A DNA stretch of 41,892 nucleotides, taken from assembly GCA_023249375.1 (NCBI GenBank), contig JAHFCT010000028.1:1-41892 (forward strand). The letters are read 5' to 3'. The notes beneath the pieces were generated by a model. It was not told the DNA's origin. It did no database searches and saw only the letters and a list, made by a program, of their open reading frames with translations. Numbering within the stretch: the first letter of the stretch is position 1; the number at the start of each line of letters is the position of its first letter. This stretch comes from Gemmatimonadota bacterium (GTDB taxonomy: Bacteria; Gemmatimonadota; Gemmatimonadetes; Gemmatimonadales; Gemmatimonadaceae). This document shows positions 1 through 41,892 of this stretch, piece by piece. Position numbers and translations under genes: made by a program.

Positions 1-206
1 AATGCACGGCGAGCCCCAAGGGAACGCTGGTGCGGCGCGTCGACGACGAGCCCGATTCGATTCGCAATCGCCTGCGCGTCTACAAGGCGCAGACGGAACC
101 CGTGGTCGCGTGGTATCGCGCCAATGGCGGTAACGTGCAGGCGATCGACGCATCGGGTTCGTTCGCTGAGGTCGAGGGGCGTGCGCTGCGCGCGGTAGGG
201 CGTTGA
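1..206 (+). CDS. adk: Adenylate kinase, C-terminal fragment (5' end outside window)
   Basis: The reading frame is open from the window edge (first full codon at base 3) to a TGA at 204-206, about 67 residues. Adenylate kinase converts AMP plus ATP to two ADP in the cytoplasm. The visible part has the family's C-terminal signature: an R-x-D-D-E segment (RRVDDEPDSI), then RNRLRVYKAQTEPV and WYR, which matches the end of the LID domain and the last core helix. Its stop overlaps the TTG start of map by 4 bases (TTGA), so the two are translationally coupled. adk-map is the standard order in the spc ribosomal-protein operon, so ribosomal-protein genes and secY are expected just upstream. The lid and P-loop cannot be seen here. 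Confidence 0.9.
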   Translation, partial: CTASPKGTLVRRVDDEPDSIRNRLRVYKAQTEPVVAWYRANGGNVQAIDASGSFAEVEGRALRAVGR

Positions 207-955
207 TCCAGCTCAAGAGCGCGCGGGAGATCGAGACGATGGCGGCGGGTGGGCGCATCCTCGCCCTCGCGCACGCGCACCTGCGGACGCAGGTGCGTCC
301 GGGGATCAGCACGGGCGCGCTGGATGTGATCGCCGAGGAGTTCATCCGCAGCCACGACGGCGCGGTGCCGGCGTTCAAGGGGCTGTATGGTTTTCCCGGG
401 GCGATCTGCATCTCGGTGAACGAGGAGATCGTGCACGGCATTCCCTCCCCGAAGCGCGTACTGGCCGAGGGCGACATCGTGAAGCTCGATGTCGGCGTGC
501 AGTATCAGGGGATGTTCACGGATGCGGCAATCACCGTGCCGGTGGGGAAGATCGAACCCACGACGCTGCGGCTGATTGACGTGACGGAACGCGCGCTCGA
601 CTCGGGTATCGCGCAGGCCACGGTCGGCAACTACGTGGGTGACATTGGGCACGCGGTGCAGGCGGTGGTTGAGCGCGCGGGGTTTTCGGTGGTACGCGAG
701 CTGGTGGGACACGGCGTGGGGCATCTGCCGCACGAGGATCCGCAGGTGCCCAATCACGGCAAGCCACGCCGCGGCACGCGCCTGCAGGCGGGACTGACGA
801 TCGCCATTGAACCGATGGTGAATGTCGGCGGGCCGGTGACGCGCACACTGGGCGACAAGTGGACGGTGGTGACGCTGGACGGCACGCTGAGCTGCCACGT
901 GGAGCACACGGTGGCGGTGACGGAGGATGGACCGCGGGTGCTGACGCGGCTTTAG
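203..955 (+). CDS. map: Type I methionine aminopeptidase
   Basis: This 250-residue cytoplasmic metalloenzyme removes the initiator methionine from nascent proteins. The length is normal for bacterial type I enzymes without an N-terminal extension. Visible family marks are the opening IQLKSAREIETM, the metal ligands in VKLDVGVQYQGMFTDAA (two Asp), the His in LVGHGVGHLPHE, the Glu in IAIEPM, and the closing Glu region near SCHVEHTVAVTEDG. The start is TTG at 203, overlapping the adk stop, with an AGGG just upstream as a weak ribosome binding site. It is the last gene of its operon, because a strong intrinsic terminator follows at 1008-1037. Confidence 0.95.
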   Translation: MIQLKSAREIETMAAGGRILALAHAHLRTQVRPGISTGALDVIAEEFIRSHDGAVPAFKGLYGFPGAICISVNEEIVHGIPSPKRVLAEGDIVKLDVGVQYQGMFTDAAITVPVGKIEPTTLRLIDVTERALDSGIAQATVGNYVGDIGHAVQAVVERAGFSVVRELVGHGVGHLPHEDPQVPNHGKPRRGTRLQAGLTIAIEPMVNVGGPVTRTLGDKWTVVTLDGTLSCHVEHTVAVTEDGPRVLTRL

Positions 956-1007
956 GTGTCAACGCGAAGTGTGAAGCGCGCGAATGGGTGCGTAACTTTC
1001 AGTGGTG

Positions 1008-1037
1008 GGCCGCGAGCGGATCGCGGCCTTTGTATTT
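1008..1037 (+). terminator. Intrinsic terminator after adk-map
   Basis: A perfect 8-base-pair stem GGCCGCGA / TCGCGGCC (1008-1015 and 1021-1028) has a 5-base loop and is followed directly by TTTGTATTT. It lies 52 bases past the map stop and closes that operon. Confidence 0.8.
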
Positions 1038-1058
1038 CATAGGATAACGGCGGACTGC

Positions 1059-1101
1059 TTACCACGGATGAGTCGGATGGGCACGGAGGGACACGGATAC
1101 T
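1059..1101 (+). repeat. ACGGAT-type intergenic repeat, single arm
   Basis: This 43-base stretch begins TTACCACGGATGA and ends ACACGGATACT. It matches the left arm of the palindromic repeat at 18820-18864, differing mainly in the middle. It contains several ACGGA/CGGAT words. No complementary right arm follows here, so it looks like a half element. It lies between the map terminator and the plug-domain gene, outside coding sequence if that gene starts at 1209. Confidence 0.65.
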
Positions 1102-1208
1102 TCGTGGCCCGCGGGTGGAACGGACCGGTTGTGGCGTCTTCAGGGCAATTGCAATGCATCCGGCGCCCACGCAGGTTGGAGAGTGATGAACCCGTTCTCA
1201 TTCCGCTC

Positions 1209-3626
1209 GTGAAACGTCGTGCGTGCGTCGTCGTCGCGCTGTTGGCGCTGATGTCGGCGTCACTGCACGCGCAGCGTGTGCGCGGCGCGGTGTTTCAGGC
1301 GGATGGCACGACGCCGGCGGCGGGTGTGGTGGTGGCCGTGAATGGCGCCGATGGCGCGGTGGCGGCGCGCGCCCTGAGCAGCGGCAACGGTGCGTTCGAC
1401 ATGCATCTGCCGGCGGGGGGCACGTACTCGCTCAGCGCTTTGCGCATTGGCTTCCGGCCGACGGTGGTGGGCGGCGTGTCCGTGCCGGACAGCGGTGCCG
1501 CGACCGTGCGCATCGTGCTTGTCAGCGCACCATTGCCGCTGGCCGCGGTGGATGTTCGCAGTCGAGACGTCTGCGGCACGTCGGGCGATCCGCAGTCGGG
1601 GGTGGTGCAGCTGTGGACGCAGGCACGCACGGCGCTGGCCGCGGCGGCGCTCTGGTCGCGCGAATCGCTCGACGCGGAGTGGATCACGTTTCGGCGCGAA
1701 CTCCGACCGACGACCGATTTTGTGCGATCGCAGGAAGTGCGGCTGACACGCAGCCCCACGACGCACGCCTTCAAGAGCGTCGACGCCGACTCGCTTGCCG
1801 AGTTCGGCTACATGTTCACGGAGGGCGCGATTTCCACGTACCACGCGCCGGATCCTGACGTCCTGCTCTCCGACCGCTTCGCCGAAACGCACTGCTTTCA
1901 CCTCGAGCCCGCGCGCCAGGGCGAGGCCGGACTCGTTGGCGTGGGGTTCACGCCGCAGCGCCTGCGCGATCACCGCGTGGACATCGAGGGGACGCTGTGG
2001 ATGGAGCGCGCGACGTCGGAGCTGCGCTGGCTCGAGTACCGATACGTCGGACTGACGGACGCGGCGGACGCGGCGCAGCCCGGCGGGCGCGTGGAGTTTC
2101 TGCATCTTCCGGACGGCCCGTGGATGGTGAGCCGGTGGCACATCCGCATGCCGTCCTTCGGCGCGCTGCCGGCAACGGACGCGGACGGCGGCTACTCGCG
2201 GTCCGTCGTAAAATCGAACGGCGCGGCGTTGCACGGCGTCAGCGTGGGCGGTGGCATGATCGCCCGCGTGGAGCGGCGCGGCCAACTCCTGTACGAGGGC
2301 GCGGGGAGCGGCGTGGCGCTGCAACTCACGAGCAGCGACGCCGACGTGCGCGTGGCTGGCGCGCTGGTGAAACTCGATGGGACAGACTACGCATGGCGCG
2401 CCGACAGCACGGGACTCGTTCGCGCGTCACCGGTGCTGGACGGACGGTATACAGCGCTGATTGCGACGCCCGAGATGATCGCGCTCGATGCGGCGCCCGT
2501 GGAGCGCGAGCTCAGGGTGAACGTGGGCCGCACGAGACTGGACAGCGCGAGCGTGCCGACGGCGCGAGACATCGTGCGCCGATCCTGCGGCGGTGATGCC
2601 GCGCGGAACGAGCTCGGCGTACTGTACGGCACGGTGCGCGACTCGGCGGGCCGTCCAGCCGCGGGCCGCGCGGTCTTCGTGACCTGGCTCGGCGCGGTTG
2701 CGGCCGCGCCGGGTGGACGGCTGTACGCGGGGCACACGACGATCGGCACGATGGCGGACGACGCGGGCCGCTGGCACGCGTGCGAAGTGCCGCGCGATCG
2801 CGCGCTCACGGCGCGCAGCACGGGCGACGACGGCGCGGCGACGGCCGATGCCGTGATCCCTGCGTCGCGCTGGCTCGCCGAAGTGCCATTGCAGATCACC
2901 AAGATCACGGCGGCGCTCGTGCAGGATTCGACCGTGGCGTCGCTGGAGATCGTGGTGAAGGACGCGGCCGGTATCGCGCTGGGCCCGACGTCGCTCGAGC
3001 TGACCGCGTGGAACGGGGCGCAGCGGAAGATCACGACCGACGCGCGCGGCCGCGCGCTGGTTGCCGCGTTTCCGCCCGGCGCCGTGAAGATGCGCGCCAA
3101 GCGGCCCGGTTACACAACGGGCGACGTCGTCTTCACGGCGGCCGCCGGCCGCAACACCGTGCCGCTCATCCTCGGGCAGGAAACGCTGCCGATGCTCGAC
3201 AGCGTGCGCGTGGCCGGCAACCGGCGCACGTCGTCGCGGATTGACGGGTTCGACACGCGGCGCGCGCGGCGCGAGGCGACGGCCTCGTTCAGCGCCGACG
3301 ACATTGCCAAGCGCGGCGCCTCGGAGATCGCGGACCTGCTGCGCGGCGTGAGCGGCGTGCGAATGATCGACAGCTCGGGCGTGCCGATGGCGGAGCTGCG
3401 GCGCGGCTTTACGATGGATCGCGGCACCAGCGCGCAGCCGTGCCTCATGCGGGTGGTGCTCGATGGTGTCTTGGTGCCAATTCAAGCCGGCGTGAATGTG
3501 GTGCGTCTGCCCGAGGTGCGCGGCGTGGAGGTCTTTGCGTCGTCGGCACGCATGCCGTCGGGGCTTGGCATCACGGCGAGCGACGCCGCGTGCGGCTTGA
3601 TTGCGGTCTACACGGGAAGGGATTAG
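1209..3626 (+). CDS. Secreted carboxypeptidase-regulatory-like protein with C-terminal TonB plug domain
   Basis: About 805 residues. The GTG at 1209 is chosen because it gives a clean signal peptide (VKRRACVVVALLALM...SLHAQ, cut near residue 22). No good ribosome binding site is seen, and TTG at 1176 is an alternative. The mature N-terminus (about 23-110) is a CarboxypepD_reg-like beta-sandwich (RVRGAVFQADGTTPAAGVVV). A second such domain begins near LGVLYGTVRDSAGRPAAGRAVF, and a third is likely near residues 580-650. The last 140 residues resemble a TonB-receptor plug: SADDIAKRGASEIADLLRG, then VVLDGVLVP and VRGVEVFASSARMPSGLG. The protein ends there, so no beta-barrel is present. It is probably a periplasmic or outer-membrane-associated adaptor. 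The exact role is unknown, and the glycosyltransferase begins 3 bases after the stop. Confidence 0.7.
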   Translation: MKRRACVVVALLALMSASLHAQRVRGAVFQADGTTPAAGVVVAVNGADGAVAARALSSGNGAFDMHLPAGGTYSLSALRIGFRPTVVGGVSVPDSGAATVRIVLVSAPLPLAAVDVRSRDVCGTSGDPQSGVVQLWTQARTALAAAALWSRESLDAEWITFRRELRPTTDFVRSQEVRLTRSPTTHAFKSVDADSLAEFGYMFTEGAISTYHAPDPDVLLSDRFAETHCFHLEPARQGEAGLVGVGFTPQRLRDHRVDIEGTLWMERATSELRWLEYRYVGLTDAADAAQPGGRVEFLHLPDGPWMVSRWHIRMPSFGALPATDADGGYSRSVVKSNGAALHGVSVGGGMIARVERRGQLLYEGAGSGVALQLTSSDADVRVAGALVKLDGTDYAWRADSTGLVRASPVLDGRYTALIATPEMIALDAAPVERELRVNVGRTRLDSASVPTARDIVRRSCGGDAARNELGVLYGTVRDSAGRPAAGRAVFVTWLGAVAAAPGGRLYAGHTTIGTMADDAGRWHACEVPRDRALTARSTGDDGAATADAVIPASRWLAEVPLQITKITAALVQDSTVASLEIVVKDAAGIALGPTSLELTAWNGAQRKITTDARGRALVAAFPPGAVKMRAKRPGYTTGDVVFTAAAGRNTVPLILGQETLPMLDSVRVAGNRRTSSRIDGFDTRRARREATASFSADDIAKRGASEIADLLRGVSGVRMIDSSGVPMAELRRGFTMDRGTSAQPCLMRVVLDGVLVPIQAGVNVVRLPEVRGVEVFASSARMPSGLGITASDAACGLIAVYTGRD

Positions 3627-3629
3627 CGG

Positions 3630-5324
3630 ATGAACCGGCCGGCCAACACACCGACGCGCGCGGCGGCGATTGTCGCATGGACGGCCATCGTCCTTGGCGT
3701 CGCGGCTCGCGCGTGGGCGCTATCGCAGCGTGGCTCGCTGTGGCTCGATGAAGCCTCGCTGGCGCTCAACGTGCTGACGCGCGGATTCGGCGATCTGCTG
3801 CAGCCGCTCGACTGGGGACAGGCGGCACCGGTGGGTTTCTTGTGGCTGGAGCGTGCGCTCGCCTTTCACGCCGAAGTGCCCGACGTCTGGCTGCGCCTTG
3901 TGCCGTGGATTGCCGGCGCGGCGCTGCCGTGGCTGCTGTGGCAGCTCGGGCAGCGCATCGTCGGGTCGGGAGCGGGGGCGTTCGGCGCGGTCGTGGCCGC
4001 CGGTTCGCTGATGGCCCTGCGCTACTCCACCGAAGTGAAGCCGTATGCCAGCGACGCCGCGGTGACCGCGGCACTGCTGCTGCTCGCCTGCGACGCGAGC
4101 GATACGCCGCAGCGCCCCGCGCGATGGTGGGCGCTGGGCGCGGGCGCGTTGTGCGGCGTGCTGCTCTCGCTGCCGTCGGTGTTCGTCATTGCGTCGATTG
4201 CGGTGTCGCTCGCGGCGGACCGCGACGTGCGCACCGCGCGAGCGGCGCGCCTGATCGGACTGCCAGCGCTCGCCGTCGCGGCCGTCACGTTTGGCGTGCT
4301 CTGGCTTACCACGTACGGCGCGAGTGCGGCCAACGCATCGCTGCGCGCCTACTGGGCGCCGGTGATGCTCGATCTCTCCGCGGATGACCGCGTGATCCGC
4401 ATCGTGCGCGTGTTCATGGAGCTCACGTGGATTCCGCTGCAGTGGACGGGCTCGCTGGTCGGCACGGCGGCGGGCGTCGCGCTCTGGGGCGGCGGACTGA
4501 GGGTGGTCGCGCGCCGTCGGCGCGAAGACGCGCTGCTGCTCGCCGGACCCGTCGTGTTCGCGATGGCGGCGTCGATGCTCGGCGCGTATCCGCTCTCGGA
4601 CCGACTGGCCTTCTTTGCCGTGCCGACCGTGTGGATTGCGCAGGCGGCGGGCCTCGTCGGCATTCGTAACGCGTTGCTCAAGAGCCGCAGTGTGGTGGCC
4701 AATGCGCGAACCGCGGCGGTCTTTGTCGTGCTGGTGTCGGCCGCACTCGCGATGTGGCAGTGGACGGACTCCGATCGGTTCCTGCGCGATCCCGGCTCCC
4801 TGGAACCGACGCGCGCGCTCTTCGCGAAGATCGACGAGGAGGCCGGCATCACGCCGGTCTATGTCTTTGCGCGCTCGGCGCCGGCGTGGCTGCTGGCGAC
4901 GCAGGAAGGCGGTTGGCGCGGCAACGCGCGGCTGCAGCGATGGACGGCACTCGCCGGCCATGCCGGCGCGCCCGGAGCAGAGAACGCGGCGCGTACACGC
5001 GCCGTGCGCGCGGGTGAAGGGGACACGCTGGTGGTGAACACGTCGTCACGCAGCGAACTCGTCGGGCTCGCGCCCGGCGTCGAGTACCACATCACTGGCG
5101 CGCCGAGCGGAGCGGGGCCGTCGCCGGGCTGGGCGGAGGAAGAGGCGCGCCGCCTCGCGGCCGCGGCGAAGCCGGACGTGTGGCTGGTGGCCAGCCACTT
5201 CTTTGCGGGCGCGCCGGGCAACGAGCTGCGGCCGCTCGTCGAGGCGGCCGGCGCGGCGGGACTGCGGGTGGTGGAAGAACGCCACGCCGGCAACGACGTG
5301 GTGGCGCTGCGGCTCGCGCGCTAG
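3630..5324 (+). CDS. Membrane glycosyltransferase, PMT/ArnT-like (GT39 superfamily)
   Basis: This 564-residue multi-pass membrane protein would transfer a sugar from a polyprenyl-phosphate donor on the outer face of the cytoplasmic membrane. After a first hydrophobic segment (about 12-32), the first periplasmic loop carries SLWLDEASLAL. The acidic D-E pair there is where GT39/GT83 enzymes place their metal or catalytic acid. Further hydrophobic segments follow to about residue 385. The rest is a soluble C-terminal domain. The ATG lies 3 bases after the upstream stop, so the two genes are one operon. The acceptor (protein, lipid or glycan) cannot be read from sequence. The 3' end overlaps the convergent gene through a shared CTAG. 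Confidence 0.72.
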   Translation: MNRPANTPTRAAAIVAWTAIVLGVAARAWALSQRGSLWLDEASLALNVLTRGFGDLLQPLDWGQAAPVGFLWLERALAFHAEVPDVWLRLVPWIAGAALPWLLWQLGQRIVGSGAGAFGAVVAAGSLMALRYSTEVKPYASDAAVTAALLLLACDASDTPQRPARWWALGAGALCGVLLSLPSVFVIASIAVSLAADRDVRTARAARLIGLPALAVAAVTFGVLWLTTYGASAANASLRAYWAPVMLDLSADDRVIRIVRVFMELTWIPLQWTGSLVGTAAGVALWGGGLRVVARRRREDALLLAGPVVFAMAASMLGAYPLSDRLAFFAVPTVWIAQAAGLVGIRNALLKSRSVVANARTAAVFVVLVSAALAMWQWTDSDRFLRDPGSLEPTRALFAKIDEEAGITPVYVFARSAPAWLLATQEGGWRGNARLQRWTALAGHAGAPGAENAARTRAVRAGEGDTLVVNTSSRSELVGLAPGVEYHITGAPSGAGPSPGWAEEEARRLAAAAKPDVWLVASHFFAGAPGNELRPLVEAAGAAGLRVVEERHAGNDVVALRLAR

Positions 5325-6004
5325 GGCGCGTCGGCGCGGCCGAGCGGTACTTTCTCGCCCTGCTTGATCGCAATGGGCTCGGCCGCGCCGGCGCCGAGCT
5401 GGTGACTCTGGTTCATCAGCTTGGTGACGAAGCGCTGGCCTTCGGAGATGCGCTCGACTTCCAGCGCGATGCTATCGACGCTGGTCTCGATGCGGCTGAT
5501 GCGCTCGATGGTGTCGGTGGGGAAGGCCGGCGGCGCATGCACCGGCCGGCGCAGTGCGCGCAGGCACCACGTGACGACCAGCGGAAAGCCGATGACCACG
5601 ATGAGCGCGATAGCGACCGAGTTGGCGTTCAGGCCGCGCGATGTGGCGGGGAAGACGGGCGCCGGCGCGGTTTCCTCGACGAGATCGGCGGGCGCCGAGG
5701 CGAGCAGCTGTCCGTTTTGCGCGATGTCCTTCTCGAGCTGGACGATGCGCTCGTCGAGCACCTTGAGCCGCGCGTCGAGACCCTCGCGACCGTTGGCGGA
5801 GCGCCCCATCTCGCGCACCACCTGCGAACGCCGATCGGTGGCTGAGCTCAACTGACGCGACAACTCATTGCGGCGGTTCTGCAGGAGTTGCACGTCCTGC
5901 AGCGACATTGGCCGAGAGATATTCTGCGGGAGCCCGGTGGCGCCCGGCACGGTGATCTGCGTCGGGGCGGGAGTGCCGGCCTGGGGGACCTGAAGCGTAA
6001 GCAT
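5321..6004 (-). CDS. Hypothetical coiled-coil membrane protein
   Basis: Not recognised. The 227-residue protein starts at MLTLQVPQAG, which follows the stop of the upstream minus-strand gene by 8 bases. Residues about 40-120 are charged and heptad-like (LLQNRRNELSRQLSS, RLKVLDERIVQLEKDI), so a coiled coil is likely. One transmembrane segment follows (ANSVAIALIVVIGFPLVV). After it come a proline-rich stretch and a second helical segment (IERISRIETSVDSIALEVERI). The layout suggests a membrane-anchored scaffold with coiled coils on both sides. It is the last gene of the ftcD group. Its TAG overlaps the glycosyltransferase TAG on the other strand. Confidence 0.7.
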   Translation of the reverse strand: MLTLQVPQAGTPAPTQITVPGATGLPQNISRPMSLQDVQLLQNRRNELSRQLSSATDRRSQVVREMGRSANGREGLDARLKVLDERIVQLEKDIAQNGQLLASAPADLVEETAPAPVFPATSRGLNANSVAIALIVVIGFPLVVTWCLRALRRPVHAPPAFPTDTIERISRIETSVDSIALEVERISEGQRFVTKLMNQSHQLGAGAAEPIAIKQGEKVPLGRADAP

Positions 6005-6012
6005 ACCCAAAC

Positions 6013-6780
6013 CTACGGCGCCGATCGCCCGCCGGTTGCAGCCACCCACGACCGCCGCCGGTCCATCCACCAGAAGGGGGCGTAGAGGAGCAGCACCGTG
6101 ACCACCCCCGCGAGAATCATCGGCACGAGATACCACGGCCACGGCCCGAACAGGTCGAGGATGCTCCCCGTCTCGGGCTTGTGAAGGGTGAACATGTAGT
6201 TGCTGCCGAGCACCTTGTTGATACCCGTCACGACCACCATGTAGGCGAGCGTGCCCACGATCACTCGCCGCATCGAACCTGGCGTTGGCCGCATGCCCTC
6301 GACGACCGTGAGATAGAGCGCGGCAATCAGCAGTCCGCCGTGGGACAGCATCGTCTGCATCGCGCGAAAATGCGGCAGGCCGTAGCGGCCGGCGTCCGGG
6401 GTCAGCACGGCCTGCAGCGGACCGCCGATTCCCATGAAGTAGAGGTACTCGTACAGCGGAACGTTCATCGTCACGAGCGTGTACGCTCCGATCCAGATGA
6501 GCGCCGAGCAGAGATGCAGCGGGAGCATGGTCGTGAGCGACCATCCGACGTAGTGATACACCCAGACGTGCCACGACAACTCATTCACGACGAGCATCGC
6601 GGCCAGCGCGAGCCGCGCTCGCCGCCGCGTGGCTTCGTCTGCGCCACGAAAGCTCATCATCATCGCACCAAACAGCAGCAGCACAACGAGCGACACCAGG
6701 TGCCGCGTGCCGAAGGTCACAAACGCCGGCCCGTGATAATCGGGCCGGATGTACTCCCTCCAGTCGACGGGGGGCGTCAC
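6013..6780 (-). CDS. YwaF/TIGR02206-like integral membrane protein
   Basis: This 255-residue protein has about six or seven hydrophobic segments. Typical features are the opening HLVSLVVLLLFGAMM, the paired MLPLHLCSALIWIGAY segment, YLYFMGIGGPLQAVLTPD, and the C-terminal NYMFTLHKPETGSILD followed by GPWPWYLV. These conserved polar positions in membrane segments (L-H-L-C-S, G-P-L-Q-A, N-Y-x-F) mark the YwaF family, whose biochemical role is not known. It sits 7 bases after ftcD and 8 bases before the coiled-coil protein, so the three are probably one transcript. Nothing ties it to histidine breakdown apart from position. Confidence 0.8.
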   Translation of the reverse strand: MTPPVDWREYIRPDYHGPAFVTFGTRHLVSLVVLLLFGAMMMSFRGADEATRRRARLALAAMLVVNELSWHVWVYHYVGWSLTTMLPLHLCSALIWIGAYTLVTMNVPLYEYLYFMGIGGPLQAVLTPDAGRYGLPHFRAMQTMLSHGGLLIAALYLTVVEGMRPTPGSMRRVIVGTLAYMVVVTGINKVLGSNYMFTLHKPETGSILDLFGPWPWYLVPMILAGVVTVLLLYAPFWWMDRRRSWVAATGGRSAP

Positions 6781-6787
6781 GCCGCCG

Positions 6788-8308
6788 TCACCCGATGTTC
6801 GTCTCGACGGCGGCGGTCGCCTGCTCGGCGGCGGCGCGCGCGCGTGTGAGTGCGGCAGCCGCCTTGTCGGCGAGCGGCTTCGCGGCCGCCTTGTCGGTCA
6901 TCGAGCTGACGTTGATGCGCACGTTGTAGACGGCGCCGCGGCATGCGGCCTCGGCCAGCAATGCCGACACGCCCGCGTCGCTGGCGGCGTTCGTGTTTCC
7001 CTTGCTGGCCGCCACCGCCGCCAGCTCCGCCACGCGCGCGCACGCCTCGGCCGTTTGCAGCGGCACTTCGGAGGCGTAGATCAGCGCGCGCTGAATGGCG
7101 GCGTCGCGCGCGGCCTGCTGGTCCGGCGTGTCCTTGGGAAGTTTGTACGCGTCGGTGACCACGGTGTACGCCGCCGAGTCTTCGGCCACGAGCTTGGTGA
7201 GCGTGTTGCCGAGGGCGACGGCTTCGAGGGCGAGTTCCTTCATTTCGCTCTCGACAGCGGCGTATTTCTTTCGGCCCACGGTGAGGCCGCTGACCATCTG
7301 CGCGAGTGCGGCGCCGAGCACGCCAACGTGCGCGGAGACCGACCCGCCGCCGGGCGCGGGCGAGTTGGAGGCTACCGACGCGACGAAGCCGCTGATCGAT
7401 TCGCCGCCGCTGATCGCGCGCCGCACTTTGTGTTCGAGCACCACATCGTTCGAAAAGCCGCGGAGCTGCAGGTGCCGCGCGGCGGTATCGAACAGTGCCT
7501 TCTCGGGCACGAGGCCGACGATTTCGCTCCACGTCGGCGACACGCCGTGCGCCTCGGCTTCACGCTTCACCAGTTCAAACGCGCGATACACCGGCGTCTT
7601 CTCCGTGTCCACGAGGTTCATCGAGACCTGCGCCTGGCCGTCAACCTCGAGGCCGAGACCCTTCACGTAGCGCAGTCCGCCGCTTGAGCCGCGCACGGCC
7701 TTGGCGACGTCCTTGGCCACGGCGACATTTTCGGCGCCGCCGAGGTAGACGTTGTAGGCCACGAGGAAGGGGCGCGCGCCGATGACGGTGGCGCCAGCGG
7801 TGGCGTGCACGTGGTTGGGACCGAAGTCGGGAACGCGGTTGGGATTGGTGCCGATGTCGGTCTTGGCCAGTTCGAACTCGCCGCGGCGAATGTCGGCGAG
7901 GTTCTCGCGGTCGGGGCGCATGGCGGCGCGCTCGTAGAGAAAGACCGGAATGCCGAGCTCGTCGCCAACGCGCTTGCCGAGGGTGCGCGCGAGGGCGATG
8001 CAGTCGTCCATCGTGGCGCCTTCCAGTGGAATGAACGGGCAAACATCGGTGGCGCCTATGCGCGGGTGTTCGCCGCTGTGTTTGTTGAGGTCGATGAGCT
8101 CGGCGGCCTTCGCAATGCCGCGGAAGGCTGCATCGACGGCGGCGTCAGCGGTGGCGACGACGGTGACGACCGTGCGATTGTGCGACGCGTCGCTGGAGAC
8201 GTCGAGGACGGTGACTCCGTCACCGGCGGCGATGGCATCGCGAATGGCGGCGACGACGTCGGGGCGGCGGCCTTCGGAGAAGTTGGGGACGAGTTCGACG
8301 AGCTTCAT
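6788..8308 (-). CDS. ftcD: Bifunctional glutamate formimidoyltransferase / formimidoyl-THF cyclodeaminase
   Basis: The 506-residue cytoplasmic enzyme moves the formimino group from formiminoglutamate to tetrahydrofolate, then cyclises it to methenyl-THF and ammonia (histidine degradation, one-carbon supply). The N-terminal transferase half shows LVELVPNFSEGRR, then GEHPRIGATDVCPFIP with the catalytic-type His near residue 81, and NVHATAGATVIGARP-like folate-binding sequence. The C-terminal half (from about 330) begins SNSPAPGGGSVSAHVG, the cyclodeaminase signature. Both activities are fused as in animals. The ATG at 8308 is chosen because MKLVELVPNFSEG is the usual family start; an upstream in-frame GTG at 8335 lies inside a repeat. 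No other hut genes are in view. Confidence 0.92.
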   Translation of the reverse strand: MKLVELVPNFSEGRRPDVVAAIRDAIAAGDGVTVLDVSSDASHNRTVVTVVATADAAVDAAFRGIAKAAELIDLNKHSGEHPRIGATDVCPFIPLEGATMDDCIALARTLGKRVGDELGIPVFLYERAAMRPDRENLADIRRGEFELAKTDIGTNPNRVPDFGPNHVHATAGATVIGARPFLVAYNVYLGGAENVAVAKDVAKAVRGSSGGLRYVKGLGLEVDGQAQVSMNLVDTEKTPVYRAFELVKREAEAHGVSPTWSEIVGLVPEKALFDTAARHLQLRGFSNDVVLEHKVRRAISGGESISGFVASVASNSPAPGGGSVSAHVGVLGAALAQMVSGLTVGRKKYAAVESEMKELALEAVALGNTLTKLVAEDSAAYTVVTDAYKLPKDTPDQQAARDAAIQRALIYASEVPLQTAEACARVAELAAVAASKGNTNAASDAGVSALLAEAACRGAVYNVRINVSSMTDKAAAKPLADKAAAALTRARAAAEQATAAVETNIG

Positions 8309-8316
8309 TGGACGGA

Positions 8317-8345
8317 GATTGAGGACAGGGATCACGGATTGCGAT
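8317..8345 (+). repeat. ATTGAGGA-type intergenic repeat, copy 1
   Basis: The segment GATTGAGGACAGGGATCACG plus GATTG recurs with one mismatch at 15670-15694. It lies in the gap between the IMPase-like gene and ftcD. The next bases (GCGATCGGGGATCGCGATC) form a short palindrome. It is only 9 bases from the ftcD start, so it would be in that gene's 5' untranslated region if transcribed. Confidence 0.6.
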
Positions 8346-8517
8346 CGGGGATCGCGATCTCGGATCTAGATGGCGACTAGGTGGTGCGGGTTCGGGCTTC
8401 CGTGAATCTACGCGGCTTTCGCGCAGTGGCGAACCACGGTGCCGCGACCGGCGGGCCTGTCGCCACGCACGCGGCTACCGTCCGCCGAGTTTCATCGACT
8501 GACTGCTGTCCGCCATC

Positions 8518-9324
8518 TCACCGCAGTCGCTCCAACAGCCACGCGTGCATCGCCGGACTCGCCGCGAGAATCGGCGTCTGGTCCACCATGCAGGGCGCGC
8601 CGGTGAGATCAGTGACAATGCCGCCCGCTTCGCGCACCAACAGCATGCCCGCCGCGATGTCCCACGGAGCGAGGATGTTCTCCCAGAAGCCATCAAACCG
8701 GCCGCAGGCCACGCCGGCGAGGTCGAGTGAGGCGGCACCGGGGCGACGCAGACCCGCGGTGTGCGTCATCAGCCGCCGCATCTGCTCCAGATACGTGTCG
8801 ATGTCGTGGCCGCCCTTGTACGGGAAGCCGGTCGCGATCAGCGCGCGATCGGGGGCGTCGATCGTGCTCACCGCGAGCCGCTGGCCATTGCACCAGGCGC
8901 CGCCGCCGCGCGTGGCGGTGTACCAGTCGTCGCGCGGGACGTGCAACACGACGCCGGCGGCGAGTTCGTCATCGACGAGCGCGGCAATGGACACGGCGTA
9001 CTCGAGGACGCCGTGCAGGAAGTTGGTGGTGCCATCGAGCGGATCAATGACAAACGTCACGCCGCGCGCGCGCCGCTCGGGCGGGAGCGTACTGGCCGTC
9101 TCCTCGGCGATGATGGCCGCATCAGGGACGCGCGACCGGAGCGCCTCGATGATGCGCGCCTCGGCCGTCAGGTCGATCTCGCTGACGAAATCGGTGGCCG
9201 ACTTTTCGCGCCAGACGAGCGCCCCGCGCCGCCGCTCGCCGTCGCGAATCACTTCGGCGCCCGCCGCCGCCGCGGTGCGCACCGCGTCGAGGAGGAAATC
9301 GGGCGTCATTGGTTGAAGAGTCAT
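8518..9324 (-). CDS. Inositol-monophosphatase-family phosphatase
   Basis: This 268-residue member of the Mg-dependent, Li-sensitive phosphatase superfamily has all metal-binding motifs: IIAEET (Glu74-Thr76), DPLDGTTNF (Asp94, Asp97) and APWDIAAG (Asp222). Length and motif spacing match SuhB or inositol-1-monophosphatase, which hydrolyse inositol phosphate. Related members act on histidinol phosphate or PAP, so the substrate is not settled. It is the first gene of the minus-strand group and is divergent from trpS with only 23 bases between them. A TAGGAT on the minus strand 7 bases before its ATG may be its -10. About 200 bases separate it from ftcD. Confidence 0.88.
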   Translation of the reverse strand: MTLQPMTPDFLLDAVRTAAAAGAEVIRDGERRRGALVWREKSATDFVSEIDLTAEARIIEALRSRVPDAAIIAEETASTLPPERRARGVTFVIDPLDGTTNFLHGVLEYAVSIAALVDDELAAGVVLHVPRDDWYTATRGGGAWCNGQRLAVSTIDAPDRALIATGFPYKGGHDIDTYLEQMRRLMTHTAGLRRPGAASLDLAGVACGRFDGFWENILAPWDIAAGMLLVREAGGIVTDLTGAPCMVDQTPILAASPAMHAWLLERLR

Positions 9325-9341
9325 GCGTGCGATCCTAGCTT
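9313..9341 (+). promoter_or_regulatory. Predicted promoter of trpS (leaderless)
   Basis: TTGAAG (9313-9318), 17 bases, then TAGCTT (9336-9341). The trpS ATG is 7 bases past the -10, so the predicted transcript starts at or next to the A of ATG. There is no room for a ribosome binding site. The same hexamer form recurs at 14280, 22551 and 26924. Confidence 0.6.
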
Positions 9342-9347
9342 TGTGGG

Positions 9348-10334
9348 ATGTCCCGCATCTTCAGCGGCATTCAGCCGTCCGGTGAGCTGCACATCGGCAA
9401 CTATCTTGGCGCGGTCAAGAACTGGGCCGCGCTGCAGTCGCAGTATGAATCGTACTTCTGCGTCGTCGACTACCACGCCATCATCGCCGCGTACGCACCC
9501 GACGATCTGCGGCGGCGCACGCGCGAAATGGCCACGTCCCTGCTCGCCGCCGGCATCGATCCCGGCCGCTGCGCCCTCTTCGTGCAGTCGCGCGTTCCGG
9601 AACATACCGAGCTGCAGTGGATCTTCAACACGATTGCGCCGCTCGGCGAACTCGAACGGCAGACGCAGTTCAAGGAGAAGCGCGAGCGCCAGGAGCAGGT
9701 GATGGCGGGCCTGCTCAACTATCCCGTGCTGCAGGCGGCAGACATCCTGCTCTACCTCGCCGACATGGTGCCGGTGGGTGAGGATCAGGTGCAGCATCTG
9801 GAACTCTCGCGGGTCATCGCGCGCAATTGGAACGCGCGGTTCGCGCCAGAGGGCGCGCCGTATTTTCCGGAGCCGCAGCCCAAGCTCACGAAGACGCGCC
9901 GCATCGTCGGGCTCGATGGCAATGCCAAGATGTCGAAGTCGCTCAACAACACCATCGGACTTCTCGAGACGCCGGACGAGATCTGGGCCAAGCTGCGCCC
10001 CGCGGTCACCGACCCGGCGCGCGTGAAGAAGACCGACCCGGGCAACCCCGACAACTGCCGCACCATTTTCGAGCTGCACAAGGCGTTCTCGCCCGAAGCG
10101 ACGGTGACGGAAGTCGACAAGAACTGCCGCAGCGCGTCGTGGGGATGCGTCGACTGCAAGAAGGCGCTGTTCGAGCACATGAATGCCGAACTCACGCCCA
10201 TTCGCACACGGGCCCAGGCTTTTGCCGAGCAGCCGCGGCTCGTGGACGATGCGCTCGACGCCGGTGCGGAGAAGGCGCGCACCGTGGCGCGGCAGACGAT
10301 GGCGCACGTGAAGGATCGGATGGGAATCGCCTGA
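9348..10334 (+). CDS. trpS: Tryptophanyl-tRNA synthetase with predicted [4Fe-4S] site
   Basis: This 328-residue class I synthetase charges tRNA-Trp in the cytoplasm. The HIGH-type motif is HIGN near residue 17 (GELHIGNYLGAVKNW), and the KMSKS loop is intact (GNAKMSKSLNN, about 190-200). Cysteines 237, 260, 267 and 270 form exactly C-x22-C-x6-C-x2-C. This is the pattern that binds an iron-sulfur cluster near the anticodon site in Thermotoga maritima TrpRS, an enzyme of the same length. Most bacterial TrpRS lack it. The gene appears to be transcribed from a leaderless promoter just upstream and is followed, after 37 bases, by the MgtC-like gene. Confidence 0.95.
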   Translation: MSRIFSGIQPSGELHIGNYLGAVKNWAALQSQYESYFCVVDYHAIIAAYAPDDLRRRTREMATSLLAAGIDPGRCALFVQSRVPEHTELQWIFNTIAPLGELERQTQFKEKRERQEQVMAGLLNYPVLQAADILLYLADMVPVGEDQVQHLELSRVIARNWNARFAPEGAPYFPEPQPKLTKTRRIVGLDGNAKMSKSLNNTIGLLETPDEIWAKLRPAVTDPARVKKTDPGNPDNCRTIFELHKAFSPEATVTEVDKNCRSASWGCVDCKKALFEHMNAELTPIRTRAQAFAEQPRLVDDALDAGAEKARTVARQTMAHVKDRMGIA

Positions 10335-10371
10335 AACAGGGCGGCCACGCGGTCACCCAGGAGCATTCGCC

Positions 10372-11064
10372 ATGATGCTGGCTCAACTCAGCGCCGTGAC
10401 TGCCCAAGACCTTTTCGTCGGCCTACGGCTGGATCTTGCGCTGAAGCTTGGACTGGCGGTGCTGATGGGCGGCGCCATCGGCATGGAGCGGCAGATCGCG
10501 GGCAAGCCGGCCGGCTTGCGCACCAACATTCTCATCTGCCTCGGCTCGGCCCTGATGATGGACCTGTCGATCCACCTCACGGGGGCCGACGGCCGCGTTG
10601 GTGATCCGGCGCGCCTCGCGGCGCAGGTGATCACGGGCATCGGCTTCCTCGGCGCCGGCACCATCATGCAGGCCAAGGGCACCATCACCGGGCTCACGTC
10701 GGCGGCCACCATTTGGGCTGTAGCCGCCATCGGGCTCACCATTGGCGCCGACTACTACGTCGAAGGACTCGGCGCGGGCGCGATGGTGCTGCTCGTCTTG
10801 CTGGTGCTTGGCAACCTCGAGCACAAGCTGGTCCGCACCCGCCGCACGGCACCGCTGACGCTGCGCACGGCCGTGAAGGCCGACTTCGCTCCGATGGAGC
10901 AGCTCTTTCACGACTGCGGACTCAAAGTGACCGAGAAGCAGGTGTTCGACCATCCCCGCGACCGCGTCTTCGAACTGCGCCTGCGAGGGCCGTCGCCGCA
11001 GTTCGAAGTGGCGCGCGAACTCCTGCTCGAACGGCCGGACGTGCTCGACGTGACGCTGCACTAG
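10372..11064 (+). CDS. MgtC/SapB-family membrane protein
   Basis: This 230-residue protein has four or five N-terminal membrane segments carrying the MgtC signature: LAVLMGGAIGMERQIAGKPAGLRTNILICLGSA, then ITGIGFLGAGTIM and GLTSAATIWAVAAIG. A soluble C-terminal domain (about 150-230) resembles the ACT-like domain of longer family members. MgtC proteins restrain the F-type ATP synthase or aid growth in low magnesium. Here only family membership is certain. An AGGAG ribosome binding site lies upstream of ATGATG. Its stop is one base before the next ATG, so it is operonic with the dehydrogenase and pilT. Confidence 0.88.
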   Translation: MMLAQLSAVTAQDLFVGLRLDLALKLGLAVLMGGAIGMERQIAGKPAGLRTNILICLGSALMMDLSIHLTGADGRVGDPARLAAQVITGIGFLGAGTIMQAKGTITGLTSAATIWAVAAIGLTIGADYYVEGLGAGAMVLLVLLVLGNLEHKLVRTRRTAPLTLRTAVKADFAPMEQLFHDCGLKVTEKQVFDHPRDRVFELRLRGPSPQFEVARELLLERPDVLDVTLH

Positions 11065-11065
11065 C

Positions 11066-12100
11066 ATGCGGCGCGTCGTGATCGACCTGCGCTCGACGTC
11101 GGCCGCCTTTCGGCTTCCCGACGCGGCAGCCGAACGGATGCGGGTCGAGGGGCCGTCGGGATGGGACGTCGTGGTCATTGGCGAGGACAACGATGCGCTG
11201 GACGGCGCGCCGCACGGACCCGGGCCCGAAGCCTTGGCCTGCGTCGCCGAGGCCGAAGTGTACTTTGGCTGGGGCATGCCGGCGCCACTCTTTCACGCCG
11301 CCCAGCAACTGCGCTGGGTGCAGTCGGCGCTCGCCGGCACCGGTGCGCTGCTTGCAATTCCTGAACTGCGCGACGGTCCCTGCCTGTTCACCAACGCCGC
11401 CGGCATTTACGGGCCGCCGATTGGCGAGCATGTGCTGGCGGGCGTGCTCCACCTCACGCGCGCGCTCGATGTCGCTGATGCGCTGCGCGCGGAACGCCGC
11501 TGGGACCAGGCCGCCTTTGGCACGGCGGCGTCGAGGGTGCGCGAGATCGGCGAACTGCGCGTGCTCGTCGTCGGCACGGGCGGGCTGGGAGCGGAAATTG
11601 GCGCGCGCTTCGCCGCGCTCGGCGCCGAGGTGACCGGGTTGCGGCGGACGCCCTCGAAAGGCCGGCCGCCGGGCTTCACCCGCGTCTCCGGACTTGATCG
11701 CCTCGATGAGGAACTGCGGCTGAGCGACGTGGTGGTGCTCGCCGCGGCGCTCACTGACGAAACGCGAAACGTGCTCGATGCGCGGCGCCTTGCGCTGCTG
11801 CCTGCCGGAGCCATCGTCGCGAACGTTTCGCGCGGGACCCTGGTCGATGAAGAGGCGCTCATCGAGGCGCTGGTGAGCGGACGGCTGCGCGGGGCGGTGC
11901 TGGACGTCTTTGCGAGAGAGCCACTAGCCTCCGAGAGCCCGCTGTGGCAACTTCGTCAAGTTGTCCTGACACCGCACGTGAGCGGCGTCTCTCCGCGCCG
12001 CCTGTGGGACCGGCTGACGGCGCTGTTCGTGTCGAACTGGCACGCATACGTGGATGGCCGGCCGCTGCGAAACCTCGTGGACAAGGCGATCGGGTACTGA
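11066..12100 (+). CDS. D-2-hydroxyacid dehydrogenase, NAD(P)-dependent
   Basis: This 344-residue cytoplasmic oxidoreductase interconverts a 2-keto acid and a D-2-hydroxy acid. The Rossmann nucleotide-binding loop is VVGTGGLGAEIG (about 169-180). The catalytic Arg is in ANVSRGTLVDEEAL, the Glu in DVFAREPL and the His in LTPHVSG, so all three active-site residues are present. The N-terminal third is more divergent, as is usual in glyoxylate/hydroxypyruvate-reductase-like members, so the substrate is unknown. It begins 1 base after the MgtC-like stop and is followed by pilT after 7 bases. Confidence 0.88.
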   Translation: MRRVVIDLRSTSAAFRLPDAAAERMRVEGPSGWDVVVIGEDNDALDGAPHGPGPEALACVAEAEVYFGWGMPAPLFHAAQQLRWVQSALAGTGALLAIPELRDGPCLFTNAAGIYGPPIGEHVLAGVLHLTRALDVADALRAERRWDQAAFGTAASRVREIGELRVLVVGTGGLGAEIGARFAALGAEVTGLRRTPSKGRPPGFTRVSGLDRLDEELRLSDVVVLAAALTDETRNVLDARRLALLPAGAIVANVSRGTLVDEEALIEALVSGRLRGAVLDVFAREPLASESPLWQLRQVVLTPHVSGVSPRRLWDRLTALFVSNWHAYVDGRPLRNLVDKAIGY

Positions 12101-12107
12101 CGGCACG

Positions 12108-13268
12108 ATGGAAAAAATCATCAAGGCGGCGGTGGATCGGGGGGCGTCGGACCTGCACATCAAGGCGGGCGACGTTTTTCGCGCGCGCATTGATGGCCGG
12201 CTGGTGCCGCTCACCAAGCAGGCGCTGACGCCGGAACAGACCAAGGCCATCGCCATGCGGCTGATCCCGAACGACGAGGATCGCGCCCGCATCGACAAGC
12301 TGAACGACTACGATTGCTCGTGGGGCGCGCCCGGCATTGGCCGGTTCCGCGTGAACATCCTGCGGCAGCGCTCGAGTTTCATGATCGTGATGCGCGTCAT
12401 TCCGTTCGAGGTGCCCACCTTCGACAAGCTCAAGATGCCGGAGGTGATGCGGCGCGTCACCGAGGCGGAGCGCGGGATGATCCTCGTCACCGGCGTCACG
12501 GGCTCGGGCAAGTCGAGCACGATGGCGGCGATGATCAACCACATCAATTCGACACGGAACAAGCACATCGTCACGCTCGAGAACCCGATCGAGTTCCTGC
12601 ACCGCGACCTGCAGAGCAGCATCACGCAGCGGGAGATCGGCGTGGACACCGAGAGTTTCCGTTCCGGGCTGCGTGCCGCGCTGCGCCAGGACCCCGACGT
12701 GATTCTCATCGGCGAAATGCGCGACGCGGAGACCGTGGACACGGGCATGAAGGCGGCCGAAACGGGCCACCTGCTGCTCTCGACGCTCCACACGCCGGAC
12801 GCGCAGAGCACCATCCTGCGCATCATGGCGATGTTCCCGCCCGAGGAGCAGGAAGTCGTGCGCGTGCGCCTCGCCGAGACGCTCTCGGCGGTGGTGAGCC
12901 AGCGCCTGCTGCCGCGTGCCGATGGACACGGGCGCGTCGTGGCGGCCGAAGTGATGATCGTGACGGCGACGATCCGCGACCTCATCCTTGAGGGCGAAAA
13001 AATCGGCGAGATTCGCGACTACATCGCCGAGGGGCGCGAGCAGTATGGGATGCAGACGTTTGACCAGCATCTTGGCGACCTCGTGCAGGACGGACAGGTC
13101 ACGTTCGATGTGGCACTGGCGGCGGCGACGCGGCCGAGCGACTTCCAGCTCAAGATGCAGACGTTCAAGCGGCGGACGACGACCGTGAAGTCGGCGGACG
13201 TTCCCAAGGAAAGCACCGAGGAGAAGGGCTTCCAGACCGGCTCCGGCATGGAGTTCCTCAACGGTTAG
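12108..13268 (+). CDS. pilT: Type IV pilus retraction ATPase
   Basis: This 386-residue hexameric cytoplasmic ATPase powers pilus retraction. The opening ATG EKIIKAAVDRGASDLHIKAGD is the PilT N-domain, and the ATG at 12108 is chosen because it starts that domain. Walker A is GVTGSGKSS (129-137). The Asp box and Walker B are in QDPDVILIGEMRDAET, and the His box is GHLLLSTLHT. The AIRNLIRE-like retraction motif is ATIRDLILEGE. The last 40 residues are a charged tail. No other pil genes are in the window, so the pilus machinery must be elsewhere. A second ATPase type, PilB, is excluded by length and by the missing N-terminal MshEN domain. Confidence 0.93.
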   Translation: MEKIIKAAVDRGASDLHIKAGDVFRARIDGRLVPLTKQALTPEQTKAIAMRLIPNDEDRARIDKLNDYDCSWGAPGIGRFRVNILRQRSSFMIVMRVIPFEVPTFDKLKMPEVMRRVTEAERGMILVTGVTGSGKSSTMAAMINHINSTRNKHIVTLENPIEFLHRDLQSSITQREIGVDTESFRSGLRAALRQDPDVILIGEMRDAETVDTGMKAAETGHLLLSTLHTPDAQSTILRIMAMFPPEEQEVVRVRLAETLSAVVSQRLLPRADGHGRVVAAEVMIVTATIRDLILEGEKIGEIRDYIAEGREQYGMQTFDQHLGDLVQDGQVTFDVALAAATRPSDFQLKMQTFKRRTTTVKSADVPKESTEEKGFQTGSGMEFLNG

Positions 13269-13331
13269 CGCGGTTGCCGCTTAGATTTATCAGCGGCTGT
13301 TCTTCGTCTACCGTCTCGCCCCGCCGTCTCC

Positions 13332-14222
13332 ATGCCCACGTTGACACTCGCCGGCGTCTTTGCCCCGGTCACCACGCCCTTCACCGCGTCCGAGACCCCG
13401 GACCTGGTTGGATTTGCGTCGAACATCCGCTCGCATCTGGCGCACGGGCTGCACGGCATCGTCGTGTGCGGATCCACGGGTGAAGCCGCGCTGCTCGATG
13501 AAGCGGAACGCGCGGCGCTGATCGAAACCGCGCGCTCGGTGGTGCCCTCGGGCAAGCTGCTGCTGATGGGAACCGGCGCCGAATCCACCAAGCAGTGCGT
13601 GACGCGCTGCCGCGACGCCGGCGCGCGCGGAGCGGACGCCGTGCTCGTGGTGGCGCCGCACTACTACGGGGCACAGATGACGACGGCGGCGCTGCGCGCA
13701 CACTATCAGCGCGTGGCCGACGAGAGTCCGGTGCCGGTCGTGGTGTACAACATTCCCAAGTACATGCATTTCAAGATTGAGCCCGAGCTGCTCGCCGAGC
13801 TGTCGATGCACGAGAACATCGTCGGCGTGAAGGACAGCAGCGGCGACCTCGCGCTCATTGAAGGCTACCTGCAGTCGCAGGGGGCATCGTTCAGCGTGCT
13901 CACGGGGAGCGGCGGGCAGCTGCTGCCCGGACTGCAGCTGGGCGTGCGCGGCGGCATCGTGGCGGTGAGCCTCTTTGCTGGCGGGCTGTGCATGGATGTG
14001 TACGAAGGGTTCAAGCGCGGCGACATCGAGCGGGCCACCATCGCGCAGGAACGGCTCAAGCCCATGGCGAGCCAGATTGTTGCCGGGCTTGGCGTGCCGG
14101 GCGTCAAGGCGGCGCTCGATACGGTGGGACTGGTCGGAGGTCCGGTGCGGCAGCCCCTGCTGGCATTGGGCACCGAGCAGCTGCAGACGGTGCGCGCGCT
14201 GATGGCGCCGCCGGTCGACTGA
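13332..14222 (+). CDS. DapA/NanA-family aldolase (dihydrodipicolinate-synthase superfamily)
   Basis: This 296-residue TIM-barrel lyase forms a Schiff base with a keto acid. The active-site Lys is Lys167 (VGVKDSSGD), the Tyr is Tyr139 (VVVYNIPKY), and the carboxylate-binding loop is VVCGSTGEAALL (residues 45-55). Authentic lysine-pathway DapA usually has GTTGE, and Ser here is also common in 4-hydroxy-2-oxoglutarate and sugar-acid aldolases. The substrate is therefore open: lysine synthesis is possible but not shown. It lies 63 bases after pilT, with a TAGATT at 13282-13287 that could be a -10 without a clear -35. An intrinsic terminator follows at 14314. Confidence 0.8.
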   Translation: MPTLTLAGVFAPVTTPFTASETPDLVGFASNIRSHLAHGLHGIVVCGSTGEAALLDEAERAALIETARSVVPSGKLLLMGTGAESTKQCVTRCRDAGARGADAVLVVAPHYYGAQMTTAALRAHYQRVADESPVPVVVYNIPKYMHFKIEPELLAELSMHENIVGVKDSSGDLALIEGYLQSQGASFSVLTGSGGQLLPGLQLGVRGGIVAVSLFAGGLCMDVYEGFKRGDIERATIAQERLKPMASQIVAGLGVPGVKAALDTVGLVGGPVRQPLLALGTEQLQTVRALMAPPVD

Positions 14223-14279
14223 GCCGCGACGCGGGCGGGCCAGGGTGACGTGCCCTGACCCGAGGCGTGTCCACACGAT

Positions 14280-14308
14280 TTGCCTCGGCCCGTTACCTGC
14301 CGTAGATT
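14280..14308 (+). promoter_or_regulatory. Predicted purA promoter
   Basis: TTGCCT (14280-14285), 17 bases, TAGATT (14303-14308). The expected start is near 14315, about 72 bases before the purA ATG. That places the intrinsic terminator hairpin at the very start of this transcript, which is unusual. Confidence 0.5.
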
Positions 14309-14313
14309 ATTTC

Positions 14314-14347
14314 AACGCCCCGCGAATCTGCGCCGGGGCGTTTTTTT
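14314..14347 (+). terminator. Intrinsic terminator after the DapA-family gene
   Basis: AACGCCCCG (14314-14322) pairs with CGGGGCGTT (14334-14342), and seven T run from 14341 to 14347. It is a strong rho-independent terminator 92 bases past the DapA-family stop. It overlaps the predicted purA transcription start. Confidence 0.88.
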
Positions 14348-14386
14348 GTGTGCCATCGCCCCGCCGCCTGCCGGCCTGGAGCTTGA

Positions 14387-15667
14387 ATGTTCGATACGAA
14401 GACGCGCGCGATTGTCGTGGTGGGCGCTCAGTGGGGCGACGAGGGGAAGGGCAAGCTCGTCGACGTGATGGCTGAGCGCGCCGACTGGGTGGTGCGGTAC
14501 CAGGGCGGCGCCAACGCCGGCCACACCGTGCACATCGGCGATCACTCGACGGTGCTGCATCAGGTGCCGAGCGGCATCCTGCACCCCGGCGTGCGCTGCG
14601 CGATCGGCAACGGCGTGGTGCTGGACCCCGAGACGCTGTTCGAGGAGATCGACCAGCTCGTGAAAGACGGCGTGGACGTGAGCGGTCGGCTGTACGTGAG
14701 CGACCGCGCGCATCTCGTGATGCCGTATCACAAGCTGGTGGACAAGGAGAGTTCGGCGAGCAAGGCGATTGGCACGACCGGTCGCGGGATCGGGCCGTGC
14801 TACGAGGACAAGATTGCGCGGCGCGGCGTGCGCGTGCTCGACCTCAAGCATCCGGCGCGGATGCGCGCGCTGGTGGAGAAGGGGACGGAGCACGCCAATC
14901 AGCTGCTCGCGGCCTTTGGTTCATCGAAGCGCGCGAGTGTGGAGCACACGCTCGAGGGGTTCGCGGCACTTGCGCCGCGGCTGCTCGGGTTGAGCGAGGA
15001 TGTCGGGCTAGCCGTGCATCGCGCACTGAAGACTGGCGCGGCGGTCCTGTTTGAAGGGGCACAGGGATCGTTGCTCGACGTCGATCACGGGACATATCCG
15101 TTTGTGACGAGCAGCAACACGACGGCCGGCGGCGCGGCGACGGGCGTGGGCATTTCGCCGCGCGCGCTCGACGAGTGCATTGGCGTGGTGAAGGCGTACA
15201 CGACGCGCGTCGGCAGTGGACCGCTCCCCACGGAGTTCGATGACATGATGGGCGAGAAGGTGCGCAAGCTCGGCAACGAGTATGGCGCGACGACGGGGCG
15301 TCCGCGCCGCTGCGGCTGGTTTGACGCGGTCGTGGTGCGGTACGCGGTGCGCGTCAACGGACTGTCCGCGCTGGCGGTGACGAAGCTCGACGTGCTTGAC
15401 ACGCTGGAGCAGATCGGACTGTGCACCGGCTATCAGATTGACGGTCAGCTCGTGACTGAGTTCCCGGGCGATCTGGCCGACCTGGAGCAGATCAAGCCGC
15501 ACTACGAGTGGTTTGACGGGTGGATGACGTCGACGGCGGACGCGCGGACGATTGAGGCGCTGCCAAAGGCGGCGCGTGCGTACCTTGATCGGATCGAGGA
15601 GCTGGTGGAGTCGCCGATTCGGTACGTCTCGGTGGGGACGAGAAGGGACCAGATCATTGGGCTATAG
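14387..15667 (+). CDS. purA: Adenylosuccinate synthetase
   Basis: This 426-residue cytoplasmic enzyme joins IMP and aspartate with GTP to give adenylosuccinate, the first committed step to AMP. The N-terminal GTP/active-site loop is VVGAQWGDEGKGK, followed by the IMP-contact GGANAGHT. Later signatures are VLFEGAQGSLLDVDHGTYPFVTSSN, the TGRPRRCGWFD segment and the ALAVTKLDVLD guanine-binding NKxD-like segment (TKLD). Length matches the family. It is transcribed alone, between terminators at 14314 and 15742. Confidence 0.96.
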   Translation: MFDTKTRAIVVVGAQWGDEGKGKLVDVMAERADWVVRYQGGANAGHTVHIGDHSTVLHQVPSGILHPGVRCAIGNGVVLDPETLFEEIDQLVKDGVDVSGRLYVSDRAHLVMPYHKLVDKESSASKAIGTTGRGIGPCYEDKIARRGVRVLDLKHPARMRALVEKGTEHANQLLAAFGSSKRASVEHTLEGFAALAPRLLGLSEDVGLAVHRALKTGAAVLFEGAQGSLLDVDHGTYPFVTSSNTTAGGAATGVGISPRALDECIGVVKAYTTRVGSGPLPTEFDDMMGEKVRKLGNEYGATTGRPRRCGWFDAVVVRYAVRVNGLSALAVTKLDVLDTLEQIGLCTGYQIDGQLVTEFPGDLADLEQIKPHYEWFDGWMTSTADARTIEALPKAARAYLDRIEELVESPIRYVSVGTRRDQIIGL

Positions 15668-15669
15668 GC

Positions 15670-15718
15670 GATTGAGGAAAGGGATCACGGATTGGGATTG
15701 AGGAATTGGATTGAGGAA
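15670..15718 (+). repeat. ATTGAGGA-type intergenic repeat, copy 2, with internal tandem units
   Basis: GATTGAGGAAAGGGATCACG plus GATTG (15670-15694) matches 8317-8341 with one mismatch. The nonamer ATTGAGGAA occurs three times here, at 15671, 15697 and 15710. The repeat begins two bases after the purA stop and ends before the purA terminator. Confidence 0.6.
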
Positions 15719-15741
15719 TACGATCGCGATTGGTTGGTGGG

Positions 15742-15770
15742 GGCCGCCTGGGTTGGGCGGCCTTCTGTTT
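15742..15770 (+). terminator. Probable intrinsic terminator after purA
   Basis: GGCCGCC (15742-15748) pairs perfectly with GGCGGCC (15756-15762) across a 7-base loop and is followed by TTCTGTTT. The T-tract is interrupted, so strength is moderate. Confidence 0.65.
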
Positions 15771-15908
15771 CGCGGACCGAGCCGCCTATCGTAGCAGACG
15801 TAGACTCCGGGGGTGCTTTGGGCGAGATTTCCCTCTGACGCCACTGCATCCAGCAGCGGCCATGCCCCGGGCACGACCGCCAGCCGCGCCCTCTTCCGGA
15901 CCAGCCTC

Positions 15909-17270
15909 ATGTCTCGCCCCGACGTTCTCGAAAAGCTCGTCAGTCTCTGCAAGCGCCGCGGTTTCATCTTCCAGTCGTCAGAGATTTACGGCGGCACCGG
16001 CTTGGTCTGGGACTACGGCCCGCTTGGCGTCGAGCTGAAGAAGAACGTCAAGGATGCGTGGTGGCACGCGATGGTGCGTTCGCGCGACGATGTCGAAGGA
16101 CTCGACGCAGCCATCCTGATGCATCCGCGCGTGTGGGAAGCGAGCGGCCATGTGAGCGGCTTCAACGACCCGCTGGTCGACTGCAAGGCGTGCAAGGCGC
16201 GCTTCCGCGCCGACCAGATGGACACGGCGTCGTGCCCGCGCAAGCCGAGCAAGAAGCCGGGCGAGCACGGCGACTGCCAGCTCACCGAGCCGCGCCAGTT
16301 CAACCTGATGTTCAAGACGTTCATGGGGCCGGTGGAGGACACCGCGGCCGTGGTCTACCTGCGTCCGGAAACGGCGCAGGGAATCTTCGTGAACTTCCTC
16401 AACGTGCAGCAGGCGCGCCGCCAGAAAGTGCCGTTTGGCATTGCCCAGATTGGCAAGGCGTTCCGCAACGAGATTACGCCGGGGAACTTCACGTTCCGCA
16501 CGCGCGAGTTCGAGCAAATGGAGATGCAGTTCTTCGTCGATCCGCAGGCGCCGGAAGGGAAGACGACCGACATGCAGTGGTTCGAGTACTGGAAGGCGCA
16601 GCGCATGGAGTGGCATCTTGCCCTCGGCCTCGAACGCGACCGCCTCGAGTTCCATCAGCACACGGCGCAGGAGCTGGCCCACTACGCCAAGGCGGCGTTC
16701 GACATTCAGTTTGATTTTGGCGGCACGCTAGGCTTCCAGGAAATCGAAGGCGTGCATCATCGCAGCGACTTTGATCTCGGGCGCCATCAGGAGTTCAGCA
16801 GCAAGCGGTTGGAGTACGTGGACCAGGTGGCCAACCGCCGCTACATCCCCTACGTCGTCGAGACATCAGTGGGCGCCGACCGCGTGACGCTGGCGCTGCT
16901 GTGCAACGCCTACGCCGAGGAGACGGTGGAAGGGGAGAGCGAAGGACGCGTGGTGCTGCACCTCAAGCCGGCGCTCGCGCCGATCAAGGCCGGCATTTTC
17001 CCGCTGACCAAGAAGGACGGCCAGCCCGAGATGGCGCAGAAGATCGTCGCCGACTTGCGGCCGCTCCATCCCGTGGACTACGACGACGCGGGGTCGATCG
17101 GCAAGCGCTACCGCCGGCAGGATGAAGTGGGCACGCCGTGGTGCATCACCATCGACCCGCAATCGACTGCGGATGGCACGGTGACGGTGCGCGACCGCGA
17201 CACGCTGGCGCAGGATCGCGTGGACGCGTCGCAGTTGCGCGCGTATCTCGCGGCCAAGCTCGCCGGCTGA
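15909..17270 (+). CDS. glyQS: Glycyl-tRNA synthetase, single-chain dimeric type
   Basis: This 453-residue class II synthetase charges tRNA-Gly. It is the archaeal/eukaryotic-like alpha-2 form, not the split GlyQ plus GlyS form. Motif 1 and neighbourhood read [20 protein letters not shown]. Motif 2 is [19 protein letters not shown], and motif 3 lies in [15 protein letters not shown]. The C-terminal anticodon domain begins near [18 protein letters not shown] Cys-containing insertion ([10 protein letters not shown] ... SCPRK ... GDCQL) is at about residues 85-140. The ATG at 15909 is chosen because [19 protein letters not shown] is the usual start. M3 peptidase follows 7 bases after its stop. 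Confidence 0.95.
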
Positions 17271-17277
17271 GCGCCCG

Positions 17278-18804
17278 ATGCCGAACATGATGGACGATGG
17301 CCTCGACGTGCTGCGGGAGCGCGGCGAGGCCTTTCTCGTGGAGCTGTCGCGCGAGTACTACGAGGCGCACAGCGGGTTGAAGGAGAACGCGCAGTTGCAG
17401 CCGATCTTCAAACGGCACGCGGCGGCGTTTGACGATGAAGCATTCGCCCAGGTGCTGGACCGGTTCCGCGATGCGCCGGCCGGCTCGGACGCGCATTGCT
17501 CGGCACGCCTCCTCCTCGACTGGCTCGTCGAATCTCGCTGCGGACGCGAACTCGCCGCGCTCGAGGAACGCGAGATTGCGTGGGAGGGCTCGGCGAACAT
17601 CACGCTCGCCGACGGCACGGTGGAGCCGTATCAGCGCGCCGCCATTACCGTCGCGAACACGCGCGACAAGAAGGAGCGTCAGGCGCTCGACGATGCGCGC
17701 GCGAAGCTGGTCGAGGACGAGCTTGCCCCGCTCAAACGCGAGCGGCTGGAGCGCGAGCACGAGGTGGTGGCGACACTCGGCGTCGCGCCGGACTACATCA
17801 GCACCTGGGAGGCCTTGAGCGGGTTTGCCGTTCGCCCGCTGCGCGACGCCTGCGCCCAGTTCCTGCGTGACACGCAAGCGATGTGGGACGACGTGCTTCC
17901 CGAAGCGCTCAAACGATCGCTGAGCCTCTCGGTCAGCGAAGCAACGCGCGCCGACGCGGTGGCGCTGATGCGCGCGCCGGAGTTTGACGGCGCGTTTCGC
18001 GCGGAGTCGATGGAGCGCGAGGTGCGGCGGCACGTCACCGACATGGGCGCAAGTCCGGATGCGCGCGGCCGAGTGGTCTTTGACACCGGGGAGCGGCCGG
18101 GCAAGCGCGCACGGGCGTTCTGCTCGCCGGTGCGGATCCCGGACGAGGTGTATCTGGTGCTTCGTCCGCACGGCGGGCAGAACGACTGGACGACGCTGAT
18201 GCACGAACTGGGGCACGCACTGCACTTCGCCAACATGGCGCGCGACCTTCCGTTCGAGTTCCGCTGGCTCGGTGACAACTCGATCACCGAGGGGTACGCG
18301 ATGCTCTTCGATCATCGCCTGCAGGACCGCGGGTGGCTGGCGCGTTACACCGAGCTCTCGAAAGCCGAGATGCCGAAGTATTTGCGCGCGGCCGGCTTTG
18401 AGGAGTTGCAGTTTCTGCGGCGCTACTGCGCCAAGCTCATCTACGAGGTGGAACTGCACGCGGGGACGACGCCGTGGCGTTCGCTGCCCGACTTGTACGT
18501 CGAGACGCTGACGGCGGCGACCGGGTTCCGGTATCAGCGCGCCGACGCATTTCTGGATGTTGACCCGCGATTCTACGCCGCGCGCTATCTGCGCGCGTGG
18601 CAGCTGCAGGCGCTGCTCGACGAGTCACTCCGCGAGCGGTTCAATGATGACTGGTGGCGGAATCCCAAGGCGGGGCCGTGGATTGAAGCCGAGCTCTTTG
18701 GGCACGGCCAGCGGGAACTGGCGTCGGAGCAGGCGGCGCGGGTGGCAGGGAAGGAGCTTGGTTTTGCGCCGTTGGTGCGTTCGATCGAGGGAATGTTCGC
18801 GTGA
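17278..18804 (+). CDS. M3-like zinc metallopeptidase
   Basis: This 508-residue, probably cytoplasmic peptidase has no signal peptide. The gluzincin site is intact: His309, Glu310 and His313 in LMHELGHALHF, with the third zinc ligand Glu338 in NSITEGYAML, 25 residues on as in M3 (thimet oligopeptidase/PepF) enzymes. A conserved later segment (ARYLRAWQLQALLDESLRERF) is also like oligoendopeptidases. It is somewhat shorter than PepF (about 600). It likely trims oligopeptides. It is transcribed with glyQS, 7 bases apart, and is followed by the palindromic ACGGAT repeat. Confidence 0.82.
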   Translation: MPNMMDDGLDVLRERGEAFLVELSREYYEAHSGLKENAQLQPIFKRHAAAFDDEAFAQVLDRFRDAPAGSDAHCSARLLLDWLVESRCGRELAALEEREIAWEGSANITLADGTVEPYQRAAITVANTRDKKERQALDDARAKLVEDELAPLKRERLEREHEVVATLGVAPDYISTWEALSGFAVRPLRDACAQFLRDTQAMWDDVLPEALKRSLSLSVSEATRADAVALMRAPEFDGAFRAESMEREVRRHVTDMGASPDARGRVVFDTGERPGKRARAFCSPVRIPDEVYLVLRPHGGQNDWTTLMHELGHALHFANMARDLPFEFRWLGDNSITEGYAMLFDHRLQDRGWLARYTELSKAEMPKYLRAAGFEELQFLRRYCAKLIYEVELHAGTTPWRSLPDLYVETLTAATGFRYQRADAFLDVDPRFYAARYLRAWQLQALLDESLRERFNDDWWRNPKAGPWIEAELFGHGQRELASEQAARVAGKELGFAPLVRSIEGMFA

Positions 18805-18819
18805 CGGCGCACTGCAACT

Positions 18820-18935
18820 GATTACCACGGATGAATCGGACAACGCACGGATCGACACGGATACTGCTCTTTATCGGGGTTTCCACAGCGCAGGATCCGT
18901 GTTGATCCGTCCTATCCGTGCCATCCGTGGTAGTC
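18820..18935. repeat. Palindromic ACGGAT repeat element
   Basis: The left arm (18820-18864) begins GATTACCACGGATG and ends ACACGGATAC. The right arm (18894-18935) is its imperfect reverse complement, beginning GATCCGTGTTGATCCGT and ending CATCCGTGGTAGTC. About 29 bases separate the arms. A transcript from either strand would fold into a long stem. The left arm is closely similar to 1059-1101. It fills most of the gap between the M3 peptidase and the aminotransferase gene, and no gene is visible in it. Confidence 0.75.
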
Positions 18936-19022
18936 AGTAGAACCCGCCCTTGGCTCCAGACCATCCGGCGTGCACGAAGGCAAGCGCAAATCGGTAGATT
19001 AGAACGGCACCTAATCGAGGGC

Positions 19023-19892
19023 ATGAACATGATCTTCTATCTCAATGGCGAGTACGTTCCCCGCGCCCAGGCGCTGATCCCAGTGGAGGATCGCGGCTTC
19101 ATTTTCGGCGACGGCATCTACGAAGGCGTGCGTTCGGTGAACGGCAAGATGTTCGAGTGGGGGCCGCATGCCGACCGCATGATCAACGGCCTCAACGGCC
19201 TGCGCATCAACTTCAACGCCGACCAGGTGAACGCGCTCGAGGGCGTTTGCGAACAGGTCGTCGAGAAGAACGGGCTCGTCGACGGCGAGGCGTTCCTCTA
19301 CCTCGAGGTCTCGCGCGGCGCGGCGCCGCGCGCCCATGGTTTCCCGCCGGCTACGGTGCATCCGACGGTCTTCGTGTCGGCGTCCAAACTTGTTGTCCCG
19401 CGCAAGATGCGCGACGAAGGGTGCGCCGCGGTCACCTTCCCCGACATGCGCTGGAAGCGGCGCGACTGGAAGACGGTGAACCTCCTCGGCAACGTCCTCG
19501 CCCGTCAGGCGGCTTCCGAAGCGGGCGCCTACGAAGCTATCCTGCACGAGGACGGCATCGTCACCGAGGGTGCGGCCACCAACCTCTTCGCCGTGTTCAA
19601 TGGCGTGCTGCGCACGCACCCGCTCACCCAGCGTATTCTGCCGGGCATCACGCGCAAGGTGGTGATGGAGCTCATCGCCGAGCACAAGCTGCCGGTGGAC
19701 GAGACGCCGGTGGCATTGGATACGCTCGCCGCCGCCGAGGAGATTTTCGTGTGCGGCTCCACGACGGACGTCACGCCGGTGGTGACGATCGACGGCAAGA
19801 GAATAGGCAACGGCACACCCGGTCCGATCACGGTGAAGTTGCGCGAAGCGTTCGAAGCGCGGCTCTATCAGGCGGCGGGCGTCGGCCGTTAG
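19023..19892 (+). CDS. dat: D-amino-acid aminotransferase (PLP fold type IV)
   Basis: This 289-residue cytoplasmic enzyme transfers the amino group between D-amino acids and keto acids, supplying D-Glu or D-Ala for the cell wall. The N-terminus has YLNGEYVPRAQALIPVEDRGFIFGDGIYEG, typical of class IV enzymes. RGAAPRAHGFP matches the R-x-H carboxylate-binding segment of D-enzymes. Lys150 (DWKTVNLLGN) is the PLP lysine and Glu182 (IVTEGAATNLF) holds the pyridine nitrogen. The ATG at 19023 has GAGG upstream. TAGATT at 18995-19000 is a plausible -10 without a clear -35. A branched-chain or 4-amino-4-deoxychorismate lyase role is less likely given the R-x-H motif. The next gene starts 3 bases after its stop. 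Confidence 0.88.
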   Translation: MNMIFYLNGEYVPRAQALIPVEDRGFIFGDGIYEGVRSVNGKMFEWGPHADRMINGLNGLRINFNADQVNALEGVCEQVVEKNGLVDGEAFLYLEVSRGAAPRAHGFPPATVHPTVFVSASKLVVPRKMRDEGCAAVTFPDMRWKRRDWKTVNLLGNVLARQAASEAGAYEAILHEDGIVTEGAATNLFAVFNGVLRTHPLTQRILPGITRKVVMELIAEHKLPVDETPVALDTLAAAEEIFVCGSTTDVTPVVTIDGKRIGNGTPGPITVKLREAFEARLYQAAGVGR

Positions 19893-19895
19893 CTG

Positions 19896-21236
19896 ATGCC
19901 GCCCCGCAAGCGCTACTTCCCGCGCCGGCCGCTGCCGGCTCCCGAGCCGGCAGCGCCGCGGGAGCGGCGCGACCTCGACGCAGTGCGCGACATCGTGCAT
20001 GCGTCGGTGAGCGGGGAGTCGGCGGAAGAGGCGCTGCAGTTTGCGCTCGACCGCATTGCGCCGCAGCTCGGCGCGGCGCTGGGCTCGGTCTATCTCCTCG
20101 ACGGCGCATCGGAGCTCATGCGCCTCGTGGCGGCGCACCAGTGGCCCGAGAAGTACCGTCCGTGGCTGGGCTCGATGCGCATTCGCGTCGGCTTTGGACC
20201 GAGCGGCGAGGCGGCGAGCGAGCGCCGCGTGATCGACGTGCCCGATGTCTTCGCCGATCCCGATCTCGAGGATTGGCACGAGGTGGGGCGCGAACTCGGC
20301 TTCACGGCCATCACGGCCTTGCCGCTGATCGCCGCCGGGCGGGTGATTGGCGTCGCGACGTTCTACTTTCGCGAGGCATCGGGCGCGACGAGCGAGGCGC
20401 GCGCGCTGCTGCGCCTGGTGGCCGACCTGCTCGCCGTGACGGCGGACCAGTCGGCGCGGCGGGACGAGCTGCGCCGCGTGAACGCGGCGCTGATGGAAGC
20501 AACCGCCGAGATGGAGCGGCAGTATGACGCCGCGGGCAATGCGCGGCAGGCGCGCGATGATTTTCTCGAGGGCGTGTCGTTTGACCTGCGGTCGCCGCTC
20601 GCGTCGCTCGTGGTCAACCTCTCGCTCCTCGAGCGCGAGATCTCGGGGCCGCTGACGTCCGGGCAGCGCGACGAAGTGCGCGCCGTGCGGTCGTCGGCGA
20701 CGAAGGTGCTCGATCTGGTGGAGGCACTCATCGACTTCGCCGATGCCCGGCGCGGTGCCCTGGTGCTGGTGGTCGACGAGTTCGATCCGCGCGTGCCGAT
20801 GCGCGATGCCATTCGTGATGTGGGCGCAAACGCCAAGGGCATTGTCGTGGCGCTGGTGGAGCCCGTGCTCGCGCTGCCGCCGATGCGCGGTGATCGCCGC
20901 AAGATCGTGCGGCTGCTCGTGACGCTGGCGCAGTACGTCACGGAGCACGCCGCGTCGGCGCGGGTGGAAATTTCCGTGGACGCGCTCGACACGCGCATTC
21001 GGTTTCACGTGCAGGAGACAGGCGCCCGGCGCGCTGACGCGTCCGATGCGGACGATGAGTCGGGCACCGCCGAGGCGGCCAGCGTACAGTTTGCGTGGGC
21101 GCTGGGTCTCGTGCGGAGCATCGGCCGGATCATGGGCGGCGAGGTGGCCGCCGACAACGCAGGCGAGGGACGTACGGCGTTTACATTGGACCTGCCGCTG
21201 CACGGGCCGCCGCGAAAGGACGCGGCACCGAACTGA
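19896..21236 (+). CDS. GAF-domain histidine-kinase homologue, degenerate (probable pseudokinase)
   Basis: 446 residues, no membrane segment. Residues about 28-185 form a GAF sensor domain (LDAVRDIVHASVSGES ... ITALPLIAAGRVIGVATFYF). Next come a coiled linker and a HisKA-like helix pair. In the H-box, FLEGVSFDLRSPLASL has Phe229 where the phosphorylated His belongs (usual form FLATVSHELRTPL). In the N-box, DRRKIVRLLVTLAQYV lacks the ATP/Mg-binding Asn. The G1 box is also unlike D-x-G-x-G. The C-terminal G2-like GEGRTAFTLDLPL remains. The fold is kept but catalysis is unlikely, so a ligand-sensing scaffold or inhibitor is more probable. It sits between dat (3 bases) and a 93-residue protein. 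Confidence 0.8.
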   Translation: MPPRKRYFPRRPLPAPEPAAPRERRDLDAVRDIVHASVSGESAEEALQFALDRIAPQLGAALGSVYLLDGASELMRLVAAHQWPEKYRPWLGSMRIRVGFGPSGEAASERRVIDVPDVFADPDLEDWHEVGRELGFTAITALPLIAAGRVIGVATFYFREASGATSEARALLRLVADLLAVTADQSARRDELRRVNAALMEATAEMERQYDAAGNARQARDDFLEGVSFDLRSPLASLVVNLSLLEREISGPLTSGQRDEVRAVRSSATKVLDLVEALIDFADARRGALVLVVDEFDPRVPMRDAIRDVGANAKGIVVALVEPVLALPPMRGDRRKIVRLLVTLAQYVTEHAASARVEISVDALDTRIRFHVQETGARRADASDADDESGTAEAASVQFAWALGLVRSIGRIMGGEVAADNAGEGRTAFTLDLPLHGPPRKDAAPN

Positions 21237-21255
21237 TCACCACGGACCCGAGATC

Positions 21256-21537
21256 ATGCACAACCAGTCGAGCCGTACCCTGCAGACCCAGCGGACCAGT
21301 GAATCGCCCGACGGCGTGCTCCGCGGTGCGCGCGAGTTCTTTGCCACGGGCAGCTCCATCTACGCCGCGTTCGTCGAGAAGGAAGGGCCCAATCACCTGG
21401 TGTTGCGCGGCCAGGGGGGCGAGGAGGTCGTGATCGCCGCCTTTGCCGACGGCACCGGCACGGTGGTGAACGGCTCGTCGTACATGTTTGACCAGCAGGT
21501 GGCGCGCTTCCTGAGCACGCTCGCGCCCATCGCGTGA
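21256..21537 (+). CDS. Hypothetical 93-residue protein
   Basis: Not recognised. The ATG at 21256 (MHNQSSRTLQTQ) lies 19 bases after the GAF protein stop, and the TGA comes 7 bases before the deacetylase start, so it is inside an operon. The first 20 residues look disordered (Ser, Thr, Gln rich). The rest alternates hydrophobic and polar residues (SSIYAAFVEKEG, HLVLRGQGGEEVVIAAF, GTGTVVNGSSYMFDQQVARFL). That suggests a small mostly-beta domain ending in a helix. It has no Cys, no signal peptide and no membrane segment. Codon use resembles its neighbours, which supports it being real. Confidence 0.65.
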   Translation: MHNQSSRTLQTQRTSESPDGVLRGAREFFATGSSIYAAFVEKEGPNHLVLRGQGGEEVVIAAFADGTGTVVNGSSYMFDQQVARFLSTLAPIA

Positions 21538-21544
21538 CGCGCCG

Positions 21545-22471
21545 GTGAGCGTCGCGTTCATCTCGCACGCGGACTGCGGGCGGCACGACACCGGGTGGAA
21601 ACACCCCGAGCATGTCGGCCGGCTGCGCACGATCACGCGAGCGCTGCGCAACGACTGGGAACTCATGATGCGCGTCGACCACCGCGAGGGGCGGCACGCG
21701 ACCGTGGACGAACTCGCGCTGGGGCACGCCGCCGAGTACATCGAGTCGGTGCGCGCGATGGCCGCGGGCGGCGGCGGACGGTTTGACGCCGACACCGTGG
21801 CGAGCGAAGGCTCGTGGGACGCGGGCGCGGCAGGAGCGGGCTGCGTGCTCGACGGCATCGACCTCGCCGTGGCGGAGCACCGGCGCGCGTATTGCGCGGT
21901 GCGGCCGCCGGGGCATCACGCGCTCCGCGCGCACGCGATGGGCTTCTGCCTCTTCGGCAATGTTGGCATTGGCGCGCATTACGCGCGCGCTCGGCACGGG
22001 CTGAATCGCGTGCTCATCGCCGACTGGGACGTGCACCACGGCAATGGGACACAGGCGCTGGTGCAGGAGTGCGAGGACATCCGGTTTGTCTCGATGCACC
22101 AGTGGCCGTGGTATCCGGGCACGGGCGCGGCGGACGATCGCGGGCCCAAGGAGACCGTCTGGAATGTTCCCATGGCGGGCGGCCTGCCCGCCGCGGAGTA
22201 CGTGCGCGCCTTCCTCGGCGCCGTCGACAGCGCCACGCGCGACTGGACGCCCGACCTCGTGCTGATCTCGGCGGGCTTCGATTCACTGAACGGGGACCCG
22301 CTGGGGGGCTTCACGCTTGAGATGCCCGATGTCACGACGCTGACGAGCGAGATGGTGGATCGTGCGCTCCAGTGGTGCGGCGGCCGGCTGGTGAGCGCGC
22401 TCGAGGGCGGCTACGCGCCGGAACGCGTCGGCGAGGCGTCGGTGGTGCACCTGCGCGCGTTGGAGCGCTGA
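21545..22471 (+). CDS. Histone-deacetylase-superfamily (arginase/deacetylase fold) amidohydrolase
   Basis: The 308-residue zinc enzyme removes acetyl groups from lysine or polyamine substrates. The substrate-channel motif RPPGHH holds His124 and His125. The zinc ligands are Asp162 and His164 (DWDVHHGNGTQ) and the Asp in ISAGFDSLNGDPLGG. The opening HADCGRHDTGWKHPEHVGR is the usual family start (H-x-HPE-x-P-x-R type). Start is GTG at 21545. The family in bacteria includes AcuC (deacetylates acetyl-CoA synthetase) and acetylpolyamine deacetylases, so the target is unknown. It closes the dat operon and is followed by the predicted corA promoter. Confidence 0.9.
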   Translation: MSVAFISHADCGRHDTGWKHPEHVGRLRTITRALRNDWELMMRVDHREGRHATVDELALGHAAEYIESVRAMAAGGGGRFDADTVASEGSWDAGAAGAGCVLDGIDLAVAEHRRAYCAVRPPGHHALRAHAMGFCLFGNVGIGAHYARARHGLNRVLIADWDVHHGNGTQALVQECEDIRFVSMHQWPWYPGTGAADDRGPKETVWNVPMAGGLPAAEYVRAFLGAVDSATRDWTPDLVLISAGFDSLNGDPLGGFTLEMPDVTTLTSEMVDRALQWCGGRLVSALEGGYAPERVGEASVVHLRALER

Positions 22472-22550
22472 GCGGCGGCTCGTCGCCGCCGGACGCCGTC
22501 GTCGGCCGACTGCGCACCGCGAGTGCAGCGCCGACAAGGCACCGCCGTGC

Positions 22551-22580
22551 TTGCTCGCCCGTTCGCGCAGACGATAGCTT
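22551..22580 (+). promoter_or_regulatory. Predicted promoter of corA-kinase-priA
   Basis: TTGCTC (22551-22556), 18 bases, TAGCTT (22575-22580). The start would be near 22587, giving a leader of about 30 bases that contains the GGAGG ribosome binding site at 22606-22610. The -10 is identical to that of trpS. Confidence 0.55.
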
Positions 22581-22615
22581 GAGTCACGGGCCGTTTCGCC
22601 CGTGCGGAGGATTCC

Positions 22616-23662
22616 TTGGCCCGTCGCCCCAGCGGCACGTTTCGCATTCGCAAATCGCAGCGGATCACCGCCGCGGAAGTGGCGCATCCGCGCGGGTTCT
22701 ATCGCCCGTCGGAAGGCGCGGTCGTCAGCGACATCGACGCGCGCGAGATCGAGCGCTATCTGCGCGACCCCGGCGGCTTCCTCTGGGTCGACGTCGACAC
22801 GGCGATGCCGCTGCAGGTGGCGCTGCTCGAGAAGGTCTTCCACCTGCACCCGCTCGTCGTCGAAGACTTGATGAGCCCGAACGGGCGCGTGAAGGTGGAG
22901 GAGTATCCGGGATATCTCTTCGTCGTCGTGCGCGCGGTGCGCTTTGTGAGTGAGACCGAAGACCCGCACGACATCGAGACCTACAACCTCTGCTGCATAC
23001 TCGGCAGCAACTACCTCATCACCGTGCACGGCCTGCACTCGCCGGGGCTGGAGACGGTGTGGGAGCGCGTGAAGCGTTCACCCGACCTGCTCGACCGCGG
23101 GCCGGCGCGCACCATGCACGCCGTGCTCGACGCGGCCATCGACGCCTACTTTCCCATTGTCGACCAGCTCGACGAGTTCATCGACGGCGTCGAAGAGCGC
23201 GTCTTCGCGCGCTTCGACCAGGAGGCGCTGCACGACATTTTCGGCGTCAAGCGCCTCGTGCTGCAGCTGCGCCGCCATCTCGCGCCGCAGCGCGAGGTCT
23301 TCAGCTACCTCACCAACCGGCCGAACGCGCTCGTCCATCCCGATGTGCAGGTGTACTTCCGAGACATCTATGATCACATCATCCGGCTGAACGAATCCAT
23401 CGACACGTACCGCGATCTCGTCAGCTCGGTGATGGAGTCATACCTCACGCAGGTGTCGAACCGGCTGAACATTGCCACCAAGAGCCTCACCGTCGTCGCG
23501 ACGCTGAGCGTGCCATTTGTCGTCGTCAGCGGCATGTGGGGAATGAATTTCAGGAACATCCCGCTCTCCGACTGGCCGCACGGCTTCTGGGTGATGTTTG
23601 TGGGGCAACTTGCGCTTGGCGGCCTGCTCGTGTGGGCGCTGCAGCGCCGCGGGCTGTTGTAG
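22616..23662 (+). CDS. corA: CorA-family magnesium/cobalt transporter
   Basis: This 348-residue channel forms a membrane pentamer that takes up Mg2+. The large N-terminal cytoplasmic domain ends in a long helix. Two membrane segments close the protein, and the selectivity motif G-M-N follows the first (VVVSGMWGMNFRNIPL). The start is TTG at 22616, five bases after a clear GGAGG, which decides it over any downstream codon. The next gene begins one base after its stop, so corA, the kinase and priA form a tight operon. Confidence 0.93.
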   Translation: MARRPSGTFRIRKSQRITAAEVAHPRGFYRPSEGAVVSDIDAREIERYLRDPGGFLWVDVDTAMPLQVALLEKVFHLHPLVVEDLMSPNGRVKVEEYPGYLFVVVRAVRFVSETEDPHDIETYNLCCILGSNYLITVHGLHSPGLETVWERVKRSPDLLDRGPARTMHAVLDAAIDAYFPIVDQLDEFIDGVEERVFARFDQEALHDIFGVKRLVLQLRRHLAPQREVFSYLTNRPNALVHPDVQVYFRDIYDHIIRLNESIDTYRDLVSSVMESYLTQVSNRLNIATKSLTVVATLSVPFVVVSGMWGMNFRNIPLSDWPHGFWVMFVGQLALGGLLVWALQRRGLL

Positions 23663-23663
23663 C

Positions 23664-24674
23664 GTGTTCTGTCCCGAATGCGGCACCTGGAACCGCGGCG
23701 GCGCGGCGGCCTGCCTGCGATGCGGCGCCGCGCTGCCGGACGTCCCGGTGCGCGCCGATGCCCCCGACGCGCTGATCACCGCGCTCCGGCAGGCCACCGG
23801 CAACCGCTATCGCGTCCTGCGCCGCATCGGCTCGGGCGGCATGGCCGATGTGTATCTCGTCGAGCAGGAGACACTCGGCCGCCCGCTCGTGCTGAAGGTC
23901 ATGCACGCGCACCTGGCGCGCGATCCGGAAATGCGCGAGCGCTTCCGCCGCGAAGCCGAGGCGGCGTCGCGGCTGGTGCATCCGCTCATTTGCGTGCCGT
24001 TCGACTACGGCGAAGTGGGGGAGATGGTCTACCTCATCATGCCGTTCCTTGGCGGCGGCGGACTGGCCGAGTTGCTGATCCGCTCGCGCGCACTCGCGCC
24101 GGAGCGGGTCGCTGAAGTCTCGGCGCAGGTGGCGACGGCGCTCGACCATGCACACCGCCACGGCGTGGTGCATCGCGACGTGAAGCCCGACAACGTGCTG
24201 TTCGATGAAGACGGCAACGCGTATCTCACCGACTTCGGCATCGCGACGGCGCAGTTTCACGCGCGCCTGACGGCGAGCGGGCGAGCGATGGGCACGCCGC
24301 ACTACATGGCACCCGAGCAGGCGATGGGGCGCACGCTCGACGGCCGCGCCGACTTGTACGCGGTGGGCGTGATGATGTACGAGTGTCTGGTGGGCTTCCC
24401 GCCGTTCGATGCCGCGGATGCGTTCGCGGTGGGCTACAAGCAGGTGCACGAAGCGCCGGTGCCGGTGACCGAGGTCAACTCGTCGATTCCCGTGAAACTG
24501 GCCGAGATCGTGATGCGCTGTCTCGAGAAATCGCCCGATGCGCGCTGGCAGCGCGGCGCCGACCTGGCCGCGGCGCTCGAGGCCTGGCTGCACGAGAGCG
24601 GCTCGGCGCGCGCGTCGCGTGTACGCGCCATCACGCCGCCAGACGGCGTCTCCGCGCTGCCGAAGACGCTATGA
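23664..24674 (+). CDS. Soluble Ser/Thr protein kinase with N-terminal zinc ribbon
   Basis: This 336-residue Hanks-type kinase has no membrane segment. Cys3, Cys6, Cys17 and Cys20 form a zinc ribbon (CPEC ... CLRC). The kinase domain (about 48-310) is complete: Gly loop GSGGMADVY (56-64), Lys78 in VLKVMH, HRDVKPDN with Asp172, DFG at 190-192 and the activation-segment MAPEQ. All catalytic residues are intact, so it should be active. The GTG at 23664 is chosen because it keeps the zinc ribbon and lies one base after corA. Its TGA overlaps the priA ATG by 4 bases. PASTA and other sensor domains are absent. Substrates are unknown. Confidence 0.88.
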   Translation: MFCPECGTWNRGGAAACLRCGAALPDVPVRADAPDALITALRQATGNRYRVLRRIGSGGMADVYLVEQETLGRPLVLKVMHAHLARDPEMRERFRREAEAASRLVHPLICVPFDYGEVGEMVYLIMPFLGGGGLAELLIRSRALAPERVAEVSAQVATALDHAHRHGVVHRDVKPDNVLFDEDGNAYLTDFGIATAQFHARLTASGRAMGTPHYMAPEQAMGRTLDGRADLYAVGVMMYECLVGFPPFDAADAFAVGYKQVHEAPVPVTEVNSSIPVKLAEIVMRCLEKSPDARWQRGADLAAALEAWLHESGSARASRVRAITPPDGVSALPKTL

Positions 24675-26929
24675 CCGCGCGGCTGGTCGATGTCGCGCTG
24701 CCGCTGCCGCTCTTCCGCGCCTTCACCTACGCCGTGCCCGATGGCCTGAGGCACGCCGTGATGCCCGGTTCGCGCGTCGTGGTGCCATTCCGCAACCGCA
24801 CGGCGATGGGGATCGTGCTTGGCGAAAGCACCGGCGAGTCGCTCGGCGACGCCGAGGCCAAGCCCGTGATCAATGCGCCGGATGAACGGCCGGCGTTTCA
24901 GCCCGACTTGCTGGCGGTCGGGCGCTGGATGGCCGACTACTACGTGTCGCCGGTGGGGATGGTGCTGCGCGCGGCGCTGCCGGCGGCGATGGGACGCGCA
25001 CGGCGCGCCGACCCTGCGGTGAAGACACATCGCGTACTGCGCGTCGTGCAGTCGATCGACACGCTGATGCAGCGTGACGCGCTGTTCAAGCGTGCGCCGC
25101 AGCAGCGCGCGTTGTACGAACTGCTCGAGTCACTCGGCGGGCAGTCGCCGGTGGCGCATCTCATCGAGCGGCTCGGGTGCACCGAGGGGGTGGTGCAGGC
25201 GCTGGCCAAGCGCGGCGTGGCCGCGGTGGTGAACGAACCGGTGGACCGCGATCCGTTTCTCTCGCGAGCCGCACCGCCTCCCGCATCGGTGACGCCCAGC
25301 GCCGCGCAGCGTGATGCCATTGCGGCGCTCATCGCCGGTGCCGCGGGGGAGACGTTTCTGCTGCACGGCATCACGGGGAGCGGCAAGACGCTCGTGTACA
25401 TCGAGCTGCTGCGTCACGTGCTCAACGACCGCGGCCGCAGCGCCATCGTGCTGGTGCCCGAGATTGCGCTCACGCCGCAGACGGTTGACCGGTTTCGTGC
25501 GGTCTTTGGTGATCAGGTGGCGGTGCTGCACTCCGGGCTTGGCGAGGGCGAACGCTACGACGCGTGGCGGGCGCTGCAGCGCGGCGACAAGCGCATCGCC
25601 ATTGGCGCGCGCTCCGCCGTCTTTGCGCCGCTCGCGAACCTCGGCGCGATCATCGTGGATGAAGAGCACGAATCGACGTACAAGCAGGGCGAGGCGCCGC
25701 GGTATCACGCGCGTGAAGTGGCGATCGTGCGCGCGCGCGAAGCCGGCGCGGTGGTCGTGCTCGGCAGCGCGACGCCAAGCCTTGAGAGCTGGACCAACGC
25801 GCACTCGGGCAAGTATCGCCTGCTGTCACTGCCCGATCGCGTGGGCGGCGGCGCGCTGCCCAAGGTGAACATCGTCGATCTGCGAAACGAGACGGGGCCG
25901 AACGCGCCGGCGGCTGTGCAAGCATTGCGGCGCATTCTCAGTGCACCACTCGAGGCAGCGCTGCACGAACGGCTCGCGCGCGGCGAACAAAGCCTCTTGC
26001 TGCTCAACCGGCGCGGCTTTGCCAACTTCGTGACCTGCCCCGATGGCCACGTCGTGGCGTGCCCCAACTGCGCCATCTCGCTCACCTATCATCGCGCCCC
26101 CGAGCGGCTGATCTGCCACTATTGCCAGCACGCCGAGCCGCTCGAATCGAAATGCCGTGAGTGCGGCGCCGAGAACATGAAGCAGCGCGGCATCGGCACA
26201 CAGCAGGTGGAGCGGTTGCTGAATGAGCGCTTTCCGTCGGCGCGGGTGTCGCGCATGGACGTGGACACCACGTCCGGGAAGTGGGCGCACACGGAGATTC
26301 TTGACCGCGTGGGGCGCGGCGAGGTGGACATCCTGCTCGGCACGCAGATGATCGCCAAGGGTCTCGACTTCCCCAACGTGACGCTCGTCGGCGTGATTGA
26401 TGCGGACATCGGCATCAACCTCCCCGATTTTCGCGCGAGCGAGCGGACGTTTCAGTTGCTGAGCCAGGTGGCGGGGCGCGCGGGGCGTGGTCCCAAGGGC
26501 GGCGAGGTCTTCATCCAGACACGCACACCGGCGCATCACGCGGTGGTCTGCGCCGTGGGGCACGATTATCTGCGCTTCGTCGGCGAGGAGCTGCCGGCGC
26601 GCGAGAGTCCGCCGTATCCGCCGACGCTGCGACTGGCCAACGTGGTGATCAGCGGTGTGCACGAAGTGGCGGTGGCCGAGTGTGCACAGCAGGCCGCCGA
26701 CTGGCTGGGGCAGCGGCTCGATGCGTTCGGCGATGCGGTGTCGCTCGTTGGCCCGGCGCCGTGCCCGATTGAGCGCATCAAGGGGCGCTGGCGCTGGCAC
26801 GTGGTGCTCAAGGCCACACGCGCGGGGGCGCTGACGCAGCTCATGCGGGCCTTCCTCACGCGGTTCGATCTGCCCGCAGCGCACGAGATGCGGGTGACCT
26901 TCGACCGGGACCCCGTGGCGCTGTTGTAG
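24671..26929 (+). CDS. priA: Primosomal protein N' (replication restart helicase)
   Basis: This 752-residue superfamily 2 helicase restarts stalled replication forks. The N-terminal DNA-binding domain begins RLVDVALPLPLFRAFTYAVPDG. Walker A is GITGSGKTLVYIEL, the DEEH box is IIVDEEHEST, and helicase motifs V and VI are in LLGTQMIAKGLDFPNV and QVAGRAGRG. The zinc-binding insertion is at about 455-500. Its first pair reads CPDGHVVACPNC, one residue shorter than usual and with one Cys missing; His460 might substitute. The remaining CHYC and CREC pairs are normal. The ATG overlaps the kinase stop (ATGA). This start gives the usual family N-terminus. Confidence 0.94.
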   Translation: MTARLVDVALPLPLFRAFTYAVPDGLRHAVMPGSRVVVPFRNRTAMGIVLGESTGESLGDAEAKPVINAPDERPAFQPDLLAVGRWMADYYVSPVGMVLRAALPAAMGRARRADPAVKTHRVLRVVQSIDTLMQRDALFKRAPQQRALYELLESLGGQSPVAHLIERLGCTEGVVQALAKRGVAAVVNEPVDRDPFLSRAAPPPASVTPSAAQRDAIAALIAGAAGETFLLHGITGSGKTLVYIELLRHVLNDRGRSAIVLVPEIALTPQTVDRFRAVFGDQVAVLHSGLGEGERYDAWRALQRGDKRIAIGARSAVFAPLANLGAIIVDEEHESTYKQGEAPRYHAREVAIVRAREAGAVVVLGSATPSLESWTNAHSGKYRLLSLPDRVGGGALPKVNIVDLRNETGPNAPAAVQALRRILSAPLEAALHERLARGEQSLLLLNRRGFANFVTCPDGHVVACPNCAISLTYHRAPERLICHYCQHAEPLESKCRECGAENMKQRGIGTQQVERLLNERFPSARVSRMDVDTTSGKWAHTEILDRVGRGEVDILLGTQMIAKGLDFPNVTLVGVIDADIGINLPDFRASERTFQLLSQVAGRAGRGPKGGEVFIQTRTPAHHAVVCAVGHDYLRFVGEELPARESPPYPPTLRLANVVISGVHEVAVAECAQQAADWLGQRLDAFGDAVSLVGPAPCPIERIKGRWRWHVVLKATRAGALTQLMRAFLTRFDLPAAHEMRVTFDRDPVALL

Positions 26930-26951
26930 GGGACTGCCGTCGGGCTAGATT
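26924..26951 (+). promoter_or_regulatory. Predicted leaderless promoter of the hypothetical-fur-ccdA operon
   Basis: TTGTAG (26924-26929, including the priA stop codon), 16 bases, TAGATT (26946-26951). The next ATG is at 26957, so transcription should begin at about the start codon itself. Confidence 0.55.
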
Positions 26952-26956
26952 CCCAT

Positions 26957-27424
26957 ATGGACGACACCCGCCCCCGCTTTCTGAACGCGATCGTTGACCG
27001 CCTCGGCGAGGATCGCATCGTCGAGTTGCACCTGTTCAGTCCCATTCGGCAGGGTGTGCTGGAGACGGGGGTGGCGGTGGTGGCATGCAAGCCGGACGAA
27101 GTTGGTGCGGGGGAGGGCGAGGGCGCGTATGCGATTTCGCCCGCTGAATCCCCGTCCTCCGCCGCACCAGTTCCCGTGCCTCCGGAAGGCGAGGATTCGC
27201 GTCTCGTGGTGTACACGGCACGCTACCGCTTGACCCGCAAAGGCCCCGATCGCGGCAAGTGGCTGTTTGAAGTGGCGGCGACGGCTGATGCGCCGCTGGC
27301 CACGGTGGATGTGGTGGCGCGCGGCGTCACGCTGCGCTCCAAGGACGTGACCGAAACCGAACGGCTCAGCGGCGAGCAGTTGCGCGCGCTGCTCAAGGAA
27401 CCCGCATGGCGGACCCCGACGTGA
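26957..27424 (+). CDS. Hypothetical protein upstream of fur
   Basis: Not recognised. This 155-residue soluble protein has no signal peptide. The first half (RPRFLNAIVDRLGEDRIVELHLFSPIRQGVLETGVAVVAC) looks like an alpha-beta domain. A proline-, glycine- and serine-rich linker follows (about 50-80). The second half (RLVVYTARYRLTRKGPDRGKWLFEVAATADAPLATVDVVARG) is beta-rich. Its 3' end overlaps the Fur gene by 19 bases in another frame, so the two are coupled. A -10-like TAGATT ends 5 bases before the ATG, predicting a leaderless message. No motif suggests a catalytic function. Confidence 0.72.
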   Translation: MDDTRPRFLNAIVDRLGEDRIVELHLFSPIRQGVLETGVAVVACKPDEVGAGEGEGAYAISPAESPSSAAPVPVPPEGEDSRLVVYTARYRLTRKGPDRGKWLFEVAATADAPLATVDVVARGVTLRSKDVTETERLSGEQLRALLKEPAWRTPT

Positions 27425-27870
27425 GAGAGCGGTTTCGCGCGTTCCTGCGCGAACAAAACTTGCCGGTCACCAGCCAGCGGCTGGTCATTGGCGACTTGCT
27501 GCTGAACGCGCCCGGCCACCTCTCGGCCGAAGACGTCTCGTCACAGCTTTCGGAGAAGGGACAGGTCGTCGGACTCGCCACGATCTACCGAACGCTCGAC
27601 CTGCTCGTCAACTCCGGGCTCGTGGTGGAGCGCGATTTCGGCGAGGGCTTCAAGCGCTTCGAACCCGCGCGCAACCTCCCGCATCACTATCACCTGACCT
27701 GCACCGTGTGCGGGTCGGTGACCGAGTTCCTCGATGAACGCATCGAGCAGATGATCCGCACGGCGGCCGCTGCGCGGGGCTTCGTGCCCTCGCGGCACCG
27801 GCTGCTTGTGCATGGCACCTGCCGCGACTGTCGCGGCGCGGCCCCCGTTCCGAAACGGAGAACGCTGTGA
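27406..27870 (+). CDS. Fur-family metal-dependent repressor
   Basis: This 154-residue DNA-binding regulator has a winged helix at about 15-85 (PVTSQRLVIGDLLL ... VVGLATIYRTLDLLVNSGLV) and a C-terminal dimerisation and metal domain. The structural zinc site is visible as two Cys pairs, LTCTVCGSVTEF and GTCRDCRG. The His cluster PHHYHL supplies regulatory-metal ligands. Whether it senses iron, zinc, manganese or peroxide cannot be told from sequence. It overlaps the preceding gene by 19 bases and shares GTGA with ccdA, so it is co-transcribed with a thiol-redox gene. Confidence 0.9.
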   Translation: MADPDVRERFRAFLREQNLPVTSQRLVIGDLLLNAPGHLSAEDVSSQLSEKGQVVGLATIYRTLDLLVNSGLVVERDFGEGFKRFEPARNLPHHYHLTCTVCGSVTEFLDERIEQMIRTAAAARGFVPSRHRLLVHGTCRDCRGAAPVPKRRTL

Positions 27871-28595
27871 CCGAACCCGCCACGCTCGGCATCGCCATCG
27901 CGTTTAGCGCCGGCCTGCTCAGCTTCCTCTCGCCCTGCGTGCTGCCGCTGGTGCCGAGCTACGTGACGTTCATTACGGGACTGAGCCTCGAGGACGTACA
28001 GCGCTCGCGCCGCACGGCGCTCATTCACGCGCTGCTTTTCATCCTCGGCTTCACGCTGATCTTCATGGCGCTTGGCGCGAGCGCCACGGTGCTCGGCCGG
28101 GTGCTGCTGAGCCAGCGCGTCTGGCTGACGCGCTTTGGCGGCGCGCTCGTGATCGTGTTTGGCCTCTACCTGCTGGGCGTGCTCAACCTCGGCGTGCTGG
28201 CGCGCGACACGCGCGTGCATCTCACCGACAAGCCGGTGGGTTACCTGGGCACGGTGCTGGTGGGCATCGCGTTTGGCGCCGGCTGGTCGCCGTGCATCGG
28301 TCCGATTCTCGGCGCCATCCTGACGTACACGGCGAGCGAAGCCGATCTTGGCCGCGGCCTGGTGCTCCTGTTCGTCTACTCGATGGGTCTCGCCATTCCG
28401 TTCCTGCTCGCCGCCGTCGCCGTGGAGCGCTTCCTCGGATTCTTTCAGAAGATCCGGACGCAGATGGGGTGGATCAACCGGCTGGCCGGCGTGCTGCTGC
28501 TCGCGGTGGGCCTGCTGCTGATTACCGACCAATTCGCCCGGATTGCGAGTTTCATGCAGCAGTACACGCCCGAGTTCATCCGGGCGCGCATTTAG
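27867..28595 (+). CDS. ccdA: CcdA-type cytochrome c biogenesis / thiol-disulfide membrane protein
   Basis: This 242-residue protein with six membrane segments carries reducing power from cytoplasmic thioredoxin across the membrane. The two redox cysteines lie in membrane segments as expected: Cys24 in LSFLSPCVLPLVPSY and Cys143 in GAGWSPCIGPILGA. It corresponds to the central domain of DsbD. Start is GTG at 27867, overlapping the Fur stop by 4 bases. A Fur-family gene beside ccdA may reflect a link between metal supply and cytochrome maturation, but this is inference. No other ccm or ccs gene is in view. Confidence 0.92.
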   Translation: MTEPATLGIAIAFSAGLLSFLSPCVLPLVPSYVTFITGLSLEDVQRSRRTALIHALLFILGFTLIFMALGASATVLGRVLLSQRVWLTRFGGALVIVFGLYLLGVLNLGVLARDTRVHLTDKPVGYLGTVLVGIAFGAGWSPCIGPILGAILTYTASEADLGRGLVLLFVYSMGLAIPFLLAAVAVERFLGFFQKIRTQMGWINRLAGVLLLAVGLLLITDQFARIASFMQQYTPEFIRARI

Positions 28596-28649
28596 CGCAC
28601 TGGCGTGACGGTTGTTCAAGTCGGGGGCGCCATCGGCCGACGCTCCGGA

Positions 28650-28655
28650 TATGAT
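28650..28655 (+). promoter_or_regulatory. Possible -10 element of the PAS kinase gene
   Basis: TATGAT lies 28 bases before the GTG start at 28684 and the AGGGGG ribosome binding site at 28671-28676. No -35 match is seen at the usual distance, so this is a weak call. Confidence 0.3.
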
Positions 28656-28683
28656 AAAGGTTGCCAGGCCAGGGGGATCGGTC

Positions 28684-29895
28684 GTGCATGCCACCGACTT
28701 CGCGCCCGCCGAGCGGGCGTTGCCTGAGGACGTTCGCCGACAGCATATCAAGCTGTCGGCGCTGCCATTCGTGCGCGATTTCCTTGACGCCATGCCCAAC
28801 ATGGCCGTCGTGCTGAACGCGGAGCGGCAGATCGTCCTGACCAACAAGGTCTTTCGCGACTATCTCCAGTCGGCCACCGCGGCCACCGGCCCCGACGAGA
28901 CGCGGCGGCAGACTTTTGAGGCCGTCGTCGACGCGGTGCTCGGCCGTCGGCCGGGCGAGGCGTTCTCGTGCGTGCACTCGAACGCGAACGAGGGTGGATG
29001 CGGCACCAGCCGCTTCTGCCGCAACTGCGGAGCCGCACGCGCGATTGTCAGCAGCCAGCAGTGGCGCACGCTCGACGTGCAGGAATGCCGGTTGATCTGC
29101 GGCGAGGCCGGCGTGCGCGAACTGGCGTTCGACTTCCGCGTCTGGGCGCAGCACCTCGACATCGAGGGCGAATCGTTCACCATCTTTTCGCTGATGGACA
29201 TCAGCCACGAGAAGCGGCGCGAAGCGCTCGAGCGGATCTTCTTCCACGACGTGCTGAATACCGCGGGCGGCGTGAAAGGACTGGCCGACCTCATGGCACA
29301 CGCGCGCCTGACGGAGTCGGCCCTGCGCGAGTCCGCCGAGATGATGTCCGATTCCGCTGATCAGCTCATCGAGGAGATCAACGCGCAGCGGGCGCTGAGC
29401 GCCGCCGAATCGGGCGACCTCACGGTGACGCCCGCGGAGGTGCAGTCGCTCGAGACGATGGACCGCGTGATCAAGGTCTTCCACTCGTACAGCGTCAGCC
29501 GCGGCAAGGACATTCGCGTCGATGACTCCATTGAGGCGTTCCCGTTCGTCACGGATCCGGTGCTGCTGCGGCGCGTGCTGGTGAACCTCGTCAAGAACGC
29601 GCTCGAGGCGGAGCCCGTGGGCGGCGTGGTGACCATCAATGCGAAGCGCGAAGACAATGCCGCGCTCTTCTCGGTGCACAACAGCCGCGTGATGCCCAAC
29701 GAGGTGCAGATGCAGATCTTCCAGCGGTCGTTCTCGACCAAGGGGACCGGCCGCGGCCTCGGCACGTATAGCATCAAGCTGCTCACGGAGCGCTATCTGG
29801 CCGGCCACGCATGGTTCGTGTCCAATGGCGACGAAGGAACGCGGTTCAGTGTGCGGTTCCCGCTTGACTGGGCGAAGGACGCGCCGGTCAGCTGA
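28684..29895 (+). CDS. PAS-domain sensor histidine kinase with a cysteine cluster
   Basis: About 403 residues, no membrane segment. The PAS domain (about 28-170) opens FLDAMPNMAVVLNAERQIVLTN. It carries a Cys-rich insert at about 95-118: Cys-x-His, then GCGTSRFCRNCGA. This could bind metal or haem, or act as a redox switch. The kinase core has an H-box (FFHDVLNT, His188), an intact N-box (LVNLVKNALEAE) and a G2 box (STKGTGRGLGTYSIK), so it should be active. GTG at 28684 is chosen for the AGGGGG seven bases upstream; an in-frame TTG at 28612 is the alternative. No response regulator is adjacent. Its end overlaps the convergent ABC gene by 8 bases. Confidence 0.82.
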   Translation: MHATDFAPAERALPEDVRRQHIKLSALPFVRDFLDAMPNMAVVLNAERQIVLTNKVFRDYLQSATAATGPDETRRQTFEAVVDAVLGRRPGEAFSCVHSNANEGGCGTSRFCRNCGAARAIVSSQQWRTLDVQECRLICGEAGVRELAFDFRVWAQHLDIEGESFTIFSLMDISHEKRREALERIFFHDVLNTAGGVKGLADLMAHARLTESALRESAEMMSDSADQLIEEINAQRALSAAESGDLTVTPAEVQSLETMDRVIKVFHSYSVSRGKDIRVDDSIEAFPFVTDPVLLRRVLVNLVKNALEAEPVGGVVTINAKREDNAALFSVHNSRVMPNEVQMQIFQRSFSTKGTGRGLGTYSIKLLTERYLAGHAWFVSNGDEGTRFSVRFPLDWAKDAPVS

Positions 29896-31651
29896 CCGCC
29901 TCGATCGACTCTTCCAGCAGCTGCCGGCGCAGCAGGTCATAGTACCGCCCGCGCCGCTCGACGAGTTCGTCGTGCGTCCCCTCTTCCGCCACGGTGCCGT
30001 CGTCGAGCACGATGATGTGCGTGGCATCGCGCAGCGCCGTCACGCGGTGCGAGGCGATGAGCGCCGTGCGGCCGCTGAGCGCCTCGCGCAGGCCACGCAG
30101 GATCGCCGCCTCGGTGTGCGTGTCGACCGCCGAGAGTGCGTCGTCGAGCACGACGATCGCCGGCTGACGGGCGAGGGCGCGGGCGATCGTTGCCCGCTGC
30201 TTCTGTCCGCCCGACAGGTTGATGCCGCGTTCGCCAAGCATCGTCTGCGCGCCGGCGGGAAAACGCGCCACCGACTCCGCGAGTTGTGCGACGCCTGACG
30301 CCGCGAGGGCCGCCTCGTCGCTGGCGCCGCCGTAGGCGAGGTTGTGCGCGATGGTGTCGCTGAACAGCAGCGCGTCCTGCGGCACGAATCCGATCTCGGC
30401 GCGCAACTCGTGCAGCGCGAGGTCGCGCACATCGACGCCGTCGATGAGGATGCTCCCCGATTGCGGATCAAAGAAGCGTGGCAGCAGCTCGAGCAGCGCG
30501 CTCTTGCCGGCGCCGGTGGCGCCGACCACCCCCAGCGTGCCGCCCGCGGGGACCGTGAACGAGACGCCGCGCAGCACCTCGCGTGGAGTGCTCCCGTCGC
30601 GAGTGGGATACGCGAAGGAGACATGGCGAAACTCCACGCAGCGGCCGCCGCCGTGCGCGGGCAGCGTGCGCGGCGTTGACGGATCTTGCACGGCGGGCGC
30701 GGTGTCGAGGATTTCAATCAGGCGTTCCATCGATGCCGCGCCGCGCTGAAAGAGGTTCGTCACCCAGCCCAGCGCGATCAGCGGCCACGTGAGCGTCGTG
30801 AGGTAGATGCCGAACGCCACCAGCGCGCCCACCGAGAGCGTGCCGCGCAGCACCATCGTGCCGCCGACGCCGAGCACGGCCACCGAACCGAGCCCCGCGA
30901 GCAGCGTGAATGACGGATTCATCAATGCGTTGAGCCGAGCCAGCGCGATGTTGCGGTGCAGATACTCGGTGCTCATCGCCGCAAAGCGTGCCGACTCCGC
31001 GGGCTCCTGCCGGTAGGCGCGCACGATGCGCGCCCCGCTCAGGTTCTCCTGCACACGCGTCGTGAGATCGCTGAAATGCGCCTGCACCGACTCAAAGCGG
31101 TCATGGATGGTGCGTCCGAGGCGCAGCATCACCACCGGGAGCAGCAGCAGCGGCGTGAGTGCAATCAGCGCGAGCCGCGGTGAGAGCCGCAGCATGAACG
31201 CCAGCGCGAAGAGCCCGCCGGCGATGGTGTTGGTCAGGTACATGATGGCCGGACCCGCTGCCATGCGCACGGCGCCGAGGTCGTTGGTCAGCCGAGCCAT
31301 CACATCGCCGGTGCGGGTACGCGCGTACCATCCCGCGTCCAGCCGCATCAGGTGCGCGAACAGCTGATCGCGCAGGTCGGTCTCGATGCGCCGGCTCACG
31401 CCGTTGAGCTGTTCACGCATCTGCCAGCGGAAGAAGCCCGTGACGAGTGCCACGCTGACCATCATCGCCGCGATGCGCCACAATCGCGCCGGCGCCTCGC
31501 CGGCCCGCAGCGCGTCGATGGCCCAACGCAGGAACAGCGGCTGCAGGCTGTACGTCGCCGACGAAATCACCACGCAGGCGATGCCCCACGTCATCAGGGC
31601 ACGATACGGCGTCGCGAGGGGTATCAACCGGCGAAGCGGATGCACCTTCAC
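29888..31651 (-). CDS. ABC exporter half-transporter, MdlA/YheI-like
   Basis: 587 residues: a six-helix type IV exporter membrane domain (about 15-310) fused to one ATPase domain. Walker A is GATGAGKS (377-384) and the signature is LSGGQ (479-483). Walker B is VVLDDALSAVD, where Asp504 replaces the catalytic Glu. That is the mark of the degenerate half of heterodimeric exporters such as MdlA or YheI (BmrC), so a partner half is expected elsewhere. None is adjacent. The GTG at 31651 is chosen because it gives normal length (GTG at 31645 is also possible) and avoids overlap with the divergent lipoprotein gene. It probably exports drugs or lipids. Confidence 0.86.
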   Translation of the reverse strand: MKVHPLRRLIPLATPYRALMTWGIACVVISSATYSLQPLFLRWAIDALRAGEAPARLWRIAAMMVSVALVTGFFRWQMREQLNGVSRRIETDLRDQLFAHLMRLDAGWYARTRTGDVMARLTNDLGAVRMAAGPAIMYLTNTIAGGLFALAFMLRLSPRLALIALTPLLLLPVVMLRLGRTIHDRFESVQAHFSDLTTRVQENLSGARIVRAYRQEPAESARFAAMSTEYLHRNIALARLNALMNPSFTLLAGLGSVAVLGVGGTMVLRGTLSVGALVAFGIYLTTLTWPLIALGWVTNLFQRGAASMERLIEILDTAPAVQDPSTPRTLPAHGGGRCVEFRHVSFAYPTRDGSTPREVLRGVSFTVPAGGTLGVVGATGAGKSALLELLPRFFDPQSGSILIDGVDVRDLALHELRAEIGFVPQDALLFSDTIAHNLAYGGASDEAALAASGVAQLAESVARFPAGAQTMLGERGINLSGGQKQRATIARALARQPAIVVLDDALSAVDTHTEAAILRGLREALSGRTALIASHRVTALRDATHIIVLDDGTVAEEGTHDELVERRGRYYDLLRRQLLEESIEAVS

Positions 31652-31662
31652 GCGCGCCGCCG

Positions 31663-31691
31663 TTGTGCGCGCCGGATGATCTGGCCAGCTT
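31663..31691 (+). promoter_or_regulatory. Possible promoter of the glycine-zipper lipoprotein gene
   Basis: TTGTGC (31663-31668), 17 bases, CAGCTT (31686-31691). It resembles the TAGCTT form seen elsewhere but has C at the first -10 position. The leader would be about 32 bases, with GGAG upstream of the ATG. Confidence 0.35.
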
Positions 31692-31729
31692 TGTTGCAGC
31701 AGATCCCACCACGAGTGACGGAGCGCATC

Positions 31730-32608
31730 ATGACGAAATTTATCCGCAGCGCGGCGGCGCCGCTGGCCCTGTTGCTGGTCCTCGGCGGATGCCAGAAGAA
31801 CGATGCCGCGCCGGCCAGCCGCCAGGTGGAACTCGCCCCCGCGCCCAATGGCCAGCCGCAGCTTGCCGACACCGCGCGCGGCGCGGTGTCGCCAACGGCG
31901 GACGTCAACGCCGGTACCGAGGCGCTGCCAAAGGAATCCGTCTCGCCGGCGTCGAAGCAGGCGCCGCGTCCCGCTCCGGCACGGCAGCCGACGAACGCGC
32001 CGGTGAGTTCCGCACCCGCGGCCGTGCCCGCGCCGTCGCGCACCGCGGCGGCGCCGAGTGCCCCGAGTGCGCCGACGACGGGCGTGATCGCGGGTGGCGC
32101 GTCGATGAGCGCGGCGATGGGCAGTCGCATCTGCACCAACACGCATCGCGTGGGTGATCGCGTGACGGCCACGCTCGCGTCGCCGGTGAACGGCACCAAC
32201 GGCGCGGTGATTCCGGCCGGCGCCGCCGTCACGCTGCGCGTGACAGAATCCACGCGCGGCGAGAACGGCAAGGAAGGCATTCGCCTGGCGTTCGAGCCGG
32301 TCTCGGTGACGACCGGCGGCGCGACGTACGTCATCGGCGGGAGCGCGACGATGACGGGTATGGAAACCGTGCGCGCACAGACGACGGGCGATCAGGCCAA
32401 GAAGGTCGCCGCTGGCGCGGTGATTGGCGCGCTGGCGGGCAAGCTGCTCGGCAAGAAGAACAAGACCGCGGTGGTTGGCGCGGCCGTGGGCGCGGCGGCC
32501 GGCGGCGCGATCGCCGCGGGCTCTTCCGACTGGAACGGCTGCCTCGGCGAAGGCGGGCGCGTGACGATCGTGCTATCGGGGCCGCTGACGGTGCAACTGG
32601 CGCGGTAG
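31730..32608 (+). CDS. Glycine-zipper lipoprotein
   Basis: 292 residues. The signal peptide ends in a lipobox (LLLVLGGC, lipid on Cys21), so the mature protein is anchored in the inner or outer membrane. Residues about 25-125 are an Ala-, Pro- and Ser-rich linker, probably disordered. A compact domain follows (ICTNTHRVGDRVTATLASPV ... AVIPAGAAVTLRVTE), with TrbI/VirB10-like beta character. Next is a glycine-zipper stretch at about 215-265 (AAGAVIGALAGKLLG, then VVGAAVGAAAGGAIAAG), which could insert in or associate with a membrane. The function is unknown. GGAG precedes the ATG. A long hairpin lies just after its stop. Confidence 0.78.
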   Translation: MTKFIRSAAAPLALLLVLGGCQKNDAAPASRQVELAPAPNGQPQLADTARGAVSPTADVNAGTEALPKESVSPASKQAPRPAPARQPTNAPVSSAPAAVPAPSRTAAAPSAPSAPTTGVIAGGASMSAAMGSRICTNTHRVGDRVTATLASPVNGTNGAVIPAGAAVTLRVTESTRGENGKEGIRLAFEPVSVTTGGATYVIGGSATMTGMETVRAQTTGDQAKKVAAGAVIGALAGKLLGKKNKTAVVGAAVGAAAGGAIAAGSSDWNGCLGEGGRVTIVLSGPLTVQLAR

Positions 32609-32619
32609 CGTCAGCGGGT

Positions 32620-32722
32620 GCAGGGAGGCCAGCGGGGTTCGCGCGAATACTGGAGGGCCCACCGGCGCGCTGTACGCGCCGGTGGGCCCGAGAATTTCGC
32701 GCGAGCTCTGCTGGCCTCCCGC
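32620..32722. terminator. Long imperfect hairpin, probable bidirectional terminator
   Basis: The inner stem is a perfect 15 base pairs: GGGCCCACCGGCGCG at 32655-32669 pairs with 32675-32689 across the loop CTGTA. Outer arms also pair: GGGAGGCCAGC at 32623-32633 with GCTGGCCTCCC at 32710-32720, and TCGCGCGAA with TTCGCGCGA between them. It lies between two convergent genes. No T-tract follows either end. Confidence 0.7.
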
Positions 32723-32735
32723 AATCTTCGCGGTA

Positions 32736-34469
32736 TCAGTACCCCACTGCACCGCCCGCCGACCGCGGCTCGCGCACGCCAATCCAGCCGCCATTCACGC
32801 GCATGATGCCGTTGGCATTCGCCAGGCCGCCGGTGCGCTGCAGCGCGTGCCCCATGGCGCGCAGCGAGTCCGCCACGGCATCGCTGAAGGCGCCCGGCTC
32901 GTAGCGCAGCGTGTCGGGCAGCGACTGATGATGCAGGCGCGGCGCGCGCATCGCGTCGGCCAGCGACATGTGGTGCTCGATGACGTTGAGGATGACCTCA
33001 GTCGTCGTCGTGATGATGCGCGGTCCGCCCGCTGCGCCCACCACCAGCAGCACCGAGCCGTCCTTGTCGAGCACGATCGTCGGCGCCATCGCGCTCAGCA
33101 TGCGCTTGCCCGGCACGATGGCGTTCGCTTCGCCCTGCACGAGGCCAAACATGTTCGGCGAGCCCGGCTGTGCCGCAAAATCGTCCATCTCGTTGTTCAT
33201 GAAGAAGCCGCCCTTCGGCACCCACACCCCGCTGCCGTAGCCGCCGTTCAGCGTGGTCGTCGTCGAGACCACATTGCCCTTCGCATCGGCCACGGAGTAG
33301 TGCGTGGTATGCTCGGGCTCGGCCGCCACCTTGAACGCCGGCGTCTTCGTGGCGTGCGCGCGGTCGATGCCCGAGGCGAGTTCCTTGGCGTACGACTTGC
33401 TCGTGAGCTGCTCGATCGGAACCTTCACGAAGGCCGGGTCCGCGAGCTTCTCGTTGCGGTCGATGAACGCGCGCCGGAACGCTTCCGTAAGCAGGTGCGT
33501 GTACCCCGCGCTCCCAAACCGCGGCAGCGGCGCGAAGTTCTCGAGAATGTTCATCGTCTCGGTCATCGTCACGCCGCCCGACGACGCCGGCGGCATCGTG
33601 AACAGCGTGTAGCCGCGGTACGTGCTGCGGATCGGCGTGCGCCATTCGGGCTTGTAGCGCTTCAGGTCTTCCATCGTGATAATGCCGCCGCCGCGCTTCT
33701 CCTCGGCCACCAGCGCCTCGGCCACTTCGCCGGTGTAGAAACCCGCCGGCCCCTTGGCCGCGATAATCTCCAGCGTGTGCGCGAGATCGGCCTGCACCAA
33801 ACGCGTCCCCGGTGCCACGGCCTCGCCCGTGGGGAAGAACAGCTCCTTGCCCGCGAACTGCGCCACCGCGCGATTGCCGCGCAGCGAGCGGAACAGCGAG
33901 CTGTCCACGATGAACCCGTCCTTCGCCAGCCGAATGGCCGGCGCCATCACCGTGGCGAGCGGCAGCGTGCCGTACTTGGCGAGCGCGTCCGCCATGCCCG
34001 CGACGGCGCCAGGAACGCCGCTCGCGAGATGTCCAATGAGGCTCTTGTTCGTCAGCTTGCCCGTCGCCGGATCCACGTACATGTCACGCGTCGCGGCCAA
34101 CGGCGCAATCTCGCGATAGTCAATCGCCGCCGCGCGTCCGTCGGCCATGTGAATGTTCATGAAACCGCCGCCGCCGATGTTGCCGGCAAACGGATACGTC
34201 ACGGCGAGCGCAAAGCCGGTGGCGACGGCGGCGTCCACCGCGTTGCCGCCCTGCTTCAGGATCTCCGTCCCTGCCGCGCTGGCGAGTTCGCTGTTGCTCG
34301 CCACCATGCCGTGCGCGCCGAACACGGGCGTCGCCGCCACGAGCGATGCTTCGCCTCCCAAATACGTGCCAATGTCCACCGTCTGGCGGGCGCCGCCGTG
34401 ACGGCACGACGCAACAGCGAATGCCAGCGGAATGAGCGCGAGCGCAGTGCGCGAGAATCGGTGCGACAT
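32736..34469 (-). CDS. ggt: Gamma-glutamyltranspeptidase, exported, probable lipoprotein
   Basis: The 577-residue proenzyme cleaves glutathione and other gamma-glutamyl compounds outside the cytoplasm. Self-cleavage before Thr388 (EHTTHYSVAD) makes the two subunits, and that Thr becomes the nucleophile. Other marks are NAVDAAVATGFALAVTYP, FAGNIGGGGFMN near the N-terminus, and the MAPTIVLDKDGS and GGPRIITT segments in the small subunit. The signal peptide ends FAVASC, a possible lipobox with Cys22. The ATG at 34469 is chosen for the GGAG just upstream; GTG at 34481 is alternative. The length equals that of E. coli Ggt (580). It lies 23 bases downstream of the small exported protein gene. Confidence 0.95.
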   Translation of the reverse strand: MSHRFSRTALALIPLAFAVASCRHGGARQTVDIGTYLGGEASLVAATPVFGAHGMVASNSELASAAGTEILKQGGNAVDAAVATGFALAVTYPFAGNIGGGGFMNIHMADGRAAAIDYREIAPLAATRDMYVDPATGKLTNKSLIGHLASGVPGAVAGMADALAKYGTLPLATVMAPAIRLAKDGFIVDSSLFRSLRGNRAVAQFAGKELFFPTGEAVAPGTRLVQADLAHTLEIIAAKGPAGFYTGEVAEALVAEEKRGGGIITMEDLKRYKPEWRTPIRSTYRGYTLFTMPPASSGGVTMTETMNILENFAPLPRFGSAGYTHLLTEAFRRAFIDRNEKLADPAFVKVPIEQLTSKSYAKELASGIDRAHATKTPAFKVAAEPEHTTHYSVADAKGNVVSTTTTLNGGYGSGVWVPKGGFFMNNEMDDFAAQPGSPNMFGLVQGEANAIVPGKRMLSAMAPTIVLDKDGSVLLVVGAAGGPRIITTTTEVILNVIEHHMSLADAMRAPRLHHQSLPDTLRYEPGAFSDAVADSLRAMGHALQRTGGLANANGIMRVNGGWIGVREPRSAGGAVGY

Positions 34470-34492
34470 CGTGATCTCCACAGCAAAGATGA

Positions 34493-35161
34493 CTAGCGGC
34501 TCACTCTCACCCGGCCGCCAAAACGAAGCATGTTCAGTCCAATATTCTGCTTGCCGCTGTTGCCCTGCTGTTCATGCTGCATCTGCAGCGCACCATACAT
34601 CACCGACAGCTCGACCATCTCCCCCACGGGAAGCACGAGGCCGAGGGAAAGCCCGTACGTGAAATCCGTCGCCGTCTTGCCCGAGGTGCCCAGCACGGCG
34701 CCATCGACTCCCTTGAGGCTGCCCCAGTTCGTGACACCAGCGCTCAGTTCCGTCGCGGCAAACAGTCCACTCATCAAGAACGGCGACACGGCGCGATAGC
34801 GGCCGAGGATCTGCGAATACGCCACCTGCGCCGCGCACTTGGTGCACGACGCCCCATCAAAGACCATGGTCATCGTGGCCTTCGAAATGGACGCGCCGAT
34901 CGTTCGTTCAAAGCGCCCGTAGTCCACGCTCACGCGAATCGGTGTCACCTTGTCGAGTTGCCACGTCGACGCGCTGGCTCCGTCGGAGAGCGTCATGGCA
35001 CGCAGCGTTCCCGCTTCACCGCCAATCCACGCCGCCGCGCCGCCGGTGCCCGGCGGTGAGCCGAACTGCGCGGCGGCAGGCTGCGCCAGGGCCGCGGCCA
35101 GGAGAATGGTAGACAGGGCTCGCACGGTCAGTAACTTAGCACGAAGCGCGCTGGCACTCAT
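34493..35161 (-). CDS. Exported hypothetical protein, possible small outer-membrane beta-barrel
   Basis: Not assigned to a named family. This 222-residue protein has an N-terminal signal peptide (RALSTILLAAALAQPAAAQ). The mature part has many alternating strands (IRVSVDYGRFER, ATMTMVFDGA, YGLSLGLVLPVGEMVELSVMYG) and ends MLRFGGRVRVSR. That pattern suggests an outer-membrane barrel, though the last residue is not the usual Phe. A C-x2-C pair (SCTKCA) may form a disulfide. The ATG at 35161 is used, but GTG at 35125 would give a shorter and more typical signal peptide. It is divergent from murQ and precedes ggt by 23 bases. Confidence 0.62.
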   Translation of the reverse strand: MSASALRAKLLTVRALSTILLAAALAQPAAAQFGSPPGTGGAAAWIGGEAGTLRAMTLSDGASASTWQLDKVTPIRVSVDYGRFERTIGASISKATMTMVFDGASCTKCAAQVAYSQILGRYRAVSPFLMSGLFAATELSAGVTNWGSLKGVDGAVLGTSGKTATDFTYGLSLGLVLPVGEMVELSVMYGALQMQHEQQGNSGKQNIGLNMLRFGGRVRVSR

Positions 35162-35181
35162 AGTTGCCTTCCTCCCCTCTC

Positions 35182-36096
35182 ATGCTTGATCCCCGAATCA
35201 CCGAACAGCGGAATCCGCGCACGGCGGGCATCGACCTGGCCTCGCCACACGAGATTGTCGCTCTCATAAACGCCGAGGATGCGGGTGTTCCCGCCGCGGT
35301 GGCCACGCAGGCCGCGCAAATTGCGCAGGCGATGGCCGTGGCCGAACAGACCTTCCGCAGCGGCGGCCGGCTGTTCTACGTCGGGGCGGGCACCTCAGGC
35401 CGTCTGGGCGTGCTCGATGCCTCCGAATGCCCGCCGACCTTCGGCGTCGATTTCGACATGGTTCAGGGCATCATCGCCGGCGGCATGCCGGCGCTCACCC
35501 GCGCGCAGGAAGGAGCGGAGGACCGGCCGCAGGGCGCTCGCGACGACCTGACCGCGGCCGGAGTACGTGCCGGCGATTTTGTCATCGGCATCGCCGCCAG
35601 CGGCACCACGCCCTATGTGCGCGCCGCGCTCGAACACGGCCGCTCCATCGGCACGCACACCGCCATCGTCGCCTGCTCGCCGCCGCCCGCCGAAACGCTT
35701 GCCGCCGCCGACATCGCCATCGTGGTCGTCACCGGCCCCGAAGTGGTCACCGGCTCCACCCGTATGAAGGCGGGCACGGCCACCAAGCTCGTGCTCAACA
35801 TCATCACCACCGGCGCGATGATTCGCCTGGGCAAGACGTACGGCAACTTGATGGTCGACCTGGTGGCGACCAACGCCAAGCTCGAGGACCGAAGCGAGCG
35901 CATCCTGCGCGAAGTCTGCGGCGTCACTCGCGAGCAGGCGCGCAGCCTCCTCGACTCGGCCGATCGGCGCGTGAAGGTTGCCATCGTGATGCAGAAGCTG
36001 GGCGTCGACAAAGCCGAGGCCCTGCGACGTCTCGCTGAGCACGGCGGCGTGATTCGCCGCGTGATTCCAGACGCGCCGCCACCGGTGCGCACGTGA
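35182..36096 (+). CDS. murQ: N-acetylmuramic acid 6-phosphate etherase
   Basis: The 304-residue cytoplasmic enzyme removes D-lactate from MurNAc-6-phosphate to give GlcNAc-6-phosphate in peptidoglycan recycling. The SIS sugar-phosphate domain shows YVGAGTSGRLGVLDASECPPTFG, which carries the catalytic Glu. GIAASGTTPYV and VTGSTRMKAGTATKLVLN are further sugar-phosphate-binding segments. A small C-terminal helical domain ends the protein. ATG at 35182 starts LDPRITEQRNP, the normal family beginning. The stop overlaps anmK by 4 bases. Confidence 0.95.
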   Translation: MLDPRITEQRNPRTAGIDLASPHEIVALINAEDAGVPAAVATQAAQIAQAMAVAEQTFRSGGRLFYVGAGTSGRLGVLDASECPPTFGVDFDMVQGIIAGGMPALTRAQEGAEDRPQGARDDLTAAGVRAGDFVIGIAASGTTPYVRAALEHGRSIGTHTAIVACSPPPAETLAAADIAIVVVTGPEVVTGSTRMKAGTATKLVLNIITTGAMIRLGKTYGNLMVDLVATNAKLEDRSERILREVCGVTREQARSLLDSADRRVKVAIVMQKLGVDKAEALRRLAEHGGVIRRVIPDAPPPVRT

Positions 36097-37277
36097 CCAC
36101 CGCGCGCCAGCACGCCGTGGCGCCCGCCGGCGCGCCGGCTGATCGTCCGCTCGTCGTGGTGGGGCTCATGTCGGGGACGTCGCACGACGGCATCAGTGCG
36201 GCCGTCGTGCGCTTTGTCGCCGGCGCGCGCGACGACCGCCCGCTGCCCGAGTTGCTGTCCTTCGTGCAGCAGTCGTACGACGACGCATTTCGCGCGCGCT
36301 TGCTGCACGCCATTGCGCACCCCACGCATCCCGGCGACTACACGCGCCTCGATTTCGAACTCGGCGACCGACTCGGCGCGGCCGCCGTGGCGGCCATCGC
36401 CGAGAGCGGACTCGCGCGCGATGAAGTGGACGCCATTGCATCGCACGGCCACACGGTGTGGCACGACGCACCGCACGCCACGTGGCAGTTCGGCCAGCCG
36501 GCCGTGATTGCGGAGCGCACGCGCTGCGCCGTCATCGCCGACTTTCGCACGCGCGACGTCGCCGCGCAGGGGCAAGGCGCGCCGCTCGTGCCAATTGCCG
36601 ACGCGCTGCTCTTCGCCGGCGCCGACTGGCGCGCCCTCCAGAACATCGGCGGCATTGGCAACGTCACCATCGTGCCGCCGGGCGGCGGCGTCGCGGGGAC
36701 GCGCGCCTTCGACACCGGCCCCGGCGTCGGCGTCGTCGACGCCGTGGTGCGCGCGCTGCGTCCCGAACTCGCGTACGATGTGGACGGCAAGCTGGCGCTC
36801 GAGGGCGCGTGCATCAGCAGCGTCGTCGATGAAGCACTCGGCCAGCCGTATTTCAGCGCGCCGCCGCCCAAGAGTACTGGACGCGAGCTCTTCACGCCGG
36901 CGTTCGTCGCGGACTTCATGGCGCGCTGTCGCGCCGTGAAGAAGAAATGCAGCGATGCCGACATCATTGCGTCGGCCGTCGAGCTGACGGCGCGCAGCAT
37001 TCTGCTCGCCTTCGAGCGATGGGTGCCCGAGCCTGTTTCGGAGGTCGTCATCTCGGGCGGCGGCGCGCGCAACCCGGCCATCGTGCAGCGGCTCGAAGCA
37101 CTGCTCGCGCCGCGCGCCGTTCGACAGTTCGACGAACTGTTCTTCGACGGCGATGCCAAGGAGGCCGTGGCCTTCGCGTTCCTTGGATGGCTGCATCTGC
37201 GCGGACTTCCTGGCAACGTCCCCGCGGCCACCGGCGCCCGCGGCGCGCGCGTGCTTGGCACGTACACGCCCGCCTGA
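36093..37277 (+). CDS. anmK: Anhydro-N-acetylmuramic acid kinase
   Basis: This 394-residue ATP-dependent kinase opens and phosphorylates 1,6-anhydro-MurNAc to MurNAc-6-phosphate, the MurQ substrate. The ATP phosphate-binding loop is GLMSGTSHDGI (residues 24-34). The active-site segment ASHGHTVWHDA, QIG-like QNIGGIGNV, FDTGPG and the C-terminal VVISGGGARNP segments match the family. Start is GTG at 36093 within the murQ stop (GTGA). It is slightly longer than E. coli AnmK, mostly through an N-terminal extension. It is middle gene of the recycling operon. Confidence 0.95.
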   Translation: MTTARQHAVAPAGAPADRPLVVVGLMSGTSHDGISAAVVRFVAGARDDRPLPELLSFVQQSYDDAFRARLLHAIAHPTHPGDYTRLDFELGDRLGAAAVAAIAESGLARDEVDAIASHGHTVWHDAPHATWQFGQPAVIAERTRCAVIADFRTRDVAAQGQGAPLVPIADALLFAGADWRALQNIGGIGNVTIVPPGGGVAGTRAFDTGPGVGVVDAVVRALRPELAYDVDGKLALEGACISSVVDEALGQPYFSAPPPKSTGRELFTPAFVADFMARCRAVKKKCSDADIIASAVELTARSILLAFERWVPEPVSEVVISGGGARNPAIVQRLEALLAPRAVRQFDELFFDGDAKEAVAFAFLGWLHLRGLPGNVPAATGARGARVLGTYTPA

Positions 37278-37285
37278 ATGCGACG

Positions 37286-38758
37286 ATGAAGGAGCTGGGC
37301 CAGCACGTCATCGCCGCCATCGGCTGGGACCGCGACTTCGCGTGGACCGGCACGCGTGAGGCGATCGACACGGCGCTTGCGCTCGGCGTGGGTGGATTTC
37401 TCATTCGCGGCGGCCCGCGCTACGAAGTCGCGCAGCTCGCGCGCGCGCTGCACGCGCATTCGCCGGTGCCGCTCCTCATCGCCGCTGATCTCGAGCGCGG
37501 GGCGGGGGAGCGCTTTCACGGTGCCGTGGCGCTGCCGCCGGCGCGCGCGCTCGCCTCGCTGAACGAATCCGATGTCGTGCGCCGCGCCGCGCGCATCACG
37601 GCGCGCGACGCGCGCGAACTCGGCATCAACTGGGCGCTCGGCCCAGTCTGCGATCTTGACCTCGACAATGGAAACCCGATTGTCGGCACGCGCGGCTTCG
37701 GCAGCGATGCCAAACGCGTGGCCGAGTTGGGCGCCGAGTGGATCGATGCGTGTCAGGCCGAGAGCGTGCTCGCGTGCGCCAAACATTTTCCCGGGCACGG
37801 ACGCACGCAGGTGGATTCGCATCTCGGTCTCCCCGTGCAGGACGAGAGTCTCACCGAGCTGCTCGCCAGCGATCTTGTGCCGTTCCGCGCCGCGGTGGAT
37901 GCCGGCGTGGCGAGCATCATGACGGCGCACGTGGCGTTTCCCGCACTCGATCGATCGGCCGAGCCCGCCACGCTGTCTGCGCCGACGATCGCGCTGCTGC
38001 GCGGTGAACTCGGATTCGATGGACTCGTCGTCACGGACGCGCTCGACATGGGCGGCGTGCTCGCGTCGCGCGATGCCCAAAGCGGCACCGTACGCGATCA
38101 GCCCGCGGCTGCGGTGCGCGCCATGGCGGCGGGATGCGACCTGCTGCTCGCGCCGTCTGAGCCGGCGCTCGTCGTGCGCGCGCTCGCCGACGCCGTGGCC
38201 GATGGCCGCCTCAACGCGGAGCAGCTCGCCAAGTCGCGCGCCCGCCGCGACTGGTGGGCCACCTGGGGGCGGTGGCTCCCCGACACGCGCGGTCCGACGC
38301 TCGATGATCGCACGTGGGCCAAGCAGGTGAGTGACAAGGTGCTGCAAGTAGTGCGCGGCAGAGTGCCGTGGGTGCCGCCGGCGTGCGAGGTCGTGATGGT
38401 GGACGATGATCCGGCGAGCGCGGCGCCGTCGCGCTGGTCATTCATTCAGTCGCTGCAGGCGCTGGGACGCACGGTGAACGTGGTGCCGGGGGCGACCTCC
38501 GCCGGCGAGGGCGTGCTCATCATCGCCGTCTTCGCCGACGTGCTCGCGGGGAAGGGGCACGTGAGCATCACGCCACAGTCGCGCCTGACGGTGCGGCTGG
38601 CGGTGCAGGCCGCGCGCACGCTGAAGCGCGATGCGCTTGTCGTGCTCTTTGGTCACTCGCGGCTGGCGTCGGAACTCCCCGACGCGGCGCACTTGCTCTG
38701 CGCGTGGTCTGGCGACCGTGGCATGCAAGAGGCGGCGGCGCGGGCGCTGGTGTCGTAG
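37286..38758 (+). CDS. nagZ: Glycoside hydrolase family 3 beta-N-acetylhexosaminidase, NagZ-like
   Basis: 490 residues. The GH3 barrel (about 1-330) has Lys166-His167 in AKHFPGHG, the D-S-H-L-G-L loop just after it that supplies the His/Asp general acid in NagZ enzymes, and the nucleophile Asp251 in VVTDALDMGGV. It should release GlcNAc from GlcNAc-anhydroMurNAc, feeding anmK. The protein is about 150 residues longer than single-domain E. coli NagZ. The extra C-terminal domain (about 350-490) resembles the alpha/beta GH3 C-terminal domain seen in Bacillus NagZ. No signal peptide is visible, so a cytoplasmic site is likely. It follows anmK by 8 bases. Confidence 0.9.
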   Translation: MKELGQHVIAAIGWDRDFAWTGTREAIDTALALGVGGFLIRGGPRYEVAQLARALHAHSPVPLLIAADLERGAGERFHGAVALPPARALASLNESDVVRRAARITARDARELGINWALGPVCDLDLDNGNPIVGTRGFGSDAKRVAELGAEWIDACQAESVLACAKHFPGHGRTQVDSHLGLPVQDESLTELLASDLVPFRAAVDAGVASIMTAHVAFPALDRSAEPATLSAPTIALLRGELGFDGLVVTDALDMGGVLASRDAQSGTVRDQPAAAVRAMAAGCDLLLAPSEPALVVRALADAVADGRLNAEQLAKSRARRDWWATWGRWLPDTRGPTLDDRTWAKQVSDKVLQVVRGRVPWVPPACEVVMVDDDPASAAPSRWSFIQSLQALGRTVNVVPGATSAGEGVLIIAVFADVLAGKGHVSITPQSRLTVRLAVQAARTLKRDALVVLFGHSRLASELPDAAHLLCAWSGDRGMQEAAARALVS

Positions 38759-38772
38759 CCGCTATCGCGTGG

Positions 38773-40218
38773 CTATCTCTTCACCACGCCCGCGGCTTCT
38801 CCTGGCAGCTGCACAATCAAGCGATCGCTCGGCACCGAATACACGATGCGACCCGCGGCTTCGGTGGGCCCGCCGTACACCACGCCCACCACCATGCCGC
38901 GCTGGTCGAACACCGGGCTGCCACTCGAGCCGTGCGCCACGTACGCGTCCACCTGCAGGATGTCGGGCACCGACTTGCTCACGATGCCGGCCGTCAGCGT
39001 GGCGCGCGCGGTGAGCGTGTCGATGTTGCCGCCCATGCCCGCCGTCTCGTTCCCCAGTGGGTAGCCGACAATCGCGATCGGCGCGCCGGGCCGCACGCCG
39101 CCGCTCGGGCTGATGCCCACGACCGTCGGGTACACCCCGGCCTGGTCGATCTTGATGAACGCAAGATCGTCGCTCGTCGACATCTTCACGCGCCGCGCCG
39201 GCAGCCATTTTCTGGTGCCGTGGTACTGTACCGCGATCTTCGCCGGCGAGCCGTCGCCGCCGTCCATCACGACGTGGCGGTTCGTCACGATCCATCCGTC
39301 GCGCGTCACGCCGAAGCCCGTGCCGCCTTCTATGGAATCGCCGTGCTGCACCACGATGAACGCCACCGCCCGCGTGTTCTGGTCGGCGATCTTCTCGTAG
39401 TCCACCTTGCTCACCGCGCCCGCGGCCGACTGTTCGCGGTTGAGTTCGTCGATGCGCTGCGTCAGCGTCGCGTTGCCGCCGCCGGCGCGCAGCACCGTCA
39501 GCAGCGAGTCGCGCTCGCGGCGAATGCGCCCCACCTCGGTGCTCAGGCCGTTGGCGCCGGCGCTGCCGCGCAGCTGCGCGATGGCCGTGTTCTGGTCTTG
39601 CAGTTCGCGCAGCAGCTGGTCAATGGTCGCGCGGTCCGTCTTGGCGTTCTGTCGGCTGACCCACGTGAGCGCGAGCACCACGAGAATCACCGCGGCGCCA
39701 AAGACGTAAATCACGCGGCGCATCTTGCCCGTCTGCATCTCCACCGCCTCGGCAATGCGCGCGGTAGTGTCGCGGCGCGGCTTGGCGTGGGGCGGCGCAC
39801 TGGCTGCCGGCGCATTCGCGGCCGGCGCGTCCGCGGTCGACGCGGGGGCACTCGGCGCCGCATTCGCCATCGACGTCCGTGGCGCTTCCATCGCGGGTGC
39901 GCCTTCGGTCACGAATCGAAACTCAAGCGACGCCCCCAGCGCGCCGCCCAGCGAAATTGCGTCGCCGTCAAACAGCGCGCGTTCGCCCACGAGTGGCTGG
40001 CCGTTCACCTTGGTGCCGTTGCTGCTCCCCACGTCGCGCACCGTGGCCGTGTCGCCAACAACGCGAATCTCGGCGTGGCGCCCCGACACATCGAGATCCT
40101 TCTCGGTGTCGAGGCGCAGGTCGTTCATCGGGTGACGCCCGATGGCAATAATCGACTTCGTGAAGGTCTCGCGTGCACCGGCGCGCGCGCCGCTCGTGAT
40201 GCGCAGCTCGATGGGCAT
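38773..40218 (-). CDS. Membrane protein with FHA domain, coiled coil and trypsin-like protease domain
   Basis: 481 residues. The FHA domain (about 5-102) keeps the phosphothreonine-binding residues: GRHP, SGRHAE and SSNGTKVNG. A disordered Ala/Pro linker (110-150) leads to one membrane segment (169-187) and a coiled coil (about 195-265). The C-terminal serine protease domain (275-470) has the triad His315 (TNRHVV), Asp351 (SDDLAFIK) and Ser432 (GSSGSP). The FHA part faces the cytoplasm and the protease the periplasm. It likely couples Thr phosphorylation to envelope proteolysis. ATG at 40218 starts MPIELRITSG, and PP2C lies 7 bases upstream. Confidence 0.88.
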   Translation of the reverse strand: MPIELRITSGARAGARETFTKSIIAIGRHPMNDLRLDTEKDLDVSGRHAEIRVVGDTATVRDVGSSNGTKVNGQPLVGERALFDGDAISLGGALGASLEFRFVTEGAPAMEAPRTSMANAAPSAPASTADAPAANAPAASAPPHAKPRRDTTARIAEAVEMQTGKMRRVIYVFGAAVILVVLALTWVSRQNAKTDRATIDQLLRELQDQNTAIAQLRGSAGANGLSTEVGRIRRERDSLLTVLRAGGGNATLTQRIDELNREQSAAGAVSKVDYEKIADQNTRAVAFIVVQHGDSIEGGTGFGVTRDGWIVTNRHVVMDGGDGSPAKIAVQYHGTRKWLPARRVKMSTSDDLAFIKIDQAGVYPTVVGISPSGGVRPGAPIAIVGYPLGNETAGMGGNIDTLTARATLTAGIVSKSVPDILQVDAYVAHGSSGSPVFDQRGMVVGVVYGGPTEAAGRIVYSVPSDRLIVQLPGEAAGVVKR

Positions 40219-40225
40219 AGGCGCG

Positions 40226-41389
40226 TCAGCGACGCAGCAGGTAAACCCACGCGAGCCAGGCCGCGACCGCCACGGTGAGGCTGCCAAAGATCACGCGCAG
40301 CTGGCTGACGCTCAGCCGCGGGGCCAGCGAACTCGCGGGCGGCGGCGCAATGGGCGTCGTCTCGCGCGGCCCCGACTGCGCCGCGGCCGCCACGTCCTCG
40401 GCCGACGGAATCTCGTTCTCCGCCGTCGTCACCATCGACAGCTCCATGAGCTTGGCCTCCTCCGCCGCAAGCTCCGCGGAACTCACCGGCATCGTCGCGC
40501 GCTGCTCGGCGGACGACACGTACGGCTTGTGGCCCACGAAATCGCCGTCGCCCGCTGCCTGCAGTCCGTCGCCCTCGAACCGCGCCGCGATCACCGTGAT
40601 GTTGTCGGGGCCGCCGTTCTCATTCGCGAGATCGATCAGCGCCTTGCAGGTGCCCATCAAGTCGGGCGACTGCTCGGTGACGATGCGCGCGATGTCGTCG
40701 GTCCGCATCTGCCCCGACATGCCGTCGCTGCAAAGCACCAGCGTGTCGCCGCGCCGCAGTTGCTGCGAGGTGACGTCCACCTTCACCACCTGCTCCGGGC
40801 CGAGCGCCTGCAAAATGATGTTGCGGCGCTCGCTCACTTCGGCTTCTTCGGCTGTCAGCTCGCCCGCATCAATGAGGCGCTGCACCAGCGACTGGTCCTT
40901 GGTCACCTGCGTCGCCACGCCGTTGCGCACCATGTAGCCGCGGCTGTCGCCCACTTGGCACAGATAGAGCGTGTCGCCAAGAATGCCGGCGATGGTCGTC
41001 GTGGTTCCCATCCCGCGATTCTCGGGATGATCAATCGCGTAGCGATGAATGCGGGCGTTCGCCGCTTCCACGGCCTTGCGCAGCGCGCCGGCAAACGTGT
41101 CACCGTCAGTCTGGTCCGAGCGCCGCCACGACGCGTCGAGTTCTTCGAGCACCACCTCGGTGGCCATCTGGCTCGCAATCTCGCCCGCCGCCGCGCCGCC
41201 CATGCCGTCGGCCACCATGAAGAGCGAGCCGCGCGCTCCCGGCCGATGCTCGCGCACCTCGGGCTGCAGCGTAGCATTCATCGTCGTCAGGTCGGCGACA
41301 ACGAAGGAATCCTCGTTGTGCTCGCGCGTGCGGCCGACGTCGGTGCGGCCGAAGACGTGGACGATGATTTCCGCGGGGGAGGCGCTCAC
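40226..41389 (-). CDS. PP2C-family Ser/Thr phosphatase with C-terminal membrane anchor
   Basis: 387 residues. The PPM phosphatase domain (about 8-265) has all metal-binding motifs: VGRTREHNEDSF (Asp27), VADGMGG (Asp61), VGDSRGY, SDGMSG and GGPDNITVIAARF. A variable linker follows, then one membrane segment (LRVIFGSLTVAVAAWLAWVYLL) at the end, so the catalytic domain faces the cytoplasm. Start is GTG at 41389, overlapping the previous stop by 4 bases (GTGA); TTG at 41395 is alternative. With the FHA protease downstream it probably reverses phosphorylation by a Ser/Thr kinase encoded nearby, perhaps just outside the window. Confidence 0.92.
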   Translation of the reverse strand: MSASPAEIIVHVFGRTDVGRTREHNEDSFVVADLTTMNATLQPEVREHRPGARGSLFMVADGMGGAAAGEIASQMATEVVLEELDASWRRSDQTDGDTFAGALRKAVEAANARIHRYAIDHPENRGMGTTTTIAGILGDTLYLCQVGDSRGYMVRNGVATQVTKDQSLVQRLIDAGELTAEEAEVSERRNIILQALGPEQVVKVDVTSQQLRRGDTLVLCSDGMSGQMRTDDIARIVTEQSPDLMGTCKALIDLANENGGPDNITVIAARFEGDGLQAAGDGDFVGHKPYVSSAEQRATMPVSSAELAAEEAKLMELSMVTTAENEIPSAEDVAAAAQSGPRETTPIAPPPASSLAPRLSVSQLRVIFGSLTVAVAAWLAWVYLLRR

Positions 41390-41892
41390 GGACAAATCGA
41401 CTGGAGTGTGAGGGTGACGACGCTCAGCGTGTTGCCTTTCACCAAGGGTTTGGCCTTCTCCATCATACCGCAGGCATCACCCACATTGTCGAGCTTGTGA
41501 TATGCACGGCCCACAAGATAGTACGCGTTGCCCTTGGTCTCGCCAGACAAGCCCGGAATCGTGCCTTCCAGTTCATTGATGAGCTGCTGCGCAGATCCCT
41601 TGGTCAGATCGTCCGCCGACGGCATCCATTTTGTCACCAATGCCGCGCCACCGCCGGCTGGAGCTGCGCCCGGCACGGTCGCCGGCGCCGCCGGCAACTG
41701 TGCCGTCCCTCCCTGCGTACGACCACCACCGCCGTTCTGATTCAACGGCGTACTCAACGTACTCACGCCCTTCGACTGCGTCTGCGCACCCGAAGGAGCT
41801 GCTGCATTCTGCTGTGCGTTGGGCGCCTGCGTTGCCGGCGCCTTCGTGCTGTCTGCGGCACCAGGCGCCGATTTCCCGCCGCTCAACATAAC
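41386..41892 (-). CDS. C-terminal part of a protein with a TPR-like end (5' end outside window)
   Basis: The frame is open to the window edge, so the start cannot be fixed; an ATG at 41889 is not convincing. Residues seen (about 167) begin with a Ser-, Ala-, Gln- and Pro-rich linker (SGGKSAPGAADSTKAPATQ). A helical domain follows (QLINELEGTIPGLSGETKGNAYYLVGRAYHKLDNVGDACGMM), like one or two TPR repeats, and ends TLQSICP. It shares a GTGA overlap with PP2C. Such linkers often follow the membrane segment of a Ser/Thr kinase, which would fit the cluster, but no kinase residue is visible here. Confidence 0.6.
   Translation of the reverse strand, partial: VMLSGGKSAPGAADSTKAPATQAPNAQQNAAAPSGAQTQSKGVSTLSTPLNQNGGGGRTQGGTAQLPAAPATVPGAAPAGGGAALVTKWMPSADDLTKGSAQQLINELEGTIPGLSGETKGNAYYLVGRAYHKLDNVGDACGMMEKAKPLVKGNTLSVVTLTLQSICP

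Follow-up and report, generated by a model that had tools for sequence, protein, structure and literature searches.

The DNA that we analyzed (hereafter the window) is a stretch of 41,892 nucleotides from a Gemmatimonadota bacterium. It corresponds to contig C72 of a 3.81 Mb draft genome in 120 contigs, which we call G000 where it has to be told apart from its relatives. An imperfect palindrome occupies positions 18817-18938, in the spacer between a gene with weak similarity to a peptidase family and a gene for an aminotransferase (Table 1). The upstream gene, a conserved neighbor within the genus, ends 12 nt ahead of the element. Each arm of the palindrome carries four ACGGAT-type words set approximately 10 nt apart, and the arms enclose a 32-nt loop. 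A first-pass annotation of the sequence had described two imperfect inverted arms made of ACGGAT words, and our reading of the arms confirmed this description. An inverted-repeat search found the outer 24 nt of the arms to be 83% complementary. The predicted RNA fold of the element has an energy of -69 kcal/mol, compared with a mean of -35.5 for shuffled sequences (z -9.47; 0 of 200 shuffles folded as well), and the opposite strand gave a z of -9.52. The ten-letter word alone occurs at chance level in the window (3 found, 3.15 expected). What stands above chance is the word array and its inverted arrangement, not the single ten-letter word.

Table 1. Positions in the window of the palindrome, its neighboring genes and the half copy
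Feature	Position	Strand	Remarks
Upstream neighbor gene	17278..18804	+	weak Peptidase_M3 match below the family cut-off
Left arm	18817..18862	+	outer cap ACTGATTA, then four ACGGAT-type words, one of which is TCGGAC
Loop	18863..18894	no strand	read from the sequence
Right arm, inverted	18895..18938	-	minus strand reads ACTGACTACCACGGATGGCACGGATAGGACGGATCAACACGGAT
Downstream neighbor gene, class IV aminotransferase	19023..19892	+	PF01063
Half copy, single arm with no partner arm	1054..1101	+	84% identity to the left arm (blastn)

The left arm had also been reported to recur at 1059-1101 with about 85% identity, and blastn recovered this half copy (Table 1). The region around it (1055-1135) folds no better than shuffled sequences (z -0.08). 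An open reading frame at 1002-3626 spans the half copy and has matches to carboxypeptidase-regulatory and TonB plug domains; the start listed for it, upstream of the half copy, is probably not where the gene begins. The window also holds a separate inverted repeat of different sequence at 32623-32720, with 25-nt arms that are 88% complementary and a 48-nt loop, which begins between two open reading frames. None of 4227 Rfam families matched the window above its gathering score. A search for intrinsic terminators (a GC stem followed by a T run) found none on either strand between 18600 and 19200.

The element is one of many in its genome. Used as a blastn query, it returned 76 HSPs, and an exact three-word pattern matched 37 times, compared with 0 matches for a reversed control pattern. 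We merged the blastn and pattern matches by hand into approximately 35 places, excluding one further place at a contig end. Most of these places are intergenic, and 22 are complete inverted pairs that we aligned. These counts go far beyond the two copies seen in the window and support the annotation's view that such small palindromes between genes form a dispersed family. Three of the 35 places were called inside an open reading frame, at least one of them probably because of a misplaced start. The copies look clustered on contigs C1 and C83, which hold 6 places each in 111 kb and 162 kb, respectively.

Both arms of the genomic copies share one consensus, in which an outer cap near TCTTACTGACTACCACGG is followed by words in a fixed order. 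The loops vary in sequence and in length (the 58-nt end blocks are separated by 11 to 116 nt), and several contain GGGG/CCCC stems followed by T. The outer ends differ among the 22 copies (GGTAG, GGTAA, GGAAG or GGTAT). The two arms of an element are not closer to each other than arms taken from separate elements (as high a value was reached in 9042 of 10000 permutations). We dropped the idea that arms are homogenized inside one element, since an element's own arms are no closer to each other than to those of other elements. Arms that are alike across the genome, and not specifically within an element, fit genome-wide homogenization; this likeness does not in itself show that hairpins are maintained. 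We found no target-site duplication in the 22 elements: the longest direct match between an element's own flanks was 5.14, compared with 5.22 for swapped flanks. The family thus bears no signature of transposition. Neighboring genes could be called at 30 of the 35 places, with orientations taken from a rough codon score on fragments and not from a gene finder; 15 pairs are co-directional, 8 divergent and 7 convergent. Convergent neighbors are not in excess, so the copies show no terminator-like preference. Neither this nor the scan of the window copy, which has no terminator-like site, supports transcript ends as the main role, although the element may still affect RNA ends, as had been suggested earlier.

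The first-pass annotation had likened the element to REP sequences or other small mobile palindromes. The likeness in kind holds, but the assignment to the REP family does not. A profile search for the REP-type transposase (Y1/RAYT, PF01797) gave 0 matches at E <= 0.01 in this 95.87% complete draft, and the control genomes were positive. A single arm does not fold on itself, and a GTAG (or CGTC) end is not constant among the copies. On these grounds we dropped membership in the REP/RAYT family.

We tried the GxxExxY family (PF13366) as another candidate partner. GxxExxY proteins are widely annotated, and we know of no role assigned to them. A profile search found the sole PF13366 gene of the genome at 51709-52044 of contig C1 (TIGR04256, 1.1e-34; PF13366, 8.5e-37). 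An ACGGAT palindrome (C1:52169-52286) lies directly upstream of this gene, 125 nt away. The gene stands beside a complete palindrome and not inside it, an arrangement that is the same in sister species.

PF13366 is present in 96 of 298 genomes of the window's phylum. We read the flanks of 30 loci, one per genome, which were the best-scoring of the 96 genomes with a match and not a random draw. Most of these genes lie between two inverted arrays whose words differ by lineage (ACAGAG, ACGAAG, GCGGAG, ACGGAA or ACGGAT). We scored this arrangement with a two-flank test: the upstream 300 nt of a gene were compared locally with the reverse-complemented downstream 300 nt, and the best match was scored, with a cut at 32. 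The cut, and the last-letter rule described below, were set after the first data and then applied to new loci (74 from multiple phyla and 59 from the phylum). Scores of at least 32 were reached by 20 of 31 phylum loci (the 30 and the window genome's own), compared with 41 of 930 partner-swapped flanks; the other 11 scored lower. Among them is the own locus (L045, score 20), which fails because its gene adjoins a complete palindrome. For the multi-phylum set we took 80 loci from named genomes and dropped six, five for short flanks (L090, L122, L131, L156 and L162) and one for a run of N (L110). The cut was reached by 52 of the remaining 74, with 22 below it, compared with 272 of 5402 swapped flanks and 12 of 1132 mock positions. 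Bracketed loci in this set include representatives of Luteimonas, Acidobacteriaceae, Ignavibacteriae, Cloacimonadota, Nitrospirae, Chloroflexi, Planctomycetes, Flavobacterium, Magasanikbacteria and a Methanosarcinales archaeon. A further 60 phylum loci were drawn from the same list of matches, and one was dropped for a short flank; 27 of 59 reached the cut and 32 did not, compared with 80 of 3422 swapped flanks. PIN genes, which are of similar size and came from the same 298 genomes, served as a control: 0 of 30 were bracketed, and none reached even a score of 28.

The linkage is also visible at the level of whole genomes. Exact ACGGAT arrays occur in 14 of the 298 phylum genomes and ACAGAG arrays, a pattern picked after viewing GxxExxY flanks, in 24, together 37 genomes. 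PF13366 is found in 30 of these 37, compared with 66 of the remaining 261 (Fisher p 7e-11, ignoring relatedness); counted the other way, arrays occur in 30 of 96 genomes with PF13366 and in 7 of 202 without. Among 17 genomes with at least five arrays, 15 hold PF13366 and 2 do not (p 1.4e-6, again with relatedness ignored). The seven array genomes without a PF13366 match include G165 (18 ACGGAT arrays) and G243 (9 ACAGAG arrays). Array matches far outnumber GxxExxY genes, so most copies are gene-less. The linkage of the GxxExxY gene and inverted word arrays is well supported by these results. Two genomes deserve separate mention. Many of the 18 exact arrays in G165 are in a 9-nt phase (CCACGGATTCCACGGATTC); the arrays of this genome may belong to another family or fall within genes. 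The GxxExxY genes of G230 (L076, L210) lack ACGGAT arms and have a long repeat with AATCGGCCGTTATCC alongside instead.

We compared the words with the proteins that they surround. Genomes tend to use one word: the window's genome has 37 ACGGAT and 0 ACAGAG matches, whereas G004 has 0 and 89 and G025 has 0 and 66. Protein similarity and arm similarity are correlated, with a Mantel r of 0.35 across 71 loci and 0.66 in the phylum set; in both cases, 0 of 5000 permutations reached the observed value. The last-letter rule relates the final letter of the word to a motif near the N terminus of the protein, which is of a YN or an H[RST] type. In the first set of 105 loci, in which subfamily is confounded with sample set, YN-type proteins had words ending in T at 23 loci and in G at 2, and H-type proteins had T at 1 and G at 19; the remaining loci either could not be called or belonged to other cells. 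The replicate of 59 new loci from one phylum gave T at 9 and G at 3 for the YN type, and T at 0 and G at 16 for the H type (p 3e-5), with the remaining 31 loci in other cells and with L290 counted as YN although its sequence reads VHRTLGPG. Genome G031 holds one pair of each kind, a YN-type gene with T words (L279) and an H-type gene with G words (L283). Word type follows protein subfamily, with host relatedness as a partial confounder. The spacing of the words can be read from the identity of the GxxExxY arms with themselves at increasing lags, which peaks at 10 (0.43) and 20 (0.37) in the named set and has a weaker peak at 8 to 11 in the phylum set.

Cassettes stand where relatives have an empty site. 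In Sphingomonas parapaucimobilis, fabD and fabG are separated by a GxxExxY gene with GCGAAG arms, whereas the fabD-fabG spacer of S. paeninsulae is approximately 30 nt long and holds no cassette. Another such site, in genus g4, is the spacer between FAD-oxidoreductase-like and MFS-like genes, which we named from reading the open reading frames. It was matched in 14 of 16 genomes, and we give its contents for five. The site is filled in G055 (GxxExxY with three tandem palindromes) and G079 (the gene with one palindrome), compared with G039 and G249, which lack a GxxExxY cassette and carry a palindrome of 7-nt words and another inverted repeat, respectively. G269 has a gene-less ACAGAG palindrome there. 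At a second site, the two flanks show 96% and 94% identity between G055 and G079, but the gene is only 73% identical (50% at third codon positions) and the arms differ. Near-identical flanks around a divergent gene and divergent arms indicate that the cassette was exchanged. Whole palindromes stand in tandem beside GxxExxY (L344, L345, L207): there are three in G055, compared with a single one in G079 between flanks that are about 95% identical to those of G055, and two in G222.

Turnover is also evident within the window's genus. At the GxxExxY locus, the gene is present in G000, G031, G123, G222, G230 and G298 (the last read from DNA) and absent in G201, G065, G300, G174 and G299. In G000, G031 and G123, the spacer that holds the window element (18805-19022) contains ACGGAT-type palindromes. 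In G222, G298, G299 and G201 it is occupied by palindromes of other words, including period-7 types among sister species (L078-L087), and in the sister species G065 it holds no palindrome. GxxExxY had 0 matches in phage records and 8 in 72,556 plasmid records.

The fold of the GxxExxY protein was examined with an AlphaFold2 model built from 48 related sequences (mean pLDDT 94.4). The best Foldseek matches were 4ic1 (SSO0001, which we take to be a Cas4 protein) at E 2.8e-5 and 2wiw, the archaeal Hjc of Archaeoglobus, at E 1e-3. VIA-align, applied to the best 1000 Foldseek chains, ranked 4ic1 first with a Z of 10.1 (rmsd 3.2 over 96 residues), followed by a second row at 7.9, and gave the Hjc structure 1gef a Z of 7.1. 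A profile-sequence search of solved structures found no relative (one match, E 0.28), and PADLOC returned only weak matches to Cas4-like and RT-associated PDDEXK proteins. Residues E37, D76 and E86 are invariant across the 48 sequences and K88 is conserved in at least 90% of them, a pattern that presumably represents the catalytic site of a PD-(D/E)XK nuclease. The model confidently predicts a single-domain PD-(D/E)XK protein with a restriction-endonuclease-like fold, and nuclease activity is predicted accordingly from the model and the motif. A junction-resolvase-like fold would fit a palindromic substrate; a fold does not itself show function.

A second gene family is bracketed in a similar manner. 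Genes for the S23 four-helix bundle (PF05635) are present in 159 of the 298 phylum genomes. We examined 30 S23 loci (L169-L198) and dropped L185; inverted arrays bracket the gene in 25 of the 29, compared with 26 of 812 swapped flanks. The arm words of these loci have a period of 7, with identities of 0.70, 0.67 and 0.65 at lags 7, 14 and 21. XCC0516 of Xanthomonas campestris is an S23 relative with a solved structure (2gsc, E 6.4e-27).

We propose, with a probability of roughly 0.6, that the window element derives from a cassette encoding a nuclease that targets the cassette's own arms; the element itself would be a REP-like form that lacks the gene. The family would consist of inverted word-array palindromes, with GxxExxY as the partner gene either between two arms or beside a complete palindrome. 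The GxxExxY protein would recognize the approximately 10-nt words that make up its own arms, either as helically phased sites in duplex DNA or in an extruded hairpin or cruciform, and would cut these arrays. Repair of the break from other copies would homogenize arm sequences across the genome. Now and then, repair would also place a copy of the palindrome at a new intergenic site, sometimes together with the gene and sometimes alone. The window element would be one such gene-less copy, and any effects on transcripts there would be secondary. The comparisons directly show dispersal, gene-arm linkage, the match of words to proteins, empty sites, cassette exchange, tandem copies and a conserved nuclease motif; from these we infer binding, cutting and copying by repair, with the nuclease and not another enzyme as the driver of copying.

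The main alternative is that another enzyme moves the palindromes, with GxxExxY as their cargo or as an arm-binding regulator. The arms might then act as an operator or hairpin substrate, perhaps in the control of the gene's own mRNA. We regard this as unlikely, though less so than the explanations that follow. The bracketing of S23, an unrelated family that is not a known nuclease, by 7-nt-word arrays (25 of 29) speaks for it, since it suggests that the arms may be the mobile part, with the gene as their partner; the lack of target-site duplications, and with it of a transposition signature, points the same way. The correspondence between word type and protein subfamily, which recurs in the within-phylum replicate, argues against it, as do the conserved residues of the nuclease motif. 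A Y1 transposase was not found in the draft genome, and we know of no candidate enzyme that could move the palindromes in place of GxxExxY.

It is improbable that the palindromes are kept as RNA hairpins, either terminators or 3'-end stabilizers, with the gene associated by hitch-hiking. Such a role would leave the PIN control (0 of 30) and the match of word to protein unexplained. The strong fold of the window element is consistent with it, as are the loops with GGGG/CCCC stems followed by T, but the window copy has no terminator-like site and 8 of the 30 callable copies lie between divergent genes, compared with 7 between convergent ones. The occupation of one spacer by different palindrome families in different species, which we observed both at the window locus and at the locus compared in G055, G039, G249 and G269, could reflect selection for a hairpin of any sequence; G065, however, has no palindrome at the window locus.

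We give very little credence to a protein-free origin in which replication slippage and the correction of quasi-palindromes alone would enlarge the arrays. Templating within a hairpin should make the arms of one element more alike than those of different elements, the opposite of what we found, and slippage does not explain the tight linkage to two gene families or the PIN control, even though the arms consist of short, variably spaced words in tandem and whole units duplicate in tandem. Least probable of all, to the point of being nearly negligible, is a classical REP/REPIN or TIRtron family whose Y1 (HUH) transposase is missing from the 120-contig draft: the design is the same (dispersed intergenic palindromes and one flanked partner gene), and the available part of PMC3733652 records TIRtrons with dispersed TIR families, but PF01797 has no match, the arm forms no hairpin and the linked gene codes for a PD-(D/E)XK protein.

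If the cassette with a self-targeting nuclease is the correct reading, it would supply GxxExxY with a substrate, a biological setting and a recognition code, which lies in the last letter of the word, and would assign a partner to a very common class of intergenic repeat. A broader generalization is tempting, and we offer it tentatively, as somewhat less probable than its negation. Bacteria and archaea may harbor a large, unrecognized class of mobile cassettes that need no transposase, in which inverted arrays of short words enclose a small protein that acts on DNA; both families would belong to it. Arms and protein would co-evolve and shed dozens of gene-less palindromes, and the GxxExxY kind (approximately 10-nt words) and the S23 kind (7-nt words) would replace each other at the same intergenic sites. 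A search of the full-text literature outside most subscription journals and all preprints found no account of GxxExxY together with repeats, and a search for the arm words gave only unrelated subjects among the matches listed.

We compared the family to known repeat systems. Heptameric repeats (GGGAATC and GGGGA(C/T)T) form dispersed arrays in Xanthomonas and Nostoc; according to the available part of PMC4692102, there are 70 cases of inverted pairs in X. campestris and few paired arrays in Nostoc, and no general link of the repeats with mobile elements is reported. As dispersed arrays of short words that occur in inverted pairs, they resemble the 7-nt arrays around S23 genes. Their words are of 7 nt, unlike the approximately 10-nt words of the window family, and that part of PMC4692102 names no partner gene. 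If the S23 parallel is true, it would tie the Xanthomonas and Nostoc repeats to a family of proteins whose structure has been solved (2gsc). MITEs are likewise short, non-autonomous elements that have terminal inverted repeats, which are present here, and an autonomous relative that carries a gene. The window family differs from them in that its 22 elements have no target-site duplication and we saw no DDE transposase as a partner.

The closest parallels are REPtrons and TIRtrons. REP, BIME and REPIN sequences with their RAYT genes are dispersed intergenic palindromes, often inverted pairs and mostly gene-less, and one or a few partner genes are flanked by the same repeats, as is the case here. 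The partner in REPtrons is a Y1/HUH transposase, whereas here it is a PD-(D/E)XK protein. A REP unit of 20-40 nt forms a hairpin by itself and conserves GTAG (or CGTC) at one end; the arm described here is an array of approximately 10-nt words that does not fold on itself, with no such constant end among the copies. In TIRtrons, TIRYT genes lie between long terminal inverted repeats that share a GGGGWSAS motif and in some cases form dispersed families, as described in the available part of PMC3733652. Like the family described here, TIRtrons have a small gene for DNA processing flanked by inverted repeats, part of which are dispersed. The TIRtron gene codes for a tyrosine (HUH) transposase, whereas the gene bracketed here is GxxExxY (PF13366), and periodic ACGGAT or ACAGAG words are not mentioned in that part of PMC3733652. 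The family works like a REPtron or TIRtron, yet it is not a member of either: we looked for a Y1 gene, a self-folding unit and a constant GTAG, and found none of the three. If our reading of the cassette is correct, REP-like repeat populations have also arisen around a nuclease that is unrelated to HUH transposases.
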